The translations under genes were made by a program, and so were the position numbers. This document shows, piece after piece, positions 1 to 64,000 of a stretch of DNA of 64,000 nucleotides. Numbering within the stretch: the stretch's first letter is position 1; each line of letters opens with the position of its first letter. The notes below the pieces were generated by a model, which was not told the DNA's origin, searched no databases, and saw nothing but the letters and a program-made list of their open reading frames with translations. The stretch comes from Oxalobacteraceae bacterium (lineage in GTDB: Bacteria > Pseudomonadota > Gammaproteobacteria > Burkholderiales > Burkholderiaceae_D): positions 82,627 through 146,626 of the forward strand of contig CANFLV010000007.1 in the NCBI GenBank assembly GCA_947448025.1, given 5' to 3'.

Positions 1-1914
1 CGGGTCGCAGCACACCTGTCGCAGTTTCAGCAGCGCGTCGAGGATCGTGATTTGCGATCCGCTAAAGCCCTTGCGCGCGAGGATGCGGCGCACCTGTTCA
101 TCGGCGGCGACGCGCACGCTTTCATACAGGCTGCGCTGTTCATCGCGCAATTGCACACGGCGGATCACTTCAGTCTTGGGCGGTAGTTCTGTAGCGACAT
201 CCTGTTTGCGCCGCCGCAGGATGAAAGGCCGCACACGCTGCGCTAGCAATCGCGCGCGCGCAGTTTCACCATTAATTTCAATCGGCTTGCGCCACAGGCG
301 CTGAAAGCTGGCAGCGTCGCCGAGAAAGCCTGGCATGAGGAAATCGAACTGCGTCCACAATTCGCCGAGATGGTTTTCCAGCGGCGTACCAGTCAGACAC
401 AGCCGATGCCGGGCGCGCAGGCAGCGCACGGCTTGCGCGCTGCGGCTGGCGGGATTTTTGACCGTTTGCGCTTCATCAAGGATCAGCAAATGAAACTGCT
501 GCGCCTCAAGCAAGGCCTGATCGCGCCATAGCAGCGGGTAGGTCGTCAGCACCACATCATGCGCCGCCATCGCCGCAAAATCACTGAAGCGTTCGGGCCC
601 CTGCAAACTCAGCACGCGCAAATCCGGCGCCATCTTTTTTGCTTCGGCTTGCCAGTTAAAAATCAGCGAAGTCGGCAGCACGATCAGCGCCGGGCAGTCG
701 AGCCGGCCAGCCTGCTTTTCTATAAGGATGTGTGCCAGCGCCTGCGCAGTCTTGCCCAGTCCCATGTCATCGGCGAGGATGCCGGCGAGCTGCTGCTCGC
801 GCAGATACTGCAGCCATACCACGCCATGCAATTGATAGGCGCGTAGCTCCACGCCTAGTCCTGCCGGCGCGCACACCGCCTGCGGTGTGCCACTGTGGCT
901 GAGTCGCTGCGCCAGTTCGCGCAAACCCGTCTCGCCGCGCAGCTGCCAGGCACCATGGACACCCGCACGCGCGGCCTGCGAGTCCAGCAGTCCCAGCCGC
1001 AGCGCATCGAGCCGCTGTGCATCCCATGACGAAAGTTTCAGTGGACCTTCCGGGCGTCGTGTATCGGTGAGCAGGTCGAGCATGCTGCTGATGATCGCCT
1101 TCAGCGGCGCGGCCGGTGCATCGATGCGTTTGCCGCCGGGCGCGCGCAAGACGATGATGGCCTCATCATCAATTGCCTCAATCTGCTGTGCATTGCGCCA
1201 GCGCGCATCCTGCTGCAGCAGGCGCGCCAGCATCGGTGCGAGGTCAAGGATTTGACCGTCGATTTCTATGCCCAGGCTGAGCATCCACGAACCTTCACCC
1301 GCCGGATTGCCCAAGGCCGTAATCGCCGCGGTGCGCGCGGCTATCTTGCCCGCGACTTCCTTGCCGATGACTTCACCCGTGGCATGGTCGACGATCAGGT
1401 GCCAGGCCTCGACCGGCACGCTCTCATGCGCAAAGCCGGGGCGCACGACGATGTGCCAGCCCTGCGCCTGTAATGCCGGTAATTGCTCTGCCCAGAAATC
1501 GGCGAAATGGTCTTCCTGCAGTAACGTCCACAGTGGCTTGGGATAAGGTGTTGCGCTATCGGTGCGCCATTGCAGCATTTTCGCTGGCAGCGGCAGTAGC
1601 CCCAGATCCCAGACCAGATCCAGCGCATCGGCTTCGGCGTCGAGGTCGCGCAGCAGGATGCGCTGGCCTTCGGCATTTTCAAGAAATTGGCTGGCGGCCG
1701 GGCGCCGGTTCAGCGTCGTCGCCGGCGCCGGAATTTCCCAGCGTGCGCCATCAAGCGCGGTATAAATCCAGTCGATCTGCACGATCGTCACCTGTCCACC
1801 GCGCGGACCGAATTTGCCTGACGGGCGCATGCCCAGCAAACCGTCGCCGCGCCCGAGCGTTTGCAGCGTCAGCCGCGCACTAAAGCGCGCCAGCAAGTCG
1901 CCCGCTGCCATCAT
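1..1914 (-). CDS. SNF2/Swi2-family DEAD/DEAH helicase, C-terminus truncated by the left window edge
   Basis: Manual reverse translation gives an open frame from ATG at 1914 to the edge: ...GILADDMGLGKTAQALAHILIEK... (Walker A), LILDEAQTVKNP (DEAQ box), LTGTPLENHLGELWTQFDFLMPGFLG, ITILDALLKLRQVCCDP. Absent from the ORF track because it has no stop inside the window. Confidence 0.92.
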   Translation of the reverse strand, partial: MMAAGDLLARFSARLTLQTLGRGDGLLGMRPSGKFGPRGGQVTIVQIDWIYTALDGARWEIPAPATTLNRRPAASQFLENAEGQRILLRDLDAEADALDLVWDLGLLPLPAKMLQWRTDSATPYPKPLWTLLQEDHFADFWAEQLPALQAQGWHIVVRPGFAHESVPVEAWHLIVDHATGEVIGKEVAGKIAARTAAITALGNPAGEGSWMLSLGIEIDGQILDLAPMLARLLQQDARWRNAQQIEAIDDEAIIVLRAPGGKRIDAPAAPLKAIISSMLDLLTDTRRPEGPLKLSSWDAQRLDALRLGLLDSQAARAGVHGAWQLRGETGLRELAQRLSHSGTPQAVCAPAGLGVELRAYQLHGVVWLQYLREQQLAGILADDMGLGKTAQALAHILIEKQAGRLDCPALIVLPTSLIFNWQAEAKKMAPDLRVLSLQGPERFSDFAAMAAHDVVLTTYPLLWRDQALLEAQQFHLLILDEAQTVKNPASRSAQAVRCLRARHRLCLTGTPLENHLGELWTQFDFLMPGFLGDAASFQRLWRKPIEINGETARARLLAQRVRPFILRRRKQDVATELPPKTEVIRRVQLRDEQRSLYESVRVAADEQVRRILARKGFSGSQITILDALLKLRQVCCDP

Positions 1915-2690
1915 CGAGCGATAAAGCTGGTCGACAAGGTACCGAGATCGCCATAGCGCAGGGTGAGCTCTTGCGCCAAGGGTAGGGCGATGCAGCCGGC
2001 ATAGGAGCCGGTGATGATGGCCTGACCCGCCTGTAATCCTTGCCCTGTGCTGCGCAAGAATTCCGCGAGCCAGTACAGTGGCGCGCGCGGTGACAGGTTC
2101 GGATGCCGTCCTTTGAGCGTGATGGTGGCTTCTGTCGTGCCGTGAATCTGCAGAGTGAACTGCGCCGCAGCTTGTGCCAGCGCGCCATCGACTTCGGGGC
2201 CAATGAACAAACCCTGATTAAGCAAACCATCGGCAAGATGATCGGTAAATGCGGCACTGTCGGGATCGTCGTAACGACTGCCGATCAATTCCAGCGCCAG
2301 ATGCGTCGTGCCTATGGCGGCGTCCACGTCGGCCTGCGTGTAAGGCGCGGCGCGCGGCGGCAGGTCATGCCTGAGGATGAAGGCCAGTTCCGGTTCGATC
2401 ATGGCGCGGTCGTCGCGCGCCCAGATGGGACATGTGCTGCCTTGCTGCAGTCCATCGGCATAGATCGGTGCGGCGACCCGCCGGTCGGCCTCGGGCATGC
2501 CGCATTTCCAGCCGACGGTGCGCTGTCCACCCAGTGCGCTCACAGCCGCCTGGATCGCAAACGCATCTTCAAGCGTCACGGGCCGGCAGGTCGCTGGCAG
2601 CAGCGCACCGGTCAAGCCTTGCGCACGGCGCGCCAGCAGCAGGTGGGCAGCGTGGGTCAGGGCAGGCGGGTCTAAGGATAGCAGGGGCAT
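1911..2690 (-). CDS. 2-keto-4-pentenoate hydratase / fumarylacetoacetase-fold hydratase
   Basis: 259 aa; EPELAFILRHDLP, LALELIGSRY, ITGSYAG motifs typical of MhpD-like hydratases. Stop overlaps the helicase start (ATGA). Confidence 0.8.
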   Translation of the reverse strand: MPLLSLDPPALTHAAHLLLARRAQGLTGALLPATCRPVTLEDAFAIQAAVSALGGQRTVGWKCGMPEADRRVAAPIYADGLQQGSTCPIWARDDRAMIEPELAFILRHDLPPRAAPYTQADVDAAIGTTHLALELIGSRYDDPDSAAFTDHLADGLLNQGLFIGPEVDGALAQAAAQFTLQIHGTTEATITLKGRHPNLSPRAPLYWLAEFLRSTGQGLQAGQAIITGSYAGCIALPLAQELTLRYGDLGTLSTSFIAR

Positions 2691-2787
2691 GAGTAGGGGC
2701 GGCTGGGGTTCAAGCGAAGCATTTTACCAATCTCGCACCGACCGCGGCACAGCTCGGTGCCTGCTTCGATCCTTACTTGAATCCCCA

Positions 2788-2820
2788 AAAGAAAAAAGCC
2801 CCGGCAAAGCTGCCGGAGCG
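2788..2820 (-). terminator. Intrinsic terminator downstream of the 2829-3326 gene
   Basis: Minus strand GCTCCGGCA-GCTT-TGCCGGGGC followed by TTTTTTCTTTT. Confidence 0.7.
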
Positions 2821-2828
2821 ATCAAGTC

Positions 2829-3326
2829 TTAACGACGATGATGATCGTCGGGATGCCGGTCAAACTGGTTCGGCACGCCGTCGCCATCGCGATCACGGTC
2901 GGCGCGGTCGGGGATGCCGTCATGGTCGCGATCCTGGCCACGCGCATGCTTCCATTCCTCATGCTTTCGCTTTTCCATTTCACGGCGCTCATGGTCGCGC
3001 CGTTCATGCTCACGCCACTCGTGGTCACGACCATTGCCATGCTGTTCACGTGCATCGAAATACACCGGCTGCGGTGCGATCACGACTGGCCTTTGCTGGA
3101 CATAAACCGGCGCCGGTTCGACATATACGGGTCTGGGCTGCACATACACGGGCCGCGGCTCGATGTAGACGGGCGGTGGTGCGTAGTAGACCGGTGCTGG
3201 CTCGGCATATACGCCGGGCAGACCGATGCTGAGTCCAACCCGAACATCTGAACCTGCCTGCGCCGTGGCGCAAAGTAATAGCGAAGCAGCGATCATGGCG
3301 GCGCCAATCGTGCAGTCCTGTTTCAT
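2829..3326 (-). CDS. Exported protein with PVYV heptad repeats and a C-terminal TSP3-like Asp-rich Ca-binding segment
   Basis: 165 aa; signal peptide MKQDCTIGAAMIAASLLLCATAQA; repeats PVYIEPR/PVYVQPR/PVYVEPA/PVYVQQR; DRDHDGIPDRADRDRDGDGVPNQFD. Confidence 0.8.
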   Translation of the reverse strand: MKQDCTIGAAMIAASLLLCATAQAGSDVRVGLSIGLPGVYAEPAPVYYAPPPVYIEPRPVYVQPRPVYVEPAPVYVQQRPVVIAPQPVYFDAREQHGNGRDHEWREHERRDHERREMEKRKHEEWKHARGQDRDHDGIPDRADRDRDGDGVPNQFDRHPDDHHRR

Positions 3327-3480
3327 GTTTCATCTCCTGAAGCGATGAACCATTAGACAGCCTGCAACACAGCACCACCATTCGGATTCAGTAAGCCGCG
3401 TAAGCAGTTGTTTCAGCGCGGCACCTGCTTGCCTTAAGTTACCGCATTTCTGCAGTGACTCAGCACTGCCTGTCACAACA

Positions 3481-6408
3481 TCATCCTGTTTGAAGGAAGG
3501 GATTCGTCACGCCAATCAGTGCCAGCGCGGGTGACAAATCACTCGCCGTTATTGCAGCGGCAATTGCGATACCGTGTGAAATACTGTCTTCTGCGGTATT
3601 GAAAGTCAGCCCATCACTAATCGCAAAAGTGCGCCCGATTTCGACCTTGTTATCCAGCAGATTAGCAACCCAGCCCCAGGTCGCGTCGCCCTTGAAACTA
3701 TGTGCAGACCTCAGCATGGTTTTTACCAGCGTACCCTTGGTATCAACTCCGGACGCAAGATTATTTGCCCAATAATCGACATCGGCTGATGGTGGTGCAG
3801 TCGCACCTGTGCGGGCAAGAACGTTTTCGTAAATCTTCGAAACAAACTCCGCGTTCGTCATGGAAGTCGAGTAACCCGTCAGGGATGCATATTGAACCGC
3901 CGCAGAATAAAACGAATTGCCAATTTCGTTCATCGTTTTTCCTGCATTGAATTGATCTATCCAGTAACTCATGCCTTCAGCATCAGGCACGCGATTGATA
4001 TACGCGATATAGAGCTCAATGAGCGAATTCAAATCCGTGGGCTTGAGCGTCGCAGCCTGGGTCTGAACGCGCAAATTGACGGTGAGGTCATCAAATTGAA
4101 TTTTTTCGACGGCCGATATCGTGTCTGTCCCAGTCGCACCGGATTTGTCCTGGATCGTGACCACGCCATTCACATTGCCGCTGACGAAGAAATTATTGCG
4201 CGTGCCATTGCAGATCAAAATGTCCAGTCCTGCACTGCCAGTGAGCACATCATTGCCATTGCTCCCAAAGAGCAGTGTCGCCGTGTCGGCCAGTGGCGTA
4301 AGAATCGGGATACTCGTGTTACCTGCCCACGAATGTCCAGCGAGATCTTCAAACGTCCTCGGTGCGAACAGGAGATTGTACTGACCAGTTCCCGATAATA
4401 TGGCATGCGGCGTGATCGTGACGGTCGAGCCGGAAACCGCCAGGCGTGAACTGCTGGCTGCGTCAAAACCCTCAAGGAAAGTCCCGCTCGCCGTTTCGAG
4501 AATAATGCCGCCGTTGCCACGTTCTATCGGTTTGTCGAACGTCAATGTCAGCGCGACATTGGCAACGCCATCAAACGCGGTCGCTGTTGATGCGAGTGAG
4601 ACCAGCTTGGGCGCCGTGCTGCCGGTGGAGAAGGGTGCCGAGCCGCTTGTGTCGGCTGACAGCAGGTAGTTGCCGGTGCCGGCGAGAGGATCGTCGCTGC
4701 TCGCGGCAAGGTAGTAAATGCCACTTTGCGCGACGTTCAAGGTGATGGTGGACAAATCGGAGGTTAAGCTGAAGTTGCTGGCAACAATGAGTTTGCCCGC
4801 CGCGCTGAAAGCATCGAGATGCGGCGCTGAAAGCGGGCTGAATTTCGCTGCTTCCAGAGCAAATGTGGTCGCTTGGCCGGCAACCAGCGAGACAGCAAAC
4901 CAGTCGCTATCGCCGGGCGTATCGATCTTCCCGGCAGCGGCAGTGCCGCCTGCGGTGACCCGACCTGAAGTCGTAGTATTGTTGGTGTAATCGTCAGCGG
5001 TGTTGACGGCGGCACGTAGGCGCGTGGCGTACAGTTGATACTGACCGACCTCGTCCGTGAAGGCACTGCTGGCGGCAAGGAACACCTTGCCGGTGCTGGT
5101 CGCGGTATAGGCAATTTGTGCCGCGGATCCTGCGCCATGATCGTCGTCACTGTCCAGCAAGCTGCCACTGGCGTTATACAGTTTCAGATAAGGATCTGTA
5201 ATGCCAGCTTGCGCCGTAGCGTCAAGGTTAAAGAGATAACTTTCGCCCGCGATGACAGGAATGCCAAACCAGTCATTGTCGCCGGCAGTGTCGATATTGC
5301 CGACGACGCCACCACCGACGGGAAGGACACCGGTAGTGGTGCGGCTACCGGGGTAATCGTCAGGAGTCGGCTCGTCATTGACGATCGTGCCTGCAGCGAT
5401 AGTGCTTGCCGAGCGCAAGCCTGGCCCGTAACTGACAGTAAAATCAAAGGTCAACTGCCCGTCAGCGCCGACGAGAACAACATCAATCAGATCGTTGGCC
5501 TGCAAATCCGTTGTAGCCGGAATGCTGAGGCTACCGCTAAAAGGAAGATAGGCCCTGCTGGCGGCCTTCAGTACACCGTTGACATAGATTTCTGCCCGTC
5601 CCACGCTAGCTTCTGCATCAGCGCTCACACTGAATGTGCCGCCAGAACCGGAGAGCGTGTAGAAACTCTCGCTTACGCCCGCTTCGCTGTAACTGAATTC
5701 AGTGAAGGTGGTCTGGCTGACTGAAGTCTCAAGGATGGCGCCCTGCGGATTTGAGAGACTCACCTTGAAGCCTTCATCACGCTCCAAGGTCCTGTCACCG
5801 TGCACATTCACGTTGATAGTCGCGCTATTTTCGCCAGCGGCAAAGTGCACCGTCCCGCTTGGGAAAACCGAGCCGATAAAGTCACTTGCCCCAGCTTGGT
5901 TTGCGCTACTGCCACTGACTGTCCAGGTCGCGGAAGCTGGAGCGCTGGCGTCACCCTCGCGGATTACCATGAAGGTAAAAGGGGTAGTGCTGCTATTGCC
6001 TTCGTCCAGCGTGGCGTCGGTCGCGTCGATGCGCAATCGCGAAGTCATGTCGGTCACGCCCAACTTGTAAGAACCAGTGCCACTCCCAACGGCACCAGCG
6101 GCGATAAAGTAATCGCCCGCAGCGCTGGCTGTGAATGTCACCTGGGCATTCGCATTGCCGCCGAAATTATCATTGCTGGTGTTCGGTATCAAACTACCGT
6201 GGCTGTCATAGATTCCGCCCAGAAAAGGATTGCTCAGGGTGCCGGCATGGGTGGGGCTGCCTTCAAGATCACATTGGATTTTTTGACCTGCTGCCAAGGT
6301 GATTTTGAACCAGTCGGTGTCACCGGCGGCCTCGATGAAACCTGATGCAGGTGTGTCAAAAATCAGGCGGGCTTTGGTCGAAATAGTCGCCGAAAAATCA
6401 TCTGCCAT
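3481..6408 (-). CDS. Large exported-type protein: PPC-like repeats, Calx-beta-like segment, single RTX-like nonapeptide stretch, C-terminal DUF4214-like domain
   Basis: 975 aa without a Sec signal; three GDxDWF...Y(F/Y)L repeats; DEGNSSTTPFTFMV...ERDEGFKVSLSNPQGA (Calx-beta); GSNGNDVLTGSAGLDIL; LYIAYINRVPDAEGMSYWIDQFNAGKTMNEIGNSFY (DUF4214). Confidence 0.8.
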   Translation of the reverse strand: MADDFSATISTKARLIFDTPASGFIEAAGDTDWFKITLAAGQKIQCDLEGSPTHAGTLSNPFLGGIYDSHGSLIPNTSNDNFGGNANAQVTFTASAAGDYFIAAGAVGSGTGSYKLGVTDMTSRLRIDATDATLDEGNSSTTPFTFMVIREGDASAPASATWTVSGSSANQAGASDFIGSVFPSGTVHFAAGENSATINVNVHGDRTLERDEGFKVSLSNPQGAILETSVSQTTFTEFSYSEAGVSESFYTLSGSGGTFSVSADAEASVGRAEIYVNGVLKAASRAYLPFSGSLSIPATTDLQANDLIDVVLVGADGQLTFDFTVSYGPGLRSASTIAAGTIVNDEPTPDDYPGSRTTTGVLPVGGGVVGNIDTAGDNDWFGIPVIAGESYLFNLDATAQAGITDPYLKLYNASGSLLDSDDDHGAGSAAQIAYTATSTGKVFLAASSAFTDEVGQYQLYATRLRAAVNTADDYTNNTTTSGRVTAGGTAAAGKIDTPGDSDWFAVSLVAGQATTFALEAAKFSPLSAPHLDAFSAAGKLIVASNFSLTSDLSTITLNVAQSGIYYLAASSDDPLAGTGNYLLSADTSGSAPFSTGSTAPKLVSLASTATAFDGVANVALTLTFDKPIERGNGGIILETASGTFLEGFDAASSSRLAVSGSTVTITPHAILSGTGQYNLLFAPRTFEDLAGHSWAGNTSIPILTPLADTATLLFGSNGNDVLTGSAGLDILICNGTRNNFFVSGNVNGVVTIQDKSGATGTDTISAVEKIQFDDLTVNLRVQTQAATLKPTDLNSLIELYIAYINRVPDAEGMSYWIDQFNAGKTMNEIGNSFYSAAVQYASLTGYSTSMTNAEFVSKIYENVLARTGATAPPSADVDYWANNLASGVDTKGTLVKTMLRSAHSFKGDATWGWVANLLDNKVEIGRTFAISDGLTFNTAEDSISHGIAIAAAITASDLSPALALIGVTNPFLQTG

Positions 6409-6584
6409 GACATTCCCTTCTTGACTCGAGCGCGTATTTGCATGATGTCATGCAAGGGCGTATCAACGATCATTTGCGTAGAGGGAATGGTCATTTCAAG
6501 GCATGCGTGCGTTCATTGAGCGACACTGCCGGGTAGCAGGCTGGTGCGCAAGCGGGCAGAACTGACGGCTTGGCGATGGTATGT

Positions 6585-6617
6585 AAAACGCCCGATGCGA
6601 GGCATCAGGCGTTTTTT
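6585..6617. terminator. Intrinsic terminator hairpin downstream of sodB
   Basis: AAAACGCCCGATGCGAGGCATCAGGCGTTTTTT imperfect hairpin with T tract. Confidence 0.65.
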
Positions 6618-6688
6618 CTTGCAGTGCTTGAATCGGCAAACAAGGCGGCGCCAGCTAGCGTCTGCATTTGCTGCGCAATTCAGCAATT

Positions 6689-7267
6689 TCAGGCCAGATT
6701 GTGCGCCACGAAATCCCAGTTCGCCAGATGCCAGAACGACTCGACATACTTCGCGCGGGCATTGCGGTAATCGACGTAGTAAGCGTGCTCCCAGACGTCG
6801 CAGGTCAGCAGCGGCTTGTCAGCACCAGTCAGCGGGCAGCCGGCGTTGGAGGTATTGGAAATGTCGACTGAACCATCGGCTTTTTGCACGAGCCAGGTCC
6901 AGCCTGAACCGAAATTGCCGAGAGCGGACTTGGTGAATTCTTCCTTGAATTTATCGAAGGAACCCCATTTGGCATTGATCGCCTCAGCCAGCGCGCCAGT
7001 CGGTGCGCCGCTGCCGTTTGGCGTCAGGCAATTCCAGTAGAACGTATGGTTCCAGACTTGCGCCGCATTGTTGAACAGGCCGCCGGACGATTTGGCAATG
7101 ATGTCTTCGAGTGAGGCGTTTTCGAATTCAGTACCCTTGATCAGGTTATTCAGGTTCGTCACATAGGTCTGGTGATGCTTGCCATAGTGGTACTCGAGCG
7201 TCTCGGCAGAGATGTGCGGCTGCAGCGCGTCTTTGGCATACGGCAGTGTCGGCAATGTGTGTTCCAT
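6689..7267 (-). CDS. sodB: Superoxide dismutase (Fe type)
   Basis: 192 aa; [56 protein letters not shown]. Confidence 0.95.
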
Positions 7268-7367
7268 GCTGGATCCTTTATCGTGTTAGGGGAGGGGTAA
7301 TTTCGAAAGTTGCCTATTGTATGACGGATGCGATTCGCTTGCTTTGTCGATGTCATATCACGTCGAT

Positions 7368-8759
7368 TCAATCAAGCGTTGCCTGCACGCGTGTAATGCC
7401 GACATCGGCCACGCCTTCGGCCATGTGCAGATGGATCGTGTCCTTCACACCCAGCTGCTGCGGCGAGCGCAAGACCTGGCCTTTGGCATTGGTCACGATT
7501 GCATAACCGCGCTCGAGCGTGCGCTGCGGATTAAGCAGTTCGAGCTGGGCGTTCAGTGCCGCCAGCGTCTGCCTGGCGGTAGTCTTACGTGCCGCGCTGC
7601 AGGTGGCCATGCGCCGCATCGATTCTGCGAGTAGGGCACGCTGCGGCAAAGTGCTTGGCTTGCGCGCCTCGAGGCGCATCTGCAGCCGCGACAGTGCATG
7701 GCGTGAGGTGTCCAGCGGGATGCGCGTGGCGTGGCCGAGGCGGTTTTGCAAATTTTGCAATTTCAGCTGCGCCTGCGTAATTACCGCTGCAGGGCTTACC
7801 AGGCGGTGCGCGAGCCAGTCCAGCGACTGTCCGGCGTCAGCGATATGGCGGCGAAACGCCTGTTGCAAATCACTGGCTTGGGTTTCCAGCATGGCCAGCC
7901 AATCCGCGCGCGCCGTCGTTGCCATCTCCGCTGCTGCCGTAGGTGTCGGCGCGCGCAGGTCGGCGGCAAAGTCCGCGATGGTGAAATCGGTTTCGTGACC
8001 CACCCCGGAGATGACCGGCATGGCGCAGCCGGCGATGGTGCGGGCGACGACTTCTTCATTGAAGGACCAGAGGTCTTCAATACTGCCCCCGCCGCGACAG
8101 ACGAGCAAGACATCGCATTCGGCACGCGCGGAGGCGGTGGCGATCGCCTGGGCGATTTTATTGCCGGCGCCTTCGCCCTGTACCGGCGTTGGATACAGGA
8201 TCACGCGCACATGCGGCGCGCGCCGGCGCAGCGTGCTGAGGATGTCGCGCAAAGCGGCCGCCTGGGGGCTGGTGACAATGCCGATGGTGCGCGCAAATGA
8301 TGGCAAAGACCGTTTGTTGGCAGGGTCGAACAGGCCCTCGGCCTGCAATTGCGCCTTCAGGCGCAGGAAGGCTTCATACAGATTGCCCACGCCAGCGCGC
8401 CGGATCGCTTCAACACTGAGCTGGTAATCGCCGCGCGGCGCATACAGCGTCACCAGCGCGCGCACTTCGACCCGGTCGCCTTCACGCGGCGAAAAATCGG
8501 CGTATTGGGCGCGGCCGCGAAACATCACCGCGCGCACCTGTGCACCATCGTCTTTCAGCGTGAAATACCAGTGACCGGAAGCGGCGCGCGTGAAATTGGA
8601 AATCTCACCGGCGATCCAGCACAGCGGAAAACTGCGCTCGAGCATGCGCGCGACGGCCTGGTTCAGGGCCGTCACGCTCATCACCGTTGGCGGTGTCGAG
8701 GCGCCATCGCTGTTGCCGCGGGGGATCAAGTGATACTCCGAGGTAAATTCTGTCCACAA
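7368..8759 (-). CDS. xseA: Exodeoxyribonuclease VII large subunit (exact start uncertain)
   Basis: 463 aa; [67 protein letters not shown]. Confidence 0.95.
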
Positions 8760-8912
8760 ATAGCACGTAAGTGCTTATGACACTGATGTATGCGATAAAG
8801 CATGAGGCTGGTTTTCTAAGTAGTTGATTTTTATAATGAAATTCGCCTGCTCAATTTCTAGGCATAAATATTTAGTCGTTTCAAATCAAGTGTTTAAGTG
8901 CCATCCCCAAAC

Positions 8913-8933
8913 TTACCCACAAAGTTATCCACA
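8913..8933 (+). promoter_or_regulatory. Two direct DnaA-box-like 9-mers
   Basis: TTACCCACA at 8913-8921 and TTATCCACA (consensus) at 8925-8933 in the AT-rich xseA-exbB intergenic region. Confidence 0.45.
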
Positions 8934-9059
8934 GATTTTGTGCAGAACTTTGGATCTGGCAACGCAACAGCGTGACGGCAATGCGGCAGAGTCCTTGCTC
9001 CATCGGGCGCTACACGGTACATTCATCACCCAGACGTTTGAATCAAAGAAGGAATCCTC

Positions 9060-9665
9060 TTGTTCGCCATTATTCAAGCTGCAGGCTGGCCGATCTGGTT
9101 CCTGCTGATCGCTTCGATCATTGCGCTGTCGCTGATTATCGAACGCTTATTGTACCTGCGCCGGGTGCAAATCCTGCCGCCGAAACTGCTCGAAGAAGTG
9201 ATCCGCGTCTATCACAATGGCAAGATCACGGCCGAGGTCGTGCAAAAGCTGGATCAGAGTTCACCGCTCGGCCACGTTCTGGCCGCAGCCCTGCGCAACA
9301 TCAATGCGCCGCGCGAGATCATGAAAGAAGCGATCGAAGAAGCGGGCAGGGGCACGGCGCACACGCTCGAACGTTTCCTGACGACCTTGGGCACGATCGC
9401 GTCGCTGGCGCCGCTGATGGGATTGTTCGGTACCATCGTCGGCATGATCGAGATTTTCGGTGCGCAAAACGCCGCCGGCGCGAATCCGGCGCAACTCGCA
9501 CATGGTATTTCTGTGGCCCTATATAACACCGCCTTCGGTATTGCCATCGCCATGCCGGCGCTGGTGTTTTACCGGCATTTTCGCGCCCTCGTCGACAGCT
9601 ACATTCTCGACATGGAGCAGCAAGCCGTGAAATTCGTCGACGTCGTGCACGGCGCGCGCAAGTAA
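9060..9665 (+). CDS. exbB: MotA/TolQ/ExbB proton channel family protein
   Basis: 201 aa; TLGTIASLAPLMGLFGTIVGMIEIF, GISVALYNTAFGIAIAMPALVFY; followed by exbD. TTG start. Confidence 0.9.
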   Translation: MFAIIQAAGWPIWFLLIASIIALSLIIERLLYLRRVQILPPKLLEEVIRVYHNGKITAEVVQKLDQSSPLGHVLAAALRNINAPREIMKEAIEEAGRGTAHTLERFLTTLGTIASLAPLMGLFGTIVGMIEIFGAQNAAGANPAQLAHGISVALYNTAFGIAIAMPALVFYRHFRALVDSYILDMEQQAVKFVDVVHGARK

Positions 9666-9669
9666 GGCG

Positions 9670-10110
9670 GTGCGCATGAATTTTCGAAAAGGCCGCCATC
9701 GCGAAGATCCGGAAATCAATCTGATTCCCTTCATCGACGTCTTGCTGGTGATCCTGATCTTCCTCATGGTCACGACTACGTATAGTAAATTCACGGCGCT
9801 GCAGATCACCCTACCCACGGCCGACGCCGAAAAGGCCATGCAGCGCCCCTTCGAGATCAATGTCGCCGTCGACGTGCAAGGCCGCTATGCGATCAATAAT
9901 GTGCGCGTTGCCGTGGCCGACCCTGCTGCTCTGGCGGAAGAGCTCAAAAATGCCGCCGCCGGCAAGACCGAAGCGACCAAGGATGCGGTCGTGATCATCA
10001 ATGCCGATGCACTGGCCACGCACCAGACGGTGATCAATGTGCTGGAAGCGGCGCGCCTGGCTGGCTTCGATAAAGTCACCTTCGCCGCGCAAACCCGCCG
10101 CAAGAAATAG
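9670..10110 (+). CDS. exbD: Biopolymer transporter ExbD/TolR family
   Basis: 146 aa; EINLIPFIDVLLVILIFLMVTTTY. Confidence 0.92.
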   Translation: MRMNFRKGRHREDPEINLIPFIDVLLVILIFLMVTTTYSKFTALQITLPTADAEKAMQRPFEINVAVDVQGRYAINNVRVAVADPAALAEELKNAAAGKTEATKDAVVIINADALATHQTVINVLEAARLAGFDKVTFAAQTRRKK

Positions 10111-10145
10111 ACGACACCCAAACCAGCAGCAAAGGAATCCGCCGT

Positions 10146-11159
10146 TTGTCCTTCCAGCCATCCCGATTTGAATCCCTGATTACTGACAGCTGGTCGCGGC
10201 GTGGCGTGCTGGCCTGCGTTTTGTGGCCGCTGGCGCAGGTATTCGGCACCTTATCGGCATTGCGCCGCGCACTGTATCGACATGGACTCTTGCGCAGTCT
10301 GCGCCTGCCGATACCGGTGATCATCGTCGGTAATATTTTCATTGGTGGCACCGGCAAGACGCCCTTGACGATCTGGCTTGTCGACGCGCTGCGCGAGGCC
10401 GGCTTTTGCCCCGGCGTGATCGCGCGCGGCTATGGCGCGCAAGCGCACACGGCGCGTCCGGTCACGCCAGCCAGTTTGGCGCAGGAAGTCGGCGATGAAC
10501 CGCTGCTCATTGTTGGTCGTACTGGTGTGCCCATGGTCGTCGGGCGCGACCGCGTCGCTGCAGCGCAAGCACTGCTGGTGCTGCATCCTGAAGTCGACTT
10601 GATCATTTCCGACGACGGCTTGCAGCACTATCGCCTCGCCCGTGACATCGAAATTGTCCTCTGCGACAGTCGTGGCAATGGCAATGGCTGGCTGCTGCCG
10701 GCCGGTCCTTTGCGTGAAGCCGCCAGCCGTCGTCGTGATTTCAGCGTCGTCAATGGCGTCGATGCCGGTCCCGGCCAATTCACGATGCAGCTTCTCGGCC
10801 AGTTCGCCCAACAGTTAGCCGAGCCCCATCAGCGACTGCCGCTGGGCAGTCTGCCGCAGGCCGGTATGCTGGCGGCTGCCGGTATCGGCAACCCCGGGCG
10901 CTACTTTGCGCTGCTGCGGGATGCGGGTCTCGTCTTCGATGAATTGCCGCTGCCGGATCATTTTGCGTACACCGAAGATCCATTCGCAGGCCTGTCGGCG
11001 CAGATCATCCTGATCACAGAGAAGGATGCAGTAAAATGTCGTCAACATCCGGAGCTGAAAAATGACCCGCGCATCTGGGTCGTACCGGTCGAAGCGCACA
11101 TCGATGCTGCGCTCGCTGAACAAATAGTGGAGAAACTGCGTGGATACCCGATTGCTTGA
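10146..11159 (+). CDS. lpxK: Tetraacyldisaccharide 4'-kinase
   Basis: 337 aa; [51 protein letters not shown]. Confidence 0.95.
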
Positions 11160-11328
11160 TATTCTTGTCTGCCCGATCTGCAAGGGGCCGCTGACGCTGG
11201 ACAAAAAAGCCCAGGAGCTGAGCTGCAATGCCGACAAACTGGCCTTTCCGATCCGTGACGGTATTCCCATCATGTGGGTCGATCAGGCGCGTGACCTGAA
11301 TGCGCCGACGGCAGCTGTCGCCGACTGA
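11140..11328 (+). CDS. Trm112/YcaR family protein
   Basis: 62 aa [49 protein letters not shown] start overlapping lpxK. Confidence 0.92.
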
Positions 11329-11332
11329 AGTG

Positions 11333-12085
11333 ATGGCCTTTACCGTCGTTATCCCGGCGCGCCTCGCCTCGACCCGACTGCCCAATAAGCCACTGGCGGA
11401 CCTCGGCGGCAAACCCATGGTCGTGCGCGTGGCCGAGCGCGCGAAACTGGCCGGTGCCGCGCAAGTGATCGTCGCCACTGATCATGCCGATATCGTCGCT
11501 GCCTGCCGCGAGCACGGCGTCATCACGCAGATAACGCGCGCCGACCATCCCTCCGGCACCGACCGCATCGCGGAAGTCGCGCTGGCACTGGGCTTGCCAG
11601 CCGATGCCGTCGTGGTCAATGTACAAGGCGACGAGCCGCTGATCGAACCGGCGCTGATCAAGGCGACTGCCGCCTGTATCACGGCCGGCGTGCCGATGGC
11701 GACTGCAGCGCATGCCATCCATGTCGCCGCCGATGTCTTTAATCCGAATGTGGTGAAGGTCGTGCTCGACAAGAATGGCCGCGCCCTGTATTTTTCGCGC
11801 GCGGCGATCCCCTGGCATCGCGACGGTTTTGCGCTGTCACATGAGACGCTGCCGGCGGGCTATGCGCCATTACGTCACATCGGCATTTACGCTTACACCC
11901 AGGCTTTTTTGCAAGCTTATCCGACGCTGTCGCAGTCGCCATTGGAACAAGTCGAAGCGCTCGAGCAGCTGCGCGTGCTCTGGCATGGCTACCCGATCGC
12001 AGTGCATATTACGGACACGGTGCCGGCTGCCGGCGTCGATACTGCAGAGGATCTGGTGCGGGTAAAACAGTTTTTTGCGGGCTAA
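11333..12085 (+). CDS. kdsB: 3-deoxy-manno-octulosonate cytidylyltransferase
   Basis: [44 protein letters not shown]. Start set to internal ATG at 11333. Confidence 0.95.
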
Positions 12086-12222
12086 GTTGATGTAATTCAC
12101 GCCCGAAACGATGCGCCATTAAATTTTTGTGGTAAGTTTCATGCAAAGTTAATGTGTAAAAATATAACGAAGTATCCGTAGAGGCCCTCAGATAATGGCC
12201 AAAGCGGGTAATTAGAGACTAG

Positions 12223-12948
<726 letters not shown>

Positions 12949-12950
12949 GG

Positions 12951-12981
12951 AAAAGCGGACCGCAGTGTCCGCTTTTTTTTT
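12951..12981 (+). terminator. Intrinsic terminator of adk
   Basis: AAAAGCGGACcgcaGTGTCCGCTTTTTTTTT. Confidence 0.85.
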
Positions 12982-13222
12982 GCTCAATGAAAAGAACGCA
13001 ACAAGTGCAGACAGTTGAAGCCAGCCCGGGCACTCCAATATAAAAGGGCAAGGTAAAGTTTCGCAGTACGCAGCAAGCGGAGTGAGACAAATGCGAGTTG
13101 GCCTGTAGGGTTCCGCCGTATTTGTTGTGCGCCGTGTCTCGTAGTCGAATGGCGCGCCGGTCGCACGGAATATTGTCGGCAGGCGGCCGAACTTTGTCGC
13201 AAAAAATATGGAGGAGTCAACC

Positions 13223-15385
13223 ATGGCAACAGCAGGTTTGTGGTTCGCCGTAGCATGTGGCGTCATTGCCGTGATCTACGGCATGGCAACGCGCAGTTGG
13301 ATCCTGAAGCAGGATCCCGGCAATGCGCGCATGCAGGAAATCGCTGCCGCGATCCAGACAGGCGCTGCCGCCTATCTGGCGCGGCAATATCGCACCATCG
13401 CAACTGTCGGCGCGGTCCTATTCGTGGCCATCGCGCTGCTCCCGGGTCTGGGTTTGACGACGGCATTGGGATTCCTGCTCGGAGCGGTCCTCTCCGGCGC
13501 CTGTGGCTTCATCGGCATGAATGTCTCGGTGCGCGCGAACGTGCGCACGGCGCAGGCGGCGACCAAAGGTATGAATGAAGCCTTGAATGTCGCCTTCAAG
13601 GGCGGGGCGATTACCGGCATGTTAGTGGTCGGCCTTGGCCTGCTCGGTGTGACGCTGTTCTTCTGGTACCTCAACACGGCGGCTCACACCGGCGCAGCCA
13701 CCCAGCATGATGTCTTGAAACCCTTGATCGGCCTGGCCTTCGGCGCGTCATTGATCTCCATTTTTGCGCGACTTGGTGGCGGTATTTTTACCAAGGGTGC
13801 CGATGTCGGCGCCGATCTGGTCGGCAAAGTCGAAGCCGGCATTCCGGAAGACGATCCGCGTAATCCTGCCGTCATCGCCGATAACGTCGGCGACAATGTC
13901 GGTGACTGCGCCGGCATGGCTGCGGATCTATTTGAAACCTATGTCGTCACATTGATCGCTACCATGCTGCTCGGCGCGCTCGTGGTCAAGGGTTTCGAAG
14001 CCGAGGCCGTGCTGTATCCGCTGATGCTGGGCGCCGTCTCCATCCTCGCCTCGATCGTCGGCTGCTCAATGGTCAAGGCGCAGCCGGGCAAGAAAATCAT
14101 GTCGGCCCTGTACCTGGGTCTGTGGTGGGCGGCCGGCCTGTCCATGATCGGATTTGCGGTCGTGACCTGGCAGGTAATGCCGGCAGAAATGCGCGTGTCC
14201 ATGCTCGGTTCAACCCTGGTCGGCATCGTCTTGACAGGGCTCATGGTCTACATCACCGAGTACTATACAGGCACCGATTTCGCGCCTGTCCAGCATGTGG
14301 CGCAGGCTTCAACCACAGGCCATGGCACCAACATCATCGCCGGACTTGGCGTCTCGATGAAATCGACGGCCTATCCGGTGCTGGCAGTCTGCGTGGCGAT
14401 TCTCGTGTCTTACCAGCTCGGCGGCCTGTATGGCATCGCCATTGCCGCGACCTCAATGCTGTCAATGGCGGGCATCATCGTCGCGCTCGACGCGTATGGC
14501 CCGATCACGGATAACGCTGGCGGCATCGCCGAAATGTCGCACATGCCGGAGTCGGTGCGCGCCATTACCGATCCGCTCGATGCGGTCGGCAATACCACCA
14601 AGGCCGTCACAAAAGGCTACGCGATTGGTTCTGCCGGACTCGCCGCCCTTGTGCTGTTTGCCGATTACACGCATGCGCTGGATTCGGTCGGCAAGAGCAC
14701 GTCCTTTGATTTGTCCAATCCCCTGGTCATCGTCGGCCTGTTCATAGGCGGGCTGATTCCCTACCTGTTTGGCGCGATGGCGATGGAGGCGGTCGGGCGT
14801 GCCGCCGGCGCCGTCGTGGTCGAAGTGCGACGGCAGTTCCGCGATATCAAGGGCATCATGGATGGCAGCGGCAAGCCTGAATATGACAAGGCCGTCGACA
14901 TGCTCACCACGGCCGCGATAAAGGAAATGATCGTGCCTTCACTCTTGCCAGTGATCGTGCCAATTCTCGTAGGCCTCATTCTTGGACCAGCAGCGCTGGG
15001 CGGCTTGCTCATGGGCGCCATCGTCACCGGCCTGTTTGTGGCGATCTCGATGACGACCGGCGGGGGCGCGTGGGACAACGCGAAAAAATATATCGAAGAT
15101 GGTCATCATGGTGGCAAAGGCTCAGAGGCGCACAAGGCGGCCGTGACGGGTGATACGGTCGGAGACCCCTACAAGGACACGGCCGGACCCGCCGTCAATC
15201 CGCTCATCAAGATCATCAATATCGTTGCCTTGCTGCTGGTGCCCTTGTTGCCGGCGACTGGCATGCATATCGATAGTGGCCATGTGGCGGTCGCAGCGGC
15301 AGCGGTGGCAAAGGTGGCGCCAGCACCAGTCATGCCCGCCGCTGAACCGACGGCATCGGCAGTGCCGGCATCGGTCAAACCTTAA
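13223..15385 (+). CDS. hppA: Membrane-bound proton-translocating pyrophosphatase, K+-independent type
   Basis: ~720 aa; [46 protein letters not shown] has Lys at the position associated with K+-independence. Confidence 0.95.
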
Positions 15386-15399
15386 TCGTTCTCAAGTTC

Positions 15400-15425
15400 A
15401 AAAGGCAGCCGCGGCTGCCTTTTTG
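15400..15425 (+). terminator. Intrinsic terminator of hppA
   Basis: AAAAGGCAGCCGCGGCTGCCTTTTTG. Confidence 0.8.
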
Positions 15426-15513
15426 TTTGTGCGCGGCAATTGTCGCTGGAATGATTGTGAGCCTGCGCGAATGTGTGCATCATTATCTTTTTTCATCATT
15501 TACAGAGGTCGTC

Positions 15514-16272
15514 ATGCAAATCCAGGACAACGTTTTCATCATCACCGGCGGCGCATCCGGTCTCGGTAGTGCTACTGCGCGCATGCTCGCAGGACTTGGC
15601 GGCAAGGTCGTGCTGGCTGACGTGCAGGTCGAAGCAGGTGAAAAGCTGGCAGCCGAACTGCATGGCAGCTTTGTGAAATGCGATGTCACTGCCGAAGCTG
15701 ACGGTATGGCCGTGGTCGCCGCAGCCACGGCAATGGGCACCCTGCGTGGCCTCGTTAATTGCGCTGGCGTCGCACCGGCCGTGAAAACCTTGGGTAAGGA
15801 AGGGCCGCATCCGCTGGACGTATTCCAGCGCACCATCGCCATCAACCTGATCGGCACCTTCAACATGGCTCGCCTGGCAGCAGCGGCGATGGCAAAAAAT
15901 GAGGTCACAGCTGACGGCGAGCGCGGCGTGATCATTAATACTGCATCGGTAGCGGCCTTCGATGGTCAGATGGGCCAGGTCGCTTATGGCGCATCAAAAG
16001 CAGCCGTGGCAGGCATGACCCTGCCGATGGCGCGCGACCTGTCACGCAATGCGATCCGCGTGATGACGATCGCGCCGGGAATTTTCGAAACGCCCATGTT
16101 GCTCGGTATGCCGCAGGAAGTGCAGGATGCCTTGGGCGCGATGGTGCCGTTCCCGCCGCGCCTCGGTCGTCCGGCTGAATATGCGCAGCTAGCCCGTTCG
16201 ATTTTCGAAAACGTCATGCTCAATGGCGAAACTATCCGTCTCGATGGCGCCATCCGCATGGCGGCAAAATAA
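15514..16272 (+). CDS. SDR-family 3-hydroxyacyl-CoA dehydrogenase (HSD17B10-like)
   Basis: [59 protein letters not shown]; start at ATG 15514. Confidence 0.88.
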
Positions 16273-16357
16273 GATCACCCGGCATCGCAGGATAATTCTT
16301 GTGGTGCCGATGCAGTCCTTGCTCCACAAAAATGCCAGTCCCTGATAATCTTTGCCT

Positions 16358-17584
16358 ATGGGACTCAAAAAGAAAACAGGCTTGGTATTGTCGGGAGGCG
16401 GCGCACGCGCGGCCTACCAGGTCGGTGTCTTGCAAGGCATCGCGAAAATCCTCGGCGAAGCCGGCATGCCGTCGGAGAAAAATCCCTACGATATCATTTG
16501 CGGCACCTCCGCCGGCGCGATCAATGCCACGGCGCTGGCCTGTCGCGCCGATGACTTTGGCGATAGCTTGAGCAAGGTCGTGCAGGTCTGGGAAAATTTC
16601 AGTGCCGAACAAGTCTATCGCGCCGACTCCCTCGGCGTATTGCGTTCAGGTGCACGATGGCTGTCGCTGATGTCGTTTGGCTGGCTGCTACGCACATGGC
16701 GCGCCAATCCACCCAATTCCCTCCTCAACAATAGTCCGCTCTCGGACCTCTTGTCGCGCATGCTCGATTTTTCGCGGCTGCAGAAGGCCCTCAGTAACGG
16801 CTCGCTCCACGCGCTGGCTGTGACGGCTTCGTCCTATAGCGCGGGCGACCATCTTACTTTTTACCAAACCGATGCGCCCATCGAACCCTGGGTGCGCCAG
16901 CAGCGTCTGGCCCTGCGCAGTCGTATTGGCATTGATCATTTGCTGGCCTCGTCCGCCATTCCGCTGGTATTTCCTGCGACGCCCATCGATTGCCAGGGCC
17001 ATCGCGAATATTTTGGTGACGGCTCGATGCGCCAGACCGCGCCGATTTCGCCGGCCATCCATCTTGGTGCCGACAAAGTCCTCATCATTGGCGCCGGCCG
17101 TATGAGCGAGCCGGTACGTGTGACGCCAGAATTCGCCAGCTATCCGAGTCTTGCGCAAGTAGCCGGTCATGCCATGTCGAGCATCTTTCTTGACAGCCTG
17201 TCGGTCGATATCGAGCGCATGAACAGAATTAACCTCACGCTGTCCATGCTCAACGAAGAGCAGCTCGCGAAAACGACGCTGCGTCCGATCGAAATGCTGA
17301 CCATTGCGCCTTCACAGCGCATCGATGAAATCGCCAGCCGTCATGTCGGCAGTCTGCCTGCGCCGGTACGCATGATGCTCGGTGGCATAGGCGCGACCGA
17401 AGCGCGTGGCGCGGCGCTGGCTTCCTATCTCTTGTTCGAAGCAAGCTATACCCGCGAATTGATGGCGCTGGGTCGGCATGATGCACAGGCCCACCGCGGC
17501 GAGGTGCTGAAATTTTTTGATTTGTCCAATAGCGGCGCGGTTCAGGACGTCGCTGCGGAACGGGCTATGTCATTCGCAATTTAG
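16358..17584 (+). CDS. Patatin-like phospholipase family protein
   Basis: LVLSGGGARAAYQVGVLQG, CGTSAGAINA, YFGDGSMRQTAPISPAIHLGADKVLIIG. Confidence 0.9.
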   Translation: MGLKKKTGLVLSGGGARAAYQVGVLQGIAKILGEAGMPSEKNPYDIICGTSAGAINATALACRADDFGDSLSKVVQVWENFSAEQVYRADSLGVLRSGARWLSLMSFGWLLRTWRANPPNSLLNNSPLSDLLSRMLDFSRLQKALSNGSLHALAVTASSYSAGDHLTFYQTDAPIEPWVRQQRLALRSRIGIDHLLASSAIPLVFPATPIDCQGHREYFGDGSMRQTAPISPAIHLGADKVLIIGAGRMSEPVRVTPEFASYPSLAQVAGHAMSSIFLDSLSVDIERMNRINLTLSMLNEEQLAKTTLRPIEMLTIAPSQRIDEIASRHVGSLPAPVRMMLGGIGATEARGAALASYLLFEASYTRELMALGRHDAQAHRGEVLKFFDLSNSGAVQDVAAERAMSFAI

Positions 17585-17922
17585 CGATGGCCATGCTCAT
17601 GACCATGGCCATGATTGCCATGACCATGGCCGCGATACTCCTGCACATAATAGGGCTGCTGATAATAGTTCTGATACTGCACCATCGCCACAGGCGAGGC
17701 ATACGATTGCACATACACCGGCTGTGGCGCGACATAGACGCGCTGTGGTGCGACATAGACTGGCTGCGGGACATAGACCGGTTGGGCATAGGGCGTACCC
17801 ATGGAGACGGACCAGTTCACATGTTGTGCGAGCGCTAAGGGTGACTGCAGTAACAGTGCAGTGCCGGCGACCAGGAGTGCGATGGAGAGGGGCGTGCGGA
17901 TTTTCATGGCGATGGCTTTCAA
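17581..17922 (-). CDS. Exported protein with PVYV repeats and a His/Gly-rich C-terminus
   Basis: 113 aa; signal peptide; PVYVPQPVYVAPQRVYVAPQPVYV; C-terminus RGHGHGNHGHGHEHGHR. Overlaps the patatin stop convergently. Confidence 0.75.
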   Translation of the reverse strand: MKAIAMKIRTPLSIALLVAGTALLLQSPLALAQHVNWSVSMGTPYAQPVYVPQPVYVAPQRVYVAPQPVYVQSYASPVAMVQYQNYYQQPYYVQEYRGHGHGNHGHGHEHGHR

Positions 17923-18213
17923 TGAATGCGGGGCGGGACTTACAGGTATTAAACGCCGCCGCCGGCATTTCAGGTGACCTCGTCAGGCAAGCCATCGGTA
18001 AGTAGTGCAAGCAGATGTATCATTGTCAAATTGACATTTAATGTCGGCATCCTGCATAGAAAAAATGGGACATTTCCGCGTCTTGTGCCTCTAACGCTGT
18101 TGCAGCGCAAGAAGTAGCGGTTGATTCGCACTGGACAAAACGTTACGCTAGAGTACTTTCGTGCTAAAAAAATATAATTAGAATAATAAGTTCCGGATAG
18201 TCAAAGATTAAGT

Positions 18214-18672
18214 ATGCGAATTGAGTCACTGTATAACATCACCGCGCCTTCAACCGCGCATGTCGAGGGAGAAATGAATCTGCTTAAAACCGTGCCGCCC
18301 AATCTGGTGCAGTCGATTCGTGCGTTCCGGGCGACCGACCTGCAGCTTGAAGCGGCGCGTCTTGGGCAGCACTTCCTGTACGCTTACTGTGCCGATACGA
18401 CAACGCGGCAGCAGGTGTCTTCCGCGATCGCGCAGGCATTTCACTTTCCGCGCCAGTTCGGCAAAAATGTGGACCTGCTGCGCCAATGCCTGACCGTGCT
18501 GGCGCACAAGGCCGGACCGCAGTCGGGTTTCCTGGTCGTGCTCGAACAATTACCGAATACGCCGAAATTTGACAAGGAAGCCCGCGAAACCCTGCTCGAT
18601 GTGTTCCGCGATGCAGCTGATTTCTGGGCCGACAAGAAGGTCGCTTTCAGGGTGTTTTACTCATTTCAGTAA
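18214..18672 (+). CDS. Barstar (barnase inhibitor) family protein
   Basis: 152 aa; FHFPRQFGKNVDLLRQCLTVL resembles the barstar FP.YFG.N.DAL.DCL signature. Confidence 0.7.
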   Translation: MRIESLYNITAPSTAHVEGEMNLLKTVPPNLVQSIRAFRATDLQLEAARLGQHFLYAYCADTTTRQQVSSAIAQAFHFPRQFGKNVDLLRQCLTVLAHKAGPQSGFLVVLEQLPNTPKFDKEARETLLDVFRDAADFWADKKVAFRVFYSFQ

Positions 18673-18763
18673 GTTATTTTTAGCAGAAGCCGCCATCCCT
18701 GAAGTTCAGCCGCCTGTCAGCGTTGTTTGAGGCCCGGGCACGCCGTACGGTACAATGCGCCCC

Positions 18764-19378
18764 ATGAGAAATATCGTTATCCTGATTTCCGGGCGTGGTA
18801 CGAACATGCAGGCGATCGTTGACGCTGCCAGTGTCGAGAAATGGCCCGCAAGAATTGCCGCGATTATCAGTAACAAGGCTGGGGCGGAAGGGCTGGCCTT
18901 CGCCACGCAAAAGAACATTCCGACGGCCGTTGTGGCCAATACCGATTACGCGACGCGTGAAGCATTCGATATCGCTTTGCAGCAGGTGATCGACAGCTTC
19001 CAGCCGGATCTGGTCGTGCTGGCCGGTTTCATGCGTATCCTCAGCAATGAATTCGTCCATCACTATGACGCGCGCATGCTGAACATCCATCCTTCGCTGC
19101 TGCCGAGTTTCCCTGGCCTTGCGACGCATCGCCAGGCGCTCGACGCCGGCGTGAAGGTGCATGGCGCGACTGTGCATTTTGTCACAGCCGAGCTTGACCA
19201 TGGACCGATCGTGGCACAGGTCGTCGTGCCAGTGCTGGCTGGGGATACCGAAGCGAGCCTGGCCGAACGGGTATTGGCCGAAGAACATATTATTTATCCA
19301 CGTGCAGTACGCTGGTTCATCGAAGGGCATTTGCACCTCGAGAATAACCATGTGCAAGTGGCTGCCGCCGCACGCTAA
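18764..19378 (+). CDS. purN: Phosphoribosylglycinamide formyltransferase
   Basis: MRNIVILISGRGTNMQAIVDA; VLAGFMRILSNEFV; LNIHPSLLPSFPGL. Confidence 0.95.
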   Translation: MRNIVILISGRGTNMQAIVDAASVEKWPARIAAIISNKAGAEGLAFATQKNIPTAVVANTDYATREAFDIALQQVIDSFQPDLVVLAGFMRILSNEFVHHYDARMLNIHPSLLPSFPGLATHRQALDAGVKVHGATVHFVTAELDHGPIVAQVVVPVLAGDTEASLAERVLAEEHIIYPRAVRWFIEGHLHLENNHVQVAAAAR

Positions 19379-19410
19379 CAAGAGTCAATCAGAGTCATTA
19401 AGGAATTTGC

Positions 19411-20667
19411 ATGAGATTACCACCCGCAATAAGCGCCTATACCGAAGAAGTATTGCGCGAGATTTTGCGCTTCACTGGGCCGGCTGACCGCGTCCTGTCG
19501 CGTTATTTCAAGGATCATCCAAAGATTGGTTCGCGCGAGCGTGGCGCGATTGCCGAAGGTATTTATGGCTTGTTGCGCAATAAGTCGGTGTACAGCAGCT
19601 TTTCCGAATCCGGCAGTGGCGCGCCGATGCGACGTCTGGCCTTGCTCGGCTTGGCCGATGCTGTTGGTGTAGATTCCCTCGGTGGTTTGACAATTGAAGA
19701 AACCGAGTGGCTTAATCGTGTCATGTTGATCGACCGTACGATTTTGCCGGCCATGATGCGTTCGAACCTGCCGCAATGGCTGTTCGATAAATTACTCGCT
19801 AAATTCGGCGAAGAACAAACCCTGCAGCTGGCCGAGTCGCTCAATTGCCAGGCACCGCTCGATTTACGCGTCAATGCCATCAAAACCACGCGTGAAGCCG
19901 TCGTGGCGACCCTGGCCGAAGCGCCGATCATCGCCGTGCCGACACCGTATGCACCCCTGGGCCTGCGTATCATCAAGAAGCCATCGATTCAGAACCTACC
20001 TTTATTTCAGGATGGCTCGATTGAAGTACAAGACGAGGGCAGCCAGCTGCTGGCCCAGGTGCTGGGCGCCAAGCGCGGCGAAATGGTCGTGGATTTCTGC
20101 GCTGGTGCTGGTGGCAAAACCCTGGCGCTGGGCGCGATGATGCGCAATACCGGTCGCCTCTACGCCTTTGATGTGTCCGACAAACGCCTGGCCAAGCTCA
20201 AACCGCGCTTGGCCCGCAGCGGCCTGTCGAATGTGCATCCGGTGTTGATCGCCCACGAAAATGATGCCAAGATCAAGCGTTTGGCCGGCAAGATCGATCG
20301 CGTGTTGGTCGATGCGCCATGCAGTGGCCTGGGTACCCTGCGTCGTAACCCGGATGTCAAATGGCGCCAGTCGCCGAACGGCCTGGCCGAACTCAATGTC
20401 AAGCAGATCGGCATCCTCGCCGGTGCGGCGCGCTTGGTCAAGCCGGGCGGACGACTGGTGTACGCGACTTGCAGTTTGCTCGATGAAGAAAACGACGCGG
20501 TTGCTGAGCAGTTCCTGGCAGCGCACACGGATTTCACCCTGGTACCGATGAAAGATGTCCTCGCCGAGCAAAAGATCGCGCTCGAGATGGGCGATTACCT
20601 GAAGCTCTTGCCGCATCTGCATCACACCGATGGCTTCTTCGCCGCGGTATTCGAACGCAATAAATAA
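19411..20667 (+). CDS. RsmB/NOP-family rRNA cytosine-C5 methyltransferase
   Basis: 418 aa; VQDEGSQLLAQVLGAKRGEMVVDFCAGAGGKTLALGA, DAPCSGLGTLRRNPDVKW, YATCSLLDEEND. Confidence 0.9.
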   Translation: MRLPPAISAYTEEVLREILRFTGPADRVLSRYFKDHPKIGSRERGAIAEGIYGLLRNKSVYSSFSESGSGAPMRRLALLGLADAVGVDSLGGLTIEETEWLNRVMLIDRTILPAMMRSNLPQWLFDKLLAKFGEEQTLQLAESLNCQAPLDLRVNAIKTTREAVVATLAEAPIIAVPTPYAPLGLRIIKKPSIQNLPLFQDGSIEVQDEGSQLLAQVLGAKRGEMVVDFCAGAGGKTLALGAMMRNTGRLYAFDVSDKRLAKLKPRLARSGLSNVHPVLIAHENDAKIKRLAGKIDRVLVDAPCSGLGTLRRNPDVKWRQSPNGLAELNVKQIGILAGAARLVKPGGRLVYATCSLLDEENDAVAEQFLAAHTDFTLVPMKDVLAEQKIALEMGDYLKLLPHLHHTDGFFAAVFERNK

Positions 20668-20680
20668 GCAGGAAAACCTC

Positions 20681-21967
20681 ATGAGCGCCTCTGCCTATGC
20701 CAACTCCTGGTCGGATTTCCTGAGCGACTTGCAGGACCCGAACATGATGTGGCAGGTTGGGGTGCTCGTTTTGTGCATCGCTCTTGGTTCGGCGTTTGCA
20801 CGCCTGATGCACAGCCGCTTGCGCGCGCGCAGCGTAGAAAGTGGCGTGGTGCGGTGGGGCGCTGACAGCTTTGCGTATGTCATGGCGCCGCTGTTTTCAC
20901 TAATCCTCATCGCCATTGCCAAGCCTATCCTTGCGAACTGGCATCACGTCAATCTCTTGCGCCTGGCTTTGCCCCTGTGTGCCTCGTTTGCGTTAATACG
21001 CCTCGGTTTCAATGTGTTCCGACGGGTATTCGCTCCCGATGGCGGCGCTGGTAAATTTCTCCAGCTATTTGAAAAGATCTTCGCCACCATCGTCTGGATC
21101 GGCGTTGCCCTGTATATCACTGGACTGTGGGATGACCTGGCCAATACGCTGGACAATGTTGTCTTGCCTTTCGGCCGTAACAAGATTTCCATCCTGACTA
21201 TTGCCCAGGCACTCGTCTCCGTTGTCTTTACCCTGCTCATCGCGTTGTGGTTTGGCGCAATGCTCGAAGACCGACTGATGCGTTTTGATACGCTGCACTC
21301 TTCCTTGCGAGTGGTGATGGCGCGACTTGGGAGGGCGATACTGATTTTTGTCGCAGTCTTGCTCAGTCTGTCGCTGGTGGGCATCGACCTGACGGTCTTG
21401 TCCGTGTTCGGCGGGGCACTTGGCGTTGGCCTCGGCCTCGGACTGCAAAAAATCGTCAGCAGTTATGTTTCGGGTTTCGTCATCTTGCTTGAGCGTAGCC
21501 TTGCCATAGGTGACATGGTCTCAGTCGACAAATATTTCGGCGAAGTTACCCAGATCAATACGCGTTACACGGTGTTGCAGGGACTTGATGGTATAGAGTC
21601 AGTGATTCCAAATGAATTGCTGATTTCCTCGACGGTACAAAACTATTCGCTGAGCAATCGGACCTTGCGTCTCGTCACTCATGTGTCGGTAGCGTATGAC
21701 ACGGCCATTGAACCCTTGCTGCCCCTGCTTGCCAGCGCTGTCGCGAGCGTGGAGCGCGTACTGGAAGATCCTGAGCCAGCCGCTTTACTGGTCAGATTCG
21801 GCGCAGATGGACTAGAACTGGAAATTGGCTTCTGGATCGCCGACCCCGAAAATGGCCGCATGGGGGTTGTCTCGGACGTCAACCTTGCAATTTGGCGCGT
21901 ATTGCAAGAACAAAACATCAAAGTCCCCTATGCCCAGCGCGAAGTCCACGTAATAGACGGCAAGTAA
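20681..21967 (+). CDS. MscS-family mechanosensitive channel
   Basis: FGGALGVGLGLGLQKIVSSYVSGFVILLERSLAIGDMV; start at ATG 20681 after the upstream stop. Confidence 0.9.
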   Translation: MSASAYANSWSDFLSDLQDPNMMWQVGVLVLCIALGSAFARLMHSRLRARSVESGVVRWGADSFAYVMAPLFSLILIAIAKPILANWHHVNLLRLALPLCASFALIRLGFNVFRRVFAPDGGAGKFLQLFEKIFATIVWIGVALYITGLWDDLANTLDNVVLPFGRNKISILTIAQALVSVVFTLLIALWFGAMLEDRLMRFDTLHSSLRVVMARLGRAILIFVAVLLSLSLVGIDLTVLSVFGGALGVGLGLGLQKIVSSYVSGFVILLERSLAIGDMVSVDKYFGEVTQINTRYTVLQGLDGIESVIPNELLISSTVQNYSLSNRTLRLVTHVSVAYDTAIEPLLPLLASAVASVERVLEDPEPAALLVRFGADGLELEIGFWIADPENGRMGVVSDVNLAIWRVLQEQNIKVPYAQREVHVIDGK

Positions 21968-22111
21968 GTGATGTTGGGCATTAGACCAATATGCCTTTGC
22001 CGGGAATCAGCGTACAATCTTCAAAAAAATTAACGGTCTCGCAGGCATCGAAACTGAAATGCAGTGGCGAACAGCGAACTTACAGTCGTAATGACGTTTT
22101 TTGGAGTAGTA

Positions 22112-23317
22112 ATGACTTTCGATAACATGCTTTATGCCACGCTTGATTTTTTGGCTAACGGCTTGACCCGTGCCAGTGCGTGGCAGGTTGTGGTCTACAC
22201 CCTGGTGGTGACGCATATCACGATTGCCGGAGTGACCATTTTCCTGCACCGTTGCCAGGCGCATCGCGCGCTGGAATTGCATGCGATCCCGAGTCATTTC
22301 TTCCGCTTCTGGCTCTGGTTGACCACTGGTCTGGTGACCAAGGAATTTGCCGCAGTTCACCGCAAGCATCACGCAAAATGCGAAACCGTTGATGATCCGC
22401 ATAGCCCTGTGACCCGTGGCATCAAGAAAGTTTTGCTGGAAGGTACTGAGTTGTACCGTATTGAAGCCAAGAACAAGGAAACCATCGCGAAATACGGTTC
22501 CGGCACACCCGACGACTGGATTGAGCGCGAAGTCTATACCGGCCGCAGTGCTCACGGCATTGTCCTCATGTTCATTATCAATGTTGCCTTGTTCGGTGTG
22601 ATCGGCATTACGATCTGGGCCATTCAAATGGTCTGGATTCCCGTCATGGCAACGGCAATCATCAACGGTATCGGCCATTACTGGGGTTACCGCAATTATG
22701 ATTGCGCTGATGCTGCGACGAACGTGTTCCCTTGGGGCATCTTAATCGGTGGTGAAGAGCTGCACAATAATCACCATACATTTGGCACCTCGGCCAAGTT
22801 GTCATCGAAATGGTATGAGTTCGATATCGGCTGGATGTACATTCGCATCATGGAAATTTTTGGTCTGGCGAAAGTAAAGAAAATCGCGCCGCAACCGAAG
22901 TTCGACCGGCAAAAACTGGTCGCCGACTTCGACACGCTGCAGGCAGTAATTTCGAACCGCTACGACGTGATGGCCAAGTACGCTGCATCGCTGAAACAGA
23001 CATGGCATGAAGAAATCGATGTCTTGCGCGGTGCTGCACTTGAATCGAGCTTCCTGAACTCATCGAAGAAATTGTTGCAGCGTGAGCCGGCGAAACTTGA
23101 GGCGACACAAAAACAGCAATTGACTGAATTGTTCGCCCATAGCAAAGCACTGCAGACCATGCATGAAATGCGCATCGAGCTGTCGGCAATCTGGGAGCGC
23201 TCGCATTCGACTTCCGACCAGTTATTGCATCAACTCCAAGACTGGTGTGTGCGTGCCGAAGCGTCTGGGATCAAGGCACTGAGCGAGTTTTCGATGCGCC
23301 TGCGTAGTTATGCATAA
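22112..23317 (+). CDS. Acyl-CoA / fatty-acid desaturase (delta-9 type)
   Basis: Three His boxes HRCQAH, HRKHH, HNNHH. Start chosen at 22112; 22064 and 22091 are also possible. Confidence 0.9.
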   Translation: MTFDNMLYATLDFLANGLTRASAWQVVVYTLVVTHITIAGVTIFLHRCQAHRALELHAIPSHFFRFWLWLTTGLVTKEFAAVHRKHHAKCETVDDPHSPVTRGIKKVLLEGTELYRIEAKNKETIAKYGSGTPDDWIEREVYTGRSAHGIVLMFIINVALFGVIGITIWAIQMVWIPVMATAIINGIGHYWGYRNYDCADAATNVFPWGILIGGEELHNNHHTFGTSAKLSSKWYEFDIGWMYIRIMEIFGLAKVKKIAPQPKFDRQKLVADFDTLQAVISNRYDVMAKYAASLKQTWHEEIDVLRGAALESSFLNSSKKLLQREPAKLEATQKQQLTELFAHSKALQTMHEMRIELSAIWERSHSTSDQLLHQLQDWCVRAEASGIKALSEFSMRLRSYA

Positions 23318-23338
23318 AACTGCTTGAATCGTTCCATA

Positions 23339-23379
23339 GATAAAGAAATGGCCCGGATCATCCGGGCCATTTCTTTATC
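23339..23379. terminator. Long perfect bidirectional hairpin
   Basis: GATAAAGAAATGGCCCGGA-TCA-TCCGGGCCATTTCTTTATC: 19-bp perfect stem, 3-nt loop. Confidence 0.75.
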
Positions 23380-23418
23380 GGCAAAGCAAATGCGTATTTC
23401 GTTCAATTAACAGACAAC

Positions 23419-23457
23419 AAAAAGCCCCGCAAGATATGCATCTTGCGGGGCTTTTTT
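23419..23457. terminator. Bidirectional intrinsic terminator (rpmG side)
   Basis: AAAAAGCCCCGCAAGAT-ATGC-ATCTTGCGGGGCTTTTTT: 17-bp perfect stem. Confidence 0.85.
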
Positions 23458-23471
23458 GAATCCCGGATCAA

Positions 23472-23639
23472 TTACTTGATCTTGGTTTCTTTGTATTCAA
23501 CGTGCTTGCGAACCTTAGGATCAAACTTCATGATCGACATTTTTTCTGGCGTCGTGCGTTTGTTCTTTGTCGTCGTGTAGAAATGACCTGTACCTGCGGT
23601 CGATTCCAGCTTGATTTTGTCGCGGCCTGATTTAGCCAT
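23472..23639 (-). CDS. rpmG: 50S ribosomal protein L33 (missing from ORF track)
   Basis: Manual translation [55 protein letters not shown]. Confidence 0.96.
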
Positions 23640-23661
23640 GATTATTCCTTTATTCTGCTAG

Positions 23662-23898
23662 TTAGACTTTTACGCCACGGGCGCGCATGTCGGTCAGGAC
23701 GGCATCGATACCGATCTTGTCGATGACACGCAGGCCGGCATTGGAGAGGCGCAAAGAAACCCAACGGTTCTCGGACTCTACGAAAATGCGACGGTTTTGC
23801 AAGTTAGGCAAAAAACGACGCTTCGTTTTATTGTTTGCATGGGAAACATTGTTGCCAACCATCGGCCCCTTCCCAGTGACTTGGCATACACGTGCCAT
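23662..23898 (-). CDS. rpmB: 50S ribosomal protein L28
   Basis: 78 aa [38 protein letters not shown]. Confidence 0.97.
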
Positions 23899-24050
23899 AT
23901 TTCTACTCCTAAAATATTCCAGAAATTGGAAAAAAAGAGAGTATAGCCAAAATTCTCAGCTATTTCAACGACTTAAGTGAATTAACTGTGTCTTTTAAAA
24001 ATAAGGTAATTTAACAATCATCACGCTTCCGGACAAGGCAATGAAAATGC

Positions 24051-24725
24051 TCAAATTTCACCGTGCTCGGCAAATGAATATGTTTGCTCGCCTGCGAGGA
24101 CGAAATGGTCGAGCACCTGCACTTCGACCAGCGCCAACGCCCGTTTCAAAGTCTGCGTCAGGACTTTGTCTGCCGCGCTCGGCGTTGGATTGCCGGAGGG
24201 GTGATTGTGCGCAAGGATGACGGCCGCGGCATTGTGCGCCAACGCCGATTTGACGACTTCGCGCGGGTAGACGCTGGCATGGGTGAGGCTACCGCGAAAT
24301 AATTCTTCGCAAGCCAGCAAGCGGTTCTGTACATCGAGATAGACCACGGCGAAGGATTCGTGCGCTTTGCGCCCGAGCTGCAATTGCAGGAAATGTTTGA
24401 CCGCCGGTGAAGTGTTCAACGCCACCCCCTGGTTCATCACTTCCGTAAGTGCGCGTCGCGCCAGTTCCAGCACCGCCTGCATCATGGCAAATTTTGCCGG
24501 TCCGAGTCCGTGCAAGGTAGAAAAATCACTCAAGTTCGCATTAAACAAGCCATTGAGCGAACCAAAGCGCTCCAGCATGACATGGCCAAGTTCGATCGCA
24601 TTTTTGCCGGCCACGCCAACGCGTAGTATCAATGCGAGCAGCTCAGCGTCGGTCAGGCTGGCCGCGCCATGCTCGATCAAGCGTTCGCGCGGGCGCTGCT
24701 GTGCCGGCCAGTCGGAAATTGCCAT
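24051..24725 (-). CDS. radC: RadC family (JAB/MPN-domain) protein
   Basis: RPRERLIEHGAASLTDAELLALILRVGV; VILAHNHPSGNPTPSAAD (JAMM). Start at ATG 24725. Confidence 0.95.
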   Translation of the reverse strand: MAISDWPAQQRPRERLIEHGAASLTDAELLALILRVGVAGKNAIELGHVMLERFGSLNGLFNANLSDFSTLHGLGPAKFAMMQAVLELARRALTEVMNQGVALNTSPAVKHFLQLQLGRKAHESFAVVYLDVQNRLLACEELFRGSLTHASVYPREVVKSALAHNAAAVILAHNHPSGNPTPSAADKVLTQTLKRALALVEVQVLDHFVLAGEQTYSFAEHGEI

Positions 24726-24793
24726 GATAGCTAGGCGCCTAATCGAGGGAAGTGGCTTAAAATAGCGGGTTATCATGCCATTCAGGATGTTCA

Positions 24794-25249
24794 ATGTCAA
24801 ATTTACAACATCCGGTCGTCACCGGAACGTCTTACCTTACTTTGCATTACCGTCTGGCTTCGATGGATGGCGTTGATATCGTCACGACCTTCAATGAAAA
24901 TCCGGCAACGCTGCAAATGGGTGGCGGTCAGCTCGCGCCATTTCTGGAGGCGGTCTTGCTCGGCCTGCCCGAAGGCACGCACCAGAGTTTTGATCTGCCG
25001 CCTGAGGCTGCATTTGGACCGCGCAATCCCGATCTCGTGCAGATGGTGTCGCGCGCGACGCTGAAAGAGAATTCTTCGCTGGATGAAAATTATGCGATCG
25101 GTGACCTCGTCGATTTCGCTGCCCCATCAGGCGGTCGCTTTGCCGGCGTGCTGCGTGAAATGCACCCTGAACATGCGCTGTTTGACTTCAACCATCCACT
25201 GGCTGGCCAGACGGTGAAGTTCGAAGTGCGCATCATCGGCATTCTTTGA
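24794..25249 (+). CDS. fkpB: FKBP-type peptidyl-prolyl isomerase (FkpB/SlyD-like)
   Basis: 151 aa; [37 protein letters not shown]; directly upstream of ispH. Confidence 0.88.
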
Positions 25250-25268
25250 TTCAGCCCGGGGATCAAAC

Positions 25269-26198
25269 ATGGATAAGGAAATTCTGCTGGCTCAGCCGCG
25301 CGGCTTTTGTGCCGGTGTCGATCGTGCCATTGAAATCGTCGAGCGTGCATTGACCCAGTTCGGCGCGCCTATCTATGTGCGCCACGAGATCGTGCATAAC
25401 GCCTACGTCGTCAATGATTTGCGTAGCAAGGGTGCCGTCTTCATTGAAGAACTCGCGGATGTACCGACGGGCCAGACCGTGGTCTTTTCCGCACATGGCG
25501 TCTCGCAGTCGGTGCAGCAGGAAGCGCGTGAGCGCGGCTTGCAGATTTTCGATGCGACCTGTCCGCTGGTGACAAAAGTCCATTTTGAAGTCGCGAAGAT
25601 GCGCCGTGAAGGCCGCGAAGTGATCATGATCGGTCATGATGGTCATCCGGAAGTCGAGGGCACGATGGGCCAGGCCGAGGCCGGTATGTATCTCGTCGAG
25701 ACGCTCGCGGATGTTGCAGGCCTGACTGTGACGAACCCCGATATGCTCGCCTATGTCACACAAACGACGCTGTCGGTGGATGACACGGCGGACGTGATCG
25801 CCGCACTGAAAGTGAAATACCCCAATATTACGGAGCCAAAAAAAGGCGATATCTGTTACGCCACCACGAACCGGCAAGAAGCCGTTAAATTCATGGCGCC
25901 ACAGGTCGACGTCGTCATCGTGGTCGGTAGCCCCAACAGCTCGAACTCGAACCGCCTGCGTGAAGTCGCCGAAAAAATGGGCACTGTCGCCTACATGGTC
26001 GATAACGCGCTGCAAATCAATCCTGACTGGCTCGCGGGTAAGCTGCGTATTGGTGTCACTGCAGGTGCGTCTGCGCCGGAAATTCTGGTTCAGGCCGTCA
26101 TCGACAGGCTCAAGGAATGCGGCGCCAAAAGTGTGCGCTCACTCGAGGGGATCGAAGAGCATGTGACCTTCCCGCTGCCCAAGGGTTTGAAGACTTGA
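25269..26198 (+). CDS. ispH: 4-hydroxy-3-methylbut-2-enyl diphosphate reductase
   Basis: [54 protein letters not shown]. Confidence 0.97.
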
Positions 26199-26343
26199 TG
26201 CAGCGTTTGTTCGCACAAACTGAGGCTATTACTTTCTGTATAATCGGCCTCGATTTCATTCCCGGATCATTGCCACAGCTACCCGCCGTGGCCGTTCGAT
26301 CGGGGCTCACCATGCCACGTTAGACTTATAGCGATCACGACAT

Positions 26344-27273
26344 ATGGATATCTTCATCCAGCAATTAATTAATGGGCTGGTCCTGGGTAGTATGTATGCA
26401 CTGGTCGCTCTCGGTTACACGATGGTGTACGGTGTGCTGAACCTGATCAATTTCGCCCACGGCGATGTCTTGATGGTCGGGGCGATGGTCGGCGTGACCA
26501 TCCTTAAAATCGTCCAGTCTGTTGCGCCTGATTTGCCTGGCATCGTGAAACTCATCATTGCCATCGTCTTCGCCATTCCTATCTGCATAGGCGTCAATCT
26601 CGCCATCGAGCGTATCGCCTATCGCAAGCTGCGTAATGCCCCGCGACTGGCGCCTTTGATCACGGCGATCGGTGTGTCACTGCTGTTGCAAACCTTTGCG
26701 ATGATGATCTGGGGGCGCAGCCCGGTCGCCTTTCCGCAGGTGATGCCGCAAGATTCGATTGAATTTTTTGGCGCCCTGATCACGCCAACACAAATCATGC
26801 TGCTGGTACTGGCGACCATGGCGATGGTCGGTTTGCTGCTACTCGTTGAAAAGACCAAGATGGGACGCGCCATGCGCGCCACCGCCGAAAATCCGCGCGT
26901 GGCAGGCCTGATGGGCGTGGATTCCAATAAGGTCATCGTCATGACCTTTGCGATCGGCGCGGCGCTGGCGGCAGTGGCTGGCGTGATGTGGGGCGCGACT
27001 TATTCATCGGCGCAATTTGCGATGGGTTTTTTGCCGGGTCTGAAGGCATTTTCTGCAGCGGTACTGGGCGGGATCGGCAATATTTACGGCGCCATGCTGG
27101 GCGGTATCCTGCTGGGTCTCATTGAAAGCCTGGGCGCCGGGTACATTGGTGATTTGACTGGTGACTTCCTCGGCAGCCAATATCAGGACATCTTTGCCTT
27201 CGTCGTGCTGATCATCGTGTTGACCCTGCGCCCCTCCGGCATCATGGGTGAACGCGTGGCTGACCGCGCATAA
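26344..27273 (+). CDS. livH: Branched-chain amino acid ABC transporter permease LivH
   Basis: 309 aa; FIQQLINGLVLGSMYALVALGYTMVYGVLNLINFAHGD. Confidence 0.93.
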   Translation: MDIFIQQLINGLVLGSMYALVALGYTMVYGVLNLINFAHGDVLMVGAMVGVTILKIVQSVAPDLPGIVKLIIAIVFAIPICIGVNLAIERIAYRKLRNAPRLAPLITAIGVSLLLQTFAMMIWGRSPVAFPQVMPQDSIEFFGALITPTQIMLLVLATMAMVGLLLLVEKTKMGRAMRATAENPRVAGLMGVDSNKVIVMTFAIGAALAAVAGVMWGATYSSAQFAMGFLPGLKAFSAAVLGGIGNIYGAMLGGILLGLIESLGAGYIGDLTGDFLGSQYQDIFAFVVLIIVLTLRPSGIMGERVADRA

Positions 27274-27282
27274 GGAGCGACC

Positions 27283-28497
27283 ATGTCGAACCACTTCAAT
27301 CTGAAAGACCATCCGCGCCGCGCCTGGACCAACTTCGCCTTACTCGGTATTGCGCTCGTGCTGTTCCCCTTCATCGCTGCCAATTTTGGTAACTCGTGGG
27401 TGCGCATCATGGATCTGGCGCTGCTGTACATCATGCTGGCGCTGGGCCTCAATATCGTGGTCGGCTTTGCCGGTTTGCTCGATCTGGGCTATATCGCATT
27501 TTATGCGCTGGGCGCTTACATGACCGGTCTGCTGGCCTCGCCGCAGTTTGCCGCCGTGCTGGAATCCTTCGTCAATACCTATCCCGCAGTCGGCACTGCG
27601 ATGGTCGCTTTCTTCGGCCCTGAGATCGCCCAGAATGGCATTCATTTATCGGTATGGCTGATCGTGCCATTGGGCGCGGCGTTCGCCGGCATGTTCGGCG
27701 CCTTGCTCGGTGCGCCGACCCTGAAGCTGCGCGGCGACTATCTGGCCATCGTCACGCTCGGCTTTGGTGAAATCATCCGCATCTTCATGAATAACCTGAA
27801 TGCGCCGGTCAATATCACCAATGGCCCGCAGGGCATCAACCTGATCGATCCGATCCGCATCTTTGGTGTTTCACTTGGCGGCGAGGCAGGGTCGAATGCG
27901 ACGGTACACCTCGGCAGTTTTTCCATGCCGTCCGTGAACGCGTATTACTTCCTGTTCCTGCTGCTGTGTGGTGTGATCATTTTCATCACCGCACGCCTGC
28001 AGCATTCGCGTCTGGGCCGTGCCTGGGTCGCCATCCGCGAAGATGAAATTGCTGCCAAAGCCATGGGCATCAATACACGCAATGTCAAGCTGCTGGCATT
28101 CTCGATGGGCGCTTCTTTTGGTGGCGTCGCCGGCGCGATGTTTGCGTCTTTCCAGGGCTTTGTCTCGCCTGAATCGTTTTCGCTCACAGAGTCCATCGTC
28201 GTGCTGGCCATGGTCGTGCTGGGCGGGATCGGGCATATTCCCGGGGTCGTGCTGGGCGGTGTGATCCTTGCCGCCTTGCCGGAAGTCTTGCGCCATACGG
28301 TCGAACCAATGCAGCGCATGTTGTTTGGTAAAGTCCTGATCGAAGCCGAAGTACTGCGCCAGCTGCTGTACGGCCTGGCCATGGTCGTCATCATGTTGAC
28401 GCGCCCGGCAGGTTTGTGGCCTGCGCCAAAAAGCCAGGATCGTCCCGATGCCGATACCGACAAACCGGCGCGCTCGACTGACGTGGTCGCCGCATGA
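27283..28497 (+). CDS. livM: Branched-chain amino acid ABC transporter permease LivM
   Basis: 404 aa; ALGLNIVVGFAGLLDLGYIAFYALGAY; LKLRGDYLAIVTLGFGEIIRI. Confidence 0.93.
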   Translation: MSNHFNLKDHPRRAWTNFALLGIALVLFPFIAANFGNSWVRIMDLALLYIMLALGLNIVVGFAGLLDLGYIAFYALGAYMTGLLASPQFAAVLESFVNTYPAVGTAMVAFFGPEIAQNGIHLSVWLIVPLGAAFAGMFGALLGAPTLKLRGDYLAIVTLGFGEIIRIFMNNLNAPVNITNGPQGINLIDPIRIFGVSLGGEAGSNATVHLGSFSMPSVNAYYFLFLLLCGVIIFITARLQHSRLGRAWVAIREDEIAAKAMGINTRNVKLLAFSMGASFGGVAGAMFASFQGFVSPESFSLTESIVVLAMVVLGGIGHIPGVVLGGVILAALPEVLRHTVEPMQRMLFGKVLIEAEVLRQLLYGLAMVVIMLTRPAGLWPAPKSQDRPDADTDKPARSTDVVAA

Positions 28498-29282
28498 AGG
28501 AAGACCAAATGAGCGCACCCGTCATTCTTGATATCGCCAATGTCAGCAAACGCTTCGGCGGCCTGCAAGCCTTGTCGGGCGTCGCCGTAAAAATTACCAA
28601 GGGCCAGATCTATGGCCTGATCGGGCCCAACGGTGCCGGCAAGACGACTTTATTCAATGCCATCACTGGTCTGTATCAGCCCGACACCGGCAGCTTCGAG
28701 CTGGCTGGCAAACCCTATTCACCTTCAGCCCCGCATGAAGTCGCCAAAGCAGGTATCGCCCGTACCTTTCAAAACATTCGCCTGTTTGGTGAAATGACGG
28801 CGCTTGAAAACGTCATGGTCGGTCGTCATGTGCGCACGCATCAGGGCGTCTTTGGTGCGATCTTCCGGCACCGGGCGGCGCGCGCTGAAGAAGCGGCGAT
28901 CCGCGCCCGTGCCATGCAATTGCTCGATTTCGTCGGTATCCGGCAATTTGCCGAACGTACGGCGCGTCATCTGTCCTATGGCGACCAGCGCCGTCTGGAG
29001 ATTGCGCGCGCATTGGCGACCGATCCGCAATTACTGGCGCTGGATGAACCGGCAGCCGGCATGAACGCGACGGAAAAACTCGGACTGCGCGAATTGCTCG
29101 TGAAGATCAAGGCTACGGGTGTCACCATCCTGCTGATCGAACATGACGTCAAACTGATGATGGGACTGTGCGACCGCATCACGGTGCTCGATTACGGCAA
29201 GCCGATCGCTGAAGGCATACCGGCAGATGTGCAAAAAAATCCGGCCGTTATTGAAGCCTATCTCGGAGGATCGCATTCATGA
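28494..29282 (+). CDS. livG: Branched-chain amino acid ABC transporter ATP-binding protein LivG
   Basis: IGPNGAGKTTLFNAITG; LSYGDQRRLEIARALATDPQLLALDEPAAGMN; overlaps livM by ATGA (28509 is an alternative start). Confidence 0.93.
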   Translation: MKEDQMSAPVILDIANVSKRFGGLQALSGVAVKITKGQIYGLIGPNGAGKTTLFNAITGLYQPDTGSFELAGKPYSPSAPHEVAKAGIARTFQNIRLFGEMTALENVMVGRHVRTHQGVFGAIFRHRAARAEEAAIRARAMQLLDFVGIRQFAERTARHLSYGDQRRLEIARALATDPQLLALDEPAAGMNATEKLGLRELLVKIKATGVTILLIEHDVKLMMGLCDRITVLDYGKPIAEGIPADVQKNPAVIEAYLGGSHS

Positions 29283-30001
29283 GTGCCCATGTTCTGAAAA
29301 TTTCCGGCCTCAAAATCGCCTACGGCGGCATTCAGGCAGTCAAGGGCATCGACCTTGAAGTCAATCAGGGCGAACTGGTCACGTTGATCGGTGCCAATGG
29401 CGCTGGCAAGACGACGACGCTCAAAGCCATCACCGGCACGCTCCCCGACTGTAAGGTTGAAGGGCATATCGATTACCTCGGCGAGCCGATCAAGGGGCAG
29501 ACCTCGTTTGCGCTGGTGAAGAAAAACCTGGCGATGGTGCCGGAAGGCCGCGGTGTTTTCACGCGTATGTCCATCCTTGAAAACCTGATGATGGGCGCCT
29601 ACACGCGCAACGATAAAGCCGGCATTAATGCCGATATCGAAAAATGGTACGGTGTTTTCCCGCGCCTGAAAGAGCGCTCGGCGCAAATGGCCGGCACGCT
29701 CTCCGGTGGCGAGCAGCAAATGCTGGCCATGGCGCGCGCCTTGATGAGTCATCCAAGCTTGCTGCTGCTGGATGAACCGTCCATGGGCCTGTCGCCGATC
29801 ATGGTGGAAAAGATTTTTGATGTCGTGCGCACGGTCTCGGCCGAAGGCGTGACGATCTTGCTGGTCGAGCAGAATGCGAAGCTGGCCTTGCAGGCGGCGA
29901 ATCGCGGATATGTCATGGAGTCGGGTTTGATCACGATGACAGGCGCAGCAACGGATATGCTGGATGATCCAAAAGTGAAAGCCGCCTATCTCGGCGAGTG
30001 A
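29279..30001 (+). CDS. livF: Branched-chain amino acid ABC transporter ATP-binding protein LivF
   Basis: IGANGAGKTTTLKAITG; LSGGEQQMLAMARALMSHPSLLLLDEPSMGLSP. Confidence 0.93.
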   Translation: MSAHVLKISGLKIAYGGIQAVKGIDLEVNQGELVTLIGANGAGKTTTLKAITGTLPDCKVEGHIDYLGEPIKGQTSFALVKKNLAMVPEGRGVFTRMSILENLMMGAYTRNDKAGINADIEKWYGVFPRLKERSAQMAGTLSGGEQQMLAMARALMSHPSLLLLDEPSMGLSPIMVEKIFDVVRTVSAEGVTILLVEQNAKLALQAANRGYVMESGLITMTGAATDMLDDPKVKAAYLGE

Positions 30002-30228
30002 ATTCTCAAGCAGGAATTCCGTGAAGCGCTATTCTGGCCAGTGAGGCAGGTGTGGGCAGCTGCTGCGATGACGACTGTCTGCTGGTGCCGCAGATTTCAA
30101 TGTCCAGCGTTTGAAACGCGAACTGTCGGCCATTCCCACGCTCGTGCGCATCAATGTGCATCTTGTGACATTGCCGGCCTTTGCGAATGCCGCGCCGACC
30201 AATCAGCCGGACGCGGAATTAATAGCGC

Positions 30229-31080
30229 TTAATCCTTGCTATAAGCGACGACCGTCTGCTGCTGCACACCAAGGCCTTCGATACCGAGTTGCATAGTGTC
30301 GCCGGCCTTCAGGAAGCGCTGCGGCTTCATGCCCATGCCTACGCCGGGCGGTGTGCCAGTCGTGATGATATCGCCCGGCATCAGGGTCATGAAACGGCTG
30401 ACATAGCTGACGATTTTTGCGACCTTGAAGATCATCGTTTTTGTGTTGCCGGTTTGCGCGCGCTGACCATTCAGGTCCAGCCACATCGCGAGCTTTTGCG
30501 GCTGCGCGATTTCATCGCGGGTGACGAGCCATGGGCCGACAGGACCGAAGGTATCGCAGCCTTTGCCTTTGTCCCATTGCGTGCCCATTTCCAGCTGATA
30601 GGCGCGCTCTGAGAGGTCATTGACGATGCAATAGCCGGCCACATGACTCAGCGCGTCTTTTTCCGTGACATAGCGCGTGACGCTGCCGATCACCACGCCG
30701 AGTTCCACTTCCCAGTCCGTTTTTTTCGAGCCCTTCGGCAGCATGACCGGATCATCAGGTCCTGACAGGCAGCTCGTGGCCTTCATGAATACGATAGGTT
30801 CCTTCGGCTCGGCCATGCCCGCTTCGGCCGCATGGTCGGAATAATTGAGACCGATGGCGATGAATTTGCCGACCTGCGCCAGCGGCACGCCAAAGCGCGG
30901 TTTGCCGCGCACCAGTGGCAGCTTGGCCCAGTCGAGTTTCGCCAGTTTGGCGAGACCTTTGTCGCACAGGACCTCTGCAGTGATATCGGTGACGACGCCG
31001 GAGAGGTCGCGCAGTTTGTTTTCACAGTCGATGAGACCAGGCTTTTCTTTGCCGGGACGGCCGTAACGGACGAGTTTCAT
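30229..31080 (-). CDS. Fumarylacetoacetate hydrolase family protein
   Basis: 283 aa; IGLNYSDHAAEAGM, DWEVELGVVIGSVTRYV, GDIITTGTPPGVGMGMKP. Confidence 0.92.
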   Translation of the reverse strand: MKLVRYGRPGKEKPGLIDCENKLRDLSGVVTDITAEVLCDKGLAKLAKLDWAKLPLVRGKPRFGVPLAQVGKFIAIGLNYSDHAAEAGMAEPKEPIVFMKATSCLSGPDDPVMLPKGSKKTDWEVELGVVIGSVTRYVTEKDALSHVAGYCIVNDLSERAYQLEMGTQWDKGKGCDTFGPVGPWLVTRDEIAQPQKLAMWLDLNGQRAQTGNTKTMIFKVAKIVSYVSRFMTLMPGDIITTGTPPGVGMGMKPQRFLKAGDTMQLGIEGLGVQQQTVVAYSKD

Positions 31081-31165
31081 GCAGCTTCCTTTTTAATTAT
31101 TCATGTGATGCGCATTCTGCCCGATATGCCAGGGCATTGAACCGGGATTGGAATCGGACGCGCGT

Positions 31166-31203
31166 AAAAAAATCCTTTGCGGCGGGCCGGCAAAGGATTT
31201 TTG
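31166..31203 (-). terminator. Intrinsic terminator downstream of the 31224-31745 gene
   Basis: AAAAATCCTTTGC-ggcgggccg-GCAAAGGATTTTT: 13-bp perfect stem. Confidence 0.8.
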
Positions 31204-31223
31204 AGATGTGGCTATTGTCTGAA

Positions 31224-31745
31224 TCAGCGCGGCGTCAGTGCAACGCGCAATCTGACGCGCTCGCCCGGATCGTAAGGCATCACTGAGGACTGTGTATGGC
31301 CGCGATATTCATAAGTGACGAGATAGCCGGCAGTACGCTGGGTCCAGCTGTCGACGGTGCGGCATTGACGCACCGGCTGTTGTTCGGTGGCGCTGACGAC
31401 CGTATCGGCATTGTCCATGCGGTCGCCGACGATGGCGCCGGTAATCGCGCCCACGGCAGTGGCGACGGTGCGGCCATTGCCACCGCCGACCTGATTGCCG
31501 AGCAGGCCACCGGCAATGCCGCCAATGATACCGCCGGCATTGCTATTGCCGCGCTGCTGCGGACGCTGGGTCTGGACGTATTCGGTATGGCATTCCTGGC
31601 GCGGCTGGTTGACTTGCTCGATTTGTGGCGTGACGCTGATCACGCGTCCGAAATCTTCGAATTCAGCGGCCTGTACGAGTGAAGCGGTGGCGAAACAAAC
31701 GAAAGCAAGGCTGGTCTTGGTCAACAGGTTCATAGGTTTTTTCAT
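31224..31745 (-). CDS. Glycine-zipper 2TM domain outer-membrane-type protein
   Basis: 173 aa; signal peptide; GGIIGGIAGGLLGNQVGGGNGRTVATAVGAITGAIVGD. Confidence 0.85.
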   Translation of the reverse strand: MKKPMNLLTKTSLAFVCFATASLVQAAEFEDFGRVISVTPQIEQVNQPRQECHTEYVQTQRPQQRGNSNAGGIIGGIAGGLLGNQVGGGNGRTVATAVGAITGAIVGDRMDNADTVVSATEQQPVRQCRTVDSWTQRTAGYLVTYEYRGHTQSSVMPYDPGERVRLRVALTPR

Positions 31746-31903
31746 TTGTTGTTCAGGTTGCCAGTTAACTGTAAAAATGGTGATTCAGACTACAGCAACT
31801 ATGTAAAATTTTGTATCACTGTTCGCGTTATCGCTGGTGATACGTTTTTGCGCCGCATACTTCAGGTAGGTCGCAGCTGAGTTCGCATACAGTCATGCGA
31901 AAA

Positions 31904-31978
31904 TGGTCCCGCCGACAGGAATCGGACCTGTATCCCACGCTTAGGAGGCATGTGCACTATCCATTGTGCTACGGCGAG
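31904..31978 (-). tRNA. tRNA-Arg (anticodon CCT)
   Basis: Minus strand folds as CTCGCCG TA GCAC..GTGC A CATGC-CTCCTAA-GCGTG GGAT ACAGG-TCCGATT-CCTGT CGGCGGG A CCA; all arms pair (with G-U), encoded CCA. Confidence 0.93.
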
Positions 31979-32137
31979 ACGCGCGTGCTGCATGAAGCTT
32001 TCACACAGCGCTGCCGCAATTATAGCTGACAGTCCGACAAACAATCCCAGTCCTGTGGCGCGTATCGGTACAATAGCGGGCTACACTCGATTAATTCGCG
32101 TCGCCGCTTCAGGCGCGCCACAGACAAGCAGGTATTT

Positions 32138-34027
32138 ATGGCAGTTCTTTCTCTCTCCGATGCGCAGCTCGCATTCGGCCACGTCGCCTTGCTCGATCAT
32201 GCAGAATTTTCCCTCGAGACGACCGAGCGCGTCGGCCTGATCGGCCGCAATGGCACGGGTAAATCATCGCTGTTGAAAATCATCGCGGGCATGTCCAAAC
32301 TTGATGATGGCTTGCTGGTGCAGCAGCAGGGACTGAAGATCGCTTACGTTGAACAGGAGCCGCATTTCCTGCAGACGATGAGCGTCTTCGATGCGGTCGC
32401 GTCCGGACTCGGAGAAATGCCGGCGCTGCTGGCGGAATATGAAGCCCTGACCGGTCAGTTTGGCGGCGACAATGACGATGCGCTCATGGAGCGCATGCAT
32501 GACATCCAGATCAAGCTCGATGCCGCGGACGCCTGGTCGCTCAATAACCGTGTCGAAGCTACGCTGGACCGTCTGAACCTGAATCCGGATGCACTCATGG
32601 GCACGCTCTCGGGCGGTATGCAAAAACGCGTTGCGCTCGCCTGCGGGCTTGTCAGTGCACCCGACGTTTTGCTGCTCGATGAGCCGACCAACCATCTCGA
32701 TTTCAGCTCCATCCTGTGGCTTGAAGGTTTGCTGCGGGACTTCAAGGGTAGTGTGCTGTTCATTACCCATGACCGCAGCTTCCTCGACAATGTCACCACG
32801 CGCATCATTGAACTCGATCGCGGCAAGATTCTGTCATTTCCAGGCAATTTCACGACCTACCAGAGCCGCAAGGCCGAACTGCTCGAGAATGAAGAAGTCG
32901 AAAACGCCAAGTTCGATAAATTCCTCGCGCAAGAAGAAGTCTGGATTCGCAAGGGCGTGCAAGCCCGCCGTACCCGTGACGAAGGTCGCGTACGCCGACT
33001 TGAAGCCCTGCGCATGACGCGCTCGGTGCGTCGTGACCAGCAAGGTCAGGTCAAGCTCGATGTCGCCACTGGCGACCGCTCCGGCAAGATCGTCGCAGAA
33101 CTCGAAAACGTCAATCGCGCCTTTGGCGACAAAGTCATCGTCAAGGATTTCAGCGCGACCATCCTGCGCGGCGACAAGGTCGGCCTGATCGGTGCGAATG
33201 GCGCCGGCAAGACGACTTTGCTCAAGCTCATCCTTGGTGTCGACAATCCCGACAGCGGCACGGTTCGCCAGGGCACGAAATTGCAGGTCGCGTACTTTGA
33301 CCAGATGCGCGCCCAGCTCGATGACGAAACCAGCTTGGCTGACACGATCGCCCCCGGCAGCGACTGGGTGGAAATCAATGGCCAGCGCAAGCACGTCATG
33401 ACTTACTTGAACGACTTCCTGTTCGCGCCGGAACGCGCGCGCTCACCCGTGAAGTCCCTCTCCGGCGGCGAGCGTAATCGTCTCTTGCTGGCGCGCCTGT
33501 TTGCCAAGCCGGCCAATGTGCTGGTGCTCGATGAGCCGACCAACGATCTCGATATCGAGACCTTGGAATTGCTCGAAGAGCTGCTGGAAGATTACAAGGG
33601 CACGGTCTTCTTGGTCAGCCATGACCGCACCTTCCTCGACAATGTCGTCACCCAGGTGATCGCCTCCGAAGGCGATGGCCTGTGGCGCGAATATATCGGT
33701 GGTTACAGTGACTGGGAAAAATATCGCCCGTCGGCAGTAGCTGCGAAATCACCCGCGAAAGTTGAAGTCAAGGCCGCTGTGAAGGAAGCTGCGCCGAAAA
33801 AGAAATTGAGCTACAAGGAACAGCGTGAGCTCGATACCTTGCCGGCATTGATCGCTGAACTCGAAGCGGAACAAGTCAGTTTGTCGCAACGTCTGGCCGA
33901 CCCGAAGATTTATCAGCAACAGGCAGGCGAAGCGGAAAAGCTGACGAAGCGCATCGCCGAGATTGATGGACTGCTGCTTGAGAATCTCGAGAAGTGGGAA
34001 CAGATCGAAGCGCGCAGCAAGGCTTGA
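32138..34027 (+). CDS. uup: ABC-F family ATPase (Uup-type)
   Basis: 629 aa; two ATPase domains (GRNGTGKSSL, GANGAGKTTL), LSGGMQKRVALA, LSGGERNRLLLARL, C-terminal coiled coil KLSYKEQRELDTLPALIAELE. Confidence 0.9.
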   Translation: MAVLSLSDAQLAFGHVALLDHAEFSLETTERVGLIGRNGTGKSSLLKIIAGMSKLDDGLLVQQQGLKIAYVEQEPHFLQTMSVFDAVASGLGEMPALLAEYEALTGQFGGDNDDALMERMHDIQIKLDAADAWSLNNRVEATLDRLNLNPDALMGTLSGGMQKRVALACGLVSAPDVLLLDEPTNHLDFSSILWLEGLLRDFKGSVLFITHDRSFLDNVTTRIIELDRGKILSFPGNFTTYQSRKAELLENEEVENAKFDKFLAQEEVWIRKGVQARRTRDEGRVRRLEALRMTRSVRRDQQGQVKLDVATGDRSGKIVAELENVNRAFGDKVIVKDFSATILRGDKVGLIGANGAGKTTLLKLILGVDNPDSGTVRQGTKLQVAYFDQMRAQLDDETSLADTIAPGSDWVEINGQRKHVMTYLNDFLFAPERARSPVKSLSGGERNRLLLARLFAKPANVLVLDEPTNDLDIETLELLEELLEDYKGTVFLVSHDRTFLDNVVTQVIASEGDGLWREYIGGYSDWEKYRPSAVAAKSPAKVEVKAAVKEAAPKKKLSYKEQRELDTLPALIAELEAEQVSLSQRLADPKIYQQQAGEAEKLTKRIAEIDGLLLENLEKWEQIEARSKA

Positions 34028-34047
34028 GCCGGGCATTGATCCGGCGG

Positions 34048-34905
34048 CTAGTTTAGTCGCCGGATCGCCGCTCTCAAACCCGGCAGTTTGCTGCGCAGGT
34101 CTTTCGCGTCGGCTGCTGCCGGGCGTGCCGCCAGATACGCTTCAAAATCCTGCAGCGCTGCCTGCGGGCATTCCAGCTGTTCAAACGTGAGCCCACGATC
34201 GCGTAATTCCCCCGCCTGTTCCGGCAAAAGTATCACTAGTCTGTGCTGGATGCCGAGCAGCCGTTCCCATTGCTGTTGCTGCTGGTAGAGCCCTTTCAAA
34301 TTGCGCAACATGCGCACCAGGATCTCGCGTGGTGCGGCCGCCTGCAGGAAGATCGCCAGTGCAGCTTCGCCGATTTCGCTTTCCTGATCAAGGAAGGGTT
34401 CGAGCCTGTCTTCCAGATCATCGCGTGACAGGCTCGCGCCATTGAAAGGATCGAGAATGATATCGCCAGCCTGCACCGAGAGCTTCATCAGGAAATGCCC
34501 TGGGAATGAGATGCCTTTGACGTCTAGGCCGATTTGCTGCGCCAGTTCCATATAGACCACCGCCAATGAAATCGGAATCCCGCGGCGGGTGCTGATGACG
34601 CGATCGAGATAACTATTGTCGGGCGTGTAGTAATCGTTGACGTTGCCCGCAAAGCCGAGTTCTTCATAAAAATAATGATTCAGCATGCGCAGCTTTTGCA
34701 GCAGCGAAGCGTCGGCTGGCAGGCGTTGCAGCAAGCGCGCAGCGAGGGTGTCCAGTTCAAGCTGTGACGCTTCCAGGTCAAGTCGCGGGTCCGCTTCCTG
34801 GGCAATCGCGAGGGCGGCCTCAAAGAGAGGAATCGAATCATCTTGCCGAACCAGTGCGGCAAAGTAGTCGAGCGCATCTATCATGGTGTATCCGTCCATA
34901 GTCAC
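34048..34905 (-). CDS. SirB1 family protein (transglutaminase-like plus TPR)
   Basis: 285 aa; LNHYFYEELGFAGNVNDYYTPDNSYLDRVISTRRGIPISLAVVYMELA. Confidence 0.87.
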   Translation of the reverse strand: MTMDGYTMIDALDYFAALVRQDDSIPLFEAALAIAQEADPRLDLEASQLELDTLAARLLQRLPADASLLQKLRMLNHYFYEELGFAGNVNDYYTPDNSYLDRVISTRRGIPISLAVVYMELAQQIGLDVKGISFPGHFLMKLSVQAGDIILDPFNGASLSRDDLEDRLEPFLDQESEIGEAALAIFLQAAAPREILVRMLRNLKGLYQQQQQWERLLGIQHRLVILLPEQAGELRDRGLTFEQLECPQAALQDFEAYLAARPAAADAKDLRSKLPGLRAAIRRLN

Positions 34906-34927
34906 TCGGTCTGGCGGCGCTGCCGGC

Positions 34928-36478
34928 TCAGCCTGCGATGCGTTTGAAATCTTTGAGCCGGAAGCCCATCAAAAACAAGGCCCCCAGGTAAGTCACGCCA
35001 CAGCCCGCAATAACTTCGGTTAATGCCACCATGCGCCACAATGGTCGCGCCTGCAGGGCGATCCAGTCAAAATTGGCCGCGCCCCAGAGCGCTACGCCAG
35101 CCATCAGGCACAGCGCACCAGTCAAGCGTAGCATGAAGATTCCCCAGCCGGCTTTCGGCAGATAAATCGCATGCCGGCGCAAACCCATGTAGAGAAATAC
35201 CGCATTCAGACAAGCCCCCAGTCCGACCGACAGGGCCAGGCCGGCATGCGCGATCCACGGCACGAATACAAAGTTCATCGCCTGCGACGCAATCAAGACA
35301 CCTACAGCGATTTTGACAGGCGTACGGATGTTTTGTTTGGCATAAAATCCGGGCGCGAGAATTTTGACGATGATTAAGCCGATCAGGCCGACGCCATAAG
35401 CAATCAGGGCAGTGGACGTCATGCTGGTGGCTTGTGCATCGAATTTGCCGTAATGGTAAAGCGTTGCAGTCAGTGGCTCTGATAAGGTTAGCAAAGCGAC
35501 CGCGCAAGGCAAGGCGAGGATGAAGGTCAGGCGCAAGCCCCAGTCGAGCAGCGCTGAATACTCAGTCGTGTCACCTTCCGAATTAGCCTTGGAGAGGCTG
35601 GGCAGCAAAATCGTGCCGAGCGCGACGCCTAGCAGGGCTGTCGGAAATTCCATCAGACGGTCAGCATAAGTCAGCGAAGAGACGCTGCCGGCCGGGAGGC
35701 GTGAGGCGATATTGGTATTGATGAGGATGCTGATCTGGCTCGCCGAAACGGCAAAGATCGCCGGTCCCATTTTGGATAGGATCAGGCGCACGCCGGGGTC
35801 GCGCAGCGCATAAAAAGGATGCAGCGACAGGCTGGGCAGCATGCCGATCTTGATCAGGGCCGGGATCTGTATTGCCAGTTGCAGCACGCCACCAACAAAT
35901 ACCGCGATGGCTTGCGCGTAGATGGGCTGATCAAGGTAGGGCGCGAGGAAAAGCGCGGCGGCGATCGAGGAGATATTGAGCAAGACCGGTGTGAACGCCG
36001 GTATCTTGAATTCGCGCCAGGTATTGAGGATGCCGCCTGAGAGCGCTACGAAAGACATGAAGCCAATGTATGGAAACATGATGCGCGTCATGACAACGGA
36101 GGCATCATAGACCTCTGGAGTCGACTGCAGACCCGGTGCGAAACAATACACAATGACGGGCGCACCGATGATGCCGACGACGCAGGTCAATAGCAGTGTC
36201 GACACGAGGACTGTGGCGACATGGTCGACCAGGGTCTTGGTTTCATCGTGACCACGCTGGGTCTTGTACTGTGCCAGTATAGGCACGAAGGCCTGGGAAA
36301 ATGCGCCTTCGGCAAACAGGCGCCGCAGCAGGTTCGGGATCCGGAAGGCGATGTTATAGGCATCAGTATAGCCAGTGGCGCCAAAGGCGCGGGCGATCAG
36401 GATTTCACGCACCATGCCGGTCACGCGCGAGAGCATGGTCATGCTGGAAATGGTCGCGAGTACTCTAAGCAAGTTCAT
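34928..36478 (-). CDS. murJ: Lipid II flippase MurJ (MviN)
   Basis: 516 aa; LLRVLATISSMTMLSRVTGMVREILIARAFGATGYTDAYNIAFRIPNLLRRLFAEGAFSQAFVPI. Confidence 0.95.
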   Translation of the reverse strand: MNLLRVLATISSMTMLSRVTGMVREILIARAFGATGYTDAYNIAFRIPNLLRRLFAEGAFSQAFVPILAQYKTQRGHDETKTLVDHVATVLVSTLLLTCVVGIIGAPVIVYCFAPGLQSTPEVYDASVVMTRIMFPYIGFMSFVALSGGILNTWREFKIPAFTPVLLNISSIAAALFLAPYLDQPIYAQAIAVFVGGVLQLAIQIPALIKIGMLPSLSLHPFYALRDPGVRLILSKMGPAIFAVSASQISILINTNIASRLPAGSVSSLTYADRLMEFPTALLGVALGTILLPSLSKANSEGDTTEYSALLDWGLRLTFILALPCAVALLTLSEPLTATLYHYGKFDAQATSMTSTALIAYGVGLIGLIIVKILAPGFYAKQNIRTPVKIAVGVLIASQAMNFVFVPWIAHAGLALSVGLGACLNAVFLYMGLRRHAIYLPKAGWGIFMLRLTGALCLMAGVALWGAANFDWIALQARPLWRMVALTEVIAGCGVTYLGALFLMGFRLKDFKRIAG

Positions 36479-36651
36479 GGGCAGGATTCAAAGCGGCGCG
36501 CTTGGCGAAAGAGGGCAGAGTATAGCGAAATCAAGGTCCGTGGCGAAGTTAAATGCCGCGCAACAGCCATGCCAAGCGGCCAGATTGCCCTGTGCGAATA
36601 TCGAAGCGCGCCGATTTATGATGAAATAAGTACCGGCAAAGCCTGCGCGGA

Positions 36652-36680
36652 TTGCTCACAATGACAAAACCGGTTATACT
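36652..36680 (+). promoter_or_regulatory. Putative sigma70 promoter of rpsT
   Basis: TTGCTC - 17 nt - TATACT upstream of rpsT. Confidence 0.5.
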
Positions 36681-36760
36681 CTGCGGCTTCGCGTAGTTAC
36701 GATTCACCTACCTTTGCGTCTTCATTGACGCATTTCGATCCAGTTTTAGGAAATACATTC

Positions 36761-37027
36761 ATGGCAAATACAGCACAAGCACGCAAGCGCGCTCGTCAGG
36801 CAGTCAAGCAAAACGCACACAATTCGAGCCAGCGTTCGACATTGCGTACAGCGATCAAAGCTGTTCGCAAAGCGATTGAAGCCGGTGACAAAGCCGCTGC
36901 AGCGCAAGTGTTCGTAAATTCAGTGTCGACGATCGATCGCATCGCTGACAAGAAAATCATTCACAAGAACAAAGCTGCTCGCCATAAGAGCCGTCTGGCT
37001 GCAGCGATCAAGGCACTCACAGCCTGA
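36761..37027 (+). CDS. rpsT: 30S ribosomal protein S20
   Basis: [39 protein letters not shown]; start at ATG 36761. Confidence 0.97.
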
Positions 37028-37077
37028 TTTAAGCAAATGTTTGTCTGGCGAGTCTCTCGCCAGCAAGCCTGCCGATG

Positions 37078-37113
37078 AAAAAAACCCGCATGACTTCGGT
37101 CTTGCGGGTTTTT
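37078..37113 (+). terminator. Intrinsic terminator of rpsT with a TTCG tetraloop
   Basis: AAAACCCGCAtGAC-TTCG-GTCtTGCGGGTTTTT. Confidence 0.85.
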
Positions 37114-37186
37114 GTTCGTCCTGAATTTTGTAGCAAATCAGCCTCAGTCCGAGTGCCTGATACAGCAGAGGGCCACCCAGCTGGAA

Positions 37187-37654
37187 TTAGCGAACCCCTG
37201 GAATGCCGTCGATATGACTGCCGGCTTTGAAACCCTTCTGCTTGAACCAGCCAAGATTCATCTCCAGCGCAAAGCGAACATCCTTGACTGCGCAATGCGA
37301 CTCGGTCGTTTGCGGCTTCATGTCTTCGATATTCACGATTGTGCCACTATCATCGATAAAGGCCACGGATAATGGTAGCAAGGTATTCTTCATCCACATA
37401 CATACGCCATTGGGGCGCGGGAAAATGAACAGCATGCCGTCATTGTTGGCCATCTTTTCACGAAACATCAAGCCTTGCTGGCGCTCCGCGTCAGTCGCAG
37501 CGACTTCTGCCTGAATCACATGCATGCCGGCATTAAGTGCAGTCGTGCGAAAGCGCGTGATTTGCTGCGCCTGTGCAGTACTTGCTAAAAAAATAATGCT
37601 GGCAATGCCAAATTGCGCGCATCGAGCTAACGCGGTAGCAGAAAATTTTGTCAT
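37187..37654 (-). CDS. DUF192 family exported protein
   Basis: AEVAATDAERQQGLMFREKMANNDGMLFIFPRPNGVCMWMKNTLLPLSVAFID; start at ATG 37654. Confidence 0.88.
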   Translation of the reverse strand: MTKFSATALARCAQFGIASIIFLASTAQAQQITRFRTTALNAGMHVIQAEVAATDAERQQGLMFREKMANNDGMLFIFPRPNGVCMWMKNTLLPLSVAFIDDSGTIVNIEDMKPQTTESHCAVKDVRFALEMNLGWFKQKGFKAGSHIDGIPGVR

Positions 37655-37704
37655 TTTAAGTAGGTGATAAGACAGGAGCAGGCAGTGTAGCAGCACTTGA
37701 ATTG

Positions 37705-37732
37705 AAAAAAGGCAGGACAGGCCTGCCTTTTG
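37705..37732 (-). terminator. Terminator-like hairpin downstream of the 37750-37914 gene
   Basis: AAAAGGCAGG-acagg-CCTGCCTTTT. Confidence 0.7.
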
Positions 37733-37749
37733 TAATCTTGAAACGGAAA

Positions 37750-37914
37750 TTATTTTGAAGCAGAAGCAGATGCCGCAGCCGCTTTGGCTGAGGCCGATGC
37801 TGATGCAGATGCTTTAGCCGAAGCAGATGCCGAAGCCGGTGCAGACATGTGGGAGCCAGCAAATGCAGACGCAACAAACAGGCAAGCACTCAGGGCAGCG
37901 ATCAAGTTTTTCAT
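37750..37914 (-). CDS. Small exported Ala/Ser-rich protein (missing from ORF track)
   Basis: Manual translation MKNLIAALSACLFVASAFAGSHMSAPASASASAKASASASASAKAAAASASASK*; paralogous N-terminus to 38152-38343. Confidence 0.75.
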   Translation of the reverse strand: MKNLIAALSACLFVASAFAGSHMSAPASASASAKASASASASAKAAAASASASK

Positions 37915-38103
37915 TATGCAGTTCTCCAGATTATTGTTATAAGATTTGATGATTCGGTTGAATCATTGACACAAACGTCTGTGTGCGTTGGTGGTTGACA
38001 ACTATTTGATGTTTCATCCAAAAACAAATTCGCCGGGCTCAGGGCGATCAATTTCATCGGAATGCGGGTTTTATTCAAACCGGACAAGATGCGAGAGACG
38101 AAA

Positions 38104-38130
38104 AAAAAGGCAGGTGAACACTGCCTTTTT
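38104..38130 (-). terminator. Terminator-like hairpin downstream of the 38152-38343 gene
   Basis: AAAAAGGCAG-gtgaaca-CTGCCTTTTT; T-rich on the minus strand. Confidence 0.75.
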
Positions 38131-38151
38131 GATACTGGGAAGCAAGAATAA

Positions 38152-38343
38152 TTATTTCATTGCTGCAGCAGTTGTTTTCGACTTCTTGGATTTTTTTGCT
38201 TTTTTGGTTTTTTTTGCTTTTGGTGCTTCAGCAGCAGTTGTAGCGCCAGGTGTCAAGACTGGAGCAGGAGCAGCCATGTGGCTACCAGCGAATGCGGAAA
38301 CAGCGAACAGACCAGCAACCAGCGCAGCGATCAGATTTTTCAT
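38152..38343 (-). CDS. Small exported Lys/Ala-rich protein
   Basis: 63 aa MKNLIAALVAGLFAVSAFAGSHMAAPAPVLTPGATTAAEAPKAKKTKKAKKSKKSKTTAAAMK. Confidence 0.75.
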   Translation of the reverse strand: MKNLIAALVAGLFAVSAFAGSHMAAPAPVLTPGATTAAEAPKAKKTKKAKKSKKSKTTAAAMK

Positions 38344-38605
38344 TTTTTCAGTCTTTCAAAATAGCATGTTGGGTAAGAGTACGATTCTCGTGAATCACTG
38401 CGAATAACGGTGTCGAACGCCAGTGGTTGACAGCAGACTCTTAAATAAACAAGACATGCCGCAATTCAGCGCTCTAACCTTTTTGATTATACAATTTGCC
38501 GTAAGCGATAAGAAACAATTATCAGAAACTTATTAGCAATAAAGTTTTAATTCATGGTTTGCCAAGCCTGGCCGACTACCCTTGCCGTCTCAAATAGGTT
38601 TGTCG

Positions 38606-39793
38606 ATGCGCTTTGCAATTCATGGTCTAACGTTTTTATTGTCAGCGATCTGCGCTTCGGGCCAGCTGATGGCCGCAGCTTATGTACCCAAGTCAGACGC
38701 GCAAGTGCTCGAACGCCTGCCATTCAAGCCCTCCGATCCGGTCGCCCGCGAGCTCGGCCAACTCCGTTCAGAATTACAGCGCTCACCGCAAAATCGCGAG
38801 CTGGCGGTGCAACTTGCGCGCCGATATTACGACATGGTCGCTGAAGAGGGGGATCCGCGCTATCTTGGCTATGCCCAGGCGGCACTGGCGCCATGGTGGG
38901 AAATGCCAACGCCTCCGACCGACGTGCAAGTCATCCGCGCCAGCCTGCGCCAATTCCAGCATGACTTTGATGGCGCTCTGAGCGACCTCGGTCAAGTCCT
39001 TGAGCGCGAGCCGCAAAATGCGCGTGCGCTTATCCTGCGGGCGATCATACATATTGTCCAGGCGCGTTACGAGCAGGGTCGCAGTGATTGCCGTTCCTTG
39101 CGTGGCGGCGATACTGAGCTACTCAGTCTTGGCTGTGAAGCGGTGATCGACGGCCTCACTGGCAAGGCTACCGCTGCTTATACTGGCTTGAAAGCAGCCT
39201 ATGAAGCGCGACCAGCCGTGTCGACAGATGAAAAACTCTGGATCCAGCTACGACTGGCTGAGCTGTCACAACGGCGAGGGCGGCTCGATTTGGCCGAAAT
39301 TCATTTTAAGAAAGCGTTGGAGCTTGGTGTCAGCGAAACTTTTTTATTGGCGAACTATGCTGATTTGCTACTCGATTTGAAGCGGCCGGCCGAAGTCGTC
39401 GCCTTGCTCAAAGATAAGGTGCGCTCAGATGGCCTTTTGCTGCGCCTGGCCTTTGCCGAGCGTGCGCTGAATCTACCCACTGCTGGGGAGCGGGAAGCGG
39501 CACTCGCCGCTCGCTATGGTGCGGCACAACTGCGCGGCGACACCGTGCATCAGCAAGAGGAAGCGCGCTTCGCCTTACAAGTCCAGCGTGATCCGAAAAA
39601 ATCCTTATGGCTGTCGCAGCAAAACTGGAAAGTCCAGCGTGAGCCGCGCGATGCGCGTGGATTTCTGGAAGCGGCGATCGCTGCGAAAGATCCGCAAGCA
39701 GCGCAGCCCGTGCTGGAATGGCTGGCACAAAGCCACATCGAAGATCCGCTGTTAATCGGCTTGGGTCAGCAATTGAAAGGCGGTGCCAAATGA
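38606..39793 (+). CDS. Exported TPR-repeat protein
   Basis: Signal-like N-terminus MRFAIHGLTFLLSAICASGQLMAAA; helical TPR-like repeats (GALSDLGQVLEREPQNARALILRA; GRLDLAEIHFKKALELG). Confidence 0.75.
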   Translation: MRFAIHGLTFLLSAICASGQLMAAAYVPKSDAQVLERLPFKPSDPVARELGQLRSELQRSPQNRELAVQLARRYYDMVAEEGDPRYLGYAQAALAPWWEMPTPPTDVQVIRASLRQFQHDFDGALSDLGQVLEREPQNARALILRAIIHIVQARYEQGRSDCRSLRGGDTELLSLGCEAVIDGLTGKATAAYTGLKAAYEARPAVSTDEKLWIQLRLAELSQRRGRLDLAEIHFKKALELGVSETFLLANYADLLLDLKRPAEVVALLKDKVRSDGLLLRLAFAERALNLPTAGEREAALAARYGAAQLRGDTVHQQEEARFALQVQRDPKKSLWLSQQNWKVQREPRDARGFLEAAIAAKDPQAAQPVLEWLAQSHIEDPLLIGLGQQLKGGAK

Positions 39794-40914
39794 AGCGCCT
39801 GCTTTTGCTGGTCGCCAGCCTGCTGATTTTTTCGACTGCGCAGGCGCACAAACCCAGCGACAGTTACCTTAACTTGAGCGTCAACGATAAAGTTGTCACC
39901 GGGCAGTGGGATATTGCTCTGCGCGACCTCGATTTCGCGCTGGGTCTTGATGCGAACGGCGACGCCGAAATTACCTGGGCTGAAGTTAAAGCGAAGCACA
40001 AGGACATCGCCGCCTATGCCTTCGCCCGCTTGCAATTGTCCACCGGCGACAAAGTCTGTCCGGTCGTGGTCACCGAACACCTGATAGACGATCACACCGA
40101 TGGTGCCTATGCCGTCATGCGCTTCAAGGCCGAATGTCCGGAACGCATCGCCAAACTGCAGGCGCGTTACAGCCTGTTCCATGAGATCGATCCGCAACAC
40201 AAAGGTTTGCTGCGCCTGGAGTATCAGGGTGCCTCGAATGCGGCGATTTTCAGCCCGCAAAGCGCGACCCAGGAATTCACACTGGCAGAACCCGACAAGG
40301 TCGGGCAATTCCTCGATTATGGCCGTGAAGGTGTCTGGCACATCTGGATCGGCTTTGACCACATTCTGTTCCTGCTGGCCTTGCTGCTGCCGGCCGTCGT
40401 CGTGCGTGAAGACAAAGCATGGCAAGGCGTCGTTGCTTTCCGTCCGGCTTTTTGGTCGGTCTTGCGGATTGTGACGGCATTCACGCTGGCGCATTCCATC
40501 ACCCTGACACTGGCGACCCTCGGTGTGCTCAGCTTGCCATCACGCTGGGTCGAGTCGACGATCGCCGCATCGGTCGTGATCGCGGCCTTGAATAATGTTT
40601 ATCCGATTTTCCGTGAGCGGCGCTGGATGATGGCCTTCCTGTTCGGCCTGATACATGGCTTTGGTTTTGCGAGCGTGCTGGCCGATCTGGGCTTGCCGCG
40701 CGATGCGCTGATATTGGCGCTGGTCGGTTTCAATCTCGGTGTTGAGACCGGACAACTCGCCATCGTGGCAGCCTTCCTGCCCGTCGCCTTCCTGCTGCGC
40801 CACACGACGTTTTATCGGCGACTGGTTCTCATTGGCGGTTCGCTCCTGATCGCCTTGCTCGCCAGTGTCTGGCTGGCAGAACGCTTGTTCGATCTGAAGT
40901 TATTGACGGTCTGA
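39790..40914 (+). CDS. HupE/UreJ_2-type membrane protein
   Basis: Signal peptide; [46 protein letters not shown]; overlaps the TPR gene by ATGA. Confidence 0.85.
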
Positions 40915-41469
40915 TAAAAAATCAGCCGGCGAAACTTCGCAGAATTCACCCGGCAGCAATGGATGCGCCGCCAGCGTAAAGCCGCCAATGGCGATACGGA
41001 TCAGGCGCAAGGTCGGCAATCCGACTGCCGCCGTCATGCGCCTGACTTGACGGTTTTTTCCTTCGGACAGGGTGATGGCGAGCCAGCTCGTGGGTGCCTT
41101 GGCGCGCTGCCGAATGGGTGGATTGCGTGGCCAGAGCCATGTTGGTTCTTCAATGTGTTTCGCCTCGCATGGGCGGGTGACAAAATCGCCAAGATCGATC
41201 GGGCTGCGCAATTTTTTCAGCGCTGCTGCATCTGGCGTTCCTTCCACCTGAACCAGATAAGTTTTCGGCTGCTTCAGGTCGGGATGGCTAATGTTATGTT
41301 GCAGCCGTCCATCATCCGTCAGCAGCAGCAAGCCTTCGCTGTCGGCATCGAGCCGGCCGGCCGGATAGATATCCGGAATGTGCAGGAAATCCGCCAGCGT
41401 CTGCCGCTCGGGATGAGCCGAAAACTGGCACATGACATTGAAGGGCTTATTGAAAAGTATGAGCGGCAT
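40900..41469 (-). CDS. RsuA/RluE-family rRNA pseudouridine synthase
   Basis: [59 protein letters not shown]. Confidence 0.92.
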
Positions 41470-41715
41470 GGTGTGCTGGTCTTGTCGGATGTAAGCGGCG
41501 CGCGCCACGATGCAGGATTGTAATGGTCGCCGCGGCTGTATGCCGCAATTCGGTGATAAAAATGGCTATTTCCAGGGTCGCGGCTATGTCCCAAATGGAT
41601 GGTAACCATTAAAATACTGGTGCATAATGTGAAACAAAGTCTTGTGTCTTATATAAGACTAAAAGGTGCCGGAATATTCGGCCAGAATATTTCCACTCTT
41701 TATCTAAAACCGGAG

Positions 41716-42975
41716 ATGACGATGTATCAACATATTAAAGTGCCCGCCGAAGGCCAGAAAATTACAGTCAATGCGGATTATTCGCTGACTGTTCCGGATT
41801 GCCCGATTATTCCTTATATCGAAGGTGATGGCACGGGTGTTGATATCAGCCCGGTCATGATGAAAGTGGTCGATGCTGCGGTGGCCAAAGCCTATGGCGG
41901 CAAGCGCAAGATCCACTGGATGGAAATTTATGCCGGCGAAAAGTCGACCATGGTATATGGTCCTGACGTCTGGTTGCCTGCAGAGACGCTCGAGGCACTG
42001 AAGGACTACGTCGTGTCCATCAAAGGCCCCTTGACGACGCCAGTTGGCGGCGGTATCCGGTCGCTCAACGTGGCATTGCGTCAGGAACTCGACCTGTACG
42101 TCTGCCTGCGCCCGGTGCGCTATTTCAAGGGCGTGCCGTCGCCTGTGCGCGAGCCGGAAAAGACGAATATGGTGATCTTCCGCGAAAATTCAGAAGATAT
42201 CTATGCCGGTATCGAATGGCAGGAAGGCTCCGACGGCGCCAAGAAATTGATCAATTTCCTGATCAATGAAATGGGCGTCAAGAAAATCCGTTTTCCTGAC
42301 ACATCCGGCATCGGCGTCAAACCGGTCTCACGCGAAGGTACCGAGCGACTGGTGCGCAAGGCGATCCAGTATGCGATCGACAATGAGAAGCCTTCAGTGA
42401 CTATTGTTCATAAGGGCAATATCATGAAGTACACCGAAGGCGGCTTCCGTGACTGGGCCTATGGCCTGGCGCAAAAGGAATTCGGCGCGCAACTGATCGA
42501 TGGCGGACCATGGTGCAAATTCAAGAACCCGAAAACAGGTCGCGACATCGTCATCAAAGACTCAATTGCTGATGCTTTCTTGCAACAAATTCTCTTGCGT
42601 CCCGCTGAATACAGCGTCATTGCCACCTTGAACTTGAACGGTGATTACATCTCCGACGCCTTGGCAGCGCAGGTTGGTGGCATCGGGATTGCGCCAGGTG
42701 CGAACCTGTCGGATTCGATTGCGATGTTCGAGGCGACGCACGGTACAGCCCCGAAATACGCCGGCAAGGATTATGTCAATCCGGGCTCCCTGATCCTGTC
42801 AGCGGAAATGATGTTGCGCCACATGGGCTGGCTCGAAGCGGCCGACCTGATCATCAGCGCCACTGAAAAAGCCATCACCGTCAAGAAGGTCACTTACGAC
42901 TTCGCGCGTTTGATGGAAGGCGCGACCCAGGTTTCTTGTTCGGGCTTTGGCGATGTCATGATCGAAAATATGTAA
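41716..42975 (+). CDS. icd: NADP-dependent isocitrate dehydrogenase
   Basis: [62 protein letters not shown]; start at ATG 41716. Confidence 0.96.
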
Positions 42976-43019
42976 CTTGTGGTTGGTGACTTTGCATGTG
43001 CTTGCAAAGTCGAGCAAGG

Positions 43020-43044
43020 AAAAGCCGGAGACGATCCGGCTTTT
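43020..43044 (+). terminator. Intrinsic terminator of icd
   Basis: AAAAGCCGG-agacgat-CCGGCTTTT. Confidence 0.75.
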
Positions 43045-43088
43045 CGCATTTTTCGAAGCGGAGAAATTGCACGTGGCTCATCAGGACG

Positions 43089-43120
43089 AAAAAAAACCTC
43101 GTATGAAACGAGGTCTTTTA
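43089..43120 (-). terminator. Intrinsic terminator of csp
   Basis: Minus strand AAAAGACCTCG-tttcata-CGAGGTTTTTTTT. Confidence 0.8.
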
Positions 43121-43140
43121 AAAGCCATAACCGGTGAAGA

Positions 43141-43347
43141 TTATTGTGGGCTTTGGATGTTTGAAGCTTGCTTGCCTTTAGGGCCTTGCGTGACTTCGAA
43201 CTGGACTTTTTGACCTTCTTTGAGGGTCTTGAAGCCGTTCATCTGGATTGCGGAGAAGTGCGCGAACAAATCTTCGCCGCCGTCATCCGGTGTAATGAAG
43301 CCGAAACCCTTGGAATCGTTGAACCACTTGACTGTACCTGTTGCCAT
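43141..43347 (-). CDS. CspA-family cold-shock protein
   Basis: [68 protein letters not shown]. Confidence 0.96.
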
Positions 43348-43608
43348 AAAAGCGTCTTTCGAAGAATGACTAATCACACGAGCCGTAAAAGCAAGAAGGC
43401 TCGTGAAACGATGCCCCTCCTAAAACTTGCCCACTTCATATTGACATGTACTCAATCAACCACTTGTCAATATGGCTCATTGTTCCCGCAAAAATTTGTA
43501 AAGTCAAGATTAAATGTAAAGGCATTGCAACAATATTTTGAGCCCCGGAAACGGGTAACACTTGATTTGAAAGATTTGAGCGCCATCTGCGTACTGTCAA
43601 TAAAGCGC

Positions 43609-43637
43609 GTAATATCTATCTAAATTGGGAATGTCAA
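43609..43637 (-). promoter_or_regulatory. Putative sigma70 promoter reading toward csp
   Basis: Minus strand TTGACA - 17 nt - TATTAC, about 260 nt upstream of the csp start. Confidence 0.4.
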
Positions 43638-43684
43638 TTACACCCGCGCATTGCGCATTGAGTCGGACGCATTAGAATAGACGT

Positions 43685-43993
43685 ATGGCAACTAAGCACG
43701 AAAACGGTACTCTGGCTGTAAGGGAAGAGCAGAAGCTCAAGCCCCCGCCTATGTATCAGGTATTTTTACTGAATGACGATTACACGCCGATGGAATTCGT
43801 CGTTGCTGTCATTCAGGAATATTTCAACAAGGATCGGGAGTCTGCGACACAGATCATGCTCAAGGTTCATCGCGATGGCAAAGGAATGTGCGGCGTTTAT
43901 CCCAAGGATATTGCGTCCACTAAAGTAGATCTTGTTTTAACCCATGCCGGCAAGGCGGGGCACCCGCTTCAGTGCATGATGGAGGAAGTATGA
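43685..43993 (+). CDS. clpS: ClpS adaptor
   Basis: 102 aa; [42 protein letters not shown]. Confidence 0.96.
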
Positions 43994-46293
43994 TTGCGCA
44001 GGAATTAGAGGTTAGCTTACACATGGCGTTTGTCGAAGCCCGGCAAGCCCGTCACGAATTCATTACCGTCGAGCATTTACTGCTGGCACTGCTGGACAAT
44101 CCGTCGGCTGCCGAGGTTATGCGAGCGTGTGCGGTCAATATTGATGATTTGCGCAAGACTTTGAGCAATTTTGTCAGTGACAACACGCCGACCGTACCCG
44201 GAACCAGTGAAGTCGATACACAGCCTACGCTGGGTTTCCAGCGCGTGATCCAGCGCGCGATCATGCATGTTCAGTCCGCTTCCAATGGCAAGAAGGAAGT
44301 TACGGGCGCAAATGTGCTGGTAGCGATTTTTGGCGAGAAAGATTCGCACGCTGTTTATTACCTGCATCAGCAGGGCGTAACCCGGCTCGACGTCGTCAAT
44401 TTCATTTCGCATGGCGTACGCAAGGATCAGCAGCCGGAGTCGCAGAAATCAGCGGATGGTCCCGAAGACGGCCAGGCCGAAGGTCAGCAAAAAGAAAGTC
44501 CGCTTGACCAGTTCACACAGAATCTGAACAAGATGGCTGCCGAAGGCAAGATCGACCCCTTGATCGGTCGTGATGCTGAAGTCGAGCGCGTGATCCAGAC
44601 CCTGTGCCGTCGCCGCAAGAATAATCCCCTGCTCGTTGGTGAAGCCGGCGTGGGCAAAACGGCCATCGCCGAAGGCCTCGCCTGGCGCATCACGCAGGGT
44701 GATGTCCCGGACATCCTCGCCAATTCCGTCGTGTTTTCACTCGACATGGGCGCATTGTTGGCTGGTACAAAATATCGTGGTGACTTTGAGCAGCGCTTGA
44801 AATCGGTCCTGAAGCAGTTGAAGGACAATCCGAACGGCGTCTTGTTCATCGATGAAATCCATACGATCATCGGTGCCGGCTCGGCCTCGGGCGGCACGCT
44901 CGATGCGTCGAACCTGCTCAAGCCTGCATTGGCCAGCGGTCAACTCAAATGCATCGGTGCGACGACTTTCACAGAATACCGCGGCGTGTTTGAAAAAGAC
45001 CATGCTCTCGCGCGTCGTTTCCAGAAAATTGATGTCAATGAGCCGACCGTCGAACAAACCGTGCAAATCCTGCGCGGCTTGAAGTCGCGCTTTGAAGAGC
45101 ACCATGGGGTTAAATATTCAGCCTCTGCATTGACTTCGGCAGCCGAGCTGGCAGCGCGTTTCATCAACGACCGCCATTTGCCGGACAAGGCCATCGACGT
45201 CATCGACGAAGCGGGCGCGGCGCAACGTATCCTGCCGAAATCGAAGCAGAAAAAGACCATCGGCAAATCCGATATCGAGGACATCATTGCCAAGATCGCG
45301 CGCATCCCGGCGCAGACGGTCAATCAGGATGATCGCAGCAAGCTGCAGACTATAGACCGCGATTTGCGCAATGTCGTTTTTGGCCAGGATCCTGCGATTG
45401 AAGCGCTGGCGTCGGCCATCAAAATGGCACGCGCCGGACTGGGCAAGACCGACAAGCCGATTGGCTCCTTCCTGTTCTCAGGTCCGACGGGTGTCGGCAA
45501 GACCGAGGTCGCCAAGCAGCTGGCCTTCATCATGGGCATCGACCTGATTCGTTTCGACATGTCGGAATACATGGAACGTCATGCGGTCAGCCGCATGATC
45601 GGCGCGCCTCCGGGTTATGTCGGTTTCGACCAGGGAGGATTACTGACCGAAGCGATCACGAAAAAGCCGCATGCCGTGCTGCTGCTCGATGAAATTGAAA
45701 AAGCCCATCCGGACATTTTCAATATCCTCCTGCAAGTCATGGATCATGGCACGCTGACGGACAATAACGGACGCAAGGCCGACTTCCGTAACGTGATCAT
45801 CATCATGACCACGAATGCGGGCGCGGAGAGCTTGCAGAAGCGTTCGATCGGCTTCACCGACAAGAAGGAAGCCGGCGACGAGATGGCCGATATCAAGCGG
45901 ATGTTTACGCCGGAGTTCCGTAACCGGCTTGACGCCATCATCAGCTTCCGTGCGCTCGATGAAGACGTGATCTTGCGCGTGGTCGATAAATTCCTGATGC
46001 AGCTCGAAGAGCAATTGCATGAGAAAAAAGTCGAAGCGGTCTTCACTGATAATCTGCGCAAATTCCTGGCGCGCAAAGGCTTCGATCCGCTCATGGGCGC
46101 GCGGCCAATGTCACGCCTGATCCAGGACATGATCCGCAAGGCGCTGGCAGATGAACTCTTGTTCGGCAAGCTCGTGACCGGCGGTCGTGTCACGGTCGAT
46201 CTCGATGAGAAAGAGCTGATCAAGCTGGATTTCAGCGAGGGCGATGTACCGCCAGCGCCGGCTGCGCCGCAGGAAACGGTGGAAGTCGAATAA
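43990..46293 (+). CDS. clpA: ATP-dependent Clp protease ATP-binding subunit ClpA
   Basis: [69 protein letters not shown] overlap with clpS. Confidence 0.97.
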
Positions 46294-46311
46294 GCGTAGG
46301 TAGCAGGACAT

Positions 46312-46344
46312 AAAAAAACCGGACCAAACAGTCCGGTTTTTTTT
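46312..46344. terminator. Intrinsic terminator between clpA and the convergent aldo/keto reductase
   Basis: AAAAAAACCGGAC-caaaca-GTCCGGTTTTTTTT. Confidence 0.88.
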
Positions 46345-46360
46345 GTCCCTCAATTTCGCA

Positions 46361-47401
46361 TTACTGTCCGGGATTCGTCAACACTGCATGAATCCGGTTT
46401 ACGCCCGCAATGACTTCATCCGACAGCGTCACCGAATACGCATCAATATTTTCCTTGAGCTGATCAAGTCGCGTCGCACCGATAATCGTCGAGGCCACGA
46501 ACCAGCGTGAGTAACACCAGGCCAGCGCCAATTGTGTCGGCGTGAGGCCATTTTCTTCCGCCAGTGCCGCATATTGCTTGGCTGCTTCAACGACGGCAGG
46601 GCGCAGATAGCGCGGGCTCCATGAGGGCGGGAACAAGGTCAGGCGGCCATCCGCATTTGGGTCGCGCAGATACTTGCCTGTCAGCTGACCGAAGGCGAGC
46701 GGGCTGTAGGCGAGCAAGCCGACGTTTTCACGGAAGCAGACTTCATCGAGCGAGGTCTCAAAGCAGCGATTGGCCAGGTGGTAGCAATTCTGGATCGAGA
46801 CGATGCGCGGCAAACCATGCGCTTCCGATTGCTTGATGAATTCCGCGACGCCCCAGGAGCTTTCATTGGATACGCCAATGTGGCGGATCTTGCCTTCTTT
46901 GACCAAGTCGCCCAATGCCGCGAGGGTTTCTTCGATCGGCACAGCCGTGCGTTCAAGTTCAGGATTGAAGGAAGTCTGGCCGAAAATCGGCACATTGCGA
47001 CTGGGCCAGTGCAGCTGGTACAGGTCGATATAATCAGTTTGCAGGCGCTGCAGGCTGGTCTCGATGGCGGCCTTGATGTTGACCGGGTTCAGGTCATTCT
47101 GGCCTGCACGGATCCAGTCCATGCGCGATGGGCCGGCGATTTTCGTCGCCAGTATGATGTCGCTGCGCTTGCCGGATTTTTTCAGCCAGCTGCCGATATG
47201 GCGTTCGGTGGTACCTTGCGTTGCCGCTTTTGGCATGACCGGATACATTTCGGCGGTATCGATAAAATTGATACCGCGTTCGAGCGCGTAATCGAGCTGG
47301 CTATGCGCATCGGCCTCGCTGTTTTGCTCGCCAAAGGTCATGGTGCCGAGGCATACCGCGCTGACCATCAGGTCGCTGGAGCCGAGAGTGTTTTTTTTCA
47401 T
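46361..47401 (-). CDS. tas: Aldo/keto reductase (Tas-like)
   Basis: 346 aa; LGTMTFGEQNSEADAHSQLDYALERGINFIDTAEMYPV; HIGVSNESSWGVAEF. Confidence 0.9.
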   Translation of the reverse strand: MKKNTLGSSDLMVSAVCLGTMTFGEQNSEADAHSQLDYALERGINFIDTAEMYPVMPKAATQGTTERHIGSWLKKSGKRSDIILATKIAGPSRMDWIRAGQNDLNPVNIKAAIETSLQRLQTDYIDLYQLHWPSRNVPIFGQTSFNPELERTAVPIEETLAALGDLVKEGKIRHIGVSNESSWGVAEFIKQSEAHGLPRIVSIQNCYHLANRCFETSLDEVCFRENVGLLAYSPLAFGQLTGKYLRDPNADGRLTLFPPSWSPRYLRPAVVEAAKQYAALAEENGLTPTQLALAWCYSRWFVASTIIGATRLDQLKENIDAYSVTLSDEVIAGVNRIHAVLTNPGQ

Positions 47402-47437
47402 GGAGTCCCGATGGATTTAAATTGACGAAACAGCACT

Positions 47438-48481
47438 TTAACGCGATTTGCGCAAGGTTGCAGCACACTCCCGGATCAGTGCCGGCCCGCGATAAATCAA
47501 GCCGCTGTAGAGCTGTACCAGGGACGCCCCGGCATCGATCTTGGCTTGGGCATCGTCGCCCGAGAGGATGCCGCCTACACCAATGATGGGCAGCGCGTCG
47601 CCGAGCTCGCGCTTGAGCGCGCGGATGACGATGTTGGACGCGGCGAACACCGGCGCGCCCGACAGGCCGCCGGCTTCCTCTGCATGTGCCAAACCGCTTA
47701 CCGCTTCGCGCGAGATCGTCGTATTGGTCGCGATCACGCCATCGATTTTATGTCGCAGCAAAGCGCCAGCGACGTTGCGTACCTGATCGATATCGAGGTC
47801 GGGTGCAATCTTCAGGGCGATCGGCACATACCGTTTATGCTGGTCTGCCAGGCGCTGCTGCGCATCTTTCAGTGCGGCCAGCAGGGCGTCGAGTTCGGAG
47901 GCGTCTTGCAGCTGGCGTAAATTCTTGGTGTTGGGCGAAGAAATATTGACAGTCACGTAGCTGGCGTAGGGGTAGACCTTCGCCAGGCAATGCAGGTAAT
48001 CGTCAGCGGCGCGTTCAATTGGCGTATCGGCGTTCTTGCCGATGTTCAGCCCGAGTACGCCTTGCTTCTCCTGATAAAAGCGTGAGGCTTCAACGTTCGC
48101 CACGAAGGTTTCGACGCCGCCATTATTGAAGCCCATGCGATTGATGATCGCCTGCGCTGCTGGCAGACGAAACATGCGCGGTTTCGGATTGCCCGGCTGC
48201 GCGCGCGGCGTAACAGTGCCGATCTCAATCGAGCCAAAGCCGAGCGCGGCCAGGCCATCGATATAGGCGCCATCCTTGTCCAGACCGGCGGCGAGGCCGA
48301 CTGGGTTCGGAAAGCGGATGCCCATGACGGTGCGCGGGTCTTCGGCCGGGCGCGACAGGATCTTCGTCAGGCCGAGCCGGGCGGATTTTTGCAGGGCGGG
48401 TAGCGCCAGATTATGGGCTTTTTCGGCGTCCATCGAGAACAGCAGCGGACGCGCCAGTGCGTAAAGAAATTTATCGATCAT
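47438..48481 (-). CDS. pyrD: Dihydroorotate dehydrogenase (quinone)
   Basis: 347 aa; [48 protein letters not shown]. Confidence 0.96.
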
Positions 48482-48602
48482 CGGGGGTGCTTAAAAAAGG
48501 AGACTCAGCACCTCGGCAGAACTCTCGAGGCACAAAAGGCCGGTCGTTAACATTACGCTGCGCACGACGGCGTCGGCGCGGCATGATTTTACCGTGCCGG
48601 CT

Positions 48603-49331
48603 TCAATCCGGGAGGATTTCCCATTGTTCGTTACGCAATGCTTCGATCGGGCGGAAATTGATTTTATAGGCCATCTTGGCGCTCTCGGCGATCCAGTATC
48701 CCAGATAGATGTAGGGCATGTCGAGTTGACGCGCCTCGTTGATTTGCCACATGACGTTGTAAGTGCCGAAGGACGCGCCGGCAATATCCGGATCGTAAAA
48801 CGTGTACACCGATGACAGGCCATCGTCGAGCACATCGATGATGCTGACCATGCGCAGTGCATTGTCGGGCGCGCGAAACTCGACCAGCCGGGTATTGACC
48901 TTGCTTTGCAGGAGAAATTGCGCATATTGGTCGCGGCTGTCCTGATCCATGCCACCACCTGCATGACGCGTGGATTGATAGCGCAGATACAGCTCGTAAT
49001 GCTCGGCGACGTAAGTCAGCTTGGTCACGCACACGACGAGGTCACTGTGCTTCTGCCAGGCGCGCCGTTGACTGCGTGTGGGGGCAAACTCGGCCGTGCG
49101 AACGCGCACCGGCGTGCACGCCTGACAGCCATCGCAGTAAGGCCGGTAGGTAAAGATGCCGCTACGGCGAAAGCCTTTTCTGACCAGTCCGGAATAGACA
49201 TCGGCATTGATCAGATGCGAGGGTGTGGCGACTTGCGAGCGCGCCTGGCGTTCGTCAATATAGCTGCAAGGGTAGGGCGCCGTTGCATAGTACTGCAGCG
49301 TCGATAGCGGAAGATCTTTAAGCAGGGTCAT
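48603..49331 (-). CDS. bpt: Leucyl/arginyl-tRNA--protein transferase family (Bpt/ATE)
   Basis: [58 protein letters not shown]. Confidence 0.92.
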
Positions 49332-49409
49332 GCGCGTCCTGAACGGAATCAAGCTTCATGGTGTTAATTTACACGTGTAGCGGCGCCTTGCCGCGGTCTT
49401 TTTTGAAAA

Positions 49410-50135
49410 TCATGCAAATATTTCCAGCACTTTCCATTCACGAATTTGCGCCGCTGTTGTCGCCAATGCGAGATGGTCGATAAATGCGCTGCGCGTGATC
49501 GGCGCCGCGCCCAAGGATGCCAGATGGCCGGTCTCTTGCTGGCAATCGATCATGCGTACGCCATGGTGTCGCAGGAAGTGAACCAGATACGCCAGCGCGA
49601 TCTTGGAGGCGTCGGTGACTCGCGCAAACATCGATTCACCATAAAACATCTGGCCGATGCACACGCCATAAGCGCCACCGACGAGCTCGCCGTCGAGCCA
49701 GACTTCGCAAGAGTGCGCATAACCCTGACGATACAAGCCGCTGTAGCCAGCAATAATGTCGTCGGAGATCCACGTGCCGGCGCCATCCCGACGCGGCGCA
49801 GCGCAGGCGCGCATGACTGCTTCAAACGCCGTGTCGAAGCGCACAGTCCAGCGGCCATCGTCGCGCATGCTGCGCTCGACCTTCTTGAGGGTTTTCTTGA
49901 GGCTGGCGGAGATGACGAAGCGGTCGGTACACAGCACCATGCGCGGATCGGTGCTCCACCATAAAATTGGCTGCCCTTCGGAGAACCACGGGAAGATGCC
50001 CAAGCGATAAGCCTGCAGCAAACGTGCCGGTGACAAGTCGGCACCTGCTGCCAGTAAGCCCGCAGCACCTTGGGCTTCCGTTAATGCCTGCGACACGTCG
50101 GGAAAGGGCGTGTCGCTGTCTAGCCAGCGTATCAA
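49410..50135 (-). CDS. aat: Leucyl/phenylalanyl-tRNA--protein transferase
   Basis: 241 aa; [65 protein letters not shown]. Confidence 0.96.
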
Positions 50136-50156
50136 GGTGGACTCACTGGTGAAGGT

Positions 50157-50729
50157 TTATGCGCTGGTGCGCATGGGCTTATGTATATCGTGCGCATGGA
50201 AACCGAAGCTGCCGCCCTCGCGGGTCTTCGCCAGGTCGGCGAAAAAATATTTCAACGTATGGCTCACGGTCGGAAAGGCGATGTCATCCCAGGGGATTTC
50301 TGCTTCGCTGAACATTTTTACTTCCAGGCTTTCAATGCCGGCCGCATAGTCGAGGTCCAGCAGCGTTGCACGATAAAACATATGCACCTGATGAACATGC
50401 GGAACGTTGAGCATGGAGAACAGGCCATGTAATTCGATTTTCGCGCCGGCTTCTTCTTCCGTTTCGCGTATTGCTGCATCGCTGGTGGTCTCATTGTTCT
50501 CCATGAAGCCAGCCGGCAGCGTCCAGTACCCGTGGCGCGGCTCGATGGCGCGCTTGCACAGCAGGATGCGGGTCTCGCCATCACCCTGCCAGACGGGGAT
50601 TGCACCGATCACCATTTTCGGATTCTGGTAATGGATCACGCCACAGTTTGCGCACACAAAACGCTCGCGCGTGTCGTCCTGCGGTATCAGTATCGAGATC
50701 GGGTGCGCACATTCGGAACAAAATTTCAT
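50157..50729 (-). CDS. NUDIX hydrolase with N-terminal zinc ribbon
   Basis: MKFCSECAHPISILIPQDDTRERFVCANCGVIHYQNPKMV; GFMENNETTSDAAIRETEEEAGA (Nudix box). Confidence 0.9.
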   Translation of the reverse strand: MKFCSECAHPISILIPQDDTRERFVCANCGVIHYQNPKMVIGAIPVWQGDGETRILLCKRAIEPRHGYWTLPAGFMENNETTSDAAIRETEEEAGAKIELHGLFSMLNVPHVHQVHMFYRATLLDLDYAAGIESLEVKMFSEAEIPWDDIAFPTVSHTLKYFFADLAKTREGGSFGFHAHDIHKPMRTSA

Positions 50730-50900
50730 AGAGGACAAAATAAATAGTGAAGGGGCACACACGGAAGCCATGCCAATGCGGCACTGGCTTTGCGGGTATC
50801 GATGCGACAAGAAAAGAGTGTATCACTGCAGGCGTTTTCATGAAGTCTCATGAAGTCGTTTGCACTATGTGGGGATACCATGTATATTCTGGCCTTCAGA

Positions 50901-50977
<77 letters not shown>

Positions 50978-51135
50978 AGTCTTATAGCATTAATCCAGCC
51001 CAACAATACCTCCTCTAAACGGGCACCGGAGCGCTGCATCAACGGGTTCTTTAACCGAATGGCATCTCAGGATGCTTGTCGTTGAATACTATTTCTACAA
51101 ATACGTTTATTTGAATCACGCCCTACAAGACGCAC

Positions 51136-52011
51136 ATGAATACTGCTGAGGCGAAAAAGATCCTCGAGACCGCGCTTTTATGCGCACACGAACCCTTATC
51201 GATCAGCGAACTGAAAAAACTGTTCGTTGATGATCGCGGCGGTGGTGAAGACGTCGGTGCCGATACAATCCGGCAAATGCTCGGCGAACTTCGCCTCGAT
51301 TGGGCGGACAAAGGCATTGAGGTCGTGAGTTTGTCGACCGGCTGGCGTTTTCAGAGCCGCCCCGAAATGAAAATGTACCTCGAACGCCTGAATCCGGAGA
51401 AACCGCCGAAGTATTCGCGGGCGACGCTGGAAACACTGGCGATCATCGCCTACCGGCAGCCGGTCACGCGTGGTGATATCGAAGAAATTCGTGGCGTGAC
51501 AGTGAACTCGCAAACGATCAAGATGCTCGAAGAGCGCGGCTGGATCGAAAGCATCGGCCAGCGTGACGTGCCGGGGCGGCCGAGCCTGTTTGCAACGACG
51601 AAGCAATTTCTCGACGACCTCGGACTGACAGCGCTGGACCAGTTACCGCCCTTGCAGCAAGTCGTCAAAGAAAATATGCCGCCAGGCGCACTGCTTGAAA
51701 TGGAGGCGCTTGAGGCGGAGATGGCAGCCAACCTTGATCAGGTCTCGATTGATTTTTCCGGGGCGCCAGCCACGGATGAAGATGTCGCGGATGCACAAGC
51801 GCAGCTGGCAGTTCCCGAGCATGACCTGGATGCCGCACACAGCGCATTCGCAGTACCGGCCGACAATCTGGGCAGTGACATGGTGATGAATGAGATTCAT
51901 GCCGGCCAGTCCAGTGATACAAACATTGTCGCCTTTAACCCTGAGCCAGTGGCCTTACCCGAAGCTGATGTGCCAGGTGAAGAGTCTAACCAAGAACCGA
52001 ATAATGACTGA
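51136..52011 (+). CDS. scpB: SMC-Scp complex subunit ScpB
   Basis: [68 protein letters not shown]. Confidence 0.93.
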
Positions 52012-53896
52012 ATCCAATCGTAACGAACCGTCGGATATCGCGCCCCCAGGCGTCACCGGTGATGCGCCCAAAGCGCCCAAGCGCGCCCCCCGCGCGAAAA
52101 AGCCTGCGGCTGCTGTCGTTGATATGACGGCAGCGACGGCTGCGACCACAGTTTCGGCTGCCGAGGAGGCGCCTGCGCCGAAGCGCGTAACTAAGCCGCG
52201 CGTGGCAAAACCGCGTGTAGCCAAGGCAGACAAGGCTGCTGCCGATGGCGTCGCTGTAGTCGATGCGCCAGCCGCTGTCGCAGTCGACGCGAATGCCACA
52301 GCGGCCGCCGCTGAAGCGCCTGCTGCCGAAGCCAAGCCCGCCAAGCGTGGTGTGCGTGGTCCGCGATCCTTGCGTCGTGCGCGTACTTCCCCGCGTCCGG
52401 TGGAGTCAGATAAAGTTGAAGGCGCCATTGCGCTTGCCGATGCTGGTGCTGCACAGCCTGTCGCCGGTGACACGCCTTCCGCGCCGCGCCAGGAGCGTGG
52501 TCCGCGGCCTGAAGGTCAGCGTAATACGCGTCCTGGTCAAGAGCGATCCGCTCAGGGTCGGCCGGAGCAAAAGCGCGGTAAGCCAAATAACTCGGGCAAG
52601 CCCGCTGCCGGACGTGGTCCTGCGCGTGCCGGCACGGCAGATGATGCGTTTTCGTTTGTGACCTCCGACGAGTTTGATAAATTGGCGAATGCTGACGAAG
52701 CCGGCGCGAATGGTCGCCGTCAGCCTGAAAAGAATGTCCGTCGCGATTTGACCGCTGACGACGATGCGCCGAAATTGCACAAAGTCTTGGCGGAAGTCGG
52801 CCTGGGCTCGCGTCGCGACATGGAGGACCTGATTATTTCCGGTCGCGTGTCCGTCAATGGTGAGCCGGCCCATATTGGCCAGCGCATTCTCGACACCGAT
52901 GTGGTGCGTATCAACGGCAAGATCATTCAGCGCCGCGTGAGCAAACGCCCGCCACGGGTCTTGGTCTATCATAAGCCTGCCGGTGAAATCGTCAGTACTG
53001 ACGATCCTGAAGGCCGTCCATCCGTGTTCGAGCGTTTGCCGAACATGAAGGCTGGCAAATGGCTGGCCGTTGGCCGACTCGACTTCAATACGGAAGGCTT
53101 GCTGCTGTTTACAACCTCCGGTGATTTGGCAAACCGGCTCATGCATCCACGCTATGGCATCGATCGTGAATATGCCGTACGGACTTTGGGTGAGCTCGAA
53201 GAAGGCATGCGCCAGAAATTACTTGCTGGCGTAGAGCTCGAAGACGGCCTGGCGCAATTTTCGAAAATTGCCGACGGTGGTGGCGAAGGTATCAATAAAT
53301 GGTATCGCGTCGTGATCGGTGAAGGCCGCAATCGCGAAGTGCGCCGCATGTTTGAAGCGGTCGGTCTGACGGTGTCGCGCCTGATTCGTACGCGTTACGG
53401 TGCCTTGACCTTGCCGCGTGGCCTCAAGCGTGGTCGCTGGGAAGAAATGGACGAGCATGCCGTGCGGGACTTGCTGAGCATGAACGGTCTGGACAAACCG
53501 GAGCCGCGTGAAGGTGGCAAAGGCCGTGGCGATCGCCAAGGCGGTCCGGAGCGTGGCAATAGTATTTATGACAAGCCTCCACGTAGCGGTCCGGTTCGCG
53601 GCAATGGCCAAGGACAAGAGCAGGGGCGTGGTCAGCCGCGGGGTAATTCGCAGGGCCAAGCTCAGGGCCAGGGCCAGTCGCGCAGTCGCCAGCCAGATCC
53701 GATGCAAACCGCGCTCGGCTATCCGGGCATGGGGCAGCCACGCCGTAATCCGGGTGCGGGTCGCGGTGGTCCTGGCGGGACTGGACGTAGCGGTCAGGGC
53801 GGTCAGGGTGGTTATGGCGGCGGTCAAGGCGGCAATGGAAACGGCAATGGCAATGGCGGCGGTGGCCAGGGAATGCCAAGGCGACGTCCGCGTTAA
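52004..53896 (+). CDS. rluB: RluB-type 23S rRNA pseudouridine synthase with long low-complexity N- and C-terminal extensions
   Basis: Core [26 protein letters not shown]...[26 protein letters not shown]...[26 protein letters not shown]. Start set to ATG 52004, overlapping scpB by 8 nt. Confidence 0.92.
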
Positions 53897-54063
53897 GCCA
53901 GTATCACTATTGTTGGCAAAGTTATCAAACGCCGGTCGCTGATCCGGCGTCGAAACTGCGTGATTGCGGCGCTTGAGGTAATCGTTTATACTTTCGCAGT
54001 TAACGAATAATGCAGCTAGCAGAATTTCCACAAGAAATCAGCAGCTTGCGTGAATAATAAGAA

Positions 54064-54089
54064 GATGGGCAGATGCCCATTTTTTTTTT
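54064..54089 (+). terminator. Intrinsic terminator between rluB and rimP
   Basis: ATGGGC-AGAT-GCCCAT followed by a run of T. Confidence 0.75.
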
Positions 54090-54150
54090 GTTAAACAGTT
54101 TGCTGCATTGCTTTTGGGCTTTGCAGGCGGGTTGAATTTCGGAGAGATGC

Positions 54151-56195
<2,045 letters not shown>

Positions 56196-56249
56196 ATGTC
56201 GTGAAGCAGACGCTTCATGATCATCGTGCCACATAGAAAAGAGGACTGA

Positions 56250-59066
56250 ATGGCGAGTAACAACGTAGCCCAATTTGCTACCGAACTGAAGATGCCAGCC
56301 GATTTGCTGCTGCAGCAACTGAGCGCTGCCGGCGTTGTCAAGGGTTCGTCGGAAGACGTGCTGTCGAAGGAAGACAAGGACAAGCTCCTTGAGCATCTGC
56401 GCCGTTCGCACGGCACCGTGCCGGACAGCGAAAAGAAGAAAATTACGCTGACGCGCAAGGAAACGACTGAGATCAAGCAAGCCGACGCCAGTGGCAAGTC
56501 GCGCACGATTCAGGTCGAAGTGCGCAAGAAGCGCACCTTTGTCAAGCGCGATGAACCGGTCGCTGAAGTCGTCGCCGAACCTGTCGTCGTCGCGGCTCCC
56601 GTGATTGATGAAGCCGAAGTTGAGCGCCGTGCCGAAGAAGCACGTCGCCAGGCTGAACTGATTGCGCGTCAGGAGGCAGACTTGCGCGCCAAGCAAGAGC
56701 ATCTGGCACAGCTGGAAGCGGAAAAGGAAGCGCAAGCCAAAGCCATGCTGAAAGCTGAAAACGACGCCAAGAAAGCGGCTGCGGTCGTCGCCCCCGTAGA
56801 GGTCAAGAAAGAAGCCCCTGCACCAGACGATGAGCCCAAGCGTCTCGCAGCGGAAGAAGCCAAGAAAAAAGCAGCGGACGCCGCCAAGGAAGTCGCCAGA
56901 GAAGCGGTCGAAAAAGCCGCTGCGACAGAGCGCGCCCGTAAAGTCGTCGCTGACGAAGTCGCGCAGATCAAGGCGATGATGAATGCGCCGCGCAAGGTCA
57001 TCAAGGCGCCAGAGCCTGCGCCAGTGGTGGCCAAGCCCGCTGAAGGTACGCTGCACAAGCCGGCCGATAAAAAGTCAGGTGAGAAAAAAGACGACAAGAA
57101 GCCGGCCGTCGTGGTCGACAAGAAATCGATCAAGTCTGCCAATGTCTCCTCGACATGGCAGGATGACGCGAAAAAACGTGGTGCCGGCATCAAGACGCGC
57201 GGACCATCGGGTCCTGCGGGACGTGATGGCTGGCGTGGTGGTCCGAAGGGCCGCCGCAATGCGCATGGCGATGACCGTGAAACGAATTTCCAGGCGCCGA
57301 CTGAAGCCGTCGTCAAAGACGTGCACGTGCCGGAAACGATTACCGTCGCCGAATTGGCACACAAGATGTCTGTCAAGGCATCAGAAGTCATCAAGCATTT
57401 GATGAAGCTCGGCCAGATGGTCACCATTAACCAGGTACTGGATCAGGAAACAGCCATGATCCTGGTCGAGGAAATGGGCCACACCGCGCATGCGGCCAAG
57501 CTCGATGATCCGGAAGCCTTGCTTGAAGACGGCGCCGATCATGCTGACGTCGAATCCGTGCACCGTGCGCCTGTGGTCACTGTCATGGGTCACGTTGATC
57601 ATGGTAAGACTTCGCTGCTCGATTACATCCGCCGTGCCAAAGTCGCCTCCGGTGAAGCCGGTGGCATTACCCAGCACATTGGTGCTTACCACGTGCAAAC
57701 GCCACGTGGCATCGTCACTTTCCTTGATACGCCAGGTCACGAAGCGTTTACCGCGATGCGTGCCCGTGGCGCCAAGGCGACCGATATCGTTATTCTGGTC
57801 GTTGCAGCTGACGACGGCGTGATGCCGCAAACGCGTGAGGCGATCGCCCATGCGAAAGCAGCTGGCGTGCCGCTCGTAGTCGCTATTAACAAAATTGACA
57901 AACCAGGAGCCAATCTGGATCGCGTCAAGCAAGAACTCGTCGCTGAACAAGTTCTGCCTGAAGAGTATGGTGGCGAATCGCCATTCGTGTCGGTGTCAGC
58001 CAAGACCGGCCAAGGCATTGATGATCTGCTCGAGCAAGTTTTGCTGCAAGCCGAAGTATTGGAACTGAAAGCACCGGTCGACACGCCAGCGCGTGGTCTG
58101 GTGATTGAAGCGCGTCTCGATAAAGGTCGCGGTCCGGTCGCAACGATCCTGGTGCAAACCGGTACGCTGAAGCGCGGTGACGTCGTCCTGGCAGGTTCAT
58201 CGTATGGTCGCGTTCGTGCGATGCTCGATGAGAATGGCAAATCGATTACCGAAGCGGGTCCATCGATTCCTGTAGAAATTCAGGGTTTGACCGATGTGCC
58301 AGCGGCTGGTGAAGAAATGACCGTCATGACTGACGAGCGCAAGGCGCGTGAAATCGCCCTGTTCCGTCAAGGTAAATTCCGTGACGTGAAACTGGCCAAG
58401 CAACAAGCCGCGAAACTCGAGAACATGTTCGAGCAAATGGCCGAAGGCGAAGTGAAGAACCTGCCACTGATCGTCAAGACCGATGTCCAGGGTTCGCAAG
58501 AAGCCTTGGTTCAGTCACTGCAAAAACTGTCGACTTCCGAAGTGCGCGTGCAGATCGTGCATGCCGCCGTGGGTGGCATCAGCGAGTCCGACGTCAATCT
58601 GGCGCTGGCATCGAAAGCGGTCATCATCGGATTCAACACCCGTGCCGATGCAATGGCGCGCAAGCTGGCCGAAGGCAATGGCATCGATATTCGTTACTAC
58701 AACATCATTTACGATGCGGTCGACGAAATCAAAGCCGCCTTGTCCGGCATGCTCTCGCCAGAGAAGCGCGAGCAGGCATTGGGTATGGTCGAAATCCGCC
58801 AGGTCATCACGGTCAGCAAAGTCGGCTCGATCGCCGGCTGTCTGGTGCTCGAGGGTCTGGTCAAGCGTGGCTCCTCTGTGCGTCTGCTGCGCGACAATGT
58901 CGTCGTGTGGACCGGCGAGCTGGAGTCGCTCAAACGCTTCAAGGATGACGTCAAGGAAGTCCGTGCCGGCTTCGAGTGCGGTCTGTCACTGAAGAATTTC
59001 AATGACATTCAGATCGGTGATCAGCTCGAGATTTTCGAAGTTCAGGAAGTCGCGCGGTCGCTGTAA
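56250..59066 (+). CDS. infB: Translation initiation factor IF-2
   Basis: 938 aa; [59 protein letters not shown]. Confidence 0.98.
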
Positions 59067-59286
59067 TAGAAAGCGGGATGGGGTACGGCGTATATGCGCC
59101 GGCCCCTAACGCTGTATTTTTAGTGTCCCGGGCTGCCGCTTTAATGCGCAGCCCCTCCTAGTTGCTCAAGTGATGTGCTTTTTGAGCCTCACTATCTTTG
59201 GTTCGCTTCTAGTCAGTTGGGGACAGAGTAGCTAGTCGCGCTGCGGCGCCTCACAAACTCAGTCCCTCAATAATAGAAATTGAATC

Positions 59287-59673
59287 ATGGCCAAACACAG
59301 TAAATCCATCCCCGGACGCGGTCTTCGCGTCGCTGACCAGATCCAGCGCGATCTGTCTGAAATCATCGCCTTCGAGTTGAAAGACCCGCGCGTAGGCATG
59401 GTCACGATTACCGAAGTGCAGATCACGGCGGACTACGCGCATGCGAAAGTCTTCTTCACTCTGCTGAGCGACAAAAAGGACGTGATTGAAAATACGATCA
59501 ATGGCTTGAACGCGGCCTCCGGTTACCTGCGTGGCCAGCTCGGCCGGCGCCTGACGATCCATGCAACGCCCATGCTGCATTTCGTGCACGATACGTCGAC
59601 TGCGCGCGGCATCAATATGTCGCGCCTGATTGATGAGGCCAATGCCAGCCGCGCCAAGGATGCGGAAGACTGA
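59287..59673 (+). CDS. rbfA: Ribosome-binding factor A
   Basis: 128 aa; [47 protein letters not shown]. Confidence 0.96.
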
Positions 59674-59685
59674 GTCTTCGACTTT

Positions 59686-60615
59686 ATGGCGACCCATTTC
59701 CCCAAACGCGTACGCGTGCCCGTCAATGGCGTGCTGCTGCTTGATAAAGCGGCCGGCCATTCCAGTAATGATGTGCTGATCAAGGCCAAACGTCTGCTGA
59801 ACGCGATGAAGGCGGGCCATACCGGCACGCTCGATCCGTTTGCCACTGGCCTCTTGCCACTGTGTTTTGGTGAAGCGACGAAGTTCGCACAAGACTTGCT
59901 CGAAGCCGACAAGACCTACGAGACCGTCGTGCATCTCGGTCAAGTCACTACCACTGGTGACACCGAAGGCGAGATCACCGCGACAGCGGGAGTGAGCGTC
60001 ACGCGCGAACAGGTCGAAGCCGTCCTCGCGCAATTTCGCGGACCTATCCTGCAGGTGCCACCGATGTATTCGGCGCTCAAACGCGATGGCAAACCCTTGT
60101 ACGAATATGCGCGCGCCGGTGTTACGCTGGAGCGTGAAGCCCGCGCGGTGACGATACATACCTTGGAATTGCTCGAGCTCACGTCACCGTTGTTGACCCT
60201 GCGCGTGAAGTGCAGCAAAGGGACTTACATCCGCGTGCTCGGTGAAGAAATCGGCGCAGCCCTCGGCTGTGGCGGACATTTACAAGCCTTGCGGCGCACG
60301 GTAGTCGGCAGTCTTACGCTCGATGGCGCAGTCACGCTTGAAGGTCTCGCTGAAGTCGAAGAGTCACAGCGCGCGGCTACCCTGGCGCCGGTCGATGCAC
60401 TGCTGTCTACCTTTCCCGAGCTGCGTTTGAACGATGACTTCGCACAGCGTTTTCTGCACGGCCAACGTCTGGCGCTGGCCAAGGAAATGCCGGTCTTGCC
60501 GCAGGCTGGACGTGTACGGGTCTATCGCGATACCGACAATGTCTTGCTCGGCACGGCGCAGCTGGCCGAGTACGGCGTGCTGGCGCCGGAGCGACTCGTA
60601 TCCACCAGTATTTGA
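59686..60615 (+). CDS. truB: tRNA pseudouridine(55) synthase TruB
   Basis: 309 aa; NGVLLLDKAAGHSSNDVLIKAKRLLNAMKAGHTGTLDPFATGLLPLCFGEATKF. Confidence 0.97.
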   Translation: MATHFPKRVRVPVNGVLLLDKAAGHSSNDVLIKAKRLLNAMKAGHTGTLDPFATGLLPLCFGEATKFAQDLLEADKTYETVVHLGQVTTTGDTEGEITATAGVSVTREQVEAVLAQFRGPILQVPPMYSALKRDGKPLYEYARAGVTLEREARAVTIHTLELLELTSPLLTLRVKCSKGTYIRVLGEEIGAALGCGGHLQALRRTVVGSLTLDGAVTLEGLAEVEESQRAATLAPVDALLSTFPELRLNDDFAQRFLHGQRLALAKEMPVLPQAGRVRVYRDTDNVLLGTAQLAEYGVLAPERLVSTSI

Positions 60616-60749
60616 GTGCCTGTGGCGCAAACCACGCAGCGCCTCTCACCCATAGGTGCAACTCTTTGAAATTCAAGCATTTTTAAGCGAATTCGTGCGT
60701 CGCAACATGCTATAATTCGCCCCTTTCTGAAATCCCACTGAAGTCCATC

Positions 60750-62585
60750 ATGTCAAATACAAAACGCGCTATTCGCAACATTGCCATCATCGCTCACGTT
60801 GACCACGGCAAAACTACCCTCGTCGACAAATTGCTGCGCCAGTCCGGCACATTCCGTGAGAACCAGCAAGTTGAAGCCCGCGTGATGGATTCCAACGATC
60901 TTGAAAAAGAGCGCGGCATCACGATTCTGTCGAAAAACTGCGCAGTCGAATACCAGGGCACGCATATCAACATCGTTGATACGCCGGGCCATGCCGACTT
61001 CGGCGGTGAAGTTGAGCGCGTCCTGTCGATGGTCGACAGTGTCTTGCTGCTCGTCGACGCACAGGAAGGTCCGATGCCACAAACGCGTTTTGTTACGCGC
61101 AAGGCATTGGCGCTGGGCTTGAAGCCTATCGTCGTCATTAACAAGATTGACCGTCCGGGCGCACGTCCAGACTGGGCGATCAACGCCACATTTGAATTGT
61201 TCGACAAGCTCGGCGCCACTGAAGAGCAGCTCGACTTCCCGGTCGTATTCGCATCGGCCCTGAACGGTTATGCCAGCCTCGACCCGACAGTACGCGAAGG
61301 CGACATGACACCGCTGTTCGAAGCGATCCTGGCACACGTTCCAGCTCGTGACGACGACCAGGATGGCCCACTGCAATTCCAGATTACTTCGCTTGATTAT
61401 TCTTCGTATGTCGGCAAGATCGGCATTGGCCGCATTACCCGCGGTCGTATCCGCGCGCTGCAAGACGTCATCATCATGGACGGTCCTGAAGGCACGCCGA
61501 TCAAGGCACGTATCAATCAGGTATTGAACTTCAAAGGTCTCGACCGCGTTCTCGTCGATGAAGCTGTCGCCGGTGACATCGTACTGATCAACGGTATCGA
61601 AGAGATCGGTATCGGCACCACCATCTGTGCACCAGAAAAGCCAGATGCATTGCCTATGCTGACAGTCGATGAGCCAACTCTGACCATGAACTTCATGGTG
61701 AACAATTCGCCATTGGCTGGCCGTGAAGGCAAGTTCGTCACGAGCCGTCAATTGCGCGAGCGTCTTGACCGTGAATTGAAAGCCAACGTCGCCTTGCGCG
61801 TTGCACCGACTGACGACGACACAATTTTCGAAGTATCGGGCCGTGGTGAATTGCACCTCACGATCCTGATCGAAAACATGCGTCGCGAAGGTTTCGAATT
61901 GGCCGTATCGCGTCCGCGCGTCGTGTTCAAGATGGTCGATGGCGTGCGTCATGAGCCGTTTGAATTGTTGTCTGTGGACGTGGAAGAAGCGAACCAGGGC
62001 GGCGTCATGGAAGAACTCGGTCGTCGTCGCGGTGATCTGCAAAACATGGAGTCGGACGGCAAAGGACGGGTGCGTCTCGAGTACCGTATTCCTGCACGTG
62101 GTCTGATCGGCTTCCAGGGCGAATTCATGACCCTGACACGCGGCACTGGCTTGATGAGCCACATTTTTGATGCCTACGCACCAGTCGACAATAGCAAGGG
62201 CGAAATGGCCAGCCGTCGTAACGGCGTACTGATTTCGCAGGATGACGGCGCTGCCGTTGCTTACGCGATCTGGAAACTGCAAGACCGCGGCCGCATGTTC
62301 GTCGTGCATAACGACCCAGTCTACGAAGGCATGATCATTGGTATTCACTCACGTGACAATGACCTCGTCGTGAATCCGATCAAGGGCAAGCAATTGACCA
62401 ACGTGCGTTCGTCGGGTACCGATGAAGCGGTGCGTCTGGTGCCGCCGATCCAGATGTCGCTCGAGTACGCTGTAGAATTCATTGACGACGACGAACTCGT
62501 TGAAATCACGCCGAAAAGCATTCGTCTGCGCAAGCGCTTCCTGAAAGAGCACGAGCGCAAGAAGGCCGGCCGCGACGCTGCGTAA
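60750..62585 (+). CDS. typA: Ribosome-associated GTPase TypA/BipA
   Basis: 611 aa; [54 protein letters not shown]. Confidence 0.98.
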
Positions 62586-62600
62586 TTTCGCAGGGTTCGC

Positions 62601-62636
62601 CCAATAAAAAACCCGCCTCGGCGGGTTTTTTATTGG
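62601..62636. terminator. Bidirectional intrinsic terminator between typA and the convergent aminotransferase
   Basis: CCAATAAAAAACCCGC-CTCG-GCGGGTTTTTTATTGG: 16-bp perfect stem. Confidence 0.9.
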
Positions 62637-62662
62637 CTGGTCACTGTATAAAACTGACAGGC

Positions 62663-64000
62663 TTATGCGATGGCCGCTTCCGGCACCAATTTCTGTTCCT
62701 TCAGGATATCGCCGATCGCACCGAACAGTTGATCAATCTGCGCCTTGTCGATGATCAGCGGTGGCGATAGCGCGATGATGTCGCCGGTCGTACGCAGCAG
62801 CACACCCTTATCCCAGAAGGCCTTGAGGAAAACATCAAACGCGCGCGCTGTCGGCTTGCCCGGCACGCCTTCGAGTTCAATACCGCACACCAGTCCGAGG
62901 TTTCGCACATCCGTCACGTAGGGCAGACCCTGCAGGCTATGCGCCGCATCTTCAAAGTAGGATGACATGCTGGCCGCGCGATCGAATAGCTGCTCTTCCT
63001 TGTACACGTCCATCGTCGCCAGCATCGCCGCTGCCGCGAGCGGATGGCCGGTGTAGGTATAACCGTGGAAAAATTCAATCGTATTCTCGGGCGCCGTATT
63101 CATGAAGGTGTCATGGATATCCTGGCGCACGATCACAGCGCCCATCGGCACGGCGGCGTTCGTGAGGCCCTTGGCGCAGACGATCATGTCCGGCACGACG
63201 CCAAAATAGTCGGCCGCGAAGGCGGTGCCGAGACGGCCGAAGCCGGTGATGACTTCATCGAAAATGAGCAGAATGCCGTACTTATCGCAGATGTTGCGAA
63301 TCTTTTGCAGATAGCCTTTGGGCGGCAGGATCACGCCGGTTGAGCCTTGCAAGGGTTCGATGATGACCGCGGCGATGGTGGCCGGATCATGCAGCGCAAG
63401 GATGCGTTGCTCGAGTTCGTCGGCCATCTCTACGCCATGTTCCGGCAAGCCGCGCGAGAATGCATTTTTGGCGATGTTCAGTGGATGACGCAGGTGGTCC
63501 ACGCCCGCCAAGGCTGTACCGAAATGTTTGCGGTTACCGGCAATGCCGCCCACCGAGATGCCGCCAAAGCCGACACCGTGATAGCCGCGTTCGCGACCGA
63601 TCAGTTTCGTGCGCAAGCCGTCACCGCGCATGCGGTGATAGGCCAGTGCAATCTTCAGTGCCGAGTCCACGCCTTCCGAGCCGTCATTGCAAAAGAAGAC
63701 GCGGTTCAAGCCTTCCGGCGCGATCGCTACCAGCGCGCTGGCAGCTTCGAAGGCCTTCGGATGGCCCATCTGGAACACCGGCGCAAAATCCATGCTGCCC
63801 GCTTGCTGCTGGATTGCTTCGACGATCTTCGGATGGCAATGACCGGCGTTTGAACACCACAGGCCGGCGGTACCGTCGAGGATCTGACGACCGTCATCGG
63901 TCGTGTAATACATGCCTTTCGCTGCCACCATCATGCGCGGCTTGGCCTTGAATTGGCGATTCGCCGAAAACGGCATCCAGAAATGTTCGGTATTGATATT
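62663..64000 (-). CDS. Class III (omega) aminotransferase, N-terminus truncated by the right window edge
   Basis: FNTEHFW-type N-terminus reads through the listed ATG (NINTEHFWMPFSANRQFKAKPRM...); GTAGLWCSNAGHCHPKIVEAI, LIFDEVITGFGRLGTAFAADYFGVVPDMIVCAKGLTNAAVPMGAV. Confidence 0.93.
   Translation of the reverse strand, partial: NINTEHFWMPFSANRQFKAKPRMMVAAKGMYYTTDDGRQILDGTAGLWCSNAGHCHPKIVEAIQQQAGSMDFAPVFQMGHPKAFEAASALVAIAPEGLNRVFFCNDGSEGVDSALKIALAYHRMRGDGLRTKLIGRERGYHGVGFGGISVGGIAGNRKHFGTALAGVDHLRHPLNIAKNAFSRGLPEHGVEMADELEQRILALHDPATIAAVIIEPLQGSTGVILPPKGYLQKIRNICDKYGILLIFDEVITGFGRLGTAFAADYFGVVPDMIVCAKGLTNAAVPMGAVIVRQDIHDTFMNTAPENTIEFFHGYTYTGHPLAAAAMLATMDVYKEEQLFDRAASMSSYFEDAAHSLQGLPYVTDVRNLGLVCGIELEGVPGKPTARAFDVFLKAFWDKGVLLRTTGDIIALSPPLIIDKAQIDQLFGAIGDILKEQKLVPEAAIA

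Follow-up and report, generated by a model that had tools for sequence, protein, structure and literature searches.

Tandem cassettes for small, predicted exported proteins in an Oxalobacteraceae genome as the probable output of a SigAb-type ECF envelope-stress system

The analysis described here reveals that the window, the whole stretch of 64,000 nucleotides of Oxalobacteraceae DNA that was analyzed, carries two small genes (copy 1 and copy 2) forming a tandem pair with a common signal peptide, promoter, leader, and terminator layout (Table 1). We propose, with a probability of roughly 0.6, that these cassettes are the output side of an envelope-stress system governed by an ECF sigma factor of the SigAb type, their products being exported, disordered, and mostly basic proteins similar to Asr. 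What is new here is that nearly every cassette of this kind starts with GTCAAC-N16/17-CGTT, followed by a short inverted repeat in which changes in one arm are matched by changes in the other.

Table 1 Features of the two cassettes and their downstream neighbor in the window.
Feature	Position	Strand	Basis or remark
Copy 1 -35 element, GTCAAC	38426..38431	(-)	identical to the SigAb -35 (PMC12153292)
Copy 1 -10 element, CGTT	38406..38409	(-)	16-nt spacer
Copy 1 leader inverted repeat, GATTC-ACGA-GAATC	38383..38396	(-)	at the expected mRNA 5' end
Copy 1 gene, 63-aa predicted exported protein	38152..38343	(-)	signal peptide MKNLIAALVAGLFAVSAFA and Lys-rich, family-typical tail
Copy 1 intrinsic terminator, AAAAAGGCAG...CTGCCTTTTT	38104..38130	(-)	hairpin fold
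Copy 2 -35 element, GTCAAC	37994..37999	(-)	motif match
Copy 2 -10 element, CGTT	37974..37977	(-)	16-nt spacer
Copy 2 leader inverted repeat, GATTC-AACC-GAATC	37951..37964	(-)	minimum-energy fold
Copy 2 gene, 54-aa predicted exported protein	37750..37914	(-)	Ala/Ser-rich tail, lysine-poor family outlier
Copy 2 intrinsic terminator, AAAAGGCAGG...CCTGCCTTTT	37707..37731	(-)	hairpin fold
DUF192 gene	37187..37654	(-)	PF02643, E 3e-33; conserved downstream neighbor of the cassette

Both reading frames named by an earlier sequence-only reading of this DNA are intact at their positions, and the N-terminal block that it took to be common to them, ATGAARAAYYTSATCGCTGCNYT, starts these two proteins only, occurring exactly twice in a scan of the whole window against 0.01 expected by chance. 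In each copy the elements follow the same order, namely GTCAAC, 16 nt, CGTT, nine nt, GATTC-N4-GAATC, 36–39 nt, ATG, and a GGCAG/CTGCC terminator. The hairpins said to end both genes are borne out, being followed by T's and folding at -11.2 and -13.4 kcal/mol (z -4.6 and -3.6), and the promoter said to be shared proved to be an ECF-type -35/-10 pair with a 5' inverted repeat, a nature that had been missed.

By sequence comparison, the two copies are no strain oddity and belong to a protein family found across Burkholderiaceae. Relatives were detected in 228 of 295 genomes of this bacterial family and in 38 of 44 sampled genera (protein search, E ≤ 0.1, weak individual matches included), so that the N-terminus, whose confinement to one strain had been named as grounds for abandoning the sequence-only reading, is in fact conserved beyond it. 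The family signal peptide follows the pattern MxxLIAALxAGLFAxSxFA, signal peptides of the members having been assigned by pattern or by eye rather than by a predictor. Among the 139 members collected, the medians are 72 aa, 21% Lys, 46% Ala, and a mature charge of about +8, with Trp, Tyr, Phe, Leu, Ile, and Cys close to zero and order-promoting residues at about 0%. The tails vary in sequence and keep this composition, which argues that the cargo, previously described as fast-evolving, does not evolve freely. In a sister genome (G001, an Oxalobacteraceae MAG) containing an equivalent tandem pair, codons 1–19 of copy 1 show 10 silent differences from those in the window and not one replacement, a pattern hard to reconcile with a non-coding stretch.

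Comparison with the family also alters the relation between the two copies, whose tails had been called unrelated. The Lys-rich tail of copy 1 is the family norm, whereas copy 2, with 8% Lys (the lowest among the 139 members) and a tail charge of only +3, is the outlier. Because copy 2 of G001, MNKLIAVLVTSLFAVSAFAGSHTKAPA..., retains lysine blocks (AKKEKAAKKDK), the Ala/Ser-rich copy 2 of the window has probably lost its own. Judged from these sequences, copy 1 is the conserved gene and copy 2 a derived exception, not one half of a matched pair.

None of the members could be assigned to a named protein family, and searches of Pfam, NCBIfam, and Rfam gave no convincing match for the window proteins or the leader. 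A tblastn search of plasmids with two members returned no match, perhaps owing to the low-complexity filter, and a profile search of the genome contigs with the first family alignment recovered two loci only. Publications on a named protein family, on ECF factors with DUF3106/DUF3619, on Burkholderia cenocepacia start sites, and on the copper response of Cupriavidus metallidurans held no direct data on the cassette genes. In other genera, two further groups stand behind the same promoter: repeat proteins of 100–160 aa of the KADVKADAK type, and His/Lys-rich proteins. Several paralogous genes with promoter, stem-loop, and signal peptide occur per genome in genus g28 (L194 and L198–L201 in G060, G129, G028, and G164), with stems of the CCTCAGG/CCTGAGG type and KADAK repeats; on this sequence evidence, the cassette is expanded into a multigene set in that genus.

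Of 115 homologues collected, 113 are preceded by GTCAAC-N16/17-CGTT, the spacer always being 16 or 17 nt; as this set was gathered partly by the motif itself, an independent test is provided only by the 27 members that lack the strict motif and were mostly retrieved through protein similarity. Of these, 25 have the element pair against a shuffled rate of 0.0005. The strict block of promoter plus repeat occurs in 128 of 394 Burkholderiaceae genomes and 26 genera, counts that are not independent, many of the genomes being close relatives; the reversed control gave no match, and the block was found in none of about 290 genomes from other families of the order. Without exception, the 91 distinct strict sites in loci fetched from many genera precede a small gene encoding a signal peptide plus a low-complexity tail. 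The earlier proposal of one putative transcription/export cassette with variable cargo is thus supported in part, and well beyond this strain. In the window genome, the relaxed motif gave 16 matches against 11 for the reversed control, barely above it; the wide relaxed pattern produces many chance matches, repeatedly in the reversed control as well, and was used for leads only. GTCAAC-N17-CGTT was seen 50 nt upstream of two genes, one for a small cytochrome-c-like exported protein (L040, G000:C2:16877-16903) and one resembling PBP7/D-Ala-D-Ala endopeptidase genes (L041, G000:C5:68425-68451); both are possible further targets, the motif count for this genome lying within chance.

In Acinetobacter, copper stress is answered by the ECF sigma factor SigAb, whose promoter has been defined by mutagenesis as a core -35 GTCAAC and -10 CGTT, with a native spacer of 17 nt, 16 being tolerated and 18 weaker (PMC12153292). 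The cassette promoter is identical to it at -35, -10, and spacer, both window copies having the 16-nt form. Three ECF sigma factors (L055, L056, and L057) were found among 11 region-4 matches in the window genome. L055 is RpoE-like and L057 is present in 1 of 97 genomes, whereas L056, present in 179 of 196 genomes and 43 of 44 genera, is encoded elsewhere in the window genome (G000:C1) in one operon with following DUF3619 and DUF3106 genes. A tblastn search of the plasmid collection with L056 gave matches in A. baumannii records only. In CP040041.1, GTCAAC-N17-CGTT precedes the sigma gene, which is followed by genes for a 106-aa membrane protein and a DUF3106 protein, and we take this locus to be the published sigAb-aabA-aabB because the layout, the overlapping genes, and the 21-residue signal peptide agree. 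L056 shares 33% identity with the A. baumannii sigma factor over 176 aa (96 bits, against 48 bits for L055), as well as the -35 helix motif EGSVKTH.

Beyond the promoter and the homologous ECF sigma factor, the SigAb-AabA-AabB system (PMC12153292) resembles the operon of L056 in gene order, with DUF3106 in third place; PF11304 (DUF3106) matches both third genes, their pairwise BLASTP score being weak (E 0.014) and their signal peptides recognized by eye. The systems differ in that AabA, a small single-helix anti-sigma factor, and the DUF3619 protein, which is of similar size and contains a hydrophobic segment, show no detectable sequence similarity and cannot be aligned, and in that small exported protein genes are not among the reported direct targets, which are sigAb, relA, and the putative sRNA SabS. 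SigAb is furthermore autoregulated (PMC12153292), whereas no GTCAAC-N15/18-CGTT, with up to one mismatch, was found in the 400 nt upstream of the window-genome sigma gene, so that a SigAb-type promoter before this operon, and with it the sign of autoregulation, is absent. Roughly 70–130 nt upstream of the sigma gene, many genera contain a conserved TTTTTTGCTAGCATGCGCACAGTTT stretch (L163–L192), which looks like a sigma-70-type promoter of the sigma-DUF3619-DUF3106 operon.

The missing motif upstream of the sigma operon favors an alternative in which the cassettes are transcribed by another sigma factor, either RpoE-like or sigma-70 with an activator, as for E. coli asr, the likeness to the SigAb promoter being convergent. 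The joint absence of sigma and cassette in genus g5 and in genome G101 agrees with control by L056, but their co-occurrence is only weakly significant (Fisher p 0.03) and clade-confounded, one clade dominating; the weakness of this association, too, is in favor of the alternative, as is a weak sigma-70-like site preceding copy 2, although one such site is within chance (1.5 expected). We nevertheless consider this alternative unlikely, since the SigAb promoter is not recognized by RpoE of E. coli (PMC12153292), both elements and the spacer are exactly identical, and the only other ECF factor in the window genome, L057, is not conserved. Homology and promoter identity together lead us to infer that L056 uses the cassette promoters.

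Between the -10 element and the start codon lies the inverted repeat, for which two functions are conceivable. In 92 of 126 stems the arms are invariantly GATTC/GAATC, the commonest stem, at a fixed position right behind the -10 element, which would suit a DNA operator for a repressor or activator exerting the main control over the promoter. Yet there are 26 different 5-bp stems, with every kind of Watson-Crick pair at each position and including CCTCGGG/CCTGAGG-type stems with G-U pairs; the loops range from 3 to 10 nt and are not conserved in sequence; and GGTTC/GAATC, in four homologues, retains the pairing in RNA while breaking the symmetry in DNA. The last two observations in particular favor an RNA hairpin, the arms changing in compensation or tolerating G-U as expected for a stem-loop, and an operator of this kind seems rather improbable. 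For the 49 homologues lacking the strict repeat, the best stems score 13.3 on average, whereas the highest value in 200 shuffles was 10.3; most of the stems begin 7–12 nt past CGTT. The stems are weak, being only 5–6 bp long, and when the leaders are folded in isolation, the repeat stem is predicted for copy 2, while copy 1 has a different minimum-energy fold. We thus infer that the leader repeat acts as RNA. The 5'-terminal stem-loops of the ompA type, whose mRNA-stabilizing role has been reviewed (PMC7509114), are alike in that the stem lies about 7–12 nt past the -10 element and upstream of the ribosome site, and unlike in that the cassette stems are short and AU-rich.

Given a short predicted transcript bounded by a 5' inverted repeat and a strong terminator, it could also be asked whether the RNA is the main product, that is, whether the cassettes encode short regulatory RNAs in which the small reading frame is secondary or part of a dual function. 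ECF regulons often include sRNAs, which speaks for this idea, as does the direct control by SigAb of SabS, a proposed regulatory RNA (PMC12153292). However, the silent changes in copy 1, the conservation of signal peptide and amino-acid composition across genera, and the variable leader loops, together with the lack of an Rfam match for the leader, make RNA as the main product very unlikely and point to the protein.

As to what the proteins may do, Asr of E. coli (NF033636) is the closest described protein as judged by its look and a weak profile score. Asr, which work cited in PMC10746267 presents as a disordered periplasmic chaperone produced in large amounts upon acid stress, is likewise small, has a signal peptide, is rich in Ala, Pro, and Lys, and contains hardly any order-promoting residues; its promoter is of a different type from that of the cassette. 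Of 15 diverse members, 8 give some match to the NCBIfam Asr model (best E 4.3e-5), and copy 1 scores 12.8 bits (E 0.15), far below the curated cutoff of 50 bits and hence outside the Asr family. A likeness to LEA-like repeat proteins is seen in longer relatives behind the same promoter (genera g28, g31, g18, and others) with KADVKADAKVEKA-type repeats; a search with 15 diverse members at E ≤ 0.1 gave no Pfam LEA match, and LEA membership was rejected. One LEA-like relative of 157 aa in G001 (L007, G001:C6:58833) has GTCAAC-N17-CGTT and a CCTGT/ACAGG stem, and no match to it was found in the window genome. The signal peptide, the AKK repeats, and the median mature charge of about +8 would also fit exported cationic peptides acting outward, as antimicrobials or by binding DNA or matrix, instead of protecting the envelope; with no hydrophobic face in the nearly order-free chains, the low charge of the copy 2 tail, usually one copy per genome adjoining a DUF192 gene, and no immunity or transport gene seen adjoining the cassette, we regard such a role as improbable. 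An Asr-like role as bulk protectants under envelope stress is what the analogy suggests for the cassette proteins.

The family gene usually stands directly upstream of a DUF192 gene, which is not itself part of the cassette; in 88 of 115 homologous loci, counted by motif, this neighbor shares the strand and lies no more than 1.3 kb away. Divergently oriented upstream of copy 1 is a gene for a 403-aa TPR protein (38582-39793, plus strand), followed by a reading frame for a HupE/UreJ-like membrane protein (39718-40914, by eye).

In the proposed mechanism, membrane or periplasmic stress would free the ECF sigma factor of the sigma-DUF3619-DUF3106 operon from its anti-sigma partners, and the freed factor would transcribe the cassettes from GTCAAC-N16-CGTT. 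The resulting mRNAs, carrying a 5' stem-loop that probably serves stability or 5'-end control, would terminate at the GGCAG/CTGCC hairpin. The 54–63-aa preproteins, which their signal peptide pattern marks as probably exported, would leave the cytoplasm by the Sec pathway. The mature chains, which are disordered and in all but copy 2 strongly basic, would be plentiful in the periplasm or on the cell surface and serve there as protectants like Asr.

SigAb has been described as Acinetobacter-specific (PMC12153292). We see even odds for the broader view that it is not, that nearly all Burkholderiaceae have a homologous ECF-DUF3619-DUF3106 system, and that the core output of this system there is the cassette protein family, exported, disordered, and mostly basic, with the same promoter and 5' stem-loop and with several genes in some genera. 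Through the cassette promoter, a protein family without a name can be connected, in a way open to testing, with a sigma-factor system that has been overlooked. If true, a promoter so far tied to Acinetobacter would extend to a different order, an ECF sigma factor conserved in a bacterial family with environmental, plant-associated, and clinical genera would gain a target, two DUF families (DUF3619 and DUF3106) would gain a function, and the unnamed tiny proteins, easily missed because they are short and of low complexity, would be assigned a role.
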